In this document: positions 1 to 64,000 of the stretch, piece by piece
Numbering within the stretch: the first letter of the stretch is position 1
How the letters are laid out: each line of letters starts with the position of its first letter
Source of the DNA: Fragilaria crotonensis
Taxonomy: Eukaryota > Bacillariophyta > Fragilariophyceae > Fragilariales > Fragilariaceae
NCBI GenBank assembly: GCA_022925895.1
Contig: JAKSYS010000276.1
Span: 1 to 64,000 of the forward strand
DNA: 64,000 nt
Direction: 5' to 3'
Notes under the pieces: model-generated
What the model saw: only the letters and a program-made list of their open reading frames with translations
Database searches by the model: none
Told to the model about the DNA's origin: nothing
Program-made: the position numbers and the translations under genes

Positions 1-660
1 AACTCAAGAATTTCCTGTTCCATACTCGTCAGCAGCATCACCGAGTGGCAAATGTGGACCGCGAGGTTTGCACTTTGCAGGTACAATATTCAGTATTGCA
101 TGCGCCCGCATTGGTTAGGCCGTCGTTCTTTGTTGACACGCCTCGCGTGTTACAATACCGTATTGCTCGTGGAAAGTTAGACAGATGTTGACTATGTCAT
201 ATCTGGTGATTGCTGCTACCTTGTCGAGTATGTAGACGATCAGTCATGCCTCATGCCTGCCATCAAGCAAGAATTGGCCTTGCGTTCTGCTGGACGGAAG
301 GATCAGTCATGCCTGCCATCAAGCAAGAATTGGCCCTGCGTTCTGCTGGACGGAAGGGCGCAATCGCGAGGCTGAATGCAGGTCTCTCAGCACACACACA
401 CGCACATTTGAGCGTCAATTGGTTCATTTACAACAGTTCGTTCGTCGAAAGCATTGCGTTGACGACCGAACCGACTTCACCAGAGTGTTGCGCACAGAAA
501 CCCCATGGTTGGAGAGAGGCTCATTCTAAGGGTACAGGTGTTGAGTGGCCGGTTCCGAATCAGGTTACCTATATAGGCTAATAACGCAACAATTTGAACA
601 CCATGATTCTTAATTTAATTCACCAGAATATTCCTGATTCCAATTACAATGAACCCTCAG
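1..660. other. Left edge, no gene recognised
   Basis: I see no conserved protein here. An open frame of 123 codons (210-581) runs through a local tandem duplication, has no recognisable domain, and its composition (repeated Ala-His stretches from a CACA run) argues against a real gene. The segment is the 3' flank of the histone H4 copy on the minus strand. Confidence 0.5.
238..357. repeat. Tandem duplication, ~57-64 bp unit, two copies
   Basis: The block starting GATCAGTCATGCC at 238 and ending at GGACGGAAGG near 301 is repeated immediately at 301-357. The first copy carries an extra 7-bp direct repeat (TCATGCC twice at 244-257). The copies differ by about one base otherwise, so the duplication is recent. 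Confidence 0.85.
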
Positions 661-964
661 CTAACCACCAAATCCATAAAGAGTCTTTCCTGACGCTTGA
701 GGGCGTACACGACATCCATGGCAGTGACGGTTTTTCTACGAGCATGTTCAGTACGTGACCGAGTCTCGATCACGTTCTCTAAAAACACCTTGAGGACTCC
801 TCGAGTCTCTTCATAGATCAGACCAGAAATGGCTTCACTCCGCCACGACGGGCTAGACGTCGAATAGCAGGCTTGGTAATTCCTTGATGTTATCACGCAG
901 GACTTTGCGATGGCGCTTGGCACCACCTTTCCAAGTCCCTTACCTCCCTGCCGCGACCTGAGTT
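661..964 (-). pseudogene. Histone H4 copy broken by small deletions
   Basis: The minus strand encodes almost every residue of canonical histone H4, from Ser-Gly-Arg-Gly at the 964 end to Tyr-Gly-Phe-Gly-Gly and a TAG stop at 661. The central run from [11 protein letters not shown] to KVFLENVI, and the stretch [20 protein letters not shown], are perfect. The frame is broken about eight times, always by loss of one or two bases (for example one A of a Lys codon near the N terminus, one C of the Gln codon after Asn-Ile, one G and one A just before the last Leu-Tyr), and the start codon position reads AAC rather than ATG. I find no amino-acid replacing substitution once the gaps are allowed for. 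That is odd for an ageing pseudogene; a poorly corrected stretch of sequence is a real alternative. H4 would be the nucleosome core histone; no H3, H2A or H2B lies nearby. Confidence 0.85.
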
Positions 965-1483
965 AAATTATATTTAAACCAGTCTGACGGCCGTTGGCCG
1001 CGCGGCATCGGGTATATGGGTAAGGAGGCTGTAATAAACTGTATGTACATATGCATACTTTGTAGTGCCCTGCGCCTTTGATTCGACGGTGGCTTTGCTA
1101 CTGCGGCAATCGGTATATGGGCTACGACAAATCATGGGTGGCCGTTGGCCGCGTACTGTATATTGTATGTACATATGCATACTTTGTAGCTTTGTAGTGC
1201 CCCCGTAAAGTTAGAGACAGTACATAAGTGTGGATAGTACCGAGTTATACGATAGAGGGGGTCCTTCCGTGGAATACTGTCGTGGTCTTGCAGAGCCGTG
1301 CTCAGTGCTGGCTACGCCAAGATTTGGTCGGACGTACGTACATCCGGAAGGTCCGCCAGCACGTTCTAGCCGTTAAGTTATGCAACGAAGTCATTTCCGC
1401 GCACGCCGACTTCAAAATACATGTGCTGCGATATTTGTAGCTGTTGCAGTCAATGCAAACGAGCTGGCAAGGTTTTCTGATGC
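965..1483. other. Intergenic DNA with short duplicated blocks
   Basis: No gene recognised. A 26-31 bp block (TGTATGTACATATGCATACT and following bases) occurs at about 1040-1070 and again at about 1164-1189, and the motif GGCCGTTGGCCGCG occurs near 989 and 1139. Short open frames on both strands look random. Confidence 0.5.
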
Positions 1484-1800
1484 GAAGTGAAATCCACTTA
1501 GTGAAGTGGAATTCACTGGGTAAGTGGAATTTCACTTGGGAAGTGAATTCCACTTTAGTATGGAATCAATTTAGGGAAGTGGAATTCCCCACCCGAAGTG
1601 AAATGCAATGCCCCAAATGAATTCATACTGAATTGTAGGTGTCACGTGTGTCCATCGCATTGTGAGGAAGTGGAATTCCATCTGGTAAGTGAAAATCCAC
1701 TGGTGAAGTGGAATCCACTTCGGGTAAGTGGAATTTAATTTGGAGAAGTGAATTTCACTTAGGGGAAGTGGAATACTTAGGTGAAGTGGAATTTCAGTGA
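1484..1800. repeat. Degenerate tandem array of a self-complementary AAGTGGAATTCCACTT-like motif
   Basis: About fifteen imperfect copies of a motif close to GAAGTGGAATTCCACTT follow one another, separated by a few variable bases, with a gap around 1600-1660. The motif is nearly its own reverse complement, so single copies and neighbouring copies can form hairpins. No coding potential. It resembles a decaying satellite. Confidence 0.8.
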
Positions 1801-1944
1801 CTGATCCACATGATAAACGCGCCGGCCTTGCTTTTGTATCAGTTGAAATGACATACCCCGGAAGCGAGACGCTGACTATGAGGTGTCACGTGTTCCGTTT
1901 TTCCTCGATTCCGACGGTGCGGCCGGACCTTCCCGGGGCGGACG

Positions 1945-2270
1945 GAAACGTCCCACTGTACTGTATGCATATTTTTGATGTCCGGACGTACATCCGGGGC
2001 AGCAAGATTTGGTCCGGACGTACGTACATCCGGGGCGGACGGAAACGTCCCGTGGGAGCTCAATTGCGGGTACTGTACTGTATGCATATTTTTGATGTCC
2101 GGACGTACATCCGGGGCGGACTGAAACGGCCCATGGGAGCCCAATTTCAGGTATGGATATTTATTGTGCATAGGAGCCCAATTTCAGGTATGAATATTTT
2201 TGTACATCCGGTTCTCCATGCGGAAACGGCCCATGGGAGCCAAATCTCAGGTATGAATATTATTGATAAA
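1945..2270. repeat. Compound tandem repeat (GGACGTACATCCGGGGC and CCCATGGGAGCCCAATTTCAG units)
   Basis: Two interleaved repeat families are visible. One has the core TGTCCGGACGTACATCCGGG, at about 1978-2000 and 2095-2118 and in part at 2015-2035, each preceded by TACTGTATGCATATTTTTGA. The other has the core GGAGCCCAATTTCAGGTATG, at about 2137, 2173 and (diverged) 2238. A 282-codon open frame (1797-2645) crosses the array but is made of these repeats and I do not count it as a gene. Confidence 0.75.
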
Positions 2271-2639
2271 GACATCTGGCCGGGGCTTGCACGGTACTGG
2301 TACACAGCGTTCCGTATACATGTACGCCATCGTTGTCTTCATCTATTTCGTCGGGTTCTTCATGTCTTTGGAATTTTTTATCTCTGGGGACACAAGATAA
2401 TCTTATTATGTGATATAAATATAATTAACCCCTCGCCGGGCCAAGCCAGCCGGGCTTGTCGAGTGTGTCTGTCGCCTGATCTTGTGAACTTTTACGAATA
2501 CACAATTACTCGAGTACCGGTACCTGATCACATTATCATACACAATTGTACTGAGGAGTACTTGTATGCCTGCTACCACCTGCACCTGGTACCTGGTATA
2601 CGTACAAGAACCAGGTGCAAGGTACTCGCAGTATGTATA

Positions 2640-3141
2640 TGTTGAGAATCCCAGATATCGTGAGCGCGGTACCACAGTACTTGCTCTGGTTATGGGGTGA
2701 TAACTGCAGTTGTCAGGCCTTGACAAAATCAGCAAAGTAAAAGTTATGAGTTTAGGTTCTAACTAAACTCCTCTTCCAGGTTCCCTTCTCTGTCTCTCCA
2801 GAACCTTCCTCTGTCTTCTTCCTTCCTTGTGTCTCCTTCTTGTTCTTCCCAGTTCTTTTATAGTGGACTTCTGTCCAATCTCCTACATGTTTAATGTTTT
2901 CCTCCACTTTCCATAGTTTTCGTCCTCCGATGGAATCTTGGTTTGTTGGACTCTTTGGAAATCCGTATCGCGATTAATTTCGAATTCTTTTTCCAAGTTC
3001 AATCGTGAATTCAATTCTGAGTTCACGTCTGACTCGAATCTGACATTCCGTCCGATCGTCGCATTCTTCTTAGTTTCGTCAACGACAGTATTCGCTGTCT
3101 CACCGGTACTGGACTTATCCAGTAGCCTACTATCCTCGACA
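2640..3141 (-). repeat. 3' LTR of the copia element
   Basis: This copy is the 3' LTR because the element reads leftward. It starts (in minus orientation) TGTCGAGGATAGTAGG at 3141 and ends GATTCTCAACA at 2640. The RNase H open frame runs about 260 bases into it before stopping, so this LTR overlaps the end of pol. Confidence 0.92.
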
Positions 3142-6100
3142 TCCTCCCTCCAACAATCCAGGGTTCCATCCCGTATGTTCTTCGCGTGTTTCGTATGTAA
3201 TTTCTCAGGACAGTTCTTGTTCAATATGTCTGCTGCATTTTCTTCCGATCGAATAAACTGCACGTTCAAATAACCGTTATCTTCCAGTTCACGGATAAAA
3301 TGAGCACGTACATCGATATGCTTCGTTCTGGCTCCGACATGTTGATTCTTGACCAAATAAATAGCTCCAAGATTGTCCTCGTACACTTTTCCCATATGAC
3401 GTTTCTCATCCGGTCTTCGTATGCCTTCGTCAAGTAACATCATAATAAACTTGTTCTCGCATGCACCTCTCGCCAAACTGATATACTCCGCTTCGGTACT
3501 CGATAGTGTAACGACGTGTTGGGTCTTTGATTCCCAATGTACCAACGTTCCACCTAACGTATGCAGTCCCGAAGATATACTCTTGCGATTGTCCGTATTC
3601 TTGGCATAGTCGGAATCCACCATAGAAATAGGTCGTAGTTCCTTGGGTCTTCTGTACGTGAGTCCCTCGTACGGTCGTAGCTTGATATGACCGACCATTC
3701 TGTCCAATGCCTTCCAGTGATCCTCACCTGGGTTCGATAGGTGCTGTGCCAGTTCCCGAGCTGCGTTGGCCAAATCCGGTGCCAGTTTCGTCGTTAAATA
3801 CATGATCTTTCCAACCATTGACCTGTAATCCGTCATATTAACCGTAGGTCCTTCTTTTACTTAGGTACTTGTTCGGGTATCCGGGCGTGTCGTATGTCTT
3901 GACTTGCCAGTAATCTTCTCGTAGGTTTCCACGATTTCATCTTCAAGTTTGTTCATCTTCGCAATGATAATGACATTTCCGTTTTCGTCCACGCTCCAAT
4001 CGTACCATACTCCCAAGTGCTTCTTCAACTTTCCGAGATCAGATATATTGAATCGTTCCTTAAGCTTAGTCTTGAATTCTTCAATCGCCTTCTTCGATCC
4101 AACCAAAATTACGTCATCCACATGCACAACTGCCATCAGGGTCATGCCCTTTCGTGTCTTTCCAGTAGTACATGCACGGATCAACCAGACTCTGAATCAT
4201 ATTCATGTGCTTCGTCAAGTACTTACGTAGTCTTCATAAAAGTCTTGGGACATCCACTCCTCCATACATAGGACGAGTCAGCATAATACAATAACGTCTC
4301 AATTCGTCTTCCGTTATATATCCCAATTCAACAATACCTTCCGGCCACTCAGCAAATACTGGCTTGTCATCTTCAAGTTCCGCATTTAAGAACGCTGCTT
4401 CAATATCGATCATCTCAATCGTCCAACCTTCGTCTTGCCTGTACAGCGCGATAGTAATCGCGAGTCTGACCGTTGTGTCCGTTGCCACAGGTGAAAATGA
4501 CTCTGTGTAGTCAACACCAGGTACCATCACGTAGCCCTTCAGTACGATTCTGCTCTTGTACCGTAGTGTGCCGTCTTGTTCCTCCTTGATCTTGAAAATC
4601 CACTTAACAGGTATCGGTTTTCGTCCGTTTAACTTGTCCCTTGGGAATTTCTTCCATGCGTCGCGTGATATGAAATTATTAATTTCGGACTTAGCAGACG
4701 GTATCCACTCTTGCTTCTTCGGTCCGGTCACAGCTGCACGAAATGTCTTAGGTTCGCCTGGGTCCGACGGAGCATGGTATTAAATACCAGATGCGCAATT
4801 CGAGTTCTGCTTCTTGTACGCGTCCCGGGCTCGTCGTTTTCGATCACAACTGGACTCTCAATTCCAAGTTTTTTCAATTCTCTTTCCAATGGTGTTGTCC
4901 TCTGTTTTGCTCTCTCTCAACCATTTCTTCGGCATTTCGATGATTGTTTGTTCTGTAGGCAACTCCACGATCGCTCTTCAACGCTGTCGCCTTCCTTTGC
5001 AATATGATGACGTCTTCGTCGTCATCGGAGTCAGAATCGAAAAGAATTGATGTTGGGGCACGTCCATTTTCGTTTCGTTCTCGTCGGTACCTCGTCTTCT
5101 TTCGTTCTCTGCTCAATCATCGACTCTATCCTCCCTGCTGAAGACATGGGAGTTTCAGCCGGTTGCAATGCAGTCATGGTCGCGATTTCCTCATCATACT
5201 CTGGAATGAGATGAATTTGGGAGTCAATTCCTCTTCATCTGCCGCCAATTCAGCTTCCACCTCTTCCAGATCTTCGCCTAGGACCATCTGACGGTCAAAG
5301 GCCTCGGCCATTGTCAATCTGATGTCATTTTCAGCCTTTGTCAAGTCAGCCCATGCATGAATATCTCTTGTTTCAACAATTTTTCCACTGTAAGATTGTA
5401 CATCCTGTACACATCTCTTGCATGGTTCTCAGCATAGCCAACCATGATCATCTTGGTGGCTTTCTCCTTGAACTTCCCCTCATTGTCCCTCTGTTTGTAA
5501 CATAGCCAATTCGGCCATATTCCACTGTGCTACCGTATATGGTGCACGGGGTACCGTAGAACAGTTCGTCTGGGGTACTGTACTGCGGGTATTGGGTAGT
5601 GTATTCCGAGTACCGCCGCAGTCTTCGTCGCTTCCGCCCATAGTTTTCCCTGTAGAAATTTGGTCCATCCTGCTGACAGCATCATAGCCAGTGCTCTGTT
5701 GGCGTCTCGTGCAAACATGCGTTCAACAACTCCGTTATGCTGTGGTGTGTGCGGTGCCGTATACTCCATCTTGATATTGTACTGTCCTTCGCACATCTTC
5801 TTTAAATCCGAAATGTGTTCTCCGGCATTGTCGCATCGGACGTACTTCACTTCAATACCAGCCGCCTTCAATTTGTCCAGAAGTTCTTGAAGGTGCGCTT
5901 TTATCCCACTCTTCTTAGCGCCGTAAAAGTCCCACGACTTTCTCGTTTTGTCGTCGACAATCTTGAACCAGTATCGTGATCCCGCAACCGTCTCGTTGTA
6001 TGGACCACTCGTATCCATATATAGGCGTTCGCCACGTTCTTCAGCCTCGGTCGTCGTGATCTTATTGGTTCGTTTCTGCGTAGCTTTCGCACGTGCACAT

Positions 6101-8160
6101 CCATCGCACACAGCCCACTCTCCCGTAGGTTTGATACCAAGCGTTTTAAGCAAGCTCCGAACCACTTTTTCCGTCGCATGTCCAAATTTTCGATGCGCCT
6201 CATTGATGTCCATGGCTTCATTCTTCTGTTCTCGATGGTTTCGTCGCCTCGTTTCGCAATTCCTTCGGCATTAAAGCTTCTCTTTCAAACGAAACTCGTC
6301 GCGCTTTCAGATAAGTCATCCCGTCTGTTTCCTTTTCAAATTTCATCGTGTCACCAGATGGGTTCTTGAGCTCAGATTCGTCTTTCCTGCTCACAAACTC
6401 GTTCCCATTCTCATTCAAACGTCCCACACTGATCAGGTTTCGAGCGAAGTCGGGGATAACCATCACTTCGCAAAATCATCCGTTTATTGGAGTGTTTTTG
6501 CTCCAAACATAGATCTCCAATAGCTGTAGCTTTTAGGGTCTCATTGCTCCCAACTCTGACATGCTCTCCATCCAAAGTAGCCTTCAAATTAAACATGTTG
6601 TTGGTGGTCTTGGCAACATGAGTAGTGGCGCCCGAATCCATCAACCAGTTCTCAAAACCATCTTCATCATGGTCAGCAACAAACTTAGTTTTGCTGGAAT
6701 TCGCCATGAAAACTTCTTCGTCCCACTTCCAATTACTTAGGCCTCGCGGGGTGTCCATGCGGTATTCAGTCGTGTCGGATTCCTTTTTCTTGTCTTTTCG
6801 TCGTCGTTCCAGAAATCGTCTTCGTCATCGTCGTCATTGTCTTCGTGATTGCTTTCGTCATCGCTCGTTTCACACATATCAGCCCAACTCACAGGCTTTT
6901 TGATCCTTCGGAGATCTTCTTCGAGTTCGGTGTCGTTCTTTTCAATCCCATCGTAGTATTGACCAATTAATTCTTCTTCCGGTTCCGATACGTCGAGGGC
7001 AATAATCGTCTCGGCAAATTTCTTGTACTTGCGGTCCAACTCCGTATCAGGTTTACGTTTCCTGTTATCGTTCGCGATGTCGTTGAGAATCTCCAGGGCA
7101 AGCTTGTCCAGATCGATGTCGTTTTGCACCATTGGTTCCTCCCTGTTTCTCGTTTCGTGAATAGCCATTCCGACAAACATTCCCGAGTCGTTTCCTTGAG
7201 TTTTGCAGTGTTGCGCTCGGTGCCCAACTTGGCCACATTTGTAACATTTTCCCGAAAACGAATTTTGCACTCCATTGCCATTCTTGACATTGCCTCCATC
7301 TCTCTTCATTGCTCTTGCAGTCTCGTGCCTTGTGCCCTTGTTTTCCACACTTATTGCACTTCCCTTTAAATTGCCTCCAGCTGTTTCGTCCGCCGGTCGT
7401 CGTGAGCGCCAAATGTTTCTGATTTCGTTCCTCCTTTTTCGTCTCTCTTTTCTTGAATTCGTCCCTTAAACGGCTCAATGAACATCTGATAGTGCCCTGT
7501 GATCTCCTCAACGAAGTCTTGATGGTCCATACCTCACGCCCAATCTTGCCGTTCAACGAAGTGATGACGGCCTCGTAGCGTCGTTTTGGCAAACGTGCCA
7601 AAATTGTTGCTTGCATCTGTTCTTGGCTTCTCATGGTCCCATTTTCGCACTTACCGACCTCTCTGTTCAACCTTTCGAGCTCCAATATCCACATGTGCGG
7701 GTCCTCCATGTCATTCTTCATGTAACACTTTTCTAATTGAGTAGTCGCCTTCACAAGGTCTTTCGTCTTCTTCGAATCGTAGCGACTTTTCAACGCTTTC
7801 CACATGTCGTTCGCCGTCTCTTCGGCCTCAATAATCGCAAATGCATCGCCTTGGCATGACATAATCAAAAATTGCGAGCGTCGTTGTTCCACTTCTGCGC
7901 TTGTTCTTCCTCTCTTGTCAACTCCACAGCCCCTGGGCTTGGCAGCTTCAACTTTTCCAGCAGGCCCCTCTCAAAGCCTTTGGACGCAGCAAACACTTCT
8001 GCCTTCTTGAAGAACTCGCGGTTCCATACTGCCCTTCGTCTTGTCATTTCCCAAAGGGAATGACCTTGATCGTCGAGCGGACTCGACTTCATCGTCGCTT
8101 CGCTCGCCATCGTCGTCGTCGTTTGATCTTAACTCTCAAAAGCAATCGTTTTATAAAACG

Positions 8161-8663
8161 TGTTGAGAATCCCAGATATCGTGAGCGCGGTACCACAGTA
8201 CTTGCTCTGGTTATGGGGTGATAACTGCAGTTGTCAGGCCTTGACAAAATCTGTAAAGTAAAAGTTATGAGTTTAGGTTCTAACTAAACTCCTCTTCCAG
8301 GTTCCCTTCTCTGTCTCTCCAGAACCTTCCTCTGTCTTCTTCCTTCCTTGTGTCTCCTTCTTGTTCTTCCCAGTTCTTTTATAGTGGACTTCTGTCCAAT
8401 CTCCTACATGTTTAATGATCTTCATTGACTTTCCATAGTTTTCGTTCTCCGATGGAATCTTGGTTTGTTGGACTCTTTGGAAATCCGTATCGCGATTAAT
8501 TTCGAATTCTTTATCCCAGTTCAGTCGTGTGTTCAATTCCGAGTTCACGTCTGACTCGAATCTGACATTCCGTCCGAACGTCGAATCTCTCTCAGCTTCG
8601 CCAACGACAGTATTCACTGTCTCACCGGTACTGGACTTATCCAGTAGCCTACTATCCTCGACA
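8161..8663 (-). repeat. 5' LTR of the copia element
   Basis: Second copy of the LTR, in the same orientation as the one at 2640-3141, at the 5' side of the element. Most of its differences from the other copy lie in the half nearest 8663; the half nearest 8161 is almost identical to its partner. Confidence 0.92.
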
Positions 8664-8708
8664 TGTATACATCGCAGGTATGCATATATTACTATATCCT
8701 ACTATATT

Positions 8709-9372
8709 ATAAATTAATTGTGTGCGTGCGTCCGTCTGTTACGGAGTATGACCACTCTGGGGTACTGGATGAAATGAATACTGTCTGAATTTTTTCACTT
8801 CGCCAGGGTTGAGTACTGAAAGTAAACAGTAACAGTAAAAGTAGTGGTACGGAGTACGACCAGGTTGGGGGTACTGTACGTCCAGTTTCCTGTAGTAGAC
8901 ACTCCGATCAAATGTGAGGCACCCACTAGTTATAAATTAATTGTGTGTGTGCGTGCGTGCGTCTGTTACGGAGTATGACCACTCTGGGGTACTGTTGGAC
9001 TGTTACGTGGATTACATGTACTACAGGTCTACAGTACATAAACGGACGGTAATTTATGTTGAAACGACATGTGTTACGTTACTGAGCTACAATACTGTAC
9101 GAATTCAAAGTTACTGGATGGAATAATCATTGAATTTGCTGTGAACAGGTTGCTTGACAAATGCTACTGTAAAATATACCGTGCGATGAACTGCAATACT
9201 GGGGCATGATAAGTACCTGGTACTGTACTTCATGAAGTTTCCTACGTTGGTACCATGGTACTGCATACTGTAGGGGAAAAAAGTAGTGGTACGGAGTACG
9301 ACCAGGTTGGGGGTACTGTACGTCCAGTTTCCTGTAGTAGACACTCCGATCAAATGTGAGGTACCCACTAGT
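8709..9372. repeat. Two tandem units sharing a ~58-bp and a ~90-bp block
   Basis: Block R1 (TATAAATTAATTGTGTG through TACGGAGTATGACCACTCTG) occurs at 8709-8764 and 8931-8990. Block R2 (GTAGTGGTACGGAGTACGAC through GAGG.ACCCACTAGT) occurs at 8841-8930 and 9283-9372 and differs by a single base. The order R1-R2-R1-R2 shows duplication of a larger unit whose middle then diverged. It lies between the retrotransposon and the helicase-RdRP gene. The rest of 8670-9724 is GTAC-rich with no gene seen. Confidence 0.8.
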
Positions 9373-9724
9373 ATCATATATCGTTTCGCCTTCACGCCTT
9401 CACCGGTACAGAGCCTACCAAAAAATCAAAAATCCGTATCTTGTACTATACACCGTAATATATACTACCATCGAGCAGTACTGGAGTACTCCGTAACTCG
9501 TACTCCAGTACACTTATTAGCGAGTCCAACTTCTGTGTTGTGTTGACTTATTCACATCACTTCGTGTTCTGGCTTGAGAGTTGTGACAAAGCACCCTCAC
9601 AGACGCACCTCGTATCACAAAACGCGACAGTAGGAGGAGTGGACAACGACCCGTTGTTCCAACGCACACGAATCTACGTTTGATATACGCGACAATCGGA
9701 TGTAGCGGTACCTGCTACAAAATT

Positions 9725-12700
9725 ATGATACAGTCACGACGACAAACGTCCAGAACCGGTGGAACACAAGAACGCGTTCATTCAACAAGCAGCACGTCAC
9801 GGGTCGAAAAAGTGCAGCAGAGTCGCGAATCGTCGCTTCCAGGATGTGTCAATCCCAACGGGAATGATGACGAACGACGGCGCCTACAACAATCATCAGT
9901 GGGCGGAGTAGTAGACGTCCAACCCACGGGGCCGAAGGCGAATGAACCACAATTGGTACAGGAATGGCTTCAGTCACCACCACGCCTTCAGAACCCCTAC
10001 ACGGGAAAGGTGATCCAAATGCGTCTCCCAGAACGACTGCAACAAATGGTGCATGAGCTACAAGACCATTCAGACTGGTTCCAACTGGATGAGAATGGTT
10101 CGAGACGACAACCGGGCGTTCGGCAGGTGTGGGATGGACATGCAACGCCGATAACTGTGAGAACGCCAATGACGACTCGTCATCAACAACCACAGCCAGC
10201 CAATTATGGTTTTAGCTCCCCCGTGGTTCGTCATGGTGAACGGTTGACGACAGCTGCTTCGAGCGTTCCTCGAACCGACAGGGTAAAAGGTGATGCTTAC
10301 GAGGGATGCAATGAGTCCGTGAGGGAATACGTGCCTGCCTCGAGACTAGACGATTACTTCACATTGATCTGCGTCCCTGCAAAGCGAGGAGAAATGGGCA
10401 TAATGAAAGAAGAATTCGCAACAAAGGTGGGATTCACCAGATACAAGAGCTCGATCCAACAAATGGCATGCGAACACATTGCGAATCGTGAGGACACTGT
10501 AATGATTGCTCCTTGTGGATCCGGAAAAAGCTTGACATTTGTACATGCTGCACTCAGCTCAGGAGGAAAGGTCAACATTGTCATTGAGCCTTTCAACGCA
10601 ATCATTAAGAGCCATCTTATCGAATTGGAGTACTTGTCAGCCCACATAGACATGGAACAGCTCTTTAACGAAAAAGAGGCTAGAGAAAAAAATGTCCCAA
10701 GCAGCTACATCAGAATGCAAACGATTGTCAATGAGACCAAGGTAAGCCCCTTTCGGATGCTCACAATGACGAGACACCAGCCTGGCAATTGTCTCACGTT
10801 CTCGCTGAAGTTGAATGGCTGGACGTCGAAATCATTACTTCTTTTCGCTAGCGCAGAACTCATTGAAATGAGATTACCACAGCTGAAGGCCCTGGCTGAC
10901 GAAGGTTGCCTCTCCAGCATTACTGTGGACGAGATGGACATGATTGATCGAAGTCGTACAAGCGGCCGCGGCGTCTATACCAATCTGGCGGACCAACTTC
11001 GCCACCACTGCCAAGGAGTAAAGTTCATCTTTCTAGCCGGGACGGTCACTACTCGTGGATTGGCGAGCGTACTGCCAACCACGTCGATTGCTCAGGGCAC
11101 CCCAGATGCTGCGAAACCATTACTTTTGATCCACGAACGGGCATTGGCAGATTCCCTTTCGTTTCATGTCGAACTCAAGGTCAATGATGAACAGGTAAGT
11201 CTTGACATCAGGGATGCTCGGGTATGCATTGCACTTCTTCTAATGCTTGTCGTGGATGCAGGTAGTTGATCGAATAATTTGGTGGATTCAAAGTGTCAAG
11301 GGCCCGACGAAATGCCTATGCTATTGCCTAACCAAATTTAGTTGTAGAAAAATCGCTCAATTGCTTAATGATAGAGGAGTGATTGCTACGCCAGTGACAA
11401 GTGACGAGAATCCCGTCATGGTGGAAATCTTGCAGTCCTTTCGAAACCGACGCGTTTCCGTTCTATGCTGTACGGGAGTGTTGGGAAGAGGGTTCCACGT
11501 TGATGACATTCGTTTTGTTTTCCATGCTGCTGTGCCATTGGACCTCACGGAGTATATCCAGCAGACAGGAAGGGCAGGACGAGACGGAAAGCAAGCTCGC
11601 TGCGTTCTCTTCTACAAAGCTAAAGACTTTGAAACTGTTCGCAAAATTAAGATTACTCCCCTCGTCCCGGATTTCATTCGCGAGTCTGTTGCGGCGGACA
11701 TCGCAGAAGTGGCTTCGTATGCGACGTCCAGCAGATGCCGATATTCTCAATTGGCGTCCTCGGCAACAATCGAGCAATGTATGCCGTCCGACCAACAATG
11801 CACGAAGATTGCTCCTTGTGATAATTGTGTTGTCATGGGGTTCAAGACAACTGATGTCGGACAGAGACATTTGTTTGATTCCATCTGCGATCATGCTCAG
11901 GGTGATTACAGAGCGGATCAGACCTCACCAAGCCGCACAAAATCCATCGTGATCAGCCATGTACATGATCAGCCGATATCCGGCGATGCAAGTTTCTTGG
12001 TCGAGCATAAGACACAGGATGACGAGCACGAATTAGAGAGAGCATTTGACGAGATGTGTTCCATGGAGAGTCGCACAAAGATTGTCGATTTCGTTGCATC
12101 GCATGAACATGAAGTGCAAGGCGAAACAAACGTAGCAGCCACCTCAATCGACCCGCTGGATCGTTTGCAAGCTCCATTTTTGGTCCGGTTTGAAGCCGAA
12201 CGGTGAGTTGTGCTCCTGTGTCAAGAACTGCTTAGGGATCTGCATCTCAAGGTGTCTCCAAACAACAGAGCGCGACAGTGCAACGCCGAGTGTGAATCGA
12301 AGATAATAGGCCACCTTGGGTTGGAAGTTGTTGATCCTGGCGATTGTTTGGATGCCTGTAAATTCTTGACCAGTTTATTGCCCCGACGTCAAGCTGGGCA
12401 TTACGAATCTGCCATTCCCCGATCACCGGCAACTGAGAATCAACTCTCAGTTGAGTCATTCACCGGGGGTGCTGGATTGTATTTTCACGGTGAGCTGGAC
12501 GCCAACAATGTCATTCGTTTGTTGCCTCCGGAGCGGGCCAATAGCAGACGGATCTTTAGAAAGTTTGGCAGTCACCGCTTCCTTCATGTCAAGGTTTCTG
12601 GAGATCGCGCAGACGAATGCGTGATAAAAAAGTTCATGCAGAAAATTGTGCTTTGTGGTCGAACGTACGCTTATTTGTGGTGTAAGGCGCAGAAATCTCC

Positions 12701-14932
12701 CCAATGCTTTGTTCTGTTTGCCGAGCGCGGATTGGAATTACCGAGGAGTTGACGGCTGAGCAAGTTCGTGACTGGTGTATTCCGCGAGAGCTTAATCCTG
12801 GTTTGACAATTGCCAAGGAACTCAAGCGAATGAAGCTCTCCTTCTCAAAAACAACCCCGACATTTGTCCTACCAGAGGATTCAGTTGAGCTGATTGAGGA
12901 CATTTTCGGGGAAAGCGGAAGCATCATGACGGACGGTTCTGGGCTCATATCCAGGGGTGCACTTAACGAAGTATGGAAGTGTCATTATACGGGTTCAAGT
13001 TTGTGCCCTCTTTCATCGTTTCAAGGCCGCATTGGTGGCTTCAAAGGGATGTGGGTGCTTGATGATTCGCTTCCAGGTATTCGGATTCAATGCCGGCGCT
13101 CCCAGTTGAAGTTTAATCTTCCCATGAAATCTCTGGTTTCCACGTCCATTGATTGTGACACGAACGAAGATTCCATGTACGATACGGTAGAGGTGCATAG
13201 TTGGGATGAGAGAGCTGAGAAAGGATTCTTGGTAAGTGACTCTTTTCAACAATCACACTTGGTAACGAAGGGCTAATCATTTTGACAAATGCACAGTCAG
13301 TCCGACTCGTCCAGATTCTCGAGCGCAGGGGTGTCAGTCTGGATTTCTTCCTGCGATGCGCTGATGAGGGTCTGGACTGGCTAGACGAGCTGGATAGTAC
13401 TATGCCATCGAGCCAAGTAAAGTTCTATGGCGAGATTCGCAAAAGGCATAGCAACATTGTATTTACGAACGAGAAGGATGCGCAGACTAATGATGACATT
13501 CTCTTCCATATGGCGTCTGCGAAACTTGACCCAAGTGAACCCTATTGCGCAGACCTAAGACGAAACTTTGTGAAGAAAACTGCTAATAGTATGCGGAACA
13601 AGGTAAGGAGCACCTCAACATCTCAAATTCTTCTCATGACTCTGCTAACGATTTCGCGGCTCCGCGAAGGCTCGATATCCGCTGAAGGATTCTTGGCATG
13701 TGCGCATGCTTCCGGATCATATTCAACTTTTGAAGGAAGGGGAGGTCTATGTCGCCTTGCGAGACGATGAACGCGGGTCTCTCGATACCGCCACAGAGGT
13801 GCTTACCTTTCGCAATCCATCCTACTTTGACGGGGATTTAAGGAAGCTGACCTTGGTCCACTACGACGACTTGCTCATGCGCGCCGACGTAAGGGACAAA
13901 AAGGCTGGAAACGGAGGACGAGAGTGGGTCACCAAGTGCCAAGGCTTTTTTAGAAATTTGTCTGCAGCAATCGTGCTCAGTACACTTGGTTCTGAGAGCG
14001 AGGCTGATCGAATGAGCGGGGGCGATTTTGACGGAGACAAGGCGTGGATATGCTTTGACCGAGACCTTGTGGAGCAAGTGGTTGCCGCCGAACCAGCAAC
14101 CAGGCCTAGTCCGCCTCCAAAGGATAAATCCGAACATCGCCTTGTGGTCGATGCAAGCATGATTCATCGAATAAAATTCGCTCGTCATTTCAAGAACCAC
14201 CAGCGCCAACTCGGATTCCTGGCAACAACGCTTGACAGTGCCATGGATATGTTTGATGATTTCAGCACGAGTCCTCAAGTTGATGACATCGCTCGGCAAG
14301 CTTTTTTACAAGTTGATCATCCGTATCAACTTTGTGCACTCAAATTGGTAACCATAGACTTCTTGTGTGCGCAAAAGCAGCCTCATTGGAGTCTTAACCA
14401 AACACTTTATGCTGGCCACGAACACGACAAGGCTTACCGGTCCGAGAAGGCTATGGGAATATTGTGGGACTATGTCGAAAAGAAGATAGAACGAGCTGTT
14501 TCGCACCGCTACGGCTATGAAGTACCAAATAAACACATTTTGGAGCTGGCAGCCACTGCACGCAATCGATCGGATTTTACAGAGTTGAAGTCCAAGATGC
14601 AAAGTGCGGCTCTTGCCTATAAATCGGAATTGAAGGAATTAATGAGTGCGAAGGCGTCGTTGGAGAAGGTTGGAGACATGACTCAACTACGTGCGCGAGC
14701 TGCAAGGGCGAGTTTAGTTATTGACGCATTTGATTCGGAAGATGAACGAACCCTTGCTGCCGCTGTCCTGTACCAGGAATGCGGTGCTTCAACGGCGTTC
14801 GCGTGGAAGGTCGCGAGAGATTACTTGATTCTCACTGTCGTTCGAGCTCAGAATCGAGGGAAATCCTCCATGCCTTTCATAATGGATCCTGAGATCGCCA
14901 ATCTGGCATTTGGATACTCGACGAAGAAATAA
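9725..14932 (+). CDS. RecQ-family helicase fused to eukaryotic RNA-dependent RNA polymerase
   Basis: The N-terminal ~235 residues are low-complexity. The helicase follows: Walker A APCGSGKS (about residues 262-269), motif II VDEMD (about 378-382), LAGTVTT (motif III), then the second lobe with GVLGRGFHVDD and QQTGRAGRDG (about 570) and a RecQ-type zinc knuckle ending CDNC (about 653). After a linker come the cellular RdRP domain landmarks: SHRFLHVKV, TDGSGLISRGAL, SFQGRIGGFKGMW, and the catalytic loop GGDFDGDKAW (about 1322), which holds the three metal-binding Asp of the DxDGD signature. I infer exons 9725-10741, 10811-11194, 11262-12202, 12269-13231, 13297-13602 and 13670-14932; all five introns are 65-69 nt GT-AG. 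The frame slips by one base near 12728-12745 inside a conserved region (one base missing would restore it), so either an assembly error or a damaged allele. Likely role: making dsRNA from aberrant RNA in the nucleus, for silencing. A two-gene reading is less likely, since only a 66-nt intron-like gap with no stop or leader separates the domains. Start ATG 9725 is the first in frame. Confidence 0.85.
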
Positions 14933-15490
14933 AGACCTCACTCGATGTCAAGACTCCATTAAGATGCTCAGCCGGGGCTGCTTAGGCCAACGTTTCAAAT
15001 CTTACACATTTCATTATCTAGCACAACCGATGATAGCAACTTCACAAAAGCGGACATCTCCGGCAAGAAGAAAACCGTATGGCATCGAGGACGCCTAATG
15101 GATTTCTAATTCGGTTCCCGGTTTGAAATCCATGTCGGCGCGTTCATGTCCCGACCACGACCCTAAAGGACAACCGGCTTGGCTGCAAAGGCTGCGTTAA
15201 AGATGACGATAATTGGGCACGGTTTCGGTTCGACTCGCCGCCGCCTCCTTGGCTACGACCTCCTGATTGTTAAGACTGCGAGATTCGAAACGCGATGTGC
15301 GACGACTGATAGGATCTTTGAAATCGGCAAATGAGGGTATGACTACATACATGCATATGTGGATTCTTTTAGGTGCATACCAGAAAATTGAAAATATAAT
15401 GCGGAGGTCTAGGTACCAATTTCATTGATATGCACTTGTTTTAGCACACTTCTTTCTTCTAAAGTAATGCAGTAGCTTGTGCGCTGCTCT
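14933..15490. other. Intergenic, between convergent genes
   Basis: Tail-to-tail spacer between the helicase-RdRP gene (plus) and the CPBP protease gene (minus). No conserved frame or RNA gene seen. A GGTTCGACTC string near 15226 resembles a tRNA B box but has no matching arms. Confidence 0.5.
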
Positions 15491-16840
15491 TTAATCAGCA
15501 GCTCGACGGACAACACTAGTAGTGTACAATCGAAGGAAATCCGGGAACGTCAGACGACTCTTGTCCGCCACACTTGTGAATTTCTCAAACAAAGCATCCA
15601 CTTGTTCTTGAGGCGGCGGAATTCCCGCCTTTTCCAACGCCAAGTATGAGAACCCTTTCCTAACCTCGGACTTTGAAAGGCTCTTGTTCTTGTCAAAGTC
15701 AAACGTATAAAACAGACGCTTGACCCGGTTGAAGACTTTCGGGTCCATGCCCTTGAGTAACATAATGTCGACGTCCCTCTGCACATTGCTTGGCAAGGGC
15801 ATCAAACTCATGGACTCGGCATATTCAATCTGTCCGTTGGCATCCCACCAAGTTTTGAAGAAAACAATGAAATCATACACGGCATGCGCGACCATGCAGG
15901 GAACGATATCGCCACCGGTGAGAATGTAGACCAACCCGAACCAAATTCCATTGACAAGCTGAAGAGTCACCACGACCGCGTTTTCTTGGACGCTCGTTCG
16001 TGGCTGAGAATGCCCGAGTGCGAAAAGAATGGCTTGGCCAAAAAGTGGCACCAGTGGAAAGGGATCTGTGTAGAAATAGTGATCCAACAGTGATGGGATT
16101 TCCATCCGAAAGACGGACTCTTCACAAACACCCGTAATTGTACTCAGTACAAAGCTCATTACGAGGGCTTCCAGTGTGGAAGTGGTGGGATAGGGTGTTC
16201 CTCGGACGGCGACCGGAGGTAGGAAAACGTCTGGAGGTTTGGTTCGCCTCCCAAACAACGTCAGGACCATGGTGATGGTGCTGAAGTTAATATTAGCGAA
16301 TATGCGCTGATCCGAATCTTCGACCAGATTACCAAAGGCCACGATCGGAACTGCAGCAGCCGCGCCAATCAAGAGGCGATTGGGGGTGAGCCATAGGTCA
16401 ACGTCTCCAACTCCGCTCCAGCGAAAGATTTCGTTGAGATGTGAGAAGGCATCAAATCCGTCTGTTGCAAACAATAGCACAAGGGAGATGACGGTCGCAA
16501 TGGCTAGGATCAGACCTTGATTGATTAGGAGCGCTCGAATTAGCAGAATATTCAATCCGGACGATGGCCCTTTCTCTCCTCGATTCCTCTGTGCGAGACT
16601 CTCCTTGACATCAAAACCTGGAGGAGCACGTATTTGAACCTTCCGCAGCGTATCACTGTTGTCATCCTGATCAAGTTCGCGATACCAGAGACGTGACAGG
16701 TTCGTGCGGTGATGTCGTTCGTGGCGGATATCGGTACGTCGCCCAAGATGATGGGTCACTTGGAAGGCATCAGTTATTGCATGGTTCGCTTGTAGTGTAA
16801 GTAGTAGTATTGCAAAAGGAAGGCGAATAGTCTTCATCAT
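15491..16840 (-). CDS. CPBP-family intramembrane protease with C-terminal EF-hand, plastid-type leader
   Basis: Single exon, 449 residues, ATG at 16840. The N terminus is a signal peptide followed by Asp-Ala-Phe-Gln-Val, the phenylalanine-type cleavage context of diatom plastid preproteins. Several membrane segments follow. The CPBP (CAAX protease / bacteriocin-processing) motifs are present: CEESVFR (EExxxR, about residue 240), a Phe-Ala-Leu-Gly-His element, and HAVYD (HxxxD/N) near residue 320, the expected metal ligands. Near residue 380 the loop DFDKNKSLSKSE fits an EF-hand with acidic or polar residues at positions 1, 3, 5, 7, 9 and 12. So the protein is likely an integral membrane glutamic-type protease, perhaps of the thylakoid or envelope, with calcium sensing. 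Substrate unknown. Fusion to an EF-hand is inferred from one frame without gaps. Confidence 0.85.
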   Translation of the reverse strand: MMKTIRLPFAILLLTLQANHAITDAFQVTHHLGRRTDIRHERHHRTNLSRLWYRELDQDDNSDTLRKVQIRAPPGFDVKESLAQRNRGEKGPSSGLNILLIRALLINQGLILAIATVISLVLLFATDGFDAFSHLNEIFRWSGVGDVDLWLTPNRLLIGAAAAVPIVAFGNLVEDSDQRIFANINFSTITMVLTLFGRRTKPPDVFLPPVAVRGTPYPTTSTLEALVMSFVLSTITGVCEESVFRMEIPSLLDHYFYTDPFPLVPLFGQAILFALGHSQPRTSVQENAVVVTLQLVNGIWFGLVYILTGGDIVPCMVAHAVYDFIVFFKTWWDANGQIEYAESMSLMPLPSNVQRDVDIMLLKGMDPKVFNRVKRLFYTFDFDKNKSLSKSEVRKGFSYLALEKAGIPPPQEQVDALFEKFTSVADKSRLTFPDFLRLYTTSVVRRAAD

Positions 16841-17396
16841 TCCTGCTCGCAGCTATCAATAGTTGGATTTGTAGCTTATGATGAGGTTCGGTGATTACAA
16901 CGGCATTCCCATCATCGGTCGCTGACCGATTCCAAAATGAGAAGATATGTTTTTTCGGATCCTTCGTTCGGTTCCCTTTTTCACTCCCACCAGTTCTCAT
17001 TTTCTGATGTCAAGCATTCGTGACATCTGCGAAGAGGAACTATACTGTACATTGTACTGTACATACATTAATATACATCATACTGGGTACTAGTACTTCG
17101 TATTTCGTATGACGTATGAGATATGGGCATACAGAGCGGATGTGCGTTTCGATGTCCCATTTGTTCTGCCAGGAGCCAGGATGCTTCTAAAACTGCGGCT
17201 GCTAAAATGAGTCCGCGGACGAACGTGATGTTTGCTGCGGTCCGCTCTCAGATAGACGCACGTTGCATAGCTCCCCGGTGCAATGTTATAAACGTTCTTA
17301 ATTCATGAGGAGTGTACTACAAATCATTGTTGCTGTGGTAGTGGTTGAGTTGGCAATCGTGAGCTTCGTCCGGAATTTCAGAACTGCGTTGTGCTG
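16841..17396. other. Intergenic
   Basis: Upstream region of the CPBP gene. Contains a GTAC-rich stretch (about 17040-17115) and no frame I can support. Confidence 0.5.
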
Positions 17397-17843
17397 ATGT
17401 GCCAACGGAATGACATCACTTTGAAGCCTCCAAGACTATCGATAGCGAACACAGTGAGAGAAATACCTAACTGTAGTTCCATGATGGTCCCACCACGTGA
17501 AATGGTATATCAACCAGCACCACTGGAACAATACCTTGTCGACAATGCTCTTGCTCTCGGATTTGATAAAGCTGGAGATACCGCAGACGATATGGCTTCT
17601 GGATTCGAGATTTGGAATAATGAAGGGAACCCTATGTACAACACTACTCAGACATTCCGGCGTGAGCTCAAGAACTATTATACCAAGATTGCTTCCTTCA
17701 GGTCGCTTCCAGATCTCAGAACGCTCTTTCTGCATGGTGAAACCAACCGCGATGAAGTATCTGCAGGCGAGCCGAACTCGATCCCGTACATGGACTTCTT
17801 GAAGGAAGGATTCTTCAATGAAAGCAAACAATTATCATGTTAG
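17397..17843 (+). CDS. Hypothetical protein or gene fragment
   Basis: A frame of 148 codons from the ATG at 17397. The central part (DDMASGFEIWNNEGN, then FRRELKNYYTKIASFRSLPD) has a normal amino-acid mix and looks coding, but I do not recognise a family. It may be the remaining exon of a larger, broken gene: nothing upstream or downstream extends it convincingly. Confidence 0.35.
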   Translation: MCQRNDITLKPPRLSIANTVREIPNCSSMMVPPREMVYQPAPLEQYLVDNALALGFDKAGDTADDMASGFEIWNNEGNPMYNTTQTFRRELKNYYTKIASFRSLPDLRTLFLHGETNRDEVSAGEPNSIPYMDFLKEGFFNESKQLSC

Positions 17844-18974
17844 TAGTCTGTTGTCACTTCTATGATACAGCGTTTTTATGCATATGATACGCAAATAAGG
17901 TAATGTTGCGTACGGAGTCGGAGTAACAGTATGAGTACATCCAGATCGTCGAAAAGCTCGTCACAGACAGGAAAAGGAAAGTTGCGTTTGATGTAGAGTA
18001 TGGTGTCGGGGGGTTGGATGTGAACGAAATTCCATTCTGAATCCGTCCTTGATTCGCTGGGCGCTACGAAGTGGTTCGATGATTGGTCGAAACCAAGGCA
18101 AGTCGGATGTAGAATGCTTTACCCTTGCATAACGCCGCTTGGGCTGGGAACATTGAATTTGGTTCGCTTCCTCACGTGCAACTGGTGTAATAGAACCAAA
18201 CCTGGAAGATGACATTACACAAACCCGCTGTCAGCGCCAGATTTCAAGGGATATACCGCACAAGGTTGGGCTAGGGGAACGGTCCTTTCCGGAAGTTGCG
18301 GAACTACTCAGATTGGGGTTGCCACTCCCTGTTGCTGCTGAGTGTGCGAGGTAGTTCGGTGCAGCAAAGTAAAATGTATGTAAATCCATTATGTTCGCCT
18401 TCTTTTAAAAAGCTGTAATCATTAAACGTGTTGCCACCATTGAGCAAATCAAGTTGGACTGACTGAATCATGGCCAGTGACTCACCAAACGGGGCACACA
18501 ATGTGACATAACCTGAAGTGAACGCTTCGATGACTGATTGCGTCACGCATGATGTCCAGTCGACGATCAGTCCGGTGTACAAAATGATTGCCGCAAACAA
18601 CCTCCAACGTGAATCTATCGTGCCAGCGTGTATCCAGTATCCATCGTGTACGTCTGCACCGATGCTCAGTATCATCAAGACACCGCACCCAATCCTTGGA
18701 GATCATGTTTTGGTGGTGGCTGTCTCACCATGTGAAACACCGAGATGTTGGAGATTGGTCCGGAACTTGTGGTTCGAGATGTTGACCCATGAGTGATGCC
18801 AACGACCCACCAAGAAGTATATTCTAGAGATCAAACCATGAAGGCCGTGATTTAAGAATCATGATCGTTATCGTCGTTCTCTCTCTCGCGGATTTGGCAC
18901 GGATTGCGGTTTCGAGGTGTGGACACTCAACACGAACAAATGATATCTGATACCCAAGTACGAGCCCAAGACGT
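17844..18974. other. Intergenic, possible gene remnant
   Basis: A minus-strand frame of 124 codons (18304-18678) has a hydrophobic patch and looks slightly protein-like, but no domain is recognisable and there are no supporting exons. I leave it unassigned. This stretch is the 3' flank of the 7TM receptor gene. Confidence 0.4.
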
Positions 18975-20234
18975 TCAGGTTCTCAACGTCAAAATGTCCG
19001 GCGTGATCTCCACACCATTACTATCTTCCACGTCAGGACAAACATTCTCCACATTCAGCGGCGATGGAAGATGATTTTCGTCAACGACACTGGTGTTGCC
19101 TTCGCTTCGGATATCAACATTGTCACTGCCTGTTGGAACGGCAAGCTCTGGAGCATAGTCATCAGCAAGTTGGTCGTCATTTGCCTCGAGTGGTCGAGCT
19201 TTCTTTCCGATAACGATTTCGGACAATAATGAACAGAACGAGAAGCTGTCTCCTCGTTTGCGTCGCAACATAATCAACCGGGGCCGGATGTAGACAAAAA
19301 GGGTGAACAGCCCTTGGAGCGGTAATATCAGCTTAACCAAGAACGCAATAACAAATCTGACGGCCACTTGACTAGTTGGGAAAAAGAAGTTGAACGAATG
19401 GTTGATGAGGATGAGAGCATTCGGCAAAAGGCTTGCCGCGATGTAGAGTAGTGATTGGACGACAGTTTGTCTTGCCGTGTCATCCAGTCGAGACCGTGTT
19501 CTGTATCGCACGACCGCGGCAAGTCGACCGCGAACGTGACACATGATCATGACCATAATGATTGTGATTCCCAAAAACGAAGGAAGCATCACCCCGAAGA
19601 GTAATGCGACCGAGGTAGCCCTGCTCGTATACCCTCGTATGCACTCGTCAGCTTCAGCATCGCATAAGGGTGGATACTTTGCAATTGCACACCATCCACC
19701 TAGATAAGGCAAGGGGTTCAATGAACTCGTGATCTGTGCCCAGAATGCGACTCCCATTGGCATACTGAGTGAAAGAATGTGTATGTAGGGTTCAACGTAG
19801 CGTGCAATGAACTCCTGTGGCTTCCCATATCGAATAATCAGTAGATAGTACAGTGCCAGACCAAAATTGTAGGGAAGTAGAGACGCGCCAAAGGTGACCA
19901 AGAAACCACTCGCCTCGCAGGAAGCAGTATTTCCCTGAGCGCCCCAGAAGTTGCCTTTAGGGACAACAAGGAAGCCAAAGGCAAAATTCAAGGATGCGAC
20001 GCAATCAATAAGAGACAAGGCCAACAAAACACGATGATAGACACATTTGAGTTTCTTTTCGCGATCTCTCCAAATAATATAGATGATGGTGAGCGACCCG
20101 AGCAGCGACGCCAATCCTGAAATCAGTGAGGTGAATACCAACGTGATTTGTTGAGGTATGGTGTAAAATCCGTCGGCCATGGTGAGTCTGAAGTCGCAAG
20201 TCCATAGCCCATCATGCCAGTATTCAGTATTCAT
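18975..20234 (-). CDS. Seven-transmembrane receptor, cAMP-receptor/secretin-like (GPCR)
   Basis: Single exon of 419 residues with ATG at 20234. Seven hydrophobic segments are clear: roughly residues 29-54, 63-90, 102-135, 148-175, 205-235, 258-288 and 292-322. Features like those of the Dictyostelium cAMP-receptor-like family include the segment LLALSLIDCVASL in TM2, conserved Cys pairs around TM3 and the second outer loop (WCAIAKYPPLC), and a TM7 ending in FTLFVYIRPR. A hydrophilic C-terminal tail of about 100 acidic residues would face the cytosol. Probable role: cell-surface sensing through a G protein; ligand unknown. It is transcribed away from the ABC-F gene, with a shared 380-bp upstream region. 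Confidence 0.8.
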   Translation of the reverse strand: MNTEYWHDGLWTCDFRLTMADGFYTIPQQITLVFTSLISGLASLLGSLTIIYIIWRDREKKLKCVYHRVLLALSLIDCVASLNFAFGFLVVPKGNFWGAQGNTASCEASGFLVTFGASLLPYNFGLALYYLLIIRYGKPQEFIARYVEPYIHILSLSMPMGVAFWAQITSSLNPLPYLGGWCAIAKYPPLCDAEADECIRGYTSRATSVALLFGVMLPSFLGITIIMVMIMCHVRGRLAAVVRYRTRSRLDDTARQTVVQSLLYIAASLLPNALILINHSFNFFFPTSQVAVRFVIAFLVKLILPLQGLFTLFVYIRPRLIMLRRKRGDSFSFCSLLSEIVIGKKARPLEANDDQLADDYAPELAVPTGSDNVDIRSEGNTSVVDENHLPSPLNVENVCPDVEDSNGVEITPDILTLRT

Positions 20235-20612
20235 ATATACTGTATGATATATATGCTCTATGCTATGCTGTATATTTAATTATGCGAGTGTACCGTATGA
20301 TAGTTCATACTGCAGTACTCCAGTACTGTGCCGAACATGGTAAACCCAACTGGACACGTATATATATATATACAGATATTTTGATACCTACAGAAGAGCA
20401 ATTGATACTCCGAGTGTTCCGACTACCGGTAGGTACCTTCTACCATGTACGGAGTACTAGAGTAGAGATCTTACTGGCTAACTACCGTACTGAACTCGAG
20501 TAAGCAAGCACCACGGAACCACCTCCGACCGCGGCGAATTTACTTCCACACGCGCAGAATGCTTGAGCTGATGGGTGACAGATCGACGACAAATAAGATC
20601 GAGTGATTGACG
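20235..20612. other. Divergent promoter region of the GPCR and ABC-F genes
   Basis: Between two start codons pointing apart. Contains repeated TATATA (20358-20369), several CAGTACT/GTACGGAGTACT strings and no frame of note. Both promoters must lie here, but I see no specific site I can name. Confidence 0.5.
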
Positions 20613-22984
20613 ATGACGACCATAACGCATGTCGAAATGCATCGACTCTCATCCCATAGACAATCACACTCACACTCACGCCCGCGTTACCATGGCATTG
20701 TTCCATCACTACGTTCCTTCATGTTCATACTTCTGGTACTTGCACTAAACTGTGCCTGGAACATGATTGATGCGTTTGCCTTTACGACAGTTACTCAAGG
20801 TCATGGTCCCACAAGACGGAGTAAACCAACTCGGAATTCCGGTAATGCCAATCTCAATGTTCAATTTCGACAATGCCTATTGATACAATCAGGTTCACAA
20901 TCGGCGATTTCCACGACCAAGTCACTGATGCCGTTGTACTCGGCACTTCCTCCAGCCATTAGTATTGAGTCGTTAACTTGCTCTCACAATGGAGGAGAGA
21001 CCTATCAACTAAATGACGTATCCTACGTATTACCCCGAGGGTCCAAACAGGGATTAGTCGGCCGGAATGGATGTGGAAAGTCAACCTTGCTCAAGATATT
21101 GGCATCAGCCTGCTGTGGATATCAGGAAGAGGGAATTGTCTATCAGGGTAAGGTCACATCGCCCAGAGATGTAAGGGTCGGATTTTGTGAACAGGAACCG
21201 CTCATGCCAAGCGATGTTACCGTGGCCGATGCGCTTTTGGGTGTCGGAACCACAAATACTGAAACATCGGATGGTGCTCGATTCAATGTTGTGCGTACCT
21301 ATCGTTTGGCATTCAACCAAGCCGATCAAGATCCAGATGCCTTTGCTGCCGCATCGGCAGCCATGGATTCCTACAATGCATGGTCAGTCCTAACCAAGGC
21401 CGAAGAAATCGCATCCAAACTTAGAGTCCATCACTTGCAAGACAAGCCCTATCGTTCTTGTCGGGAGGGGAACGCAAACGTGTCGCACTCGCGGCGGCAC
21501 TCATCCAAGAACCTGACGTGCTGCTCCTCGACGAACCGACCAATCATTTGGACCTGGCAGCCATTCAGTGGTTGTCCGATCTCATACTTGATAATCGCAA
21601 ATTGACCATTTTGGTGGTAACACACGATCGGGCCTTTTTGGAAACGGTCTGTCGGACCATTCTAGAACTCGACCGGGGATCCTTGTATTCGTACGATGGA
21701 AATTATGCTGCCTTTCTCGAACAAAAGGAGGCACGGTTGGCCTTGGAAGATGCCGCCCTGCAGAATGCCAAGGCCAATTACAAGACGGAACTCGAATGGA
21801 TGAGACGACAACCACAGGCGCGACAAACCAAGAGCAAATCGCGCATTGATGCCTTTTACAAATTGCAACAGGCCACGAAACCGCGTGTGTTGGATCCAAA
21901 TTTAAATTTGGGTGAATTGCAAGGAGGGAGGCGTCGACTCGGAGGGACTATTTTGAAATTGAATGATGTTAGTCTTGCCTTTGGACCCGATAAGGTATTG
22001 TTGGATAACTTTTCCTATGATTTTATCAAGGGAGATCGCATCGGTATTGTCGGTCGCAATGGTGTGGGTAAGAGCACCTTCATCCGGATCCTGTACGGTG
22101 CTCAAGCCATTGATAGTGGCTCGGTGGAACGAGGTGAAACATTGGTCTTTGGAGTCTACGATCAAATGGGTCTCGTCCTCCTCCCGTCGGAAGAAACAAC
22201 CACGACAGTCATGCAGTTTGTGCTCGATCAAGTCCAAGACGCACAGGGTGAGGCGCTGTCGGAAGCACCCGGAAAGGCACGCAAATTGTTGACCCAATTT
22301 GAGTTTCCACGACCACGATGGATGGAGCGTGTTTCCATGTTGTCAGGAGGGGAACGACGGCGTTTGCAACTGCTGTCAGTGTTAAGTAAGAATCCCAATT
22401 TTCTTATTCTTGACGAACCGTCGAACGATTTGGATCTCAACACATTATCGGCACTGGAGAGTTACCTGCAAGACTTTGAAGGCGTTTTGGTTATTGTGAG
22501 TCATGACAAATTCTTTACCGACAAGGTGACAGATCATTTGTTTGTCTTTGAGGGAAATGGTGCGGTGAAGGATTACCTCGGGTCCCTCTCGGAGTACGCT
22601 GAGTGTCTCATTGAACAAGAAAAGACCTTTTTCTCAAACACCAATAACAATGGCAATAGCGACAACTCGTTGAGTGAGATTGAGGGCAAGAGTAAGTCAA
22701 CCTACAAGGAAGACAAGGTGGCGAGGAACGATCGTCGCAACACCTTGCGAAAGCTAACGAAGGAAATGGACAATACAGAAAACTCCATTACAAAACTGAA
22801 AGCACGTGCAGCCGCCCTCCAAAGTGAAATTGAGTCCAGTGATGGCGGCGAGGGGTGGTCTGTCTTGGCCGATTTGACAGCCAAATGGAATGCCGTCAAT
22901 GAAGAGATCGACGAGAAGGAAACACGGTGGTTGGAGTTGGCAGAAGCCATCGACGAGCTCCAGGAAGAATTTGCGGATGCCTGA
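20613..22984 (+). CDS. ABC-F ATPase, Uup/EttA-like, plastid-type leader
   Basis: Two ABC ATPase domains and no membrane domain, so an ABC-F translation factor and not a transporter. Domain 1 has Walker A GRNGCGKST, signature LSGGERKR and Walker B LLLDEPTNHLD. Domain 2 has GRNGVGKST, LSGGERRR and LILDEPSNDLD. A charged interdomain linker (about 21700-21900) and a C-terminal coiled coil with many Lys/Glu match bacterial Uup. The leader has a hydrophobic run then IDAFAFTT, an ASAFAP-like plastid import site; the start may be 20613 or an internal ATG at 20721. The frame shifts by one base at about 21455, exactly between Tyr-Arg-Ser and the first LSGGE, where no intron fits; one missing base explains it. 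Likely role: ribosome-associated ATPase in the plastid, descended from a bacterial gene. Confidence 0.87.
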
Positions 22985-23217
22985 GAGTGTCCGATGGGCA
23001 GGGTATGTCATGTGTCATGGTGATGTCGCTGGATCGAACTCGAATTCGTTGTGTCCGAGTTGCCTTTTCAGAGCGCGACACACGGAAGTTGTAAACATAG
23101 AACATCCATAACTTAGGATAGGGCACACTCCTATTACGCTCGAGACGAAACGCCAGGGGTTTCTATATATTTTTAGGTTTCCCACCTGTTGTCGGCGTGG
23201 TGCAATCCGCCAGCATT

Positions 23218-26200
23218 TTAATTTAAGCGCCCGTCACGACTAATGTGTGCTTCGCTCTTGCTGTCAATTTTGGATGACGTTTGATGGGTGAGCTTTTCAT
23301 TGACATCGAACTGGCACTGGCAGTCACATCCGCTGACCGGACAAGTGTCATGATTGGCGAACCACCCGACCAGGTGATGGGCGTGTCCTCCATGCTTGCA
23401 CCTCATGCACCATGTGAACCATTCGGCAAACGGAAGGCTCGCCAACGACGACGTTACACCATTTGCCGTCCCGAGATTCATCAATTCCGTGTAGGGATTT
23501 GAACACCCCAATGACAGGAGGCAAATGGAGCACCGGGGCAATGGCTTTCGGCATCGAGGACAGCACGACAACACGTTCTTAGCACGCGATAGCCATTGGC
23601 TTGTAATACCGTCTTGCTTGCGTGCTCCAGAGAGGGATACAGAGCAATAGTTACAACGCGCTTCCAGTTGTCCTGGATTTGATGCCGCAAGGACAAAATC
23701 TGGGTCCACTTGTTTTGCGTTTGGCTTTCCAATCATCCGACTATCTTGCCTGGTAGTTTGCGAAAGCTTTTTCAGCAACTCCGATCGGTCAACATCAAAC
23801 ATCGCACGAGCTTGCCACATTTGCCATATATTGAGCAACCCTCGATAGGAATCCAACCACTCGGAACAAACCCTCCGCTCCACTTTCCACGACAATGGCA
23901 TATTTACTCGGCACATCACCAATGACGCTGTTTGAACATCACCTGTCTTGTCGACAAACGACTGAAGAATTTTGATTCCATCCAGCGTAAGGCCGGTAAG
24001 TAACAGACCCTCGACGTTGCCTTCTTCTTGACACTGAACGATCCACTTGTGAAGCTGCGTCTTGAGTTCGTTGCGACGCAAGAATCGGCAAGCAAAACCA
24101 ACACGGTCACACAGACTTAACTTGACATCGTCGAGGATAACGCTGAGTCGTTCGGCGTCACTCCTGGCCAAGAGGAACTGTAGGAGGGCACGGAGGTAGG
24201 CAACACCTTCTGAATGCTTGGTGTCCACTTGCAAGTCCGGCCGTTTTAACAACCTTGAACAAGCATTTTCCCAAACATTGGAATTTATCTTGCTGTATCC
24301 AGCGATACAAATAGAAATCACCTGCAAGAGGCTCGAATGATTGTTATCATTGTCGTTGCTGTTCTGGTCCGAGTCATGTATTTCGCTCAGGGCGGCCCCG
24401 TCATCGAGTGCCTGCACCGCAGCTGCAAAATTGTCATGCCACACTGCCAACGCGGCCGCGCGTTCAAATTCGCGTCGTTCGTGACATTCTTGGAGTATTT
24501 GGTTGGTACCGCTGTTGCTGTTGTGAGTACTTTCTTGAAAATCGCTTCCCGTAGTTGTGGCCCATCCACAAGCTGTTAATGCCGCTCGTCGAGCATTGGA
24601 ATCGTAAAATACCAAATCGAGGCTTTCTGCCTCGACGACGACGGCAGCAGTAGAATTCGTAGTAGTACCATCATCCGATGACAGCGAGTCTGGCACTAGT
24701 GACGACGAGGACTGCAGATCCATTTCCAACAGGCGCCATACTCCGCCATCCGTCAAGGTCATGTTGGGAAACGGAGTAGTAGTGGTTGGATTTGAAGTAG
24801 GAATGTTTTGTTGTTGATGTTGCTGATGGCTCTCCATCCGGGCAATCCATCTCCATAGTTCAACCAATGAAAGATTCTTGTTGTTCGGAATTTTATCATC
24901 CTCCAATGATGGAGTGGATAAAACATCAATATTCATCACGGCATCCATGGAATAACGCTGGCCTTCATCCCCACCTCCAGCTCTGGTTTTCATAATAATG
25001 GAAATGTCGTCGTCATTGTCATCATTGATCGTAGAAGTTCTGATAGGATGATGGTTCATGTTCCATAGATGATCTTCGAATGCATGAACGATTCGTCCAT
25101 CGCGTTTGGATACGGCCAAGGGTGCTGTGGTGTGTTTCGACACGTCAATGACGGATTTGTCCTCCAAAACTACCAAGAATCGTTCTTGATCGGGCGCCAA
25201 CATGGCCATGTCGAGAATGGGGAGCGGGGCGTAGGTTTGGCCGACCAGTGCGGGCTTGGACGTGGTGACATTGTAATGCAATATGCGATTGTCCATGGCG
25301 ACGGACAAGACGCCTGGTCGGCTCCATTCGATAGTCGTAGGATCTTGGTTGTGATCCAGTTTGATTTCGGCGAATGGAGTTTCCAAACTTCGCAAATCCC
25401 ATAATTGGATTGGATTTGAGGTGTTATTATGATTGTTCCCAAAGGCTGATGTTGATTTTGAAAAGGTCGCCAGTGTAAACTGATTGGCTCTCATTCCGTG
25501 TACGGATTCAGCTTCCCACACGGTAATCGGCGGTGAGGAGCTGACACGAAAATCGTATAGCATCAATGGTCTCATTTGACACCCAACGGCCAGGGTCTGT
25601 CCTCCCTGGAGCCACTCCAAGGAAGTGACAGCCGAGTTGTGACATACCTTGAGCAAGGGACTGGATGTGGATTGTGTGACATCCCACACGAGGCACCCGA
25701 AATCTGTGGCGCGAGGTTTGTTCCTGGCAACAACATGTGGTCCGCCGCCGCCACCACCACCACTGGTCGTACTGTTGTTGTTGTTGTTGCTGTTGCCGCT
25801 CCCTCCGCCAGGTCCCTGTCCCGCTGTTCCTGTTGGGCCGGTAAATCCACCACCACCCATATTGAGTCCCAGTGCGACGTGATTGGTAATGTTGGGCCGC
25901 CATGCGACTGCAGTAGCGAGACGCTTGTTGCGACCGATTGAAAATTGTTCTTGCGATGCCGACGATAATGATGATGCTGTTGTTGTTGCATTGTGCGAAT
26001 TTGCTTCCGAAAATGTGTGAATGCATAAATTTCCAGTTGACAATCCAGTTGCAAGTCTCGAGGGCGATGGAGACCAGGAGAGACAAGTGGCTGTGATGGA
26101 TGGTCCTAGTTGTGGACTGAGCCTGGAAACGATTGTTTGTTGTGTTTGGCACATTCTCCCTTGAAGTCTTTGCTCGAGTGTGGATTGAAAGTATAGTTGT

Positions 26201-26709
26201 CTAACCTCGCAGAGCATGGCACCATGTTTGGCTCTTTGCAAAAGGTCTTCATCTTGAAGATTAATGGCAGCAAAGAGTTGTGGCTCGTGATCCGAGGGAT
26301 GTTGATGTGGAAAGGCACGAATAGCGACCCGTGACTGCGATTGTGATATTGATGCAGGTTGCAGTGGTTGAAGTTGCTGCTGCGATTGTCTCACTTGCTG
26401 TTGTTGTTGATGATGCAGTTGCAGTTGCTGTTGCAAGGACTGCATTGTATTGGCATTGGCACTGACGTTGGCATTGGAATTAACGTTGACACTGCCGACA
26501 TTAGCATAGTGCGGTGCGCTGGAGAGTGAACTCCGAACGATTACTCCAGATCCTGATCCATTGGATGATTGTGACGGTGCAGGAGGGTACGGGGCTGTTG
26601 GAATGCGAGTGCCCGACTGAGACTGAGACTGCGACTGAGACTGTACGCCTGTGGTGAATGTGCTGTAAGGACGGCTAAAGCTTGGGTGATGAGGATCGTA
26701 CGATGACAT
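23218..26709 (-). CDS. MIOS/Mio (Sea4) homologue, GATOR2 subunit
   Basis: Single exon of about 1163 residues starting at the ATG at 26709; the frame stays open upstream only on a TTG. The first ~200 residues are Gln/Ser/Asn-rich. A WD40 propeller follows (for example FGCLVWDVTQS, SLEWLQGG, IQLWDLRS, IEWSRPG), with a Gly/Asn-rich insert near residues 295-330. A helical solenoid takes up the middle. The C-terminal ~130 residues form the diagnostic zinc-binding RING-like end: CNYCSVSL, CCPRCRKPLPRCSICL, WFTWCMRCKHGGHAHH and CPVSGCDCQC. This end is highly conserved in metazoan MIOS and yeast Sea4. MIOS works in GATOR2, which relieves GATOR1 repression of TORC1 at the lysosome/vacuole when amino acids are available. 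The low-complexity inserts are typical for diatom genes. Confidence 0.9.
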   Translation of the reverse strand: MSSYDPHHPSFSRPYSTFTTGVQSQSQSQSQSGTRIPTAPYPPAPSQSSNGSGSGVIVRSSLSSAPHYANVGSVNVNSNANVSANANTMQSLQQQLQLHHQQQQQVRQSQQQLQPLQPASISQSQSRVAIRAFPHQHPSDHEPQLFAAINLQDEDLLQRAKHGAMLCEVRQLYFQSTLEQRLQGRMCQTQQTIVSRLSPQLGPSITATCLSWSPSPSRLATGLSTGNLCIHTFSEANSHNATTTASSLSSASQEQFSIGRNKRLATAVAWRPNITNHVALGLNMGGGGFTGPTGTAGQGPGGGSGNSNNNNNSTTSGGGGGGGPHVVARNKPRATDFGCLVWDVTQSTSSPLLKVCHNSAVTSLEWLQGGQTLAVGCQMRPLMLYDFRVSSSPPITVWEAESVHGMRANQFTLATFSKSTSAFGNNHNNTSNPIQLWDLRSLETPFAEIKLDHNQDPTTIEWSRPGVLSVAMDNRILHYNVTTSKPALVGQTYAPLPILDMAMLAPDQERFLVVLEDKSVIDVSKHTTAPLAVSKRDGRIVHAFEDHLWNMNHHPIRTSTINDDNDDDISIIMKTRAGGGDEGQRYSMDAVMNIDVLSTPSLEDDKIPNNKNLSLVELWRWIARMESHQQHQQQNIPTSNPTTTTPFPNMTLTDGGVWRLLEMDLQSSSSLVPDSLSSDDGTTTNSTAAVVVEAESLDLVFYDSNARRAALTACGWATTTGSDFQESTHNSNSGTNQILQECHERREFERAAALAVWHDNFAAAVQALDDGAALSEIHDSDQNSNDNDNNHSSLLQVISICIAGYSKINSNVWENACSRLLKRPDLQVDTKHSEGVAYLRALLQFLLARSDAERLSVILDDVKLSLCDRVGFACRFLRRNELKTQLHKWIVQCQEEGNVEGLLLTGLTLDGIKILQSFVDKTGDVQTASLVMCRVNMPLSWKVERRVCSEWLDSYRGLLNIWQMWQARAMFDVDRSELLKKLSQTTRQDSRMIGKPNAKQVDPDFVLAASNPGQLEARCNYCSVSLSGARKQDGITSQWLSRAKNVLSCCPRCRKPLPRCSICLLSLGCSNPYTELMNLGTANGVTSSLASLPFAEWFTWCMRCKHGGHAHHLVGWFANHDTCPVSGCDCQCQFDVNEKLTHQTSSKIDSKSEAHISRDGRLN

Positions 26710-27489
26710 TTGCGTTGTTGTCGTGTTGTCGCAGTGATGCCACAATGCCAGAATGCCACACTCCTCTTCAATGAAGCAAGTCGGTCAGAACCAAAGACTA
26801 CTAGTCGAGAACTGTACTCCTTACTCTGAAGTCGAAACTTGTGGGTCGCTGTCGTCGATGTTCAAGACACAGGAGATCAGATCAATTGTGAGTCGAATCT
26901 TCTGATGATCTGGCTGCTGCACACCCACATCTTTAGCTGCGATCTGTGATATCTGAGTCCTTCGATGCGACGTAACGTACAAGTACGGAGAACCAGGGTA
27001 CTGGGGTACAGATTACTCGTTACAGTGTATAAACAGTAGGACAGGACGTGAGTTATGTGAATTGGGTGGACCCGTGTGATAACCGTCAATTCATTCTTGT
27101 GCTGTAAAAATAGCTCCCAAATGTTGCGTTGCGGACTGCCGATTGGCTCAATGGGCCTTCAAAACCCGCGTGGTCCAGTCTAGTAGAAGTATGCCCATCC
27201 ATCTGAGCTCTCGACACATGAAAAACGCGAGCGTTTGCACATGTTTCCACCGTTCATCATCAGAATGTACAGTGTATATTTAATTGGAAGTCTATAACAC
27301 AAAGAGAACATGAGGACAGTATCATCGCATACGCAAACGCATCACTACCTGGTACTACTATTTACTTAGTACGATAGTGGATAGTATACTCCGATTGTAC
27401 AAGTACCCTGTGCCGAAGGGAAGGACACAACATGTTTTCGGATAAGTGTGACGAAGAAGAAGCAATCAGCAACTGCAACAAATGCAACA
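26710..27489. other. Divergent intergenic region (MIOS / MscS)
   Basis: Upstream region of both genes. Contains scattered GTAC and TACTCCG strings near 27000-27020 and 27330-27400. An upstream ATG at 27432 opens a short frame out of phase with the MscS start at 27490, which could dampen its translation. Nothing else recognised. Confidence 0.5.
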
Positions 27490-30400
27490 ATGGAGTCCTC
27501 ATCTCAACCTCCACCACCTAGTCCACCTTTAGCATTGCCTCCATCACGAGTGGAGAGCTCCAACAGCATTTTAATTGGGGAAGAATTTGTCGATTCACAG
27601 TTCAACTCAGATCTTCCCACTGTTCACTCAGGATTGGATGAGAGTGATGAGTGCAGCAATACCAGTAGCGACAATGACAGCAACAACAGCCGCAGAAACA
27701 ACAGTCCAAGACAAGTTGGTAATGGAACTGGCACGGGAGGTACTGAGATAACATCTCAGTCAGCTCATGCTGTTCATGTCACTGATCCGGATGGACCCAC
27801 ACAACAACAACAACAAACCAACTGTCGACCACCGCTCGCACCGACAGTACCCAATACTATTACACACTCTCAAACAATCACATCCGCAACAACACTGTCG
27901 CCCACGCCTTCGACGTCACCAATTAATCGGCACGGTCGAACCACGTCGCAAGGAGACCAGAGTACAGGTGCCATGTCGGCTCTAACAGATCCTCTTGTGG
28001 AACTGGACTTGGATATGAACATGACCACGGACAATGATCACAATAACAACAATCGCAACGACCAACGCATCGAACATCCTCAACGGGATCGATGTGTCTC
28101 GTGGGGTAACCATTGTGAGGATCAAGCATCCAAATCTATCTTGCAGCCCATTCTTACGACCAACAACAATAGCACCTATAGCAACAGCAACAAAAACAAC
28201 AAAAGCGAACCACAACAAGTTTTGCTAATGCCACTGCCCCCACCTCGCTTTTCTCAACCGCAACGAGACCAATCTGTTCGCAAATCCCAACTTGTAAGAA
28301 AGTTAACAATCACAGACGTTGTCGATCCCATCGAATCGGAAGCCGAAACAGCAATCCTCGCTGCCCTGGAGAGTCGCGAGAAGGAACTCAAGGGACAAGA
28401 AACATCCACGGCCGCGCTTGTTCTACCCAACATGACACTGGAAGCAGTATCCAAATGGAAAGCTCTTGCCACGGAAACCAACGAGGACGCCAATGAAAAT
28501 GAAAATCCAAATGATGCTACGGCTTTGACGAATGCAAGTCAAGTTGCCGCCGTGTCACGGCAACCAAGCATGCGCACTGCGTCGTCCTCCACCTCGTCCG
28601 CAGCCGTGCCAACTCACGATTCCAGCTCTGGTAAAACAACCATTGATCAGCAATCGTCCGTGGAGCAGCAGCGCAGAACTGCTTCTCGGGAAGCCAGCAA
28701 GAGAACATTGGGAGCATCCGCAGGTTCATCTTCGGAGAGTCGACGGCAATTGAAACCACAACCGATATCAAGACCTCCACCTATCCACCGACGCACTACC
28801 ACTTCGGCGAATCTTTCCAGTCTTGCCACCATGATGCGCAACATTCAACAAACAGAACCTCCCACAAGTCCAGGTGCAACAGGCAGTTCCAACAATCCTC
28901 CGGAATCCGGTGTCACCAGCGCCGTGCCGGCCGAGCGACGTACTCCAGCCCCTATACCCGTGGCAATGCCCAAAACACAGTCAGATGCCTTGGCCAACAA
29001 TGCAGCACTATTGTATCGAGGAAATCGCGTCCTTGCTGCCACACAGGATCACCCGGAATCGTTGTTGCTTGTCAGAGGCAAAACCAGCGGAAGCGCAACC
29101 AACAACAATAATCACACCCACATTATCACTGCCGGAGCTTCAGATCCAAAAAAGAATGACGACGTCATGGTTGCCGTGGCAGTTGACGGTGAAGACAACA
29201 AGATAGAACCAGATACAAGCGATGACGTAGAAAACGGTGGTACATTCACCAGTGATGAATTCGAGACTGGTGGCAATGGAAAAAACCGAAAAAGCAGCCG
29301 GGCCGAAGTTATGATTCGCAAAACCGTGAGCGCTGCAAAAGAAGATTGGGAGTCCATACGACACTTTCTTCGTGATCAAAAGGATATTGCTTTCACCTAC
29401 GCAAAGCATATGTTTTGCTTTCTCATTTTCCCAGCAACGTGCGTCGCCGCCCTCCTCTTTTACATTCTTTCCAATCCCCCAATGCAAGTTGGGTACAATC
29501 CCGTCAACAAGACATTCCCATCGATATCTTGGTTCATCCTTTTTCTCTGCGTCCGTCAGGCCATTACGTTCAGTCTCGCCAGGGCGACGGAGATTCTCTT
29601 GATTGATTTGGTGGCCCTGAAAACGCGCCTCATGATTCGCGTGTTGGGACCGCTCATCACCCTCGTGGTGGTACAATCCAAGGGATGGCCATTCATTATC
29701 ACGTGGTGGGCCGTGTACGACCTTTGCATGCTTTCCGGGGAAGGCGGCTTTGCGAATCATTGGATGTTCTATCAGGACATCATTACAATGTTCAATGATA
29801 GCAATCCGAGCGGGAATATCACTAACAGTGACTGGAATTATAGGATCCTCTATGTGGCCTTGGTCCTTGGTCTCGTGGTTGCGCTCAAGAGATTCTTTGT
29901 TGGGCTTTATCTCGGTGGTCGACAATATTGTAAGTATGAACAACAACAGCAACTGCAGACTTGTAGCGACAACTCGATTCTCACCGTCAGCGACGTGTTG
30001 TGATTGCAGCAATCTACGGCTCGAAATTAGCGGCTGTGATCCATAAGATGATTGTCATTAGTCAGGTTGCGGGATTGGCACGACAGCTGGAATGGGAGGC
30101 GAGGGAAGAGCTCACGGACAAGAGAGCCGCTACAATTCATGACAGCGTTTTCAATTGGGAGTTTCGCGGGTTTGATGGCCTTGAACGACGAGGACGAGGA
30201 AGGTATGGACGACGAAGGTCCGGCGACTCCCGACAACTCGGTAAGGCCGGACCCGACAGCGAGTCAGAAGGCTGCTGCGTATTCACGAGTCTTGAGCGCA
30301 TCGGAGAAGTTTCGAATCGCCAATATGTTAGAAAGCTGGGAAGAGCCTCAGGAAGACCAGAGTGTTGTAAGTGAAATTGGCTGGATATGATGTGTTTACT

Positions 30401-31822
30401 GTTTTGAAGTGTTTGCTGATTCATTTCGCAGGACGCCGTCTCAGTTTCAGGGATTCTGCAGTTCAAGCAGAGTCTTACATTCATGGATTTGTCTTACCCA
30501 TTTTCCAAGGCGTTTGGGCTTGCGGATTCGAGGCAAAGCTGCGTCCAGTCTGCTGAGGAAATCTACCAGTGTTTGGTGCGGGACACACCCGATGGTCAAG
30601 GTGTGTTTCAGTTCGACACAATTAGCGCGCTTGCGAAGGATCCCGACACTGGAGATCTCGACGAGAAGAAGCTGAAGGACTTGGTGAAAATATTTCGACC
30701 TGAGCGCGATGGAACGCTCTCCTTACTTGAATTCGTACGATCTATTGATCGGGTATACAAAGACCTTAGGCTTCTCCGCGCGTCCATTCGGAATTCCAGC
30801 TGCATTGATCAGGCGTTTGAGGCGTAAGTTGCGAACTCCATGTTACACGATTCCTTGACCAGATGAAAATACTCATGTTGTTCAAATACCCAGACTCATC
30901 AATGTCGGTTTTTATTTCATTGTTTTCTGCGTCGTTTTGGTTTCGTGGGGGATCGACCCACTTAAAATGTTCCTATCTCTCTCGAGCGTCATCCTTGCGT
31001 TCAGTTTCGCCATTGGAAGCGCCAGTGCCAAATACTTCGAGGTACGTATCGTAAGCTTGCGAGTGCAGCCGTGCTTAGTGGGTATCGCTGAACAAACGTT
31101 CTTGCTATCATTTACAGGGCATAATGTTCATTCTCTTGAGAAACCCGTATGATATCGGTGATCGAATTTCAATCGATGGCCCAAATGATCCACCTGGTAT
31201 GGATGGGGTCTTCACTTGGTTCGTCGAGGATGTCTCTCTATACTATACGACAGTTCGATTGGGTGCGACGAACGAATGCGCCACAATCGCGAACAGCTCG
31301 TTGGCCCTGTCTCGTATTGTCAACGCTGCTAGATCCCGCAAGGCTGTGGTGTACATCAATCTCAAGTTTGGTCTGGAAGTTCCGTACACCAAAATCCAAG
31401 TCTTCAAAACAACGGTTGAATCGTTTGTCAAGGAGCGGCCTCGCGAATGGCTGAGCTGTCAAGCGATTCAAGCCACCAGCGTTGAGGCAGACCTTGGATT
31501 CATCGCATACGTGATCGTTTTGCAGCATCGCGATTCTTGGCAGCATGTGGGTGGGATTCTTGAAAGCAAAGCAGCGGTTGTAAGTTTCTGTCTGGAAGTG
31601 CAGAAACAGCTAGGTATGAGGTACAGGGCACCGCCCACGCCGGTGGACCTATCACTGAAGGATTCGAGGCTTTTAAGTTCTATGATGCAAGGCATGAACT
31701 CTGAAAACGTGGAGGTCCCGTCGTACTCTGAGCGTGCTTCAGTTGTTGCCGATCGCAATCGGACACAGTCGGAAGAGCTTCGGCGGGTCGCCAGCATGTT
31801 TGAAGGTCCCGAAGAAAGTTAA
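27490..31822 (+). CDS. MscS-family mechanosensitive channel with EF-hand
   Basis: A ~600-residue disordered N terminus (Ser/Asn/Gln/Thr-rich) is followed by membrane segments from about residue 640, a cytosolic insert with an EF-hand-like loop (PERDGTLSLLEF), a further two membrane helices ending GSASAKYFEG, and the MscS beta domain (LLRNPYDIGDRIS, then FTWFVEDVSLYYTTVR). This order matches eukaryotic ER/cell MscS channels such as fission-yeast Msy1/Msy2. Exons: 27490-29929, 30010-30366, 30432-30823, 30894-31041, 31118-31822, with GT-AG introns of 65-80 nt. Inside the second exon the frame moves by one base between about 30140 and 30195; a 46-nt intron 30147-30192 with a weak GTTTTC donor would fix it, and an indel is the other reading. 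I chose ATG 27490 since the open frame further upstream begins only with GTG. Expected role: tension-gated ion efflux, modulated by calcium. Confidence 0.87.
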
Positions 31823-32308
31823 TTCTCTCCACTGTGAGTGCGCGATTTAGCAGGATTTTTTTAACCATGGCACTGGACTATCCTCAAAAAGGTGCCTCAG
31901 CTCATAACAACTGGTCTCGAAACCTTAATGTCTCATGCATTCCCCAGGATACTTGCTCGAAACAGGTTGTGAGAGAGTGACGTGAATGCTCAAGCTAGGG
32001 AACGAAGTGGAGTAGGTATGTTGGTAGTGTATTTATTGTTCACTAATAACACTAAAGACTCCATGGTTTCATAGTTGCATTTAGCATCGTAGTTACTAAG
32101 AGTAGCGTACTGGTCTAGTACACCTGTACCAATTTGGTCGAGTAAACTTGTAGCACCGACTCCGGACGTGGTCTCTCGTTTGACGCAAGTACTGAAGTAC
32201 AGTATTGTAATATTTCGGAGTACAGTACGACTGTAGGTAGTACTCCACTAGCCTGTACGTTGGGATTGGTCCTTGGTCCACGCCCAAGAGGCTTGTTAAC
32301 AGTCTACT
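31823..32308. other. Intergenic
   Basis: 3' flank of the MscS gene up to the edge of the duplicated SUI1 segment. The part from 32100 is rich in GTAC and AGTACT. No gene seen. Confidence 0.5.
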
Positions 32309-32577
32309 CTACTATTTGTACCAAAGTGCACAACGGTATCGTACTCCATTATTCCCTGACATCAGGACAGAAAAACAATCGCCATGGTGCCAGGATCACT
32401 CCTACTCTAGCTAGCTCTATAATCCCTGGCACCTTGCACTGACGTTTGGCGTGACAATTGAAGACATCAAGACAATGGAAACGACGGGCTCCATCGGAAG
32501 ATGCAGGCACCCATCAATCTCATCAGTCTGTTTATTCTTGTTAATTTGTTTCACGTTAGATAGTTGGGGACATTGTG

Positions 32578-33334
32578 ATGCCTTTGTCCGTTCATCCTGA
32601 TGTTCGCGGGAAAGTGTTTTCGTTTGTACATTCAACTAGACATCTGTCACAACAAATAGAACGTACACGACAACAAAGAACAACGTGTCTCTTTCTGGCA
32701 AAGCAAAAGATCAAAATCAACGAAAATCTCGTTGGATCCATCAACTCGGATGGGATTTTTGAAGGACGCGACAAGGTGGAACGACCCCAATCAACTAAAT
32801 TGGGAGTTGCATCCAAAAAGTCGTCGAAAGCTGGAAGCAGTAGTGGTGCTGGTGGTGGTGATGCGCAGGATCTCAGGAAACCCTTGTCCAAAAAGGAACG
32901 CCAACGAACAGCAAATGGAATCATGGATAGTACATTATCGACTCGCATTGCTGCTCCAGAACAGGAAGCGATCCAAGTTTTAGAGGCGAAACGTGGCTCA
33001 AAAGTTGTAACGATTGTTCGGTGAGTTCCAGAATAGTGAGCTACCGTAATATTACGTTCTCAAAACAGACCATGTTACCCTATGGCCATTCCTGTTCCTA
33101 TATTCATGGTTTTTGCGCTTGAGACGTGCGACAACTCATCGACTTTATATTTCCAGTGGAATGTCATCTCCGATGGAAACCAGAAAGGAGATACTGAAAA
33201 GTCTCAAGAAGTCTCTGGGTGTTGGTGGCACGTTGGTAGAGGGCGTGTTGGAAATTCAAGGAGCCTATGCCTCCAAGACAGTGGAGGCGTTACACAAGAA
33301 AGGCTACGTCTTGGCCAAAATGATTGGAAAATGA
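32578..33334 (+). CDS. SUI1/eIF1-domain protein, copy 1 (leader out of frame)
   Basis: Exons 32578-33020 and 33157-33334, intron 136 nt, 206 residues. The C-terminal ~75 residues form a SUI1 (eIF1/YciH) fold: SKVVTIVRGMS, then LKKSLGVGGTLVEG, VLEIQGAY and LHKKGYVLAKMIGK. SUI1 proteins bind the small ribosomal subunit and control start-site choice. The ATG that opens the signal peptide in copy 2 is also present here (32475), but one extra base before 32590 puts that leader out of frame, where it ends at a stop. The only usable start left is 32578, giving a protein without import leader. Copy 1 keeps a ten-residue basic stretch (RKPLSKKERQ) that copy 2 lacks. Confidence 0.8.
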
Positions 33335-33487
33335 TTCCATCTGCTGCTGCCAGAAGGAATATGAGTACGACGTAGCTTAAGTAGGTAGACTATATTTGAA
33401 ACATTATGTCACGTCCCATACTCCGAGTACTGAAGTTCGACAATTGGTGTACCATCAAATCGAGAAGACCTGCCGTCGTTTGTGCAT

Positions 33488-33551
33488 CTAATTATTGGCC
33501 TCACGAATGGACAATTCTCTTCCCATGATTTGAAATCCATTCATGGCTTGC
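33488..33551 (-). pseudogene. Tail fragment of the RRM gene
   Basis: The last ~20 codons of the RRM protein (AMNGFQIMGRELSIREANN and stop, TAG at 33488) carried along by the duplication. The match ends abruptly at 33551, where GC-rich unrelated DNA starts. Not expected to be functional. Confidence 0.9.
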
Positions 33552-34514
33552 ACCGTCGCGAGCGTCAGAAACACCGCCGACAAACCGGACCGACGCATCC
33601 GAGTTGCGGCGTGGGATCCCGTCGATCTCAGCCCGGATGTCAACAAAATTCCGCCATTTAGGGTCGATCGCCAGGCATACCCGCAACCCACTGCAGCGAC
33701 AACCGGCCCGCACATCCCATCGGCAGCCTCCCCTTGCCCCGCTCAAAGTCTCCAGCCGCAATGAACTTCGCGTCGAAAGAGGAAATGCAAGCGCCGCAAC
33801 AATTCCGTAATGCACACGGGGATCGATGTGGCCCGAGTTCTCCGTGTCGTAGCAACGTCGGCAGTCGATTCTTGAGGAGTCGATCGATTCGAAGGCGGGT
33901 ACACCCAACGACACAGCACCCCGAAAATGATGCAGTCGCCTTTGCGGACCACCCGGCACTTTGTCGTCATCCCCACTGTCCCTCACATTTAACAAAACAG
34001 ACAATCGACCCGCTATCTTGGCGGGGACCGTGCAGTTGTTGTCGACAAGGAGAGAAGTGGCAAAAAGGATGATCAAACCTGTACTTCGTCATCATCCTCA
34101 CCGTCCCTCCCCTCACACTTTGCACTCAACCAAGCAGACAATCGACCCGCTATTTCCCCAACGAGTACAACTACTTGTATCATTGTTACCTGGTAGCTAC
34201 ACAGTAACACAAATTACTGTATTAAAATTCAACTATTGTCATAGAAGATTACGACCACACTACAAGTACCAGTACAACAATAAAAATTCAAACATCCACG
34301 AAGAATCAACGCGGCCCTTGGTCCGCACAGATCCAGTCTGGTTTCTTGATGTGTTATGACGTTATGACGGTAAAAGGATGGATGGATGGACAGACGACCG
34401 CAATCAGCTCATCACGCATCACGCATCAGCACGCATCAGGCTCCCATCTCCTATCCCGAATCCTTTGAGAACAATGAAGAGGTCTAAGTAAGCAAACGCT
34501 TCTCGCTTCCCACC
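33552..34514. other. GC-rich unassigned DNA with a tandem repeat, then TOM1-like promoter region
   Basis: From 33552 to about 34090 the base composition is clearly more GC-rich than its flanks. Long frames exist on both strands (for example minus 33501-34076) but none resembles a known protein. A repeat with the core ACAATCGACCCGCTAT occurs at 34001-34016 and 34138-34153, each preceded by a related CGTCAT...GTCCCTC string, so the unit is about 137 bp. From 34170 the DNA is ordinary upstream sequence, with (GGAT) and (CATCACG) short repeats at 34376-34440. Confidence 0.5.
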
Positions 34515-35609
34515 ATGATATCCAACGAACTTTCACTTCCGTCGCCGCAGCACAATATCGAAGGTATCTTCCTTAAGAAAGGAGTCGTCACCGTGACTAT
34601 CGACAATTTGACGATCGCTTTGGTAGTCGCATCGATCTTGTACTCATTCTGCCTGATACTTTCCTATCGCAAGCTCGTGGGACTTCATCGTATTCGACCA
34701 CATTTATCAACCAAGAGCTTGCTTCTCATGAGTGTTGCCGTCGTGTGTGCTGTCCGAATCATGACAATTTTGGGAGTCGCCAGTATGAATATTGCAAATG
34801 TTCGAGCGCACTACTCGTTGCAACCGATTGACCGGCAACATAGCAGCACTACCGCTGGCACTGCAAGTAGTACGGGATATGATCGGAACCAAGCATTCTA
34901 CGACAAGTCAATGACTGTGCTCTTTGATTTGCCCAATTGTGTTGTGGTGTCCACTTATGTGCTGCTGACGCTTGTATGGGCAGAATGCTTCTTGGAAAGT
35001 CGATTTCACACCGAATCCATATCGCATTGGAAGAACGCATGGTTACAACTCTACATGTGGTTCAATTCCGTCCTCTATGGCTGCCAACTTGTATTGTACT
35101 GTTCCATCTTTTTGGCCACGGACAGCATCGTCCGCACCGTTCTTTACGCAGGGATAACGGGGATCAACTTTGTCGCTGTCTCCATGGTGACCACACTCTA
35201 CTTATACCTGAATGTCCGCTTTTCGGGCTTTCCGTACAGATCGCAGCATTCTCGAGACTCCCTCCACAAAATATCATCTGTCATGACGCTATGGTCTGTT
35301 ACGCGCATCATTTGGGGAGTGGCAACGCTATGCGTGTTTTTATTCAACATTGAACTACTTCAGGATTCTAATACTCCGTTTTGGTCCTTCGTCGTGCTAC
35401 TGCTGCTCTTCTTTGTCTGTGAAATTGTTCCCATAATCGCCATGCTGGATTACTCCTACATGAACATGATCGGCATGACTGAAGCGAACGACACCTTTGA
35501 ATGGATGCATGATCACATTCTCACGTCGCCTCTCTTGGTTGAATTTCCATCAGACCAGCCGCTCGAATCGAACGACGAAGAGGACAATGGAGCAACGACC
35601 CTGCAATGA
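34515..35609 (+). CDS. TOM1/TOM3/THH1-domain seven-transmembrane protein
   Basis: Single exon, 364 residues, ATG 34515. Seven hydrophobic segments; the best match is the THH1/TOM1/TOM3 domain: FDLPNCVVVSTYVLLTLVWA followed by ECFLESR corresponds to the family's conserved Phe-Pro...Ser-Thr-Tyr-x-Leu-Leu...Trp-Ala-Glu region. In plants TOM1 and TOM3 sit in the tonoplast and are used by tobamoviruses as replication anchors; animal relatives (GPR137) act at the lysosome on Rab/TORC1. The tail is acidic. It lies between the two SUI1 copies. Confidence 0.7.
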   Translation: MISNELSLPSPQHNIEGIFLKKGVVTVTIDNLTIALVVASILYSFCLILSYRKLVGLHRIRPHLSTKSLLLMSVAVVCAVRIMTILGVASMNIANVRAHYSLQPIDRQHSSTTAGTASSTGYDRNQAFYDKSMTVLFDLPNCVVVSTYVLLTLVWAECFLESRFHTESISHWKNAWLQLYMWFNSVLYGCQLVLYCSIFLATDSIVRTVLYAGITGINFVAVSMVTTLYLYLNVRFSGFPYRSQHSRDSLHKISSVMTLWSVTRIIWGVATLCVFLFNIELLQDSNTPFWSFVVLLLLFFVCEIVPIIAMLDYSYMNMIGMTEANDTFEWMHDHILTSPLLVEFPSDQPLESNDEEDNGATTLQ

Positions 35610-35806
35610 TCTTGTCGAGTCATGACCTTCAGTTGCTGCGAAAAATGCCACAGCTTTTACACCATGACATGGCGGAAGCGTTGTCAAGTCGGGTATCCCT
35701 GGGTGATACGTTGTCAAGTCGGGTTTTCCTGAGTGATACGTCCGTATGCGTAGCTTGAAGATAGCCATGCTTTGGTCCTTGACGATCGTTTCAGTACAAA
35801 ACCTTT

Positions 35807-37010
35807 ACTATTTGTACCAAAGTGCACAACGGTATCGTACTCCATTATTCCCTGACAACAGGACAGAAAAACAATCGCCATGGTGCCAGGATCACTCCTA
35901 CTCTAGAGCTCTATAATCCCTGGTACCTTGCACTGACGTTTGGCGTGACAAGTGAAGACATCAAGACAATGGAAACGACGGGCTCCATCGGAAGATGCAG
36001 GCACCCATCAATCTCATCAGTTTGTTTATTCTTGTTAATTTGTTTCACGTCGGATAGGTTGGGACATTGTGATGCCTTTGTGATTTATCCTGACGTTCAC
36101 GCGAAAGTGTTTTTGTTTGTACATTCAACTAGACATCTGTCACAACAAATAGAACGTACACGACAACAAAGAACAACGTGTCTCTTTCTGGCAAAGCAAA
36201 AGATCAAAATCAACGAAAATCTCGTTGGATCCATCAACTCGGATGGGATTTTTGAAGGACGCGACAAGGTGGAACGACCCCAATCATCTAAATTGGGAGT
36301 TGCTTCCAAAAAGTCGTGGAAAGCTGGAAGCAGTAGTGGTGCTGTTGATGATGCGCAGGACCTACGAACAGCAAATGGAATCATGGATAGTACATTATCG
36401 ACTCGCATTGCTGCTCCGGAACAGGAAGCGATCCAAGTTTTAGAGGCGAAACGTGGCTCAAAAGTTGTAACGATTGTTCGGTGAGTTCCAGAATAGTGAG
36501 CTACCGTAATATTACGTTCTCAAAACAGACCATGTTACCCTATGGCCATTCCTGTTCCTATAGTCATGGTTTTTGCGCTTGAGATGTGCGACAACTCATC
36601 GACTTTATATTTCCAGTGGAATGTCATCTCCTATGGAAACCAGAAAAGATATACTGAAAAGTCTCAAGAAGTCTCTGGGTGTTGGTGGCACGTTGGTAGA
36701 GGGCGTGTTGGAAATTCAAGGAGCCTATGCTGCCAAGACAGTGGAGGCGTTACACAAGAAAGGCTACGTCTTGGCCAAAATGATTGGAAAATGATTCCAT
36801 CTGCTGCTGCCAGTCGGAATATGAGTACGACGTAGCTTAAGTAGGTAGACTATATTTGAAACATTATGTCACGTCCCATACTCCGAGTACTGAAGTACGA
36901 CAATTGGTGTACCATCAAATCGAGAAGACCTGTCGTCGTTTGCATCTAATTATTGGCCTCACGAATGGACAATTCTCTTCCCATGATTTGAAATCCATTC
37001 ATCGCTTGCA
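35807..37010. repeat. Segmental duplication, copy 2 (parent locus)
   Basis: Partner of 32309-33551 in direct orientation, about 3.5 kb apart. Here the right end runs on into the intact RRM gene, so this is the original location. Compared with copy 1 it lacks about 33 bp inside the SUI1 linker and a few bases in the 3' flank. Confidence 0.9.
35969..36794 (+). CDS. SUI1/eIF1-domain protein, copy 2, with plastid-type leader
   Basis: Exons 35969-36480 and 36617-36794, intron 136 nt, 229 residues. The N terminus has a hydrophobic run (SVCLFLLICFTS) and then Cys-Asp-Ala-Phe-Val, a signal peptide with a Phe-type cleavage site as in diatom plastid preproteins. A transit-like basic/Ser-Thr segment and a linker precede the SUI1 domain (VVTIVRGMSSP, SLGVGGTLVEG). 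Cyanobacteria and many bacteria have YciH, a small SUI1 protein, so a plastid initiation factor of cyanobacterial origin is plausible. It points towards the RRM gene, which ends 150 bp beyond its stop on the other strand. Confidence 0.82.
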
Positions 37011-37978
37011 TCACCTTATTGGCATCTTCTTGAGTTCGCATCGTGACAAACGCAAATCCTCTTGGCCTTCCCGTCTCATTGTCGTACACCATGGAGATCT
37101 CCCCGACATTACCCAACTTCGAAAACTCGTTATAAATCATTTCTTCCGAACATTCAAAGGCAAGATTACCAACGTAAAGTTTGGCATCGCCAACAAAGTT
37201 CGCAGGTTTGCCTTCCGCCTTGTTCAACGCCACACGTTCCAATTCCAATTTGGGAAGTGTCACGAGTTCCATCCCAGGTCGCAACGTCATGATTCGATCC
37301 TTACTCTGAAACCACGTGTTTCCACAGACGCAGCATTCGAGGCGACTGTCAACCAAAAGTGTGTGTCAATGTGATGTAGAAGAGTATAGGGGTAACATAG
37401 AGTGATAAAGAGTGAGCACGAAAAGTTAGGATGCGTACATGGCAGGCATGACAATCTTACAAACAGCAAAAGCACGACACTTACCGTCCTTTGCCTCTCT
37501 CACCAAGATCTTCTGGTCGGATTGCAAAGTGGCTGGAGCATGTCCCGCAACGAACATAGGTGTTGGGCATGTCCTTTCCCTTTCCATAGTCTGGTTGCTG
37601 GTTGAATTGTTGTTGCTTGCTGAACGTACCCGAGGTGCCTCCGGCTGCAGCTGGTGCTCTTGTTGTGGAGGGCAGCGGTGGAGCAGACTCCTTTTGTACC
37701 GAAAGTGGTACTAAGGGTTCAATAAAATCAGCAGCTGGAGGAATATCATCCAAATCGAAATCAATCTCTGGCAGATCACTGCCAACATCAGCAACGAACA
37801 AGTGGCTAAAGCCTGCACCTGGTACCTTTCTCGTACCAGCAGTTGTTGTACCTCGCGATGATCGTAACGATGGCAAAGGACAAGGACCAAACCCAGACGC
37901 TACTGTCACAATAGCAGCAGCTGATATCAGAACATTGGTAAGTGAACACGTTGCAATCGCCATGAACCTAAACTGCAT
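36946..37978 (-). CDS. Plastid-type zinc-ribbon and RRM RNA-binding protein
   Basis: Exons 37485-37978 and 36946-37345 (intron 139 nt, GT-AG), 297 residues from ATG 37978. The leader is a hydrophobic signal ending ASGFGP, a near-perfect ASAFAP import site. A Pro/Ser-rich middle follows, then a zinc ribbon whose two halves straddle the intron: CGTCSSHF before and CCVCGNTW after. The C-terminal RRM has RNP2 KLYVGNLAF and RNP1 RGFAFVTM. RRM proteins bind single-stranded RNA; with this leader it probably acts on plastid transcripts or on translation. The zinc ribbon plus RRM order is less common than RRM alone. It is convergent with SUI1 copy 2. Confidence 0.88.
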
Positions 37979-39314
37979 CGTTATGTTGAGTGCGCAGCGT
38001 GTGTTGCGATATTCAACTGAACACGGAGAAGTTAGAAGTGAGTTCTGGAGTCTACTGTAGACTGACTTCGAACTTGTTTGGAACGACAAGGGAGAAGTGG
38101 ACGCAACTGCCTCGAATTTGTGAAACTGAGGACGTATTAATTCCTCAAAATTAGCAGAGAGAAGTAATGGAAGGGGGGAGATCGTACTCGGAGTACGAGT
38201 ATGAGCACTTGATCAATGGGCTACAGTCCGATAAGCGCACAGACTGCGTAACTTGTGCTCCGCCATAGTCGAGTACAGTACTGTATTTTAGCCTAAAACG
38301 TACCGATACAGGACTCCAGCGAAGGTGGTACTTGTACTCGGAGTTGTACTGGTACTCATTTTTAACTTGCCCGTCATCATGTGATGATGAAGGAAGGACC
38401 AAAAATGAAGTGGGTGGCTTTGATGGCGGACGCCTGGAACTTCATTCCTGATGACGAAGAACGTCAAGGTCTGCTACCAGTACAGTACTAGTACAAGCAT
38501 CCAGTATTTAAGTACCGGTACTGTATAGCAGGTATTGGGAATACTGGCAGCTGGAGTACTGTATTTCGACTGACGGTAGCCAGTCGCCAGTACCTGGTAC
38601 CCATAGATATCGCATAGCGCAGTAAGAAATCTTCACATGAACGTATGAACACGTACAGTACAGTACCAGTCAACTCCGACATGAAAGAACCCTAAAAACG
38701 TATAATGAAACTAACTGAAATCCTACTCAGTCGTACACACAATCTCGGTCTCACGTGCTTTTTTTGTCCCCATGCGCGCTTTACATCTGGACCTTGAAAC
38801 CTGAATCAACATTTCAGGAAATAACCCAGATGGCAGGGGAAATCACTTGGAAATAAATTTCAACTTGAACGACTTGGTTTTTGTCACAGGTGCTACAAGG
38901 CAATCACACGTGAACTGCGCTTGTTGCCCAGAACCATAGGTGCCTGTAGTAGTACCTTAACTGGCCGTCAAGTCGTTCCCGGAGTACATGGGTGGTTTTG
39001 GTGATCAAAGCAACTTAACGACTGTGACTATAACATTGTGACTATTACATTGCAGCGTACGACATTCCACACTGCACAGTTCAAGTGAAGGGTTGGTGTA
39101 AAACAGGAAACAGGCAAGGCGATCAAAGGAAATCTGATCATCAGGTGTCACTCAACCGCAAAGCGAAGTCCGAATCGACCGCACTACAAGCACCAACGAC
39201 TAAACCATTCACAGTACACAAGACATTCAACCACCGCATCTTGTCGCAACAAACACCTGACTACTGGAGAATTCCTGTAGCTGCTACCTGGTGGGACGCA
39301 CTCACAAAACATAG
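37979..39314. other. Divergent intergenic region (RRM / MFS), GTAC-rich
   Basis: About 1.3 kb without a supported frame. From 38180 to 38680 the sequence is dense in GTAC, CAGTACTG and CTCCGAGTAC strings, giving many overlapping small palindromes. Confidence 0.55.
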
Positions 39315-40927
39315 ATGAGGACACGGACTCCCATCCTTGCACGACCGAGACTGAGTCTGACCCTAATACTCGCATTGCTTCCGACTCTTCCTGCTACTTC
39401 TGCGTGGAGTACAAACAGTCCTCACAAATCGTCAGAAATGCAAACGAATCGCAAATTTATCGCCAAGTCGCCACTCTCGTCTGTATTTACTCGAAGGAAG
39501 GCTGGCAGTGGAATCCAATCGGCATCATCCAAAATTGTTGCCATGAGTAGTACTAGTGCCCACGATATGGGCTCGCAACAATCGGACAGTGCACATGCTG
39601 ATAGCAGTACACTCAACTTCAACTGGTCTATCGCTGCCTTACTCATTTCAGCCTTTCTCAATTTGCTCGGATTTACCATGGCGGGACCCATCACGCCAGC
39701 CCTTGACAGCACTTTGGCCTGACCGTGGGCGCTTCATTTGGTTCTCTCACGTCGGCATACCCCCTTGGGATGCTCTTTGGACTATTCCTTTGGCCTTCCT
39801 TGTCTGATCGATGGGGCCGCCCTCCCGTCATCACATTCACTCTACTAGGGACAGGCCTTGGACTTGCGGCCCAAGCCTACATTGTGGCCACCAACAGAAG
39901 TCTATGGATGTTTCTTGTTTCCAGAGTGATCACAGGAAGTTTCGCTGGCTCCTCGCCTGTGTCCAAGGCCTATCTGGCTGACGTTTCCAACATCAACGAC
40001 AACAAAGATATCAACAACCGGAAAAACACCCTGTCGCGAAATTTGGCATGGCGCGACGCCGCTTGTACATCTGCGTTTCTCGTGGGACCATTGTTGGGAG
40101 GTGTCTTTCTGGGATCGACAACATCACTCCCCTTTGTCATTTCTGTATCCAGCATTGCATCCTTGTTGGCGGCGCTTGTGGTTGGGACTGTGGTGCAAGA
40201 TACTCAAGTTGGTGGTGTCGTTGCTGCTGCTACAACGCCGACTACCGCGGATGGTGGTCTGGAACAAGAAAAGGACGTGGTGCCAAACAAATTCGACTCG
40301 AGTCTCCTTATTTCGTGTCCATTAGGAACGTCCCTCTGGTCGGGAGTTGCGACGGTCTGTCTTGTTTCCTTCTTGTTCAATGTTGGGGACAGCACGTTTC
40401 ACGCCTTCTTCTCCACCCTGCTCAAATCTGGCAATGTCTCTGCAAGTAACATTGGCCTAGTATATAGCAGCCTGGCTGTGATATCCCTCGGCGTGTCGAG
40501 TTTCGCGACGGCGAGAATTATGAAGAACTTTGGTCCCGTCGTTACCTGTGCCGCGGGTCTCGGAGCCGTAGCCACCGGTTTGCTCGTCATTGGATCTGGT
40601 TTCAACGTCGTCCAGCTCGTATTGGCGGCGGCAGCAATTTACTCGTGCGGCGTGCCACTTTACTCGCCCACCATACCCACCATGCTCCTACGGTGTGTCC
40701 CACCCAACCGTAGGGGGTTCATTTTGGGATTGGACGGTGCCATCAATACTGTGGCGCGGATCTTGGCGCCATTGCTAATGGGGCATTTGTACAAAACGAG
40801 AGGACCGTCTGCAGCATTTGGTCTCGCTGGCAAGGCGACAGTAATCGCTGCTACGATAGCTGTCGGAAAACGATTCCACGTTTTGAGGCAGGAAAGGAAG
40901 CTAGCTGCACAAGAAAAGCGATTATAA
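39315..40927 (+). CDS. Major facilitator superfamily carrier, plastid-type leader, one frame slip
   Basis: About 537 residues. The leader has a hydrophobic stretch (LSLTLILALLPTLPA) ending Thr-Ser-Ala-Trp-Ser, an import site with Trp at +1, which diatom plastids accept. TM1 (SIAALLISAFLNLLGFTMAG) is followed by the MFS loop 2-3 motif near LWPSLSDRWGRPP and a total of about twelve hydrophobic segments, with TM7 onwards from residue ~325. The frame slips at about 39710-39722: Leu-Asp-Ser then continues in the next frame as Phe-Gly-Leu-Thr-Val-Gly-Ala, so one base is missing and no intron fits. Most similar in pattern to the tetracycline/multidrug DHA1 type, but substrate cannot be told. ATG 39315. 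Confidence 0.8.
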
Positions 40928-41216
40928 ATGCATGAAACAATACTAATACAAAAACTAGATTAACTCCAGTACAACAGCGGTTCCTTTTCCTTCTCGAATC
41001 GTTGTAGCCGGAGTGGCCCATCCAGAGGCAGTTGGAACAATGGGGATTGTGGGATCGCCCTAGAGTTCATGTGAACCAGGGTGGCGACCACTGCCATAGT
41101 ATTGGAGATGAAAACTAGTTCTAAATAGTAACTTCTTATCGTAATCGGATTTTGCCGTACGACAGCGACATGGAGGTTTTCAAGGGATTCAAATATTGTA
41201 GCATCTCAGCGGTGCG

Positions 41217-44200
41217 TCACTGAATGAAGCGCGATAGGTGAAGCAAGATTCGCTGAGCAGCAAACGCGCCAGAGGCATCGCGACTCGCGGCAATCACCCT
41301 TTCCAACGCCGTCTTGAAGTCGCAAGTCTTTCGAGGAGCTTTGCCTGGTCGAGCCATGGTCAAGACCGTCTTCGTCAACACCACAACATTCACTTTCTCC
41401 TGACTTTCAATAGTACCGCAGAGAACAGTTGCGCAATGCTGAAGGCAAAAACTTACTGCAGCATCCCAATACATCGCGTGTTCTTCCGTTGGTGTGACGC
41501 CGACTGCATCGTATCGCCATTCGATCAAGTGAATCATGGACTTCAAGAGATCCATGTCGCAACATAGGAGACTTCGCAAATGATCTTTGGTAGACATTTG
41601 AACGACCAGACTGGAAAGTGAACACAAGAGTTGGGCCAAACGGGCTTGCTCCGATTCCACTTCCGTATTGCGAGCAATAGTCGTCCTCTTTACACCGGAC
41701 GTGAAGTTTTTGACAATTGCTTCCATAGCAGTAGTTTGTAGCGGTGGCGAGACACAGCGCAAAATTGTCATGAGTCCCTCTGATGCAACACCCTTAGTAT
41801 CTGTAGGAGAGGATGAGGTCATGGCGTTCACCAGGGCACGTGCAAGTGTGTCAACAGCGAGGGGGCCTGTTGACGTCGTTGCAAAGGGTACCAATGACGC
41901 AATGAGACGAATGGTCTGGCGTTGGAGATCTACCACAGTGTCTTGCTTGGACATTTCTGACAATGCTGGGACAAAGCGCTTGCTCTGGACCATTTCACGT
42001 CGGCACTGCTGGACTGTAGCGAGATTGGAAAGAAACGAGATAGCGGCACACTTCACCTCTGTGGAATTCGAGGGTTCAACCATAGTACGCGCACTTTCTT
42101 CTGGATCCAGAGCAGGAGAATTCTCGGCTAACGCAAGAGATTCGCTCTCCTCGTCACCACCGTTGGCTTCGACAACATTTGTCTCGAGGTCGGCGTCGTC
42201 ACACGCTTCGTCAACAGAAAACGCACCAATGGCGTGTAATGCGTGCTGAATACAAAGGGCGCAATCGTCTGAGTCGGCGATAGCACTTCTTCCCTTGCTG
42301 CTGTACGACAATTCTGTCAATAGTTCCAGTGCAGCGGTCTCGATTTCAGAAGAAATAGATCCTTCCAAGAGAAGCTTCATGATACTTTGGTGCCCATTCG
42401 ATGCCAACAGAATTGTCGGGTCTGCCTTTTTAAGTGCGACAATTGCAGATAGGTTCCCTTCTCCAGCGACCAAGGCCAACGCTGAAATGCCACCTGCAGA
42501 AGATATGATGTTGAGGGCACTTTCATGTTGAGCGATCGCACACAACATCTTGACATCTGGAGCGTCCATGACGTCTTCATCCTCGTCGACTTCATACTGA
42601 GAAAGCTTTGCTCGCTCCAGGAATCGCGAAATCACCATACGACAAATCTTTCGACCCAGACTTGCGGCCATCGAATCGGCATCGTTGCGACCAAGCTGCA
42701 TGCCTTTACCAGCATTGGCCTTCAACAAGTCAACCAAACACTCCATGCATCTCGACGATAAAGTTGCCGAAGTTGCTAACTTGTCGTCATCGTCATCGCG
42801 ATGCTCGTCCGCAAGGCAGGCAGCTGCAAAGCCAGCGATAGCCTCACTTCTTATCTTGAACTTTTCCACGGCCTGCGTCAGCAAGCCATTTTCTGCCAGA
42901 GTCGAAAGTATGCTGGCAACCACGTTTCTGATTTCTTGTACATCATCGGTATCTGCAGATGCATTAAGCATATCGAAAAGTGAAAGAAGAGTCTGCTTGG
43001 ATTCGATGAAAATGTGAACCAGGTTCTCTTCGTGCGATTCGACCATGAGTTTGATGAGACCAAATGCAAGGTGCACCAAATTCGGGTCTTGCCAGATGGA
43101 GAGACATACCCTCGGCACCTCGAAAGCTACCAGTATTGACGTTAAGTATTCATCGCCATTGTATTCGCTTACCGACGACGTGAGTCCTTCTAAGAGTTCA
43201 TGGCGAACCAACGGTCGGAAAATGGCGTCGAAGTCGCTCTTTTGCCCTACTTTCATGGGCAGAAAAGGTGAATCTTTCTCCTCTGACAACAAATTCAGGA
43301 AGTGTGCATATAAGGTCGCGACCAACTTGCGAGAATCTACACTTGGCTGATCTTTCAACGAGATTGCGTTCCAGACGGATTCACTCCCAGTGTCTTCAAG
43401 TGCACACGAGAAGACAACAATCGTGAAGAAGAGATTTATAGCGGCGCAGTGCGTGTCCTTGAAACCAGAACAACGCTCTTTCACCAGCACTAATGGCGGT
43501 CCGTATAATGGAGGCACATCTAGCATCTCGCCTTCATCTGCGTCGAATTTTGGTATTTTCATGGTCATAGAATGGAGAAGTGTTGAACACAACGCCATGA
43601 TAAGCCTTGGCTCTCGAGCAACTACTTCCACAAAGGCGCTGGTCAACGGCGACATCAAGGCCGCCTGGAAGTCGCTCCCAAGGTCCCCGACGAAATAGAG
43701 CAGAATTTCGATGGCCCAGAAGCAAATGTCAGCTCGACCGTCGGTAGGTTTCTTGGGGGTAGCCGTGGCACTCATGGCTAACACACAGCAGACGCCTTCG
43801 ATGACACCAGACTCGAGAAATCCTGCTTCACGACGCGCATCTTTGTTCGCACTTAAGACATGAAGAACTTCCAACGCCAGCAAAGGCAACTCTTCGTCAC
43901 CATCGTCAAGTTTCATTCCATCTGTCCCTTTCATGAGTAGACGACCCAAAGGAGCGGCGAGTCCAGCACGAGCGGCGGAAACCGCGTGTGACTGAAGGCC
44001 CACTATTCGGGCAACGGCTCGCAGGGCACCGCAGACGGTTGCAGTTCGAGATCCGGAGCCATAATCAGAAGCCGCATGCAAGAACGTAACAATTGATGGC
44101 AACGCGTCCTTTGAAATTGCGGACCACAATGAGGCATTGCTGCTAAGGGACTCCAGCGTTTGAATACAAGCTGCTTTGAGAGCTTCGGTGTTGTTGGTAT

Positions 44201-47200
44201 GTTCGATAGGAGCTCGTGGATCGGTAGGAACGGCCAAAATGTGAGTGGCAGTACGTATGGCGGCCTGCACCGAAGCTATACCCCCACCTCCAGTCCCTGT
44301 GCCAACGTGCGGACCGCAAAAACGCACCAGAGCAAGGCAAGCAGAGAAGCGGAATTGATCGCTCGAGGACATGGCACTCTTGAGTAAATCTGAGACGGGA
44401 ATCAGGATTCCGCTGGCAGCCAACTTGGCGTGTTGCTCCAGATTTCCGTTTTGGCATATAGCTAACGCCAGACGGAGGGAAGCGGTCAACGTTTTCTCTC
44501 CAAAGCCTCCCACCAACATGGTTGGGAGAATCGCCTGCTGTGTGGCGCGAGATCTGGCAGTCAATATGTCACACGCGACAGCACACGCCTCCCTGCGTCG
44601 GGAAGAAAACACATCGTCGCTCGTGTTCAGCTCCATCATTTCGATGGACTCAACCGCATGTTCCAATCCGGGAACCACAGTTGAACCACACATGCTTCCA
44701 ACAGCGTAGAGCGATGATTCCACCAAATCCATCACTGCGGCATGGTAATGAGTGCCTGTTCGGTCACCGAGCAAGGAGTTCCTTCCTACTCTCCCAGCAG
44801 CCTGCAGCACACCCAGCGCTCCTGTGACAATGTTTCGGGGTGGGGTTCGCTCGTAAGCATCAGCATCCACAACATCCCACAGCCTTTGGTGAGCTATCTC
44901 GTCCGTGCGCGCCATGCCAAAGATGGCAGTCAACATTCGACATGCCGCATCGCGAGCCTTCATGGCACCAACCGCTTTGTCCTCGGACTCCCATTCTACC
45001 TTGGTGAAAAGGATTCGGGAGAGCGTTGAAACTGCGCCAGCATCAACAGCCTCCAATAAGCGATCTACCAGATCAGCCGGGGTTGTTTCGTCGTGTTGCG
45101 AGTAGGTCAAGAGCGCAGCTGCAGTTTGAAGCATTCCGAGACACTTCGGTGCCCCGTCACCTCGGAGAGTCGACGTACCTGCGTCGCCCATCGCGTTTAA
45201 CATAGTGGTGATTGCGTGACATGACTGCAATTCGACCATGGCCTCCGGAGCACATGGAGAGAGCCGAAATGACAATACCCGCGCCTTCCCGAATACGAGC
45301 TGAAGGCGTGTCCTGCATGGATAGCGTCTGGGAAGAAGAACTTTCCAGAATACCAAGCATGACGGTCACGATCCCCTCATCGAGCAATGAGTGAACAGCA
45401 TCCGCTGTCGAGTCCGGGTTAGCTTTCGTCATCTCGCCGACGGCCATTGCGATGGCAGCTAAGGCCTCGATGGCTGTTTTTCTCAACTCCATGGGCCTCC
45501 TCAAACGACCGCCCAGCTCTGGATCTCTCACAATGCTAAGAAGCGCCGGAAGACACGGTCCACTAGCCATGCTTAACGCGGCTTCTCGACACGCCCCGAG
45601 GCTTGATGTGTCGGACGTGCATCTATAACCTTCGTCCAAGGTTGCAGTTCCTCTTGCGTCTTCGAGTAAGGGCATTACAATGGAAGCCACAAAATCGATT
45701 CCCATGCGGGCGACCCCATTTTCGGCACTCTGGAGCATGAAGGAGAGCGCATTGCCGCAACCACCACCTTGCACAATTGATCGAATGATATCGCCGTCAA
45801 CCTTTCCACGAACACGTCCAGCTTGACCACCAGTCATTTCGTACAGGGTGTTGAGAGATTCATTCATAGCTCGCGTAGCATCTAAAGTCGCCCCCAGTGC
45901 GCCGGTTGCGTGTGCTCTGGTATCGGCATCATCTGCACCGATCAGACTGCACAAAATCAGAATGCCACCTGTACTGATGAGTTCCGGCAAGAAGGACTCA
46001 TATTGACTTCCCTGAAAGTCCATCCCGGCAGCAATGCTCGCAGCAATGTCATTTGCAGAAGAGGTCGTCCGGCGTTCATCTTCACAAACGAGGTGCCGAA
46101 TCGACGAGGCGGCCCATCGCTGCAAGTTCGAATTCTTCGCGTTGGAGGCATGGTCCACCATAGCCCGGACAGACCTTGGGATATCGAGCAAGTGCTCTAC
46201 CCCATCTTGCCGGGAAAGCTGTTTCAATACTTGAGAATCAGTAAGGTAAAATATGGATTTCGCCGCTTGTTCTTGAACAAAGAGAGTTCGGCGATCGGAC
46301 CCACTTCTCTCCAAAAGGGTGAGAATGTTATCGACGGCAACCTTGCCACCTAAGGTGTGCACGGCAATGGCCCACTTTGTGTTATTGACAATAGATCCAA
46401 GTGAAAGTAGCGATGCGACGGCCCGAACAGCTCGATCTGACGTTGCTCTCAAGGTTAGGTGTTTGGTGATAGCAGGTACAAGTATCTCAGGTGCGATTGT
46501 GAGCCTGGAATCAACGTCGGAAGCGTTCAAAATCAAGGCATCGAGATCGGAAGTCAGGGCACAAAGAGCGGCAGATACGTTCTTGGCCGTTGCAACACCT
46601 TCTTCCTCATCGAGCGCTCGTTCGTTCGATGGAGGATCGTAGAGAGTTAAAGGTGTCAAGTATCGTCTGAGGCTAAAAAAGTTTCCCTGTTCGACTTCTG
46701 GATTGCACGTCTTGCAAATCCTGACAGGTTTGTCAAACTCTGGTCCTTCGAGTGGAAGTGACGCCCTGTGCGGAGAACAATCATGGCAGAACACATCTCC
46801 ACACAAGCGACAGTGGTGACGACGTCGGCTCATAGTAAATAACTCGTTACAACCGCCACATGTCGGCCTTAGACGATCTTCAACTTTCTGCACCTTGAAA
46901 TCCAATTTTGACATGGAGTCACTGAAATCAACGTCTTGATGATTCGAGGATGGTCTGAAGTAAGAAGCATCAGAGCTCCAAGTGCGACGCGTGGCCGAAG
47001 CATTGGAAACATTCGAATTGGATCTGAAAATAGTTGTAGGTTGTGTTCCTTGTCGAGCAGACGTCGACGTTGATGTATTAGTAGGTCGTTGAAGGGCGGT
47101 CCAGTGGCTCGACCCAGTGGTGGCATTACCGCCATTGTACGACATGGAATGTGCAGCGGGACTCGTGCCAGTCGTGCTACTGCCACTGACATTGTAGCTC

Positions 47201-47487
47201 GAATTGTTCGAGACCGTGGGTCTGGTCCAAGTCGTGATTTGGTTGGCATGATCGACATAGAATGATCGTCCCGTGGAAGGATCCTTCATTTCTTCCCATC
47301 CAGGAGGTAGTCTATTTTGAACCGACGGCGCGGACGGTGGTGGGGCATAGAGAGGTTCAGGCGCTTCATTCCACCCCGGAGGAGCTTCCCACTGCGTGGC
47401 GCGTGTCAAATGATTAGCATAGAACTCTCGTCCAGTCTTTGGATCTATCGACTTGACCCATCCGTTAATGGCTGCTTGGTTCACCAT
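41217..47487 (-). CDS. Giant WW-WW-FYVE-armadillo protein, one frame slip
   Basis: About 2090 residues. Two WW domains open the protein (residues ~8-40 with GWVKSIDPKTGREFYANH, and ~55-90 with LPPGWEEMKDPSTGRSFYV). A Ser/Thr-rich linker leads to a FYVE zinc finger at ~205-270 (CGGCNELF, RRRHHCRLCGDVFC, RICKTC), including the RRHHCR phosphoinositide-binding core. The rest, some 1800 residues, is a helical armadillo/HEAT-like solenoid. FYVE binds PI3P on endosomes; WW domains bind Pro-rich partners. This suggests an endosomal scaffold. The two halves are in different frames, joined at about 45235-45260 where one extra base (a GG doublet) breaks the frame and no intron fits. The start is ATG 47487; the WW-FYVE combination is known mainly from stramenopiles. 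Confidence 0.85.
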
Positions 47488-48658
47488 GATTATCAAGGAG
47501 CTCGGCGAAAGTCTGACACGCTAAACAGAGAATCAAATGAAATGTCTTGCGGTGTGAGTGCTTGAGGTGTTGTTGTACTCCGTATAAAAGATCATATGCG
47601 ATGTTCTCAAGTTTCAAGAACTCGGAGTAGGTCTAATACGGAAAGAAACGAGTTAAGCACGAGTCCGAACTCCGAGCAATCGGAGTATGATCTACACAGT
47701 ACAAGTAGTACTTGTGAACAATTCCAACCAATCAAGTATCATGTATCATACTTGGAGTATGCTACTGGTACAAAAAATGGACACAGCGAAATTCTCTCTA
47801 TGAACCGCACGCACAGCAGCATCGATGATTCTGTATGAATAGTTTGGTAGGGAGTGTTACGAGGATCTCGTGGACCAAGTGGTACAGTAGCTGTCCATCG
47901 AAAAGCGAAGCCTGATTTCAATACATGTATGTATGATACATATTTTATTATGCACTGTTAATATATACTACCGGTAGTCTACGAGTATTGTTTTTGTTGT
48001 TTTGAGTTTGAACGTGGGGGGTGGGGTCTACCTTTGTAATCTTGTGATTCTACTGACAGTCCACATTCCACAGTACTGGAGTACTAGTCGTACAAGGAAA
48101 TTCGAGTCGTGTGGACTGGCATTTGTTGTACGTGTGTCTGTCTCCGAAGTCAGACGAATCATGATGGAATCCTCACGATTTCTGAGGCAGTCGTCTTATT
48201 ATAGCCCGCCAGCCGCCAGTACGCCGTCAGGCGTCAGATACCTGCCAAGGGGCCATGCGTCAATGGACTACGGCCAGCGGCCAGCCCTTGTGGAGCGATT
48301 GGAATTGCACTCCACACTCCACCTGGAAGAAAAAATTCTCTTCAACATTCAAGAAAGATAGATTGCAAGGAGAGCTCAACATGCATACTACCTGGTACCA
48401 CACTACTCCGAGTACAACTGAACTGCCGCAGCTGCCAGTACCATCACACCATCACACCACTCAGAGGACAACGTAGCACCGGCATACTGGCAGCAATCTA
48501 CTGGTAGTTCGGATTCTGGATCCTGATTGTCCTGGGTCCTGATAATAATATGGATGAAGGAATGGATGTGTGATGGATGATGTACGTGCAAGTATGTCAG
48601 TATGTCACTTAAACTCCAGCTCAAGTCAAAATAATATAATAACAACAACAATAATCAG
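47488..48658. other. Divergent intergenic region (FYVE protein / P450)
   Basis: About 1.2 kb with many TACTCCG/GAGTAC strings (47570-47760, 48070-48100) and A/T-rich ends. No supported gene. Confidence 0.5.
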
Positions 48659-50653
48659 ATGGTTGTAAATTGTTTTGCAATGAAGGTGGCAGCGGCGTTC
48701 CTTGTCTGCCCAGCAGTTATATTGGGCTTTGCTGGCCATGCTCCCACGCTGCATTCCATCAGAAGCAGTAGCAGTCGGAGCGGTGCAACTGCATTCTTCG
48801 CAACTCCGTCGACAGACGAAGAAACGAAGGTTACAGAATCATCCAAGACGAAAGGAAAGGCGGCATTAGCAACACCAACAAGCACATCCACATCGTCGGA
48901 AGGATTGCCGTGGTGGTGGGATATGGTATGGAAACTTGATATGATGAAGTTGGGCAAAGACGGCGAAGATGTCATCTTCGGAGACTCTGCCAATGTGCTC
49001 AGAACCAACATTGAACAAATTTATGGTGGCTTTCCCTCATTGGATGGTTGTCCACTAGCCGAAGGTGATATATCCGATATTGCCGATGGAACCATGTTCA
49101 TTGGGCTTCAGAGATACTTCAACAATTACGGATCACCTTACAAACTATGCTTTGGTCCAAAAAGCTTCCTGGTGATCAGCGATCCTGTTCAAGCAAGACA
49201 CATCTTGAGGGATGCGAATGTCAACTATGATAAGGTGCGTCATAGCATATAAATCAAACGGCTCTTCTCTTTGTTGCCAATTGAAATTTGCATCCGTTTC
49301 TCACACTCACTCACTTTTGTCCAGGGCATCTTGGCGGAAATCTTGGCACCCATCATGGGAAAGGGCTTGATTCCGGCAGACCCAATCACCTGGTCCGTCC
49401 GAAGGAGGCAGATTGTGCCTGCATTCCACAAGGCCTGGTTGAATCACATGGTCGGTCTCTTTGCTCATTGCAACACACCACTCCTTGCCAGTCTGGACAA
49501 ACTGGCCGATACGACTGGACGTGTGGAGATGGAAGAAAAGTTCTGTTCGGTTGCGCTTGATATCATTGGCAAAGCCGTCTTTAATTTCGATTTTGGATCC
49601 GTCACGAATGAATCGCCTGTTATCAAGGCAGTGTACTGTACGCTGGTGGAAGCTGAGCATCGAAGTATGACACCAGCCCCTTACTGGGACTTGCCGTTTG
49701 CAAACCAGCTAGTGCCCCGTTTGCGCAAATTCAATTCGGACCTCAAGCTGCTCAATGACGTCTTGGATAACTTGATCGACACTGCCAAGTCGACGAGGTC
49801 GGTAGAGGATATTGAAGAATTGGAGAAGAGGAACTATGACGAAGTTCAAGATCCATCACTTCTTAGGTTCTTGGTCGACATGCGTGGCGCCGACATCGAC
49901 AACAAACAACTTCGCGATGACCTTATGACCATGCTCATCGCTGGTCATGAAACCACTGCCGCTGTCCTCACATGGGCTCTGTTCGAGCTTGTCCGAAACC
50001 CAGAATGTATGAAGGAAGCGCAAGCTGAAATCGATCGTGTTCTGGGAGATCGCATGCCGACAATGGACGATATCGAAAACCTGAAATACATCCGACTCGT
50101 CGTCGCAGAGTCATTGCGCATGTATCCAGAACCACCCCTCCTAATTCGAAGAAATCGTACTCCCGACGATTTGCCCAAGGGTGGTGGTCAAGAGGCTCAT
50201 GTCATTCGTGGAATGGATATCTTCATCGCTCTCTACAATATTCATCGCGACGAACGCTTCTGGCCAAACCCCAATCAGTTTGATCCCATGCGCTTCACTC
50301 GCCCCTACAAGAATCCAGACGTCCCAGAATGGCAAGGATTTGATCCTTCCAAGTGGGAGGGGAAGCTGTACCCCAATGAGATTGCTTCAGACTTTGCCTA
50401 CTTGCCGTTTGGCGGTGGCGCCCGCAAGTGCGTCGGTGATGACTTTGCGACCCTCGAAGCGACCGTCACTTTGGCAAAGGTTTTGAGGCGCTACGACTTT
50501 GAGTTTGATCCAGCTGCAGTTCATGCTGGTATGGATCACACGGGACCTACAGAATCTCTGGACCATCCAGTCGGCATGAGGACAGGGGCCACAATTCACA
50601 CACGATACGGTCTGAAGATGCTTATCAAGCGCCGACAAGGAGAACCAGCTTAA
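48659..50653 (+). CDS. Cytochrome P450, CYP97-type (carotenoid hydroxylase), plastid-type leader
   Basis: Exons 48659-49234 and 49325-50653 (intron 90 nt), 634 residues. The I-helix motif AGHETTAAVL (oxygen activation), ExxR at ESLRMYPE, the PMRFTRP region and the heme loop FGGGARKCVG with its Cys are all present. High similarity of pattern to plant CYP97 (LUT1/LUT5): GFPSLDGCPLAEGDISDI region, NYGSPYKLCFGPKSFLVI, and GKGLIPADPITWSVRRRQIV. CYP97 enzymes hydroxylate the rings of carotenes in the plastid; in diatoms LUT-like P450s are candidates in the route to fucoxanthin and diadinoxanthin. The N terminus has a hydrophobic segment followed by a Gly-Phe-Ala/Ala-Pro site, fitting import. Electron supply would be ferredoxin-type. 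Confidence 0.9.
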
Positions 50654-50831
50654 GACGCCTTGCTAACGACATCGAAATGGGATGATGGCGTGAGAGTTGA
50701 AGGATCTATCACTACGTAGACGTTGTAGAAAATTAACCAAACCTTTAATCAATTCGTTGGTGGAAGCCTGAAGCGGTTTTGAACACACAGCAAGTTGATG
50801 GATGCGTTCATGTTTGAGACTCGAGGCTCTG

Positions 50832-52595
50832 CTACTTGCGTAGATTTCGCCATGCCTCGGGAAACAGGAAATCTGGAAGCATCATCTCATGACGAAATGC
50901 CCCTCGCAAATGCAGATCCGTGGTGTAGGCGAAATCAGTAAATGTGAGAGCATCTCGAGGCATGTTTTTCACGATGAGCATGTATGTGTCAGGAATAAGC
51001 TGGTCACGATGTTGGTGGTCGTAATTCAGGATCTGCACCGTGTATTCGTTGTCAGCAGTTCGCTCCAACACTCGACAAGGCCGAACGAAAAGATAATCGG
51101 GAACAGACGTATCCAAGCCAAGGAATTCTTTGACCCACACCATTTGTTCTTTAGGATCAGCGTACGTTCCCGATTCGTCGACTGTGGGCGACTCCTCGTG
51201 GACATACTCATAGTAGCAAGAGGTGACAATCGAATACGGATACGGATCGGTTTTCTGTTCCTCGACAGTCCTAACGATCAAATGATCCTCGGAATTGAGA
51301 TCCTCCGCAGACATGTAGTTGTCAGCACCGACTGGTTCTTTCCACTCGTTCGTGTGGCGTTTCCATGCTTCTTCCCATTCTGGGCCGTAGTTCAATGTGA
51401 TCTCTTCATCCTCCGAAATTTCTCTTAAGGCATAATATTCCAATATCAAACCGACTTCAAGCTTGGAACCGAGAGCATCAATCGTCATATTGAGCCAATC
51501 CTTTTGGTGACTCTGATGGGTTGACCAGCGCAGAGCGGCATTGGGATTAGGCGAATGGTTGATGAATCCCGTGCTTGATCCGATTGGACAAAGGAGTTTG
51601 GTACTCTCTTTGTGGCCGAAACAATAATTCAGAAGCAGCTGCTGACCGACTGCTTTGTCGGAAACCGAGAACTTGAAGTTTTCGTCCATATGAGGCTGGA
51701 ACATGTTGAGACTTGCCTTGTCTAAAATGTGCACAAGCGGTGCTGGAGCAATCAACTCATTCTCTTGTATCGTGCGAGTGGCGAAAGCACCACGACCAGC
51801 TTGTTCAATCGTCGAACGACCTTGAATCAGGTTATCCATGCACATTCCATGTTGACGCAACCATTCTGGGGACTTCTTGCCTCCGTCACTCTGGGAAGGA
51901 GTGGGAACCGAGTCTTGACCACCCCATGACGCCGGTAAAAGATTTCGCGCCTTGGAGAGTGGTGATTCCAGCAAGCTCCACAATCTTGAGCGCTGCTCAG
52001 GGATTGGAGGATGTTCGATTTTTTGATGTCGCTCTGAGATGAATTTTTCTTGATCTTGTGGGTCCAGATACCAATGATAGGCATTCTGATGGAAGAAGAG
52101 CTCTTCGCCGGCCTCAATGTCGTGGGTAGACACCAACGCAGCCCCAGGATAGTAGGTGATCGCTCCAGCACCAGGGTCGTTGGAGCGATGCAGATTGGCT
52201 GAATCGAAATGCGATTGTAATAGAAACACATTCTTCTGTTGAGGTGACCCTCGTGTTAGCGATCCCAGCCCCAATGCAGCAGATTTGACGTCAACTCCCT
52301 CATGCACGCCACCAACGTCGTTGGCATCCCAAACCACATCGTCGAAAAGCCACCAAAAGTCTGGCGAGTCTTCATGAGTAGGCGAGTTGTGAATGGGGAC
52401 GTCAATCAAGGGGAGCACGGCATCGGGGAAACCAACCAATGAGCCGGCAGGTCTTTGAATAGCAGAAAAGACCCCCATCGTCAAGGCACCCTTATCATCC
52501 GTAGTCTCAGCCAAGTACAAGGTGCATTCGTCGCTTCCTTTGAGACTTACGACAGTCCGAAGAATCATAGTCGCAAGCACAAATCTGGACATCAT
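50832..52595 (-). CDS. Secreted-type protein with tandem SET-like domains
   Basis: 587 residues from the ATG pair at 52595; the frame above it starts only with GTG. The first ~20 residues are a signal peptide. The N-terminal half has a SET-like pattern (MGVFSAIQRPAGSLV near the start and AALVSTHDIEAGEELFF near residue 180). A second, fuller SET domain follows: AGRGAFATRTIQENELI, the knot-like stretch GSSTGFINHSPNPNAAL, and EISEDEEITLNYGPEW. The Asn-His and Glu-Glu-Ile-Thr-Leu-Asn-Tyr elements form the AdoMet and Lys pocket in known SET methyltransferases. A C-terminal beta-rich segment has no name I know. Such proteins are abundant in diatoms and carry leaders for the secretory route, so the target is probably not histone. 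Confidence 0.75.
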   Translation of the reverse strand: MMSRFVLATMILRTVVSLKGSDECTLYLAETTDDKGALTMGVFSAIQRPAGSLVGFPDAVLPLIDVPIHNSPTHEDSPDFWWLFDDVVWDANDVGGVHEGVDVKSAALGLGSLTRGSPQQKNVFLLQSHFDSANLHRSNDPGAGAITYYPGAALVSTHDIEAGEELFFHQNAYHWYLDPQDQEKFISERHQKIEHPPIPEQRSRLWSLLESPLSKARNLLPASWGGQDSVPTPSQSDGGKKSPEWLRQHGMCMDNLIQGRSTIEQAGRGAFATRTIQENELIAPAPLVHILDKASLNMFQPHMDENFKFSVSDKAVGQQLLLNYCFGHKESTKLLCPIGSSTGFINHSPNPNAALRWSTHQSHQKDWLNMTIDALGSKLEVGLILEYYALREISEDEEITLNYGPEWEEAWKRHTNEWKEPVGADNYMSAEDLNSEDHLIVRTVEEQKTDPYPYSIVTSCYYEYVHEESPTVDESGTYADPKEQMVWVKEFLGLDTSVPDYLFVRPCRVLERTADNEYTVQILNYDHQHRDQLIPDTYMLIVKNMPRDALTFTDFAYTTDLHLRGAFRHEMMLPDFLFPEAWRNLRK

Positions 52596-55500
52596 ACTGT
52601 CGTTGTGATTGATGCCGTAGTTGCTACTGTGGATGATGTCGACTGGTGAGATGTGATTGCGATATAATGTGATACGAAGCACTTTTAACTTGTTTTTGTC
52701 AGCAAGGACGAATAGATCACTTGACGATTAAAGTCATAAATCACTCCTTTACTTTGCGCCATGACATGCATGTACATATACGTCGACTTCGGACTGAATT
52801 CTAATAAAAATTCCACTCATCACTGATTAAAGGACTTCCGGTCACTAATGGGTCATTATTCCTCCAAGTACTACAGGTAGACGCTGTAGACAGTAGACGG
52901 CAGAGTGCCGAGGAGTCCGATTAAAATAGTTGGTTCGAATGAGTGGGTTTATGAGGTCGAATGAGTCGGTGCGTTCGTTCACTCAAGAAGATCGAGACTC
53001 GTGACTGATAGAGGTGATACAGATGGCACTGTGAATATTTTTAGTAGAGAGTTATATACACTGTACAAGAACACCAGAGTTGCAGAGTCCGTTTCACACA
53101 AAGTCCTTGTACTCTATGTATCGCATAGATAGTCATTTCTCCGAAACTCCTGCGGCTCGCTGTTATTGCGTTCATATTGTGCCCGTTCACGCACTTTCAG
53201 ACTTTCAGAGCATTTGGAAAACGAAGTACTCGTCGTCCACTACAGCAGAGTAGCTATGAGCAAATACAAGCAGTCTTGTGACCCTAGCTGGTGCCATCGG
53301 AGTTTCTGACTTGTGTTTTGTGTGCGAGGACACGCACCTATGCTAATAAAAGGGAAAAACCGGGTGCATCGAAATTCACGTCGTAAATAAAATGATTACG
53401 ATGGATCCGCTATGGACATGCGTCGTGGAAGTACGTCACTTGGACACAAACGACTTAAATTCCATACCTGCAGTCCCGATGCCTCCCTCTTCTAACAACA
53501 ATGCACCAACACGGATGTGAATCAATGCCGCCATCAACCGGCACCCGGCAGCAGAGAAGGCGCTGTTTCATGACAAGTGCGATCGAGTACTTTCTCCAAC
53601 AGACTGGATATACCTCTCCTGGTATCCGCAGTCGCCTCTCTCGCGATGCGAACTAATGAAATCAATTCATGACGCATTGATCCAAAAGCACATGAAACTC
53701 GTTCCGGGCCCCAGATAGCATAGCTGCAGTTCATAATGAAAACACACCACCTGATCCCACCGACAACATTGTGTTGCGGCCCGACCACCTAGGGACACAA
53801 ATAAACCGCCCACAACTTAGTTCGTCATCTACATCAATCATGTTGTGTTGTGATGATAATGCCATCTTCCTGATCTGATTTGACATGGCGAGTTTCATCA
53901 CCATGTTGGGTCTAGAACATGTAACCATGCGACGATGCGACTGTGTAGTACTTGCCTCACTTCCGCAAGTCAACTTCACAGGAAAGGTAACTCATAGAGA
54001 AAACTCATAGAGAAGACATAGCTCGTAGAAGGTATCTCTTGACCAATCTTCCAGAAACCAATGCCCGGAACATGGGGGGGGGGGGTTGGTCAACGATGTC
54101 TCTTCGCATTCATAAAGGCGTTCCTGTTTGGGCATCCCACAACTTATCAATCGATCTTAAAAGGGGTCGTGTTCCCCTACCTAGCTAGAGGAGTAGACAA
54201 GGTAAGAGCAGACGATAGGTTGAACGTCATCCGATGGTCACGTTAGAATCCAATGCCAACACGCCTCATCTGTGGTTTGAAGATGGCACATACGGTGCGG
54301 ATGAGACGTTGCATCACTGCAGCGCCATCTCATCGGCCCCCTACTCACCATTCGAAAGACTTGGGGTATGACACAATCTTGGGATCAGCGACCCGTGATG
54401 TTTGCTCTCTTCGCCGCACTAATGGGAGAAAATGCCGAAGCACTTTTGGTACCATCTCTTAGACAGGCTTTCGGATGTGTTTTGCCGAAAGGCAGAAGCA
54501 ATTACATAGCATCTGGACCATCAATGGCCACGCTGCGCTCGGATTATTTCAGACATCAGTCGGAAACATGCACTGACTCGAACCATGTCCAGCGAAAGCT
54601 ATTCTTTATGTATGTTAAGACACGCAGGAGCATTGGCTCCATACGCCTGGTACTCTAGGTCGCCAATATTGGTTCCCGACGGTCTGACAATGATACGACG
54701 ATATTCACCTTAACACCGCAGAAGATTAACCAGGACCTATAGTATTTCGACTTGGAGTTTTAACGTCGTACTGGTGTACTTGGAGACAAGTACTTGACCT
54801 ATTCGGGCTACTGTACTGGAGGACTCAATACAATTGTCGCCATGTCGCCATGTCTGGATTCCGGATTTCGGATCGGTGCAGTTTCCAGCCATGCCGCTCG
54901 CACTTGTTTTGAATTCGGTATCGGCAAGCCTATCGTACGCCCAATGCGTCCGTTAAAAATCGCTGACTGGAGGTTTATGAGGCCCAAGCCCCACCACCGT
55001 TTCTCAGACAAGAATCGCTTGTAAGAGGAATCGTATTAAAAAAAGCACATCCCAATCCCTTTTTGTCGGGAAACTTTTCCGATGACTCCATCTCGATACA
55101 GGCTATGCTGAGACATTCTCAAGATATGGGGGTTTAGGAGGTATGTCGAAATGTATGATCACTCTGTGATGAAGAATCAAAACTTTATCATGTGCTTCAC
55201 AGCGCGGAGAAAAGAAACGGGACAGAAAAGAAGAGAACACCCCAGACGTCGTCCGTATTATTTTCCTATTCCCTTAAGTAACGCTTGCGAATTAGACTGG
55301 TAATTCACTAATCCACTCCTACGCCCTTGCGATGTCATCGTGAAAACGGGTTTGGTCTTTGTTGTATCGATGTTCCAAATAAGACGCAAGGGAACTATTT
55401 TGTCACCATCCTCGAATTTCACACATCCAAAGTCACGTCAACACCGAATAACAAGTCACAACGCGACTTTGTGAATTCAAGGCTGACCTCAGTATCGTTT

Positions 55501-55766
55501 GATTTGCCAAGCACCCTTCGGCGTTGAGCCTTCGGATCATCTCACAAAGTCAGTCTGATCAAAGACTGAATGAGATTGGAGTGAGTGCACCATCGCTACA
55601 ATAGTCACACATCTTCTGACGGAACAGAACAAACGATTCAATAGTCACTCATCCTTCTCGTCTCGTCTCTCTATCGTAAACCCCAATCCCACTACAATCC
55701 CATCGCACTGAAAAAACAAGATTGGACTACAACGATTCGAAACTTTGCCTCGTAGGAGGAGCAACA
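52596..55766. other. 3.2-kb gene desert
   Basis: No conserved frame or RNA gene recognised. All open frames here are under 100 codons and look random. A run of twelve G lies at 54074-54085. The last 200 bases before 55767 contain C/A-rich strings typical of an upstream leader for the HMG gene. Confidence 0.55.
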
Positions 55767-57315
55767 ATGTGCACGGCGAAAATGAACTCAAACAACAGCG
55801 ATGAAACAACAACGGCCATGGCAAAGAAAAAGAAAGCAGCTCCCAAAAAGTTGGCTGCCAAATTCAAGAAGGCGCCTGGTGCGCCAAGGTAAGTGAAATC
55901 ATGTGTTCCTATTGCTTTTCCTCCTACTTCATCATCATCATCCTCCACACTTTGTAACATGGACTAAAAACGGCATCGCGTACCAGGCGTTTCAAATCGG
56001 CTTTTATCTTCTTCTCGACTGAGAAGCATAAGGAGATCAGGTCCGACATGGGTGATAAGGGCAACAAAGAGAAGGTGAGTTTTGGTTTCCGATTGTCCAA
56101 TGTCGCCGACGGCGATTGATTTTGTTTCTTTATATCCTTTCTCATTCTTTCATTTTTCCAGACCACAAATGTTGCCAAAATGGTGTCGGAGGCATGGAAG
56201 AATCTCTCGCCAGAGGAGCGAGATGTTTGGGACGAGAAAGCCCGTCTTGACAAGGAGCGATACGACTTGGAGAAGAGCCTGTACGACGGACCTTGGAAAG
56301 TCCCAGCAATCAAGTCTAGCAAAGATCCAAATGCTCCCAAACGTCCCATGTCCGCCTTTCTCGCATACTCCAACAGCAAAAGGTCGGCAGTCAAGCGAGA
56401 GAACCCAGGCCTCACCAATGCTGAAGTGTCTCGCGTGCTAGCGTCGTTGTGGAGGAATGCCGACGAGCAAGAAAAGAAGCGCTTCATTGACGAAGAATTT
56501 GCCCTTCGACAAAAGTACAAGTCGAGCATAGCAGACTGGAGGGCCACGGAAGAAAAGGAGAAGGATATTCAGCGAAGAACGCGAGAGGAATTGACACTGC
56601 GCACAATGGAAGCTCACAAGCGTCACCTCGAGGACGACAACCGCGGAGAGGCCATGTATAGACAATTTGATAATTCCCAATCCACCCTTCCACTACTTCA
56701 GATGGCCCCACATCATTTTGCATCGCTAAATGACGGAAGAGATCGAGGAGACTTCGGACGAGCCTCTTTCCCTGAGCATTATCGCGATGACGGTATTGAG
56801 AATTCTCTTTCGATGGATCATCATCACAGTCAGCAGCTGCAGCAACCGATGCCGCCTATGCATCAACCTATGCATCAGATGATGGGTTCATCGTACGGAG
56901 CGTATGGCAACGATCATTCCATGTCGGCCAGAGTTGACACATCAGCCTTCAACTCTGCGCAATCTCTTTACGGTAAGTCCTATGTATCGACATCGTCGAG
57001 TCCTACAAAAATGTTCATGCCCCGGTCGCAAATGCATCACTCTGTGAAATACTCAAGTTATCTCACTCAGTTCCAATGGCACAAGAAGATCATCAACAAG
57101 CGCTCATGTCAAATCTGCAGCACCAACCTCAGTGGGGGCAAAGCGGAGCACTTAACTCTCGCAATGCGGCCTTGCTGAACGCGCTTGCAGCTCAGAATCT
57201 AGGGGGAGGACAGCGATTTGCCCAAGGTCGGTTTTCTGAAGAGTACCAACAGCAGCAAGGGCAGCATGGTGACGGCGATTTCAACAACCTCTTTGACCCG
57301 CCAGGGGGCTACTAG
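55767..57315 (+). CDS. Double HMG-box DNA-binding protein
   Basis: Exons 55767-55888, 55987-56074, 56162-56972 and 57071-57315; all introns GT-AG (87-98 nt), total 421 residues. A Lys/Ala-rich N terminus (AKKKKAAPKKLAAKFKK) precedes box A (RRFKSAFIFFSTEKHKEI ... MVSEAWKNLSPEERDVW) and box B (DPNAPKRPMSAFLAYSNSKR ... LASLWRNADEQEKKRFI). The C-terminal ~220 residues are low complexity, rich in His, Met, Gln. HMG-box proteins bend DNA, with little sequence preference for this type. Nuclear protein, probably chromatin architectural or a transcription cofactor. Confidence 0.9.
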
Positions 57316-57398
57316 ATTCCATAGATGTTGGTGTTATTTGAAGTTCATCTATATATGCTATGACTCTCATCAAGCCTTTTTTAGACCAGGTTAATTTG

Positions 57399-58481
57399 CT
57401 AAGGTGGCATTCGCAAGGCACCATCAAGTCGAATGACCTCACCGTTTAGCATAGGATTCAACAGAATAGCTTGGACTAGGTTAGCGTATTCGTCTGGGCG
57501 CCCAAGTCGGGAGGGGAGTGGCACCGTTTTTCCCAACTCTTGCTTGACTTGGTCGGGCAAGTTTTCCAACAAGGGCGTTTCGAACAAACCTGGAGCCTAC
57601 TTGGTTGATCGCAATGGGTTAGCTCCATAAGAATCAGGTTTGAACGTATTGGATCAATCGGTAACAATTTGCCGTAGTTACGAAAGTGCATGCAAACACT
57701 TACAATCGCCATGACACGAATGCCGAACGATGATAGGTCTCTTGCCATTGGCAATGTCATGCCCACCAATGCTGCCTTGCTTGCGGCATACGCTACTTGA
57801 CCCCGTTGTCCATCCATGGCAGCGATGGACGCTGTGTTGATGATACAGCCCCTCAGCCCGTCGCAATCAGCTTCTCGAGATGCCATGCGCTGCGCCGCAA
57901 GTCTTGCCACATTGAAAGTTCCTACAGTATTGATCGTCAAAGTCTTTGTGAATTCGTGCAGTGAATGTGGTATCAGCTGACCTGCAGTGTCTGGGTCTCT
58001 GCTCTTGGACAAGGTCTTTCTGGCCATTCCAATTCCTGCGCAGTTGATGACTGCATTGACTGCAACAAATTCGAGATGGGCTTTGAATGAGTTCATTTGC
58101 GCACGGGCTCTCACGGAATGCAACAACAATTTAGGGCTCTAGTACATGGTACAGAACCAGGCACAAACGTTTAATGTGGAGTACATTGTACATGTATGCA
58201 TACGCACCTGGTTCTCCATAGAGCTCTTCGACTACGTCCAATGCCTTATTCACTTGATCCTCATTCGTAACATCAGTCCCGACAAAGGAAACAACAGGTG
58301 AACGTAGACTGGTATCGACACTTCTCAACATCCCTTCTAGTTGGAGGAATCGTTCATACTGATGAGGAAGATCAACGACTACTACACGGGCTCCAGCTCT
58401 GACCAGTGTCGATGCAGTTGCCGACCCCAGCCCAGAGGCGCCACCTGTGACCAGACCAACAATGTGAGACAGCGGTGACAT
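57399..58481 (-). CDS. Short-chain dehydrogenase, HSD17B10 / 3-hydroxyacyl-CoA dehydrogenase type 2
   Basis: Exons 58208-58481, 57704-58059 and 57399-57596; introns 148 and 107 nt, 275 residues. The Rossmann TGGASGLG nucleotide site is at residues ~14-21, then NCAGIG, the Ser of [11 protein letters not shown] and the YAASK catalytic Tyr-Lys pair. The end [35 protein letters not shown] and [13 protein letters not shown] is nearly diagnostic of type-2 3-hydroxyacyl-CoA dehydrogenase, which oxidises short-chain 3-hydroxyacyl-CoA in isoleucine and fatty-acid breakdown. In animals the protein is also the MRPP2 subunit of mitochondrial RNase P; whether this holds here is unknown. No clear targeting leader. 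Confidence 0.9.
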
Positions 58482-58945
58482 GATCAAAGAACAAGTGGGA
58501 TCTTGCGTGTGCTTGCATTCTGTTCTGCAGCAGAGTCGAGTCTCGAGTCCCGATTACTCGTGACTCGTGATGCCAGATACGACAGTATGTTGTACTCCGA
58601 GCACGAGGTAAGCATATGCTGTGGTGCTCGTGCTGTAGAACGACGTACTGTGCGACTCCAGACTCCAGTGCTCCAGTACTCGAAGTATCAGTAGCAGACC
58701 CAGTAATCTGCGTTCTCTGTGAATAAGTTAGTGCTGTGTTTGTTTGGCTGTCCCTCGGCCGAGTTCGTTTCGCAGTTCGCAGGGTCTGGCGTATGTCCGG
58801 CCTTTCCCTGATCTCTTCGGACACGCCAATCGCATCCATCATCAGAGTGTGACTGCTTGTCGGCCCCTTTCTCCCCGACGACATCGCAGCACATTCTGAT
58901 TGGGATAGTAGTTAGCGCATTATATCAGGGCATTATTTGCTTTCT
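58482..58945. other. Divergent promoter region (SDR / YceD-like)
   Basis: Short shared upstream region. CTCCAGTACTCG strings near 58665-58685. No motif I can name. Confidence 0.45.
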
Positions 58946-59773
58946 ATGACAATGGCGCTCTCGCATACTACCTACATAATCGCATTGACTGTGATACCAT
59001 TCCTCGTTCTCTTGCCTTGGATCAGTTGTTCGGTTGCATTTGTCGTCCCATTTCGATCGCGACAAGGTACAGGAATAGTTCTTTCTGCTGCAAAAGGTGG
59101 TCGAATTGAACGACCGGCAAACGAATTCAGTCGATCGTACCGCGTCGAAGGAATTCTGAGTGGTGGTCAACGGCAGAGGGATTACAGTGTGAAAGTTGAA
59201 GCAACAGATGATGAACTAGCAAAACTTGCGAATCGATTTGATGTGAATCGAATATATCAACTGGAAGCTGATGTTGCGATACGACGAGAGCGTCTCTCCA
59301 CGTCATCTGCCTATCCAGGAGTCGAAGTCGAAGGGGTGGTTACGGCGCGCGTCGATCAAGTGTGTGTGCGGACGGGAGAAATATTTGATGTGGATGTCCA
59401 GTTTCCACTATTCGCCGTCGTGAGACCAATTGCTTCCTTGGGAGCACCCAAATTTGTAGAGGAAGACGTCCCGGACGCAGTCCTGGAGTATGCTAAGGAA
59501 CAGAGAAACGGCAACAACAACAAGAATGCCAAGAAGAAGAGAGATCGCCCAAAGTCACAGTCACACAATTTAAATGAGATGGACATGGGAGAGCTGCAGA
59601 AATTGCTTCAGGATTTTGACGTTGAAGATGATGTCATTGAAGACGAGGCAATCTATTCCATGGATGGTATGTTGGATCTCGGCGAGCTGGTATCGCAGCT
59701 CTTTTGGCTCAAATTGGATCCCTACCCAAAGAAGCCGGGATCTAATCCTGTGTGGACCTCAATAACTGGTTAA
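58946..59773 (+). CDS. YceD/DUF177-domain plastid protein
   Basis: 275 residues from ATG 58946. The leader is a hydrophobic signal (IIALTVIPFLVLLPWISC) then SVAFVVPFRSR, a Phe-type plastid import site. The DUF177 fold is recognised by YRVEGIL, VTARVDQVCVRTGEIFDV and the C-terminal LDLGELVSQLFWLKLDPYPK signature. Bacterial YceD and its plant plastid relatives are needed for accumulation of 23S rRNA. A Lys/Asn-rich insert (KNAKKKRDRPK) lies before the C-terminal part. Expected role: plastid large-subunit rRNA maturation. Confidence 0.85.
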   Translation: MTMALSHTTYIIALTVIPFLVLLPWISCSVAFVVPFRSRQGTGIVLSAAKGGRIERPANEFSRSYRVEGILSGGQRQRDYSVKVEATDDELAKLANRFDVNRIYQLEADVAIRRERLSTSSAYPGVEVEGVVTARVDQVCVRTGEIFDVDVQFPLFAVVRPIASLGAPKFVEEDVPDAVLEYAKEQRNGNNNKNAKKKRDRPKSQSHNLNEMDMGELQKLLQDFDVEDDVIEDEAIYSMDGMLDLGELVSQLFWLKLDPYPKKPGSNPVWTSITG

Positions 59774-60049
59774 TGGTAGTGCCAATTACTTGGAGTGTTT
59801 TGTATTGAGGAGGCTACATGTATTGACCGAGAGCGACTGTCGATTGCAGTGAGTGTGATCGTAACACGGGACGCGAAAATTATCTGAGGAACAGGAAAAA
59901 TTCATTCACTGTAGTAGATTGACTTAACTCTATTGGAGTACTCCGTACAAAACTGTTCCAAGTCGAATGGAATGAAGAATTACGATGGTTGGAAAGATTA
60001 TCGGTAGCTCTATCAATGATTAGCGAGGTGCAAGTACTCTCCAGATTTA

Positions 60050-61062
60050 CTAAAAGGTAAACCAGTCATTATCTGTGAATCCCAGAGCCTCCAGATTCGG
60101 GTAACACGCAAACTTGATCATGGGTGGTGGCCCACACATGAATATTTGTATTTTCTTGGATGCGTCCGGGGTGTACAGGTACTTGGCAATCATCTCCTTG
60201 GAAATGAATCCCGTGCTGTACGCCCAATCCTTGGGAGGATTGTCCAAAGTATAGTGAAGTTGGAATCGATCTGGATACTTTTTCGCAATGGCTTCCAACT
60301 CGGGGCGCACTAGAATGTCGTCTTCGGCTAAGTTATCCACATGGTTGCAGGAAGTTGTTGGCAGCACGGCGGTCAGTTGATGACAGTTTCAAAAACGAGA
60401 TGACAGCATGACACTCAAGTTCTGCAAAGTATAAACTTACTCTGATTGGCATAAATCATCTTGACACAGGTCTTATCATTTGGATCTCTAAAGATCGCGT
60501 CGAGCACCTGCAACATGGGTGTGATTCCAGTCCCACCGGCAATCATTCCAATGTGGGTTGCCTTTCGTGTTTCGAGTGGCTTCTTTACAACCTTGACTGT
60601 AAAACTTCCTTTTCCTAACCAAGTTAGGTGCCCCTTCGGACCCTTCATATCGAGAGTATCTCCGATCTTGAGTGTATCAAGGTATTGACTGAGCTTTCCA
60701 CCTTCTGGGAACTTGGGGTGAACTCCGGCCTTGTACACTTTGATGACGAACGAGACAGTTCCAAGCGTTTCATCCCCCGTAACTGGTGTGTATGAGCGCT
60801 GCACCGACTTGCCATCGGAATCTTTGAACATGAGAGTCATGTGCTGACCAATGGGCAAACCAAGCTTGTGATTCTCGGAGGGGAGTGCAAAGGTGAATCG
60901 CCGTGTGTCATGCGAAATGATTTTCTTGTCGATCAATGGATACTTCTGGAAATCTGGCGTCAGGGCGATTGGATGTTTTTCTCTCGTCAAGACCACATAT
61001 GCGATCACAGCAAGAACAAGAATAATGGCAGCAACCGCCAGAGGAAGAGTGAGGTCGTCCAT
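60050..61062 (-). CDS. NADH-cytochrome b5 reductase
   Basis: Exons 60441-61062 and 60050-60327, intron 113 nt, 299 residues. A single N-terminal membrane anchor (LAVAAIILVLAVIAYVVL) precedes the FAD domain with the RSYTP flavin site and a LPIGQHM loop, and the NADH domain with GGTGITPM and CGPPPM. The splice gives Tyr-Ala-Asn-Gln-Thr-Glu-Asp-Asp-Ile-Leu, the expected conserved joint. The enzyme passes electrons from NADH to cytochrome b5 for fatty-acid desaturation and sterol synthesis at the ER. I chose ATG 61062; an in-frame ATG about 45 codons upstream would add a second hydrophobic stretch, and cannot be excluded. Confidence 0.92.
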
Positions 61063-61690
61063 GCTTTTGTTGGTTTCGCAGTTCGTTCGGATTGGATTGG
61101 ATTGTGATGCGGAGTCCAATTCGTGTATGCAGTATGCAAACACAAGAGTATGGAGAATGGAGACTATGGACTCAAATGCGAACTTCATGCATAAATATAT
61201 ATATTTGTACTTCGAGTAGGAGGACGTAACAATGTCAGTACTGCAATAGACAGTAGATTGTACAGTAGGTGCGCCGAAATGAATTGTTGTATCATACTCC
61301 GTGTACATCTATATGTAGGACGTGTACGAGGAAGCGCTTGCTTATGATACCTGGTTGAGGAGAATACTACTCTACTAGCTAGTACTCAGCTATAGATACC
61401 AGTGGTAACATGGAAATATAGACGCGCCAAGATGGGAACGGTACAACAGCGACTGTTAGTTACTGTCCCTGGAGCCGAATCCCGAAGTGAATTCAATACG
61501 ACGCACCGTCAATACAACGAGGCTATAGGAAGTTAGCCTTCTATTTTAGGGGGTTACAAGTGCCCGCCTTGCATTTCTCCATTCCCAGCGAGCACAGGCG
61601 ACCCTGTGCCACGTCGTACAATGTAGTTGTGTTCTATGTCATAAATCCTCGTCTTCCCGTTGTATGAGCACTATCAAAGCATGAGTGTAC
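61063..61690. other. Intergenic
   Basis: Upstream region of the cytochrome b5 reductase gene. A TATATATATATTTG stretch lies at 61197-61209 and a GTAC/ACTAGTACT patch at about 61360-61400. No gene. Confidence 0.5.
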
Positions 61691-62350
61691 CTACCGTAGG
61701 AAGAACAAGCCCGTGTGTCTTGCTACTCCACCTTGACTTTGATGCCGGTGACCACCTCGCGAAACTTCGTCTCCGCGACGGCATCTTCTCTGGTGGCGGA
61801 GCGACAGTACCCTCAATAACTGTAGCTTGATACTGTACCATCTTGGCATCTCGAATCCCAATGTACAAAACTCGCTCCCGACGTACTTACACCTATTGAA
61901 CAACCTTGCTGCTAATGTATCAAGTAAAAAGTCATACATACAAATGGTGGTAGTACAACCCCGCCCCCTTAGGAATTGTTTCCTTTCCTGTAACTTAGCC
62001 ATGACACGATGCCAAACCGAACCTGTCGGAAAGGAGAACTCAACCGAATTGTCTGGCAGGTCACGAAGATATTTGCGTGCCTGGCATGTTAGCAATCCCT
62101 GTCGTTCACGTACAATGTTCGTCATTCCTAATTCTCTCTGAACAGGTGGCGAAACCTCCCGATCTGCCGGCATCACTTCCCGGCTCGAAATGCTCTGCAC
62201 CGCTGGCAAAGCCTCCAATTGTGCGTGTATAACTTCGCGGCTCGAAACGCATTGCAAAGTACAATCGTCTGCCTCGATATCGCCATTGATGCTATTGCAA
62301 GCGAGATTGCAGCCCACCGTTGTAGATGTATCCTTTGAAGCAATGACCAT
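61691..62350 (-). CDS. Hypothetical protein, weak
   Basis: A frame of about 220 codons below the ATG at 62350 (open further to 62596 without ATG). It contains an internal near-repeat (SSREVIHAQLEALPAV and SSREVMPADREVSPPV) and a stretch FPTGSVWHRVMAKLQERKQF that looks coding. No family recognised, no introns seen, and the last 60 codons look random. It may be a gene remnant. Confidence 0.3.
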   Translation of the reverse strand: MVIASKDTSTTVGCNLACNSINGDIEADDCTLQCVSSREVIHAQLEALPAVQSISSREVMPADREVSPPVQRELGMTNIVRERQGLLTCQARKYLRDLPDNSVEFSFPTGSVWHRVMAKLQERKQFLRGRGCTTTICMYDFLLDTLAARLFNRCKYVGSEFCTLGFEMPRWYSIKLQLLRVLSLRHQRRCRRGDEVSRGGHRHQSQGGVARHTGLFFLR

Positions 62351-63147
62351 GGTAGGATGATGAAGCTCTGCCTTGTCATTTATCAAAATATTGACTTTCA
62401 GGAGGTTGCTGGCAATAGCAAACGAACAAACGTATGTGTACTCGAGTAGGAACATTTGTGTTGCCAGATCTGGCAAACTTGGTCGGCTGAGCCAAACGCG
62501 CCGCGTTTGCCCGTAGGATGGATAGCGTCGCTCGCATGAAGAAATTCCACACTCGATACGTGCACAACAATGACGGCACCTTGAGTCAAATGACAACGAT
62601 TCAACTCCACCTTCAAATATCAGCTATGCATATGATTATGGTCGAGGGGTCGAAGGTATATGCATATCGCTTGAGAACAAGACATACATCGGAGCACGAT
62701 CCAAAGTGAATGGAGTAACCGTCATTTACCGGAATGTAATTGACACGAGGCATCAAACGTCACGATTTCGAATGACTTTTTGAGGCGGGATCGAGAATCA
62801 ATATTGGAGAGACGAGCAGATTCTACATGCATCAATCTGCGAGTGCATGGTTAAATATTTGGAATAGAAACTAGAAACGCTCGTCGCTTATTCTCTGCCA
62901 TCCGGGCTTATGACTTTTCAATGGTCATTGATATGTCTTCGGCACTGCCCTGATGATCCCGGATGTCTATTCTCTTCGTTTGGGTTGTATAATCGCATGC
63001 GGTCACGAGAGTATTCCGATTGGATTTGCCAGTAAAAGTTCGTCAATGACCCCTGGAATGGCAATCCGGAACCCCCGTGCTACAAAATTCTGATCGCGGA
63101 TAATCCGCTGTGTCACAATACTTGCTGCTAGTCGTAACAATCAAGCC
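62351..63147. other. Intergenic
   Basis: No gene recognised. Forms the upstream region of the M6 peptidase gene on the plus strand. Confidence 0.45.
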
Positions 63148-64000
63148 ATGAAGTTGTTTCGGCTCATTGCCGCCGTCTTGGCCGTAGTTTCAATAGCAAT
63201 CGCAGCTCCTGCTAACCCCGAGCCTAGCGTTTACTACCAACCAGATGGTACCGCGACTCCTCTCGTCTACTTGAAGGGAAACCAATTCTACAACTGGCTT
63301 TGCGATGACAAGGGGTACACCGTTATCAAAGATGAACATGGATGGTACAACTACGCAATGAAGACAGACGACGGCGACATCGTGTCGTCAGGGGTCAAGA
63401 TTGGGTCCAAGAATCCCAAAAAGCTTGGAATTGTACCTGGATTGATGCACGACGAACACAAGCGCCCTATGAACGGCTTGGTCCAAGGAGCGGAATCCAC
63501 GACGGAGCGACGGTCTTTGCTCCAAGTCCCCGAAAACGCCTTGTGCGGTTACGCTGGTTCCAAGAACGACCCTTGCAGACTCAGAGGCATTGTTTTCTTA
63601 GTCCAGTTTAGTGACCATCGCAATCGTACTCTTCCCTCTCAGCAGGAGTATGACATGCTGTTCAACAACAACGGCCCTGATAAAGTGGCCGCACCAACCG
63701 GGTCTGTTTCTGATGTGTATTTCGAGAACTCCTACCAGACCTTTATAATACAATCCTACGTCACTCCGTGGCTCAAAGTTAGCCGCACTGAAGCGCAAAC
63801 GGTTGACGGAAACCTTGGCCTTAACATGGAAGGAACCAGGCAGACTTGGAATGAAGCCATGGCCATGTTCGACAACATGGGAGTTGTCGATTTGAACACG
63901 TTTGATAAGGACAAGGATGGAAACTTTGATTGTGTTGTCATTCTTCATTCCGGCGTCCCAGCCGAAACCGGTGGCATCGACTGCGAGAGTGGAAAGGACA
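63148..64000 (+). CDS. M6-type (immune inhibitor A-like) metallopeptidase, N-terminal part, runs off the window
   Basis: ATG 63148 opens a frame with no stop to 64000, 284 codons. A signal peptide (FRLIAAVLAVVSIAIAAPA) is followed by VYLKGNQFYNWLCDDKGYTV, the propeptide-like pattern of M6 peptidases, a Cys pair, then RGIVFLVQFSDHRN and VSDVYFENSYQTFII, both typical of the M6-family catalytic domain start. FDKDKDGNFD is a calcium-type loop. The zinc-binding HExxH site is expected just beyond the window edge and is not visible. Likely a secreted protease. Confidence 0.82.
   Translation, partial: MKLFRLIAAVLAVVSIAIAAPANPEPSVYYQPDGTATPLVYLKGNQFYNWLCDDKGYTVIKDEHGWYNYAMKTDDGDIVSSGVKIGSKNPKKLGIVPGLMHDEHKRPMNGLVQGAESTTERRSLLQVPENALCGYAGSKNDPCRLRGIVFLVQFSDHRNRTLPSQQEYDMLFNNNGPDKVAAPTGSVSDVYFENSYQTFIIQSYVTPWLKVSRTEAQTVDGNLGLNMEGTRQTWNEAMAMFDNMGVVDLNTFDKDKDGNFDCVVILHSGVPAETGGIDCESGKD

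Follow-up and report, generated by a model that had tools for sequence, protein, structure and literature searches.

How RNA-dependent RNA polymerases (RdRPs) locate the aberrant templates that initiate silencing is an open question, and in Neurospora the involvement of a RecQ helicase in template finding is known from genetics and pull-downs. A 64,000-nucleotide stretch of the Fragilaria crotonensis genome (contig JAKSYS010000276.1, here termed the window) raises the question of whether the two activities may be joined in one protein. The locus at 9725-14932 has six exons running from a RecQ-family helicase and zinc site into a QDE-1-type RdRP (Table 1), and by its sequence is one gene encoding a RecQ-type ATPase core, the zinc site, a shortened linker and an RdRP with DFDGD. 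No homologue was found for the low-complexity N-terminus, which extends to about 10290; similarity with the paralogue sets in near that position, and the start at 9725 given in the earlier note is unproven.

Table 1. Predicted exons, introns and motifs of the helicase-RdRP gene in the window.
Feature	Position	Strand	Content
exon 1	9725..10741	+	putative start codon; low-complexity N-terminus, then beginning of RecQ helicase domain 1, with motif 0 (10442-10477), Walker A APCGSGKSL (10508-10534) and motif Ia (10574-10603)
intron 1	10742..10810	+	GTAAGC...CTGAAG; acceptor inferred from phase and paralogue
exon 2	10811..11194	+	helicase motif Ib, DEMD (motif II, 10922-10954), motif III
intron 2	11195..11261	+	GTAAGT...ATGCAG; position matches paralogue
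exon 3	11262..12202	+	helicase domain 2, motif VI QQTGRAGRDG (11559-11588), four-cysteine zinc site (11736-11828), shortened winged-helix linker, first RdRP-module motif APFLVRFEAE (12171-12200)
intron 3	12203..12268	+	GTGAGT...CAACAG; phase 2
exon 4	12269..13231	+	RdRP N-terminal half; one base fewer than paralogue near 12734-12742, frame shifted
intron 4	13232..13296	+	GTAAGT...GCACAG
exon 5	13297..13602	+	middle portion of RdRP
intron 5	13603..13669	+	GTAAGG...GCGAAG
exon 6	13670..14932	+	catalytic half of RdRP, GGDFDGD (DxDGD) at 14018-14038; ends at stop codon

The sequences indicate that the RecQ-RdRP fusion is real, because a paralogue on contigs C335/C239 has the same domain order and, on C335, five shared intron positions and an unbroken frame, because other proteins read through the junction, and because the first conserved RdRP motif sits before intron 3, in the same exon as helicase domain 2. 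Ten other protein clusters read in one frame from the helicase or zinc site into the RdRP; of these, the transcript-derived frame of P0002 crosses the helicase-RdRP junction and the other nine clusters do likewise, in agreement with the one-protein claim made previously. The earlier note had proposed one splice-consistent model, of which the single gene with six exons stands, whereas the gene is not intact as assembled, one base being missing in exon 4. Its domain boundary at intron 3 has to be abandoned, since this intron lies inside the RdRP module. The intron shares 44% identity with that of the paralogue, whereas the exons on either side share 67% and 80%. It is hardly credible that two adjacent genes, a helicase and an RdRP, were wrongly merged here. 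An in-frame stop at 12204-12206, found at the same place in C335, would suit two genes, but any GTRAGT donor opening a phase-2 intron creates such a stop, and the junction is free of stops in P0100, which is closely related (51% in the RdRP). The two parts are only 66 bp apart and the RdRP frame has no ATG before 12636; the two-gene reading was rejected on the clusters crossing the junction and the RdRP motif upstream of the intron. Screening viral_contigs with P0076 returned five pattern matches and no relatives, so that nothing favoured a viral origin.

The polymerase was identified by Pfam PF05183, which scored 24.1, 98.6, 20.1 and 104.4 bits in the four downstream frames (three of the four exceeding the cut-off of 23.8), and by the catalytic motif. 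The structure model of the RdRP of relative P0092 (pLDDT 78.6) has QDE-1 as its nearest fold (Foldseek E 2e-31), with QDE-1 entries at ranks 1-14 and RDR2 at ranks 15-21. Together, the window profile and motif and the modelled fold of P0092 point to a QDE-1-type RdRP, as had been claimed.

All motifs listed earlier for the helicase, namely Walker A (GxGKS), DEMD, GRAGRDG (motif VI) and the zinc cysteines (by pattern CRYSQL...C...C...CDNC), were located in the window, and Pfam returned DEAD (37.2 bits) and Helicase_C (54.9 bits), both above cut-off. The profile check suggested in the earlier note, which gave PF05183 for the RdRP, placed a RecQ model rather than another SF2 family first for the C part of the window helicase, zinc region included (NCBIfam TIGR00614 recQ_fam, 96.5 bits; best non-RecQ model DbpA, 55.6). 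For the N part TIGR00614 ranked second (25.5 bits vs 27.5 for DpdF); these scores fall short of 219.8, the cut-off for a whole protein, with the gene scored piece by piece. TIGR00614 was also the top model for P0001 (204.7), P0002 (191.8) and P0076 (192.5 bits), all below the curated 219.8, and the best solved-structure (PDB) match of P0001 was BLM (E 3e-43), the best solved relatives being BLM and RecQ5. Pfam PF16124 gave no score on the window zinc site and 27.6 bits in relative P0111. A low-confidence structure model of P0105 has a winged helix following the zinc site, and in relatives the linker probably forms such a helix; a profile-profile search for RQC gave no significant match and Pfam found neither HRDC nor RQC in the fused proteins scanned. 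The RecQ claim is thereby upheld by the TIGR00614 profile and the BLM match and, weakly, by the P0105 model. Motif II is DEMD in the window and C335 and DEFD in P0001, P0002 and P0076; DEAHCVS[QA]WGHD is present in four of the five ordinary RecQs checked, whereas the window has neither DEAH nor the RecQ aromatic loop, and DNA unwinding by the helicase part is therefore not assured. The window, C335, P0001, P0002 and P0076 all retain Walker A and the DE pair; motif VI is retained in the window, C335 and five of the six other sequences covering it, the exception being P0002. In a tree of 28 of the 32 prepared rows (four own-genome RecQ rows left out), the helicases formed a separate clade with 100/100 support, apart from ordinary RecQs, and they are best assigned to a divergent RecQ clade with DEMD/DEFD in place of DEAH. 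The likeness to BLM and RecQ5 comprises Walker A, GRAGRDG, the four-cysteine zinc site and the probable winged helix of relatives; the diatom protein differs in its motif II, aromatic loop, HRDC result, C-terminal RdRP and separate clade.

Proteins with a helicase followed by an RdRP in a single polypeptide have been described, in the available part of PMC4791657, from Dictyostelium, peronosporomycete oomycetes, Hydra and Nematostella. Their helicases are DEAD-box, with GxGKT and DE[C/A]H or DEVH, and had been termed 'Dicer-like' in an earlier report, yet form a clade separate from that of Dicer; in contrast, the diatom helicase is a RecQ with a zinc site, GxGKS and DE[M/F]D. A Dicer-like helicase was rejected for the window, which by motif and profile comparison has GSGKS and DEMD rather than GxGKT and DE[C/A]H and a RecQ profile as best match; Dicer was absent among the best 60 of 139 structure matches for P0001. 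A full-text literature search found no paper on a RecQ-RdRP fusion, and the available excerpts of PMC10080066, PMC2848206, PMC12624956 and PMC4513859 contain none.

Whether the window copy yields a working protein is a closer matter, and the possibility that it is a decaying duplicate, truncated at the N-terminus, broken in frame and making no fusion protein, such that the C335 copy alone works, falls just short of an even chance. Exon 4 measures 963 nt vs 964 in C335, with one base absent at about 12734-12742, the N-terminal domain of C335 has no match anywhere in the window (best E 0.51), and the winged-helix linker is about 25-30 residues shorter than in C335. An intron at the frame change was rejected, since the paralogue runs on without interruption at this point and a 1-base gap is all that the alignment requires. 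However, the remaining exon frames are free of stop codons, dN/dS of the window copy is 0.22 and 0.13 (0.08-0.25 in each of seven blocks), by which selection has kept the copy, and its terminal branch (0.11) is not longer than that of the paralogue (0.13). Moreover, an assembly error may account for the missing base, because haplotype contigs differ mainly by small deletions (C239 vs C335, 12 deleted columns and one inserted; C315 vs the window, 46 gap columns, four of them insertions).

On C335, the intact gene is part of an RNAi gene cluster: the only Argonaute gene found lies 4-5 kb away, and a second RdRP 9-10 kb away. The N-terminal stretch of the C335 protein is weakly similar to P0001, P0002 and P0076 (E 3e-10, 2e-8 and 5e-4); a BAH domain was suspected there, and Pfam gave no match above cut-off. 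The frame break of the window copy, the Argonaute cluster and the family beyond this genome were all unforeseen in the earlier note.

The diatom protein resembles the Neurospora QDE-3/QDE-1 system of quelling and qiRNA in combining a RecQ helicase with an RdRP whose fold is nearest QDE-1, but it is one protein where Neurospora has two, its motif II is unlike that of ordinary RecQs, and it is known from sequence. The favoured reading, at about even odds, is that the fusion is a one-protein equivalent of this pair that would act in silencing at exposed nuclear DNA. The helicase part would guide the polymerase to exposed nuclear DNA or to nuclear DNA bound in DNA:RNA hybrids, as at stalled forks, repeats or transposons, and would open such DNA or strip the hybrid; the polymerase would turn the freed strand into dsRNA, and Dicer-like enzymes would cut this dsRNA to supply the Argonaute whose gene neighbours the intact copy. 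QDE-3 is required for QDE-1 contact with RPA (Lee et al. 2010, PMC2950127, available part), and this, with the QDE-1 fold modelled for P0092, fits the link to the quelling pair drawn previously, the role in the diatom being putative. Against such an equivalent stand the altered motif II and lost aromatic loop, which make DNA unwinding uncertain, the broken frame and shortened linker of the window copy, the HRDC and RQC results, and P0092, a transcript-derived protein labelled complete that falls inside the fusion clade yet has no helicase.

The same two departures from ordinary RecQs could suit a helicase that works on RNA, moving along the RNA template and helping the polymerase through structure or in amplifying silencing with no DNA step, as might be supposed for the Dicer-like helicase-RdRPs. 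In RecQ helicases the zinc site and winged helix bind DNA; the zinc site and probably the winged helix are kept in relatives, and the closest solved structures are RecQs, so that an RNA helicase seems unlikely, even though non-RecQ helicase-RdRP fusions exist (PMC4791657, available part). The replacement of DEAH and the loss of the aromatic loop would also be expected of a dead scaffold whose sole role is to recruit the polymerase, but this is distinctly improbable given the intact Walker A and DE pair, the retained motif VI and a dN/dS of 0.15-0.25 over the helicase exons. Under the one-protein reading of the QDE-3/QDE-1 pair, a natural fusion selected in several lineages suggests that both activities are one step, and offers a single protein in which this idea may be tested. 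The fusion is also a defined candidate for the first silencing step in diatoms, in which Dicer-like proteins of the RNase III type reportedly lack a helicase domain (PMC3145265 and PMC3155517, available parts).

The proteins compared indicate that the RecQ-RdRP fusion forms a family that extends beyond the F. crotonensis genome. In the RdRP clade, seven of the 17 outside rows were unmatched by the helicase profile (P0090, P0091, P0092, P0094, P0098, P0108 and P0112), and in P0112 the zinc-site pattern is recognisable by eye. Six of the 27 RdRP matches (P0095, P0096, P0097, P0102, P0103 and P0104; 466-497 aa) are in no tree, and the helicase profile found nothing in them. P0073, with a helicase-like stretch (Pfam 18.7 bits, below cut-off; no NCBIfam match; own profile 29.7 bits), was excluded from the fusion count. 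The sister RdRP clade is likewise joined to an enzyme acting on nucleic acid duplexes, with RNase H (RVT_3) where the fusion family has RecQ (P0077, P0107, P0109 and P0110); P0107 and P0110 additionally list a UBA domain, and P0093, a member of this clade, has no RNase H. Tentatively, one RdRP lineage may have been fused at least two times to DNA or DNA:RNA-hybrid enzymes (RecQ, and RNase H in the sister clade) the reason being that its polymerases produce dsRNA right where R-loops form or DNA is exposed; the diatom protein would then be a self-contained silencing initiator at damaged or repetitive DNA, clustered with Argonaute and a second RdRP. P0013 (2643 aa) also combines a RecQ half with an RdRP in a single frame (TIGR00614 180.6 bits, PF05183 257 bits), but its DEAH helicase groups with ordinary RecQs and its RdRP falls outside the fusion clade, both on long branches, and it is probably a second, independent RecQ-RdRP fusion.

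Pfam searches of the window, which lies on C199, one of the 881 contigs of the 62-Mb assembly, placed DEAD and Helicase_C domains in frames at 9725-12206 and the RdRP domain PF05183 in frames at 12207-14932. This bears out the earlier note, which had described a helicase followed by an RdRP in one stretch, and the DFDGD catalytic loop ascribed to the polymerase is present and intact. The splice-consistent gene model stood in its six exons and introns (all GT...AG, 65-69 nt) but not in exon 4, which is short by one base. Just 5' of the fusion gene, a short repeat occurs twice in almost unchanged form (about 8840-8930 and 9282-9373). Silicon transporters identify the genome as that of a diatom: family PF03842 is a marker of diatoms, and its matches in the genome reach 646 bits, with three within a single frame on contig C97.

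Coordinates of the fusion gene introns, its neighbours and the RNAi gene cluster
Feature	Contig	Position	Strand	Remark
Intron starts, fusion gene	C199 (window)	10742, 11195, 12203, 13232, 13603	+	exon/intron comparison with paralogue
Copia gag frame	C199 (window)	7065-7892		neighbour of fusion gene
CAAX-protease-like gene	C199 (window)	15491-16840		neighbour of fusion gene
RdRP2	C335	21549-25055 (frame)	+	cluster member
Argonaute	C335	26168-29648 (frames)	-	PIWI and PAZ score above the cut-off, MID below it
RecQ-RdRP	C335	34585-40535	+	intact paralogue

On sequence grounds, the helicase and the RdRP are a single gene, as had been claimed, and a two-gene reading with its boundary at intron 3 (12203-12268) is disfavoured. 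Among protein clusters found outside the genome, P0002, a transcript-derived frame of 2028 aa labelled complete, carries DEAD, Helicase_C and RdRP, and the same three domains occur in single frames of P0001 (2248 aa) and P0076 (1842 aa). In the larger tree, the RdRP clade comprises 17 outside entries, ten of which (P0001, P0002, P0003, P0076, P0099, P0100, P0101, P0105, P0106 and P0111) matched, in the RdRP's own frame, a helicase-zinc-linker profile built in part from P0001, P0002 and P0076. The other seven had no match to the profile. All but one of these are predicted frames, 468-903 aa long, which may be pieces of intron-bearing genes; the remaining one, P0092, is a transcript-derived frame starting in the linker, and is either a truncated transcript or a genuine exception to the fusion. 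The motif PFLxxFExxR, which starts the RdRP module, RNase H-RdRPs included, lies at 12171-12200, 5' of intron 3, and the first ATG of the RdRP frame opening at 12207 is at 12636, within the RdRP domain. The stop at the intron 3 donor is expected, since a phase-2 intron with GTRAGT necessarily shows one; the near relative P0100 has no stop at this position.

Contigs C335 and C239 hold a paralogue with the same domain order, 60-73% (helicase) and 67-82% (RdRP) identical to the window gene in pieces of >100 residues, one helicase piece of 90 residues excepted. The C335 paralogue reads unbroken through six exons (1862 residues) and shares five of five intron positions with the window gene, introns being 44-67% and exons 67-80% identical. 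C335 and C239 are probably haplotypes, given their 99.2% identity across 6,970 columns. A further contig, C315, is 97.7% identical to the window across 2,833 columns and stops at its own base 59,072, short of the RdRP part. At C34:82417-83145, C34:148198-148580 and C280:12434-12813, the 3' part of the RdRP recurs as incomplete copies that share 73-77% identity with the window.

The window copy may be a decaying duplicate, N-terminally truncated and frame-broken, which has lost the fusion protein and left the C335 copy as the only working one, a reading to which we give slightly less than an even chance. It is consistent with the base missing from exon 4 near 12734-12742, with a linker ~25-30 residues shorter and with the lack of a window match to the C335 N-terminal domain (best E 0.51), homology to the paralogue beginning near 10290. 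However, the other exon frames contain no stop codons, the end branch in the RdRP tree is as short as that of the paralogue, and dN/dS comes to 0.216 for the helicase (589 codons) and 0.126 for the RdRP (837 codons), these ratios being rough with dS near 1. An intron as the cause of the frame change was rejected, the paralogue alignment placing none at 12734-12742. Relative to C335, C239 has 12 deleted columns and one inserted over 6.1 kb, some within exons, which indicates that the assembly often lacks a few bases. The N-terminal stretch absent from the window copy is common to C335 (34585-35767), P0001, P0002 and P0076, and had no Pfam match over cut-off.

The assignment of the polymerase to the QDE-1 type agrees with the predicted structure of its relative P0092 (pLDDT 78.6), for which QDE-1 occupied ranks 1-14 and plant RDR2 ranks 15-21. 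Support for the RecQ-RdRP clade is good, not decisive (SH-aLRT 91 in the larger tree, 93/91 in the second). Its sister clade consists of RNase H-RdRPs (five entries, SH-aLRT 100 in the larger tree; two, 100/100, in the second), in which RNase H (RVT_3) rather than RecQ is joined to the RdRP in P0077, P0107, P0109 and P0110, with a UBA domain listed for P0107 and P0110; the domain search found no RNase H in the fifth, P0093. P0013, a 2643-aa frame in which a cysteine-rich stretch separates an ordinary DEAH-type RecQ half from an RdRP of another clade, is probably an independent RecQ-RdRP fusion.

Helicase-RdRP fusions, termed 'relatively uncommon', are reported from Dictyostelium, peronosporomycetes, Hydra and Nematostella, where the helicase is of the DEAD-box type (PMC4791657); that of the diatom fusion is a RecQ. 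The accessible parts of reports on diatom RdRPs do not mention a fused helicase (PMC3145265, PMC3155517, PMC4247016), and titles and abstract beginnings among the literature matches listed, from a coverage outside which most subscription journals fall, held no RecQ-RdRP fusion. In Neurospora, according to passages of Lee et al. 2010 (PMC2950127), QDE-1 uses ssDNA as template more strongly than RNA, produces dsRNA from ssDNA together with RPA, and requires QDE-3 for its contact with RPA; the same authors cite an ability of BLM to unwind DNA:RNA hybrids. For Entamoeba, a RecQ is reported as a low-confidence hit accompanying RdRP1 and likewise Ago2-2 (PMC8546589). Going beyond anatomy, a RecQ-RdRP fusion would fix a QDE-3/QDE-1-like coupling permanently.

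The second RdRP, the Argonaute and the intact RecQ-RdRP lie within <19 kb on C335 (21549-40535, loci L009-L012). This Argonaute, whose likely N-terminal frame, assigned by eye, extends to 30812, is the only one found in the genome; the genome profile search gave no PIWI match on C199. Paired RNase III domain loci are present on C544 and C658, and C239 mirrors the C335 cluster with RdRP2, Argonaute and RecQ-RdRP all there.
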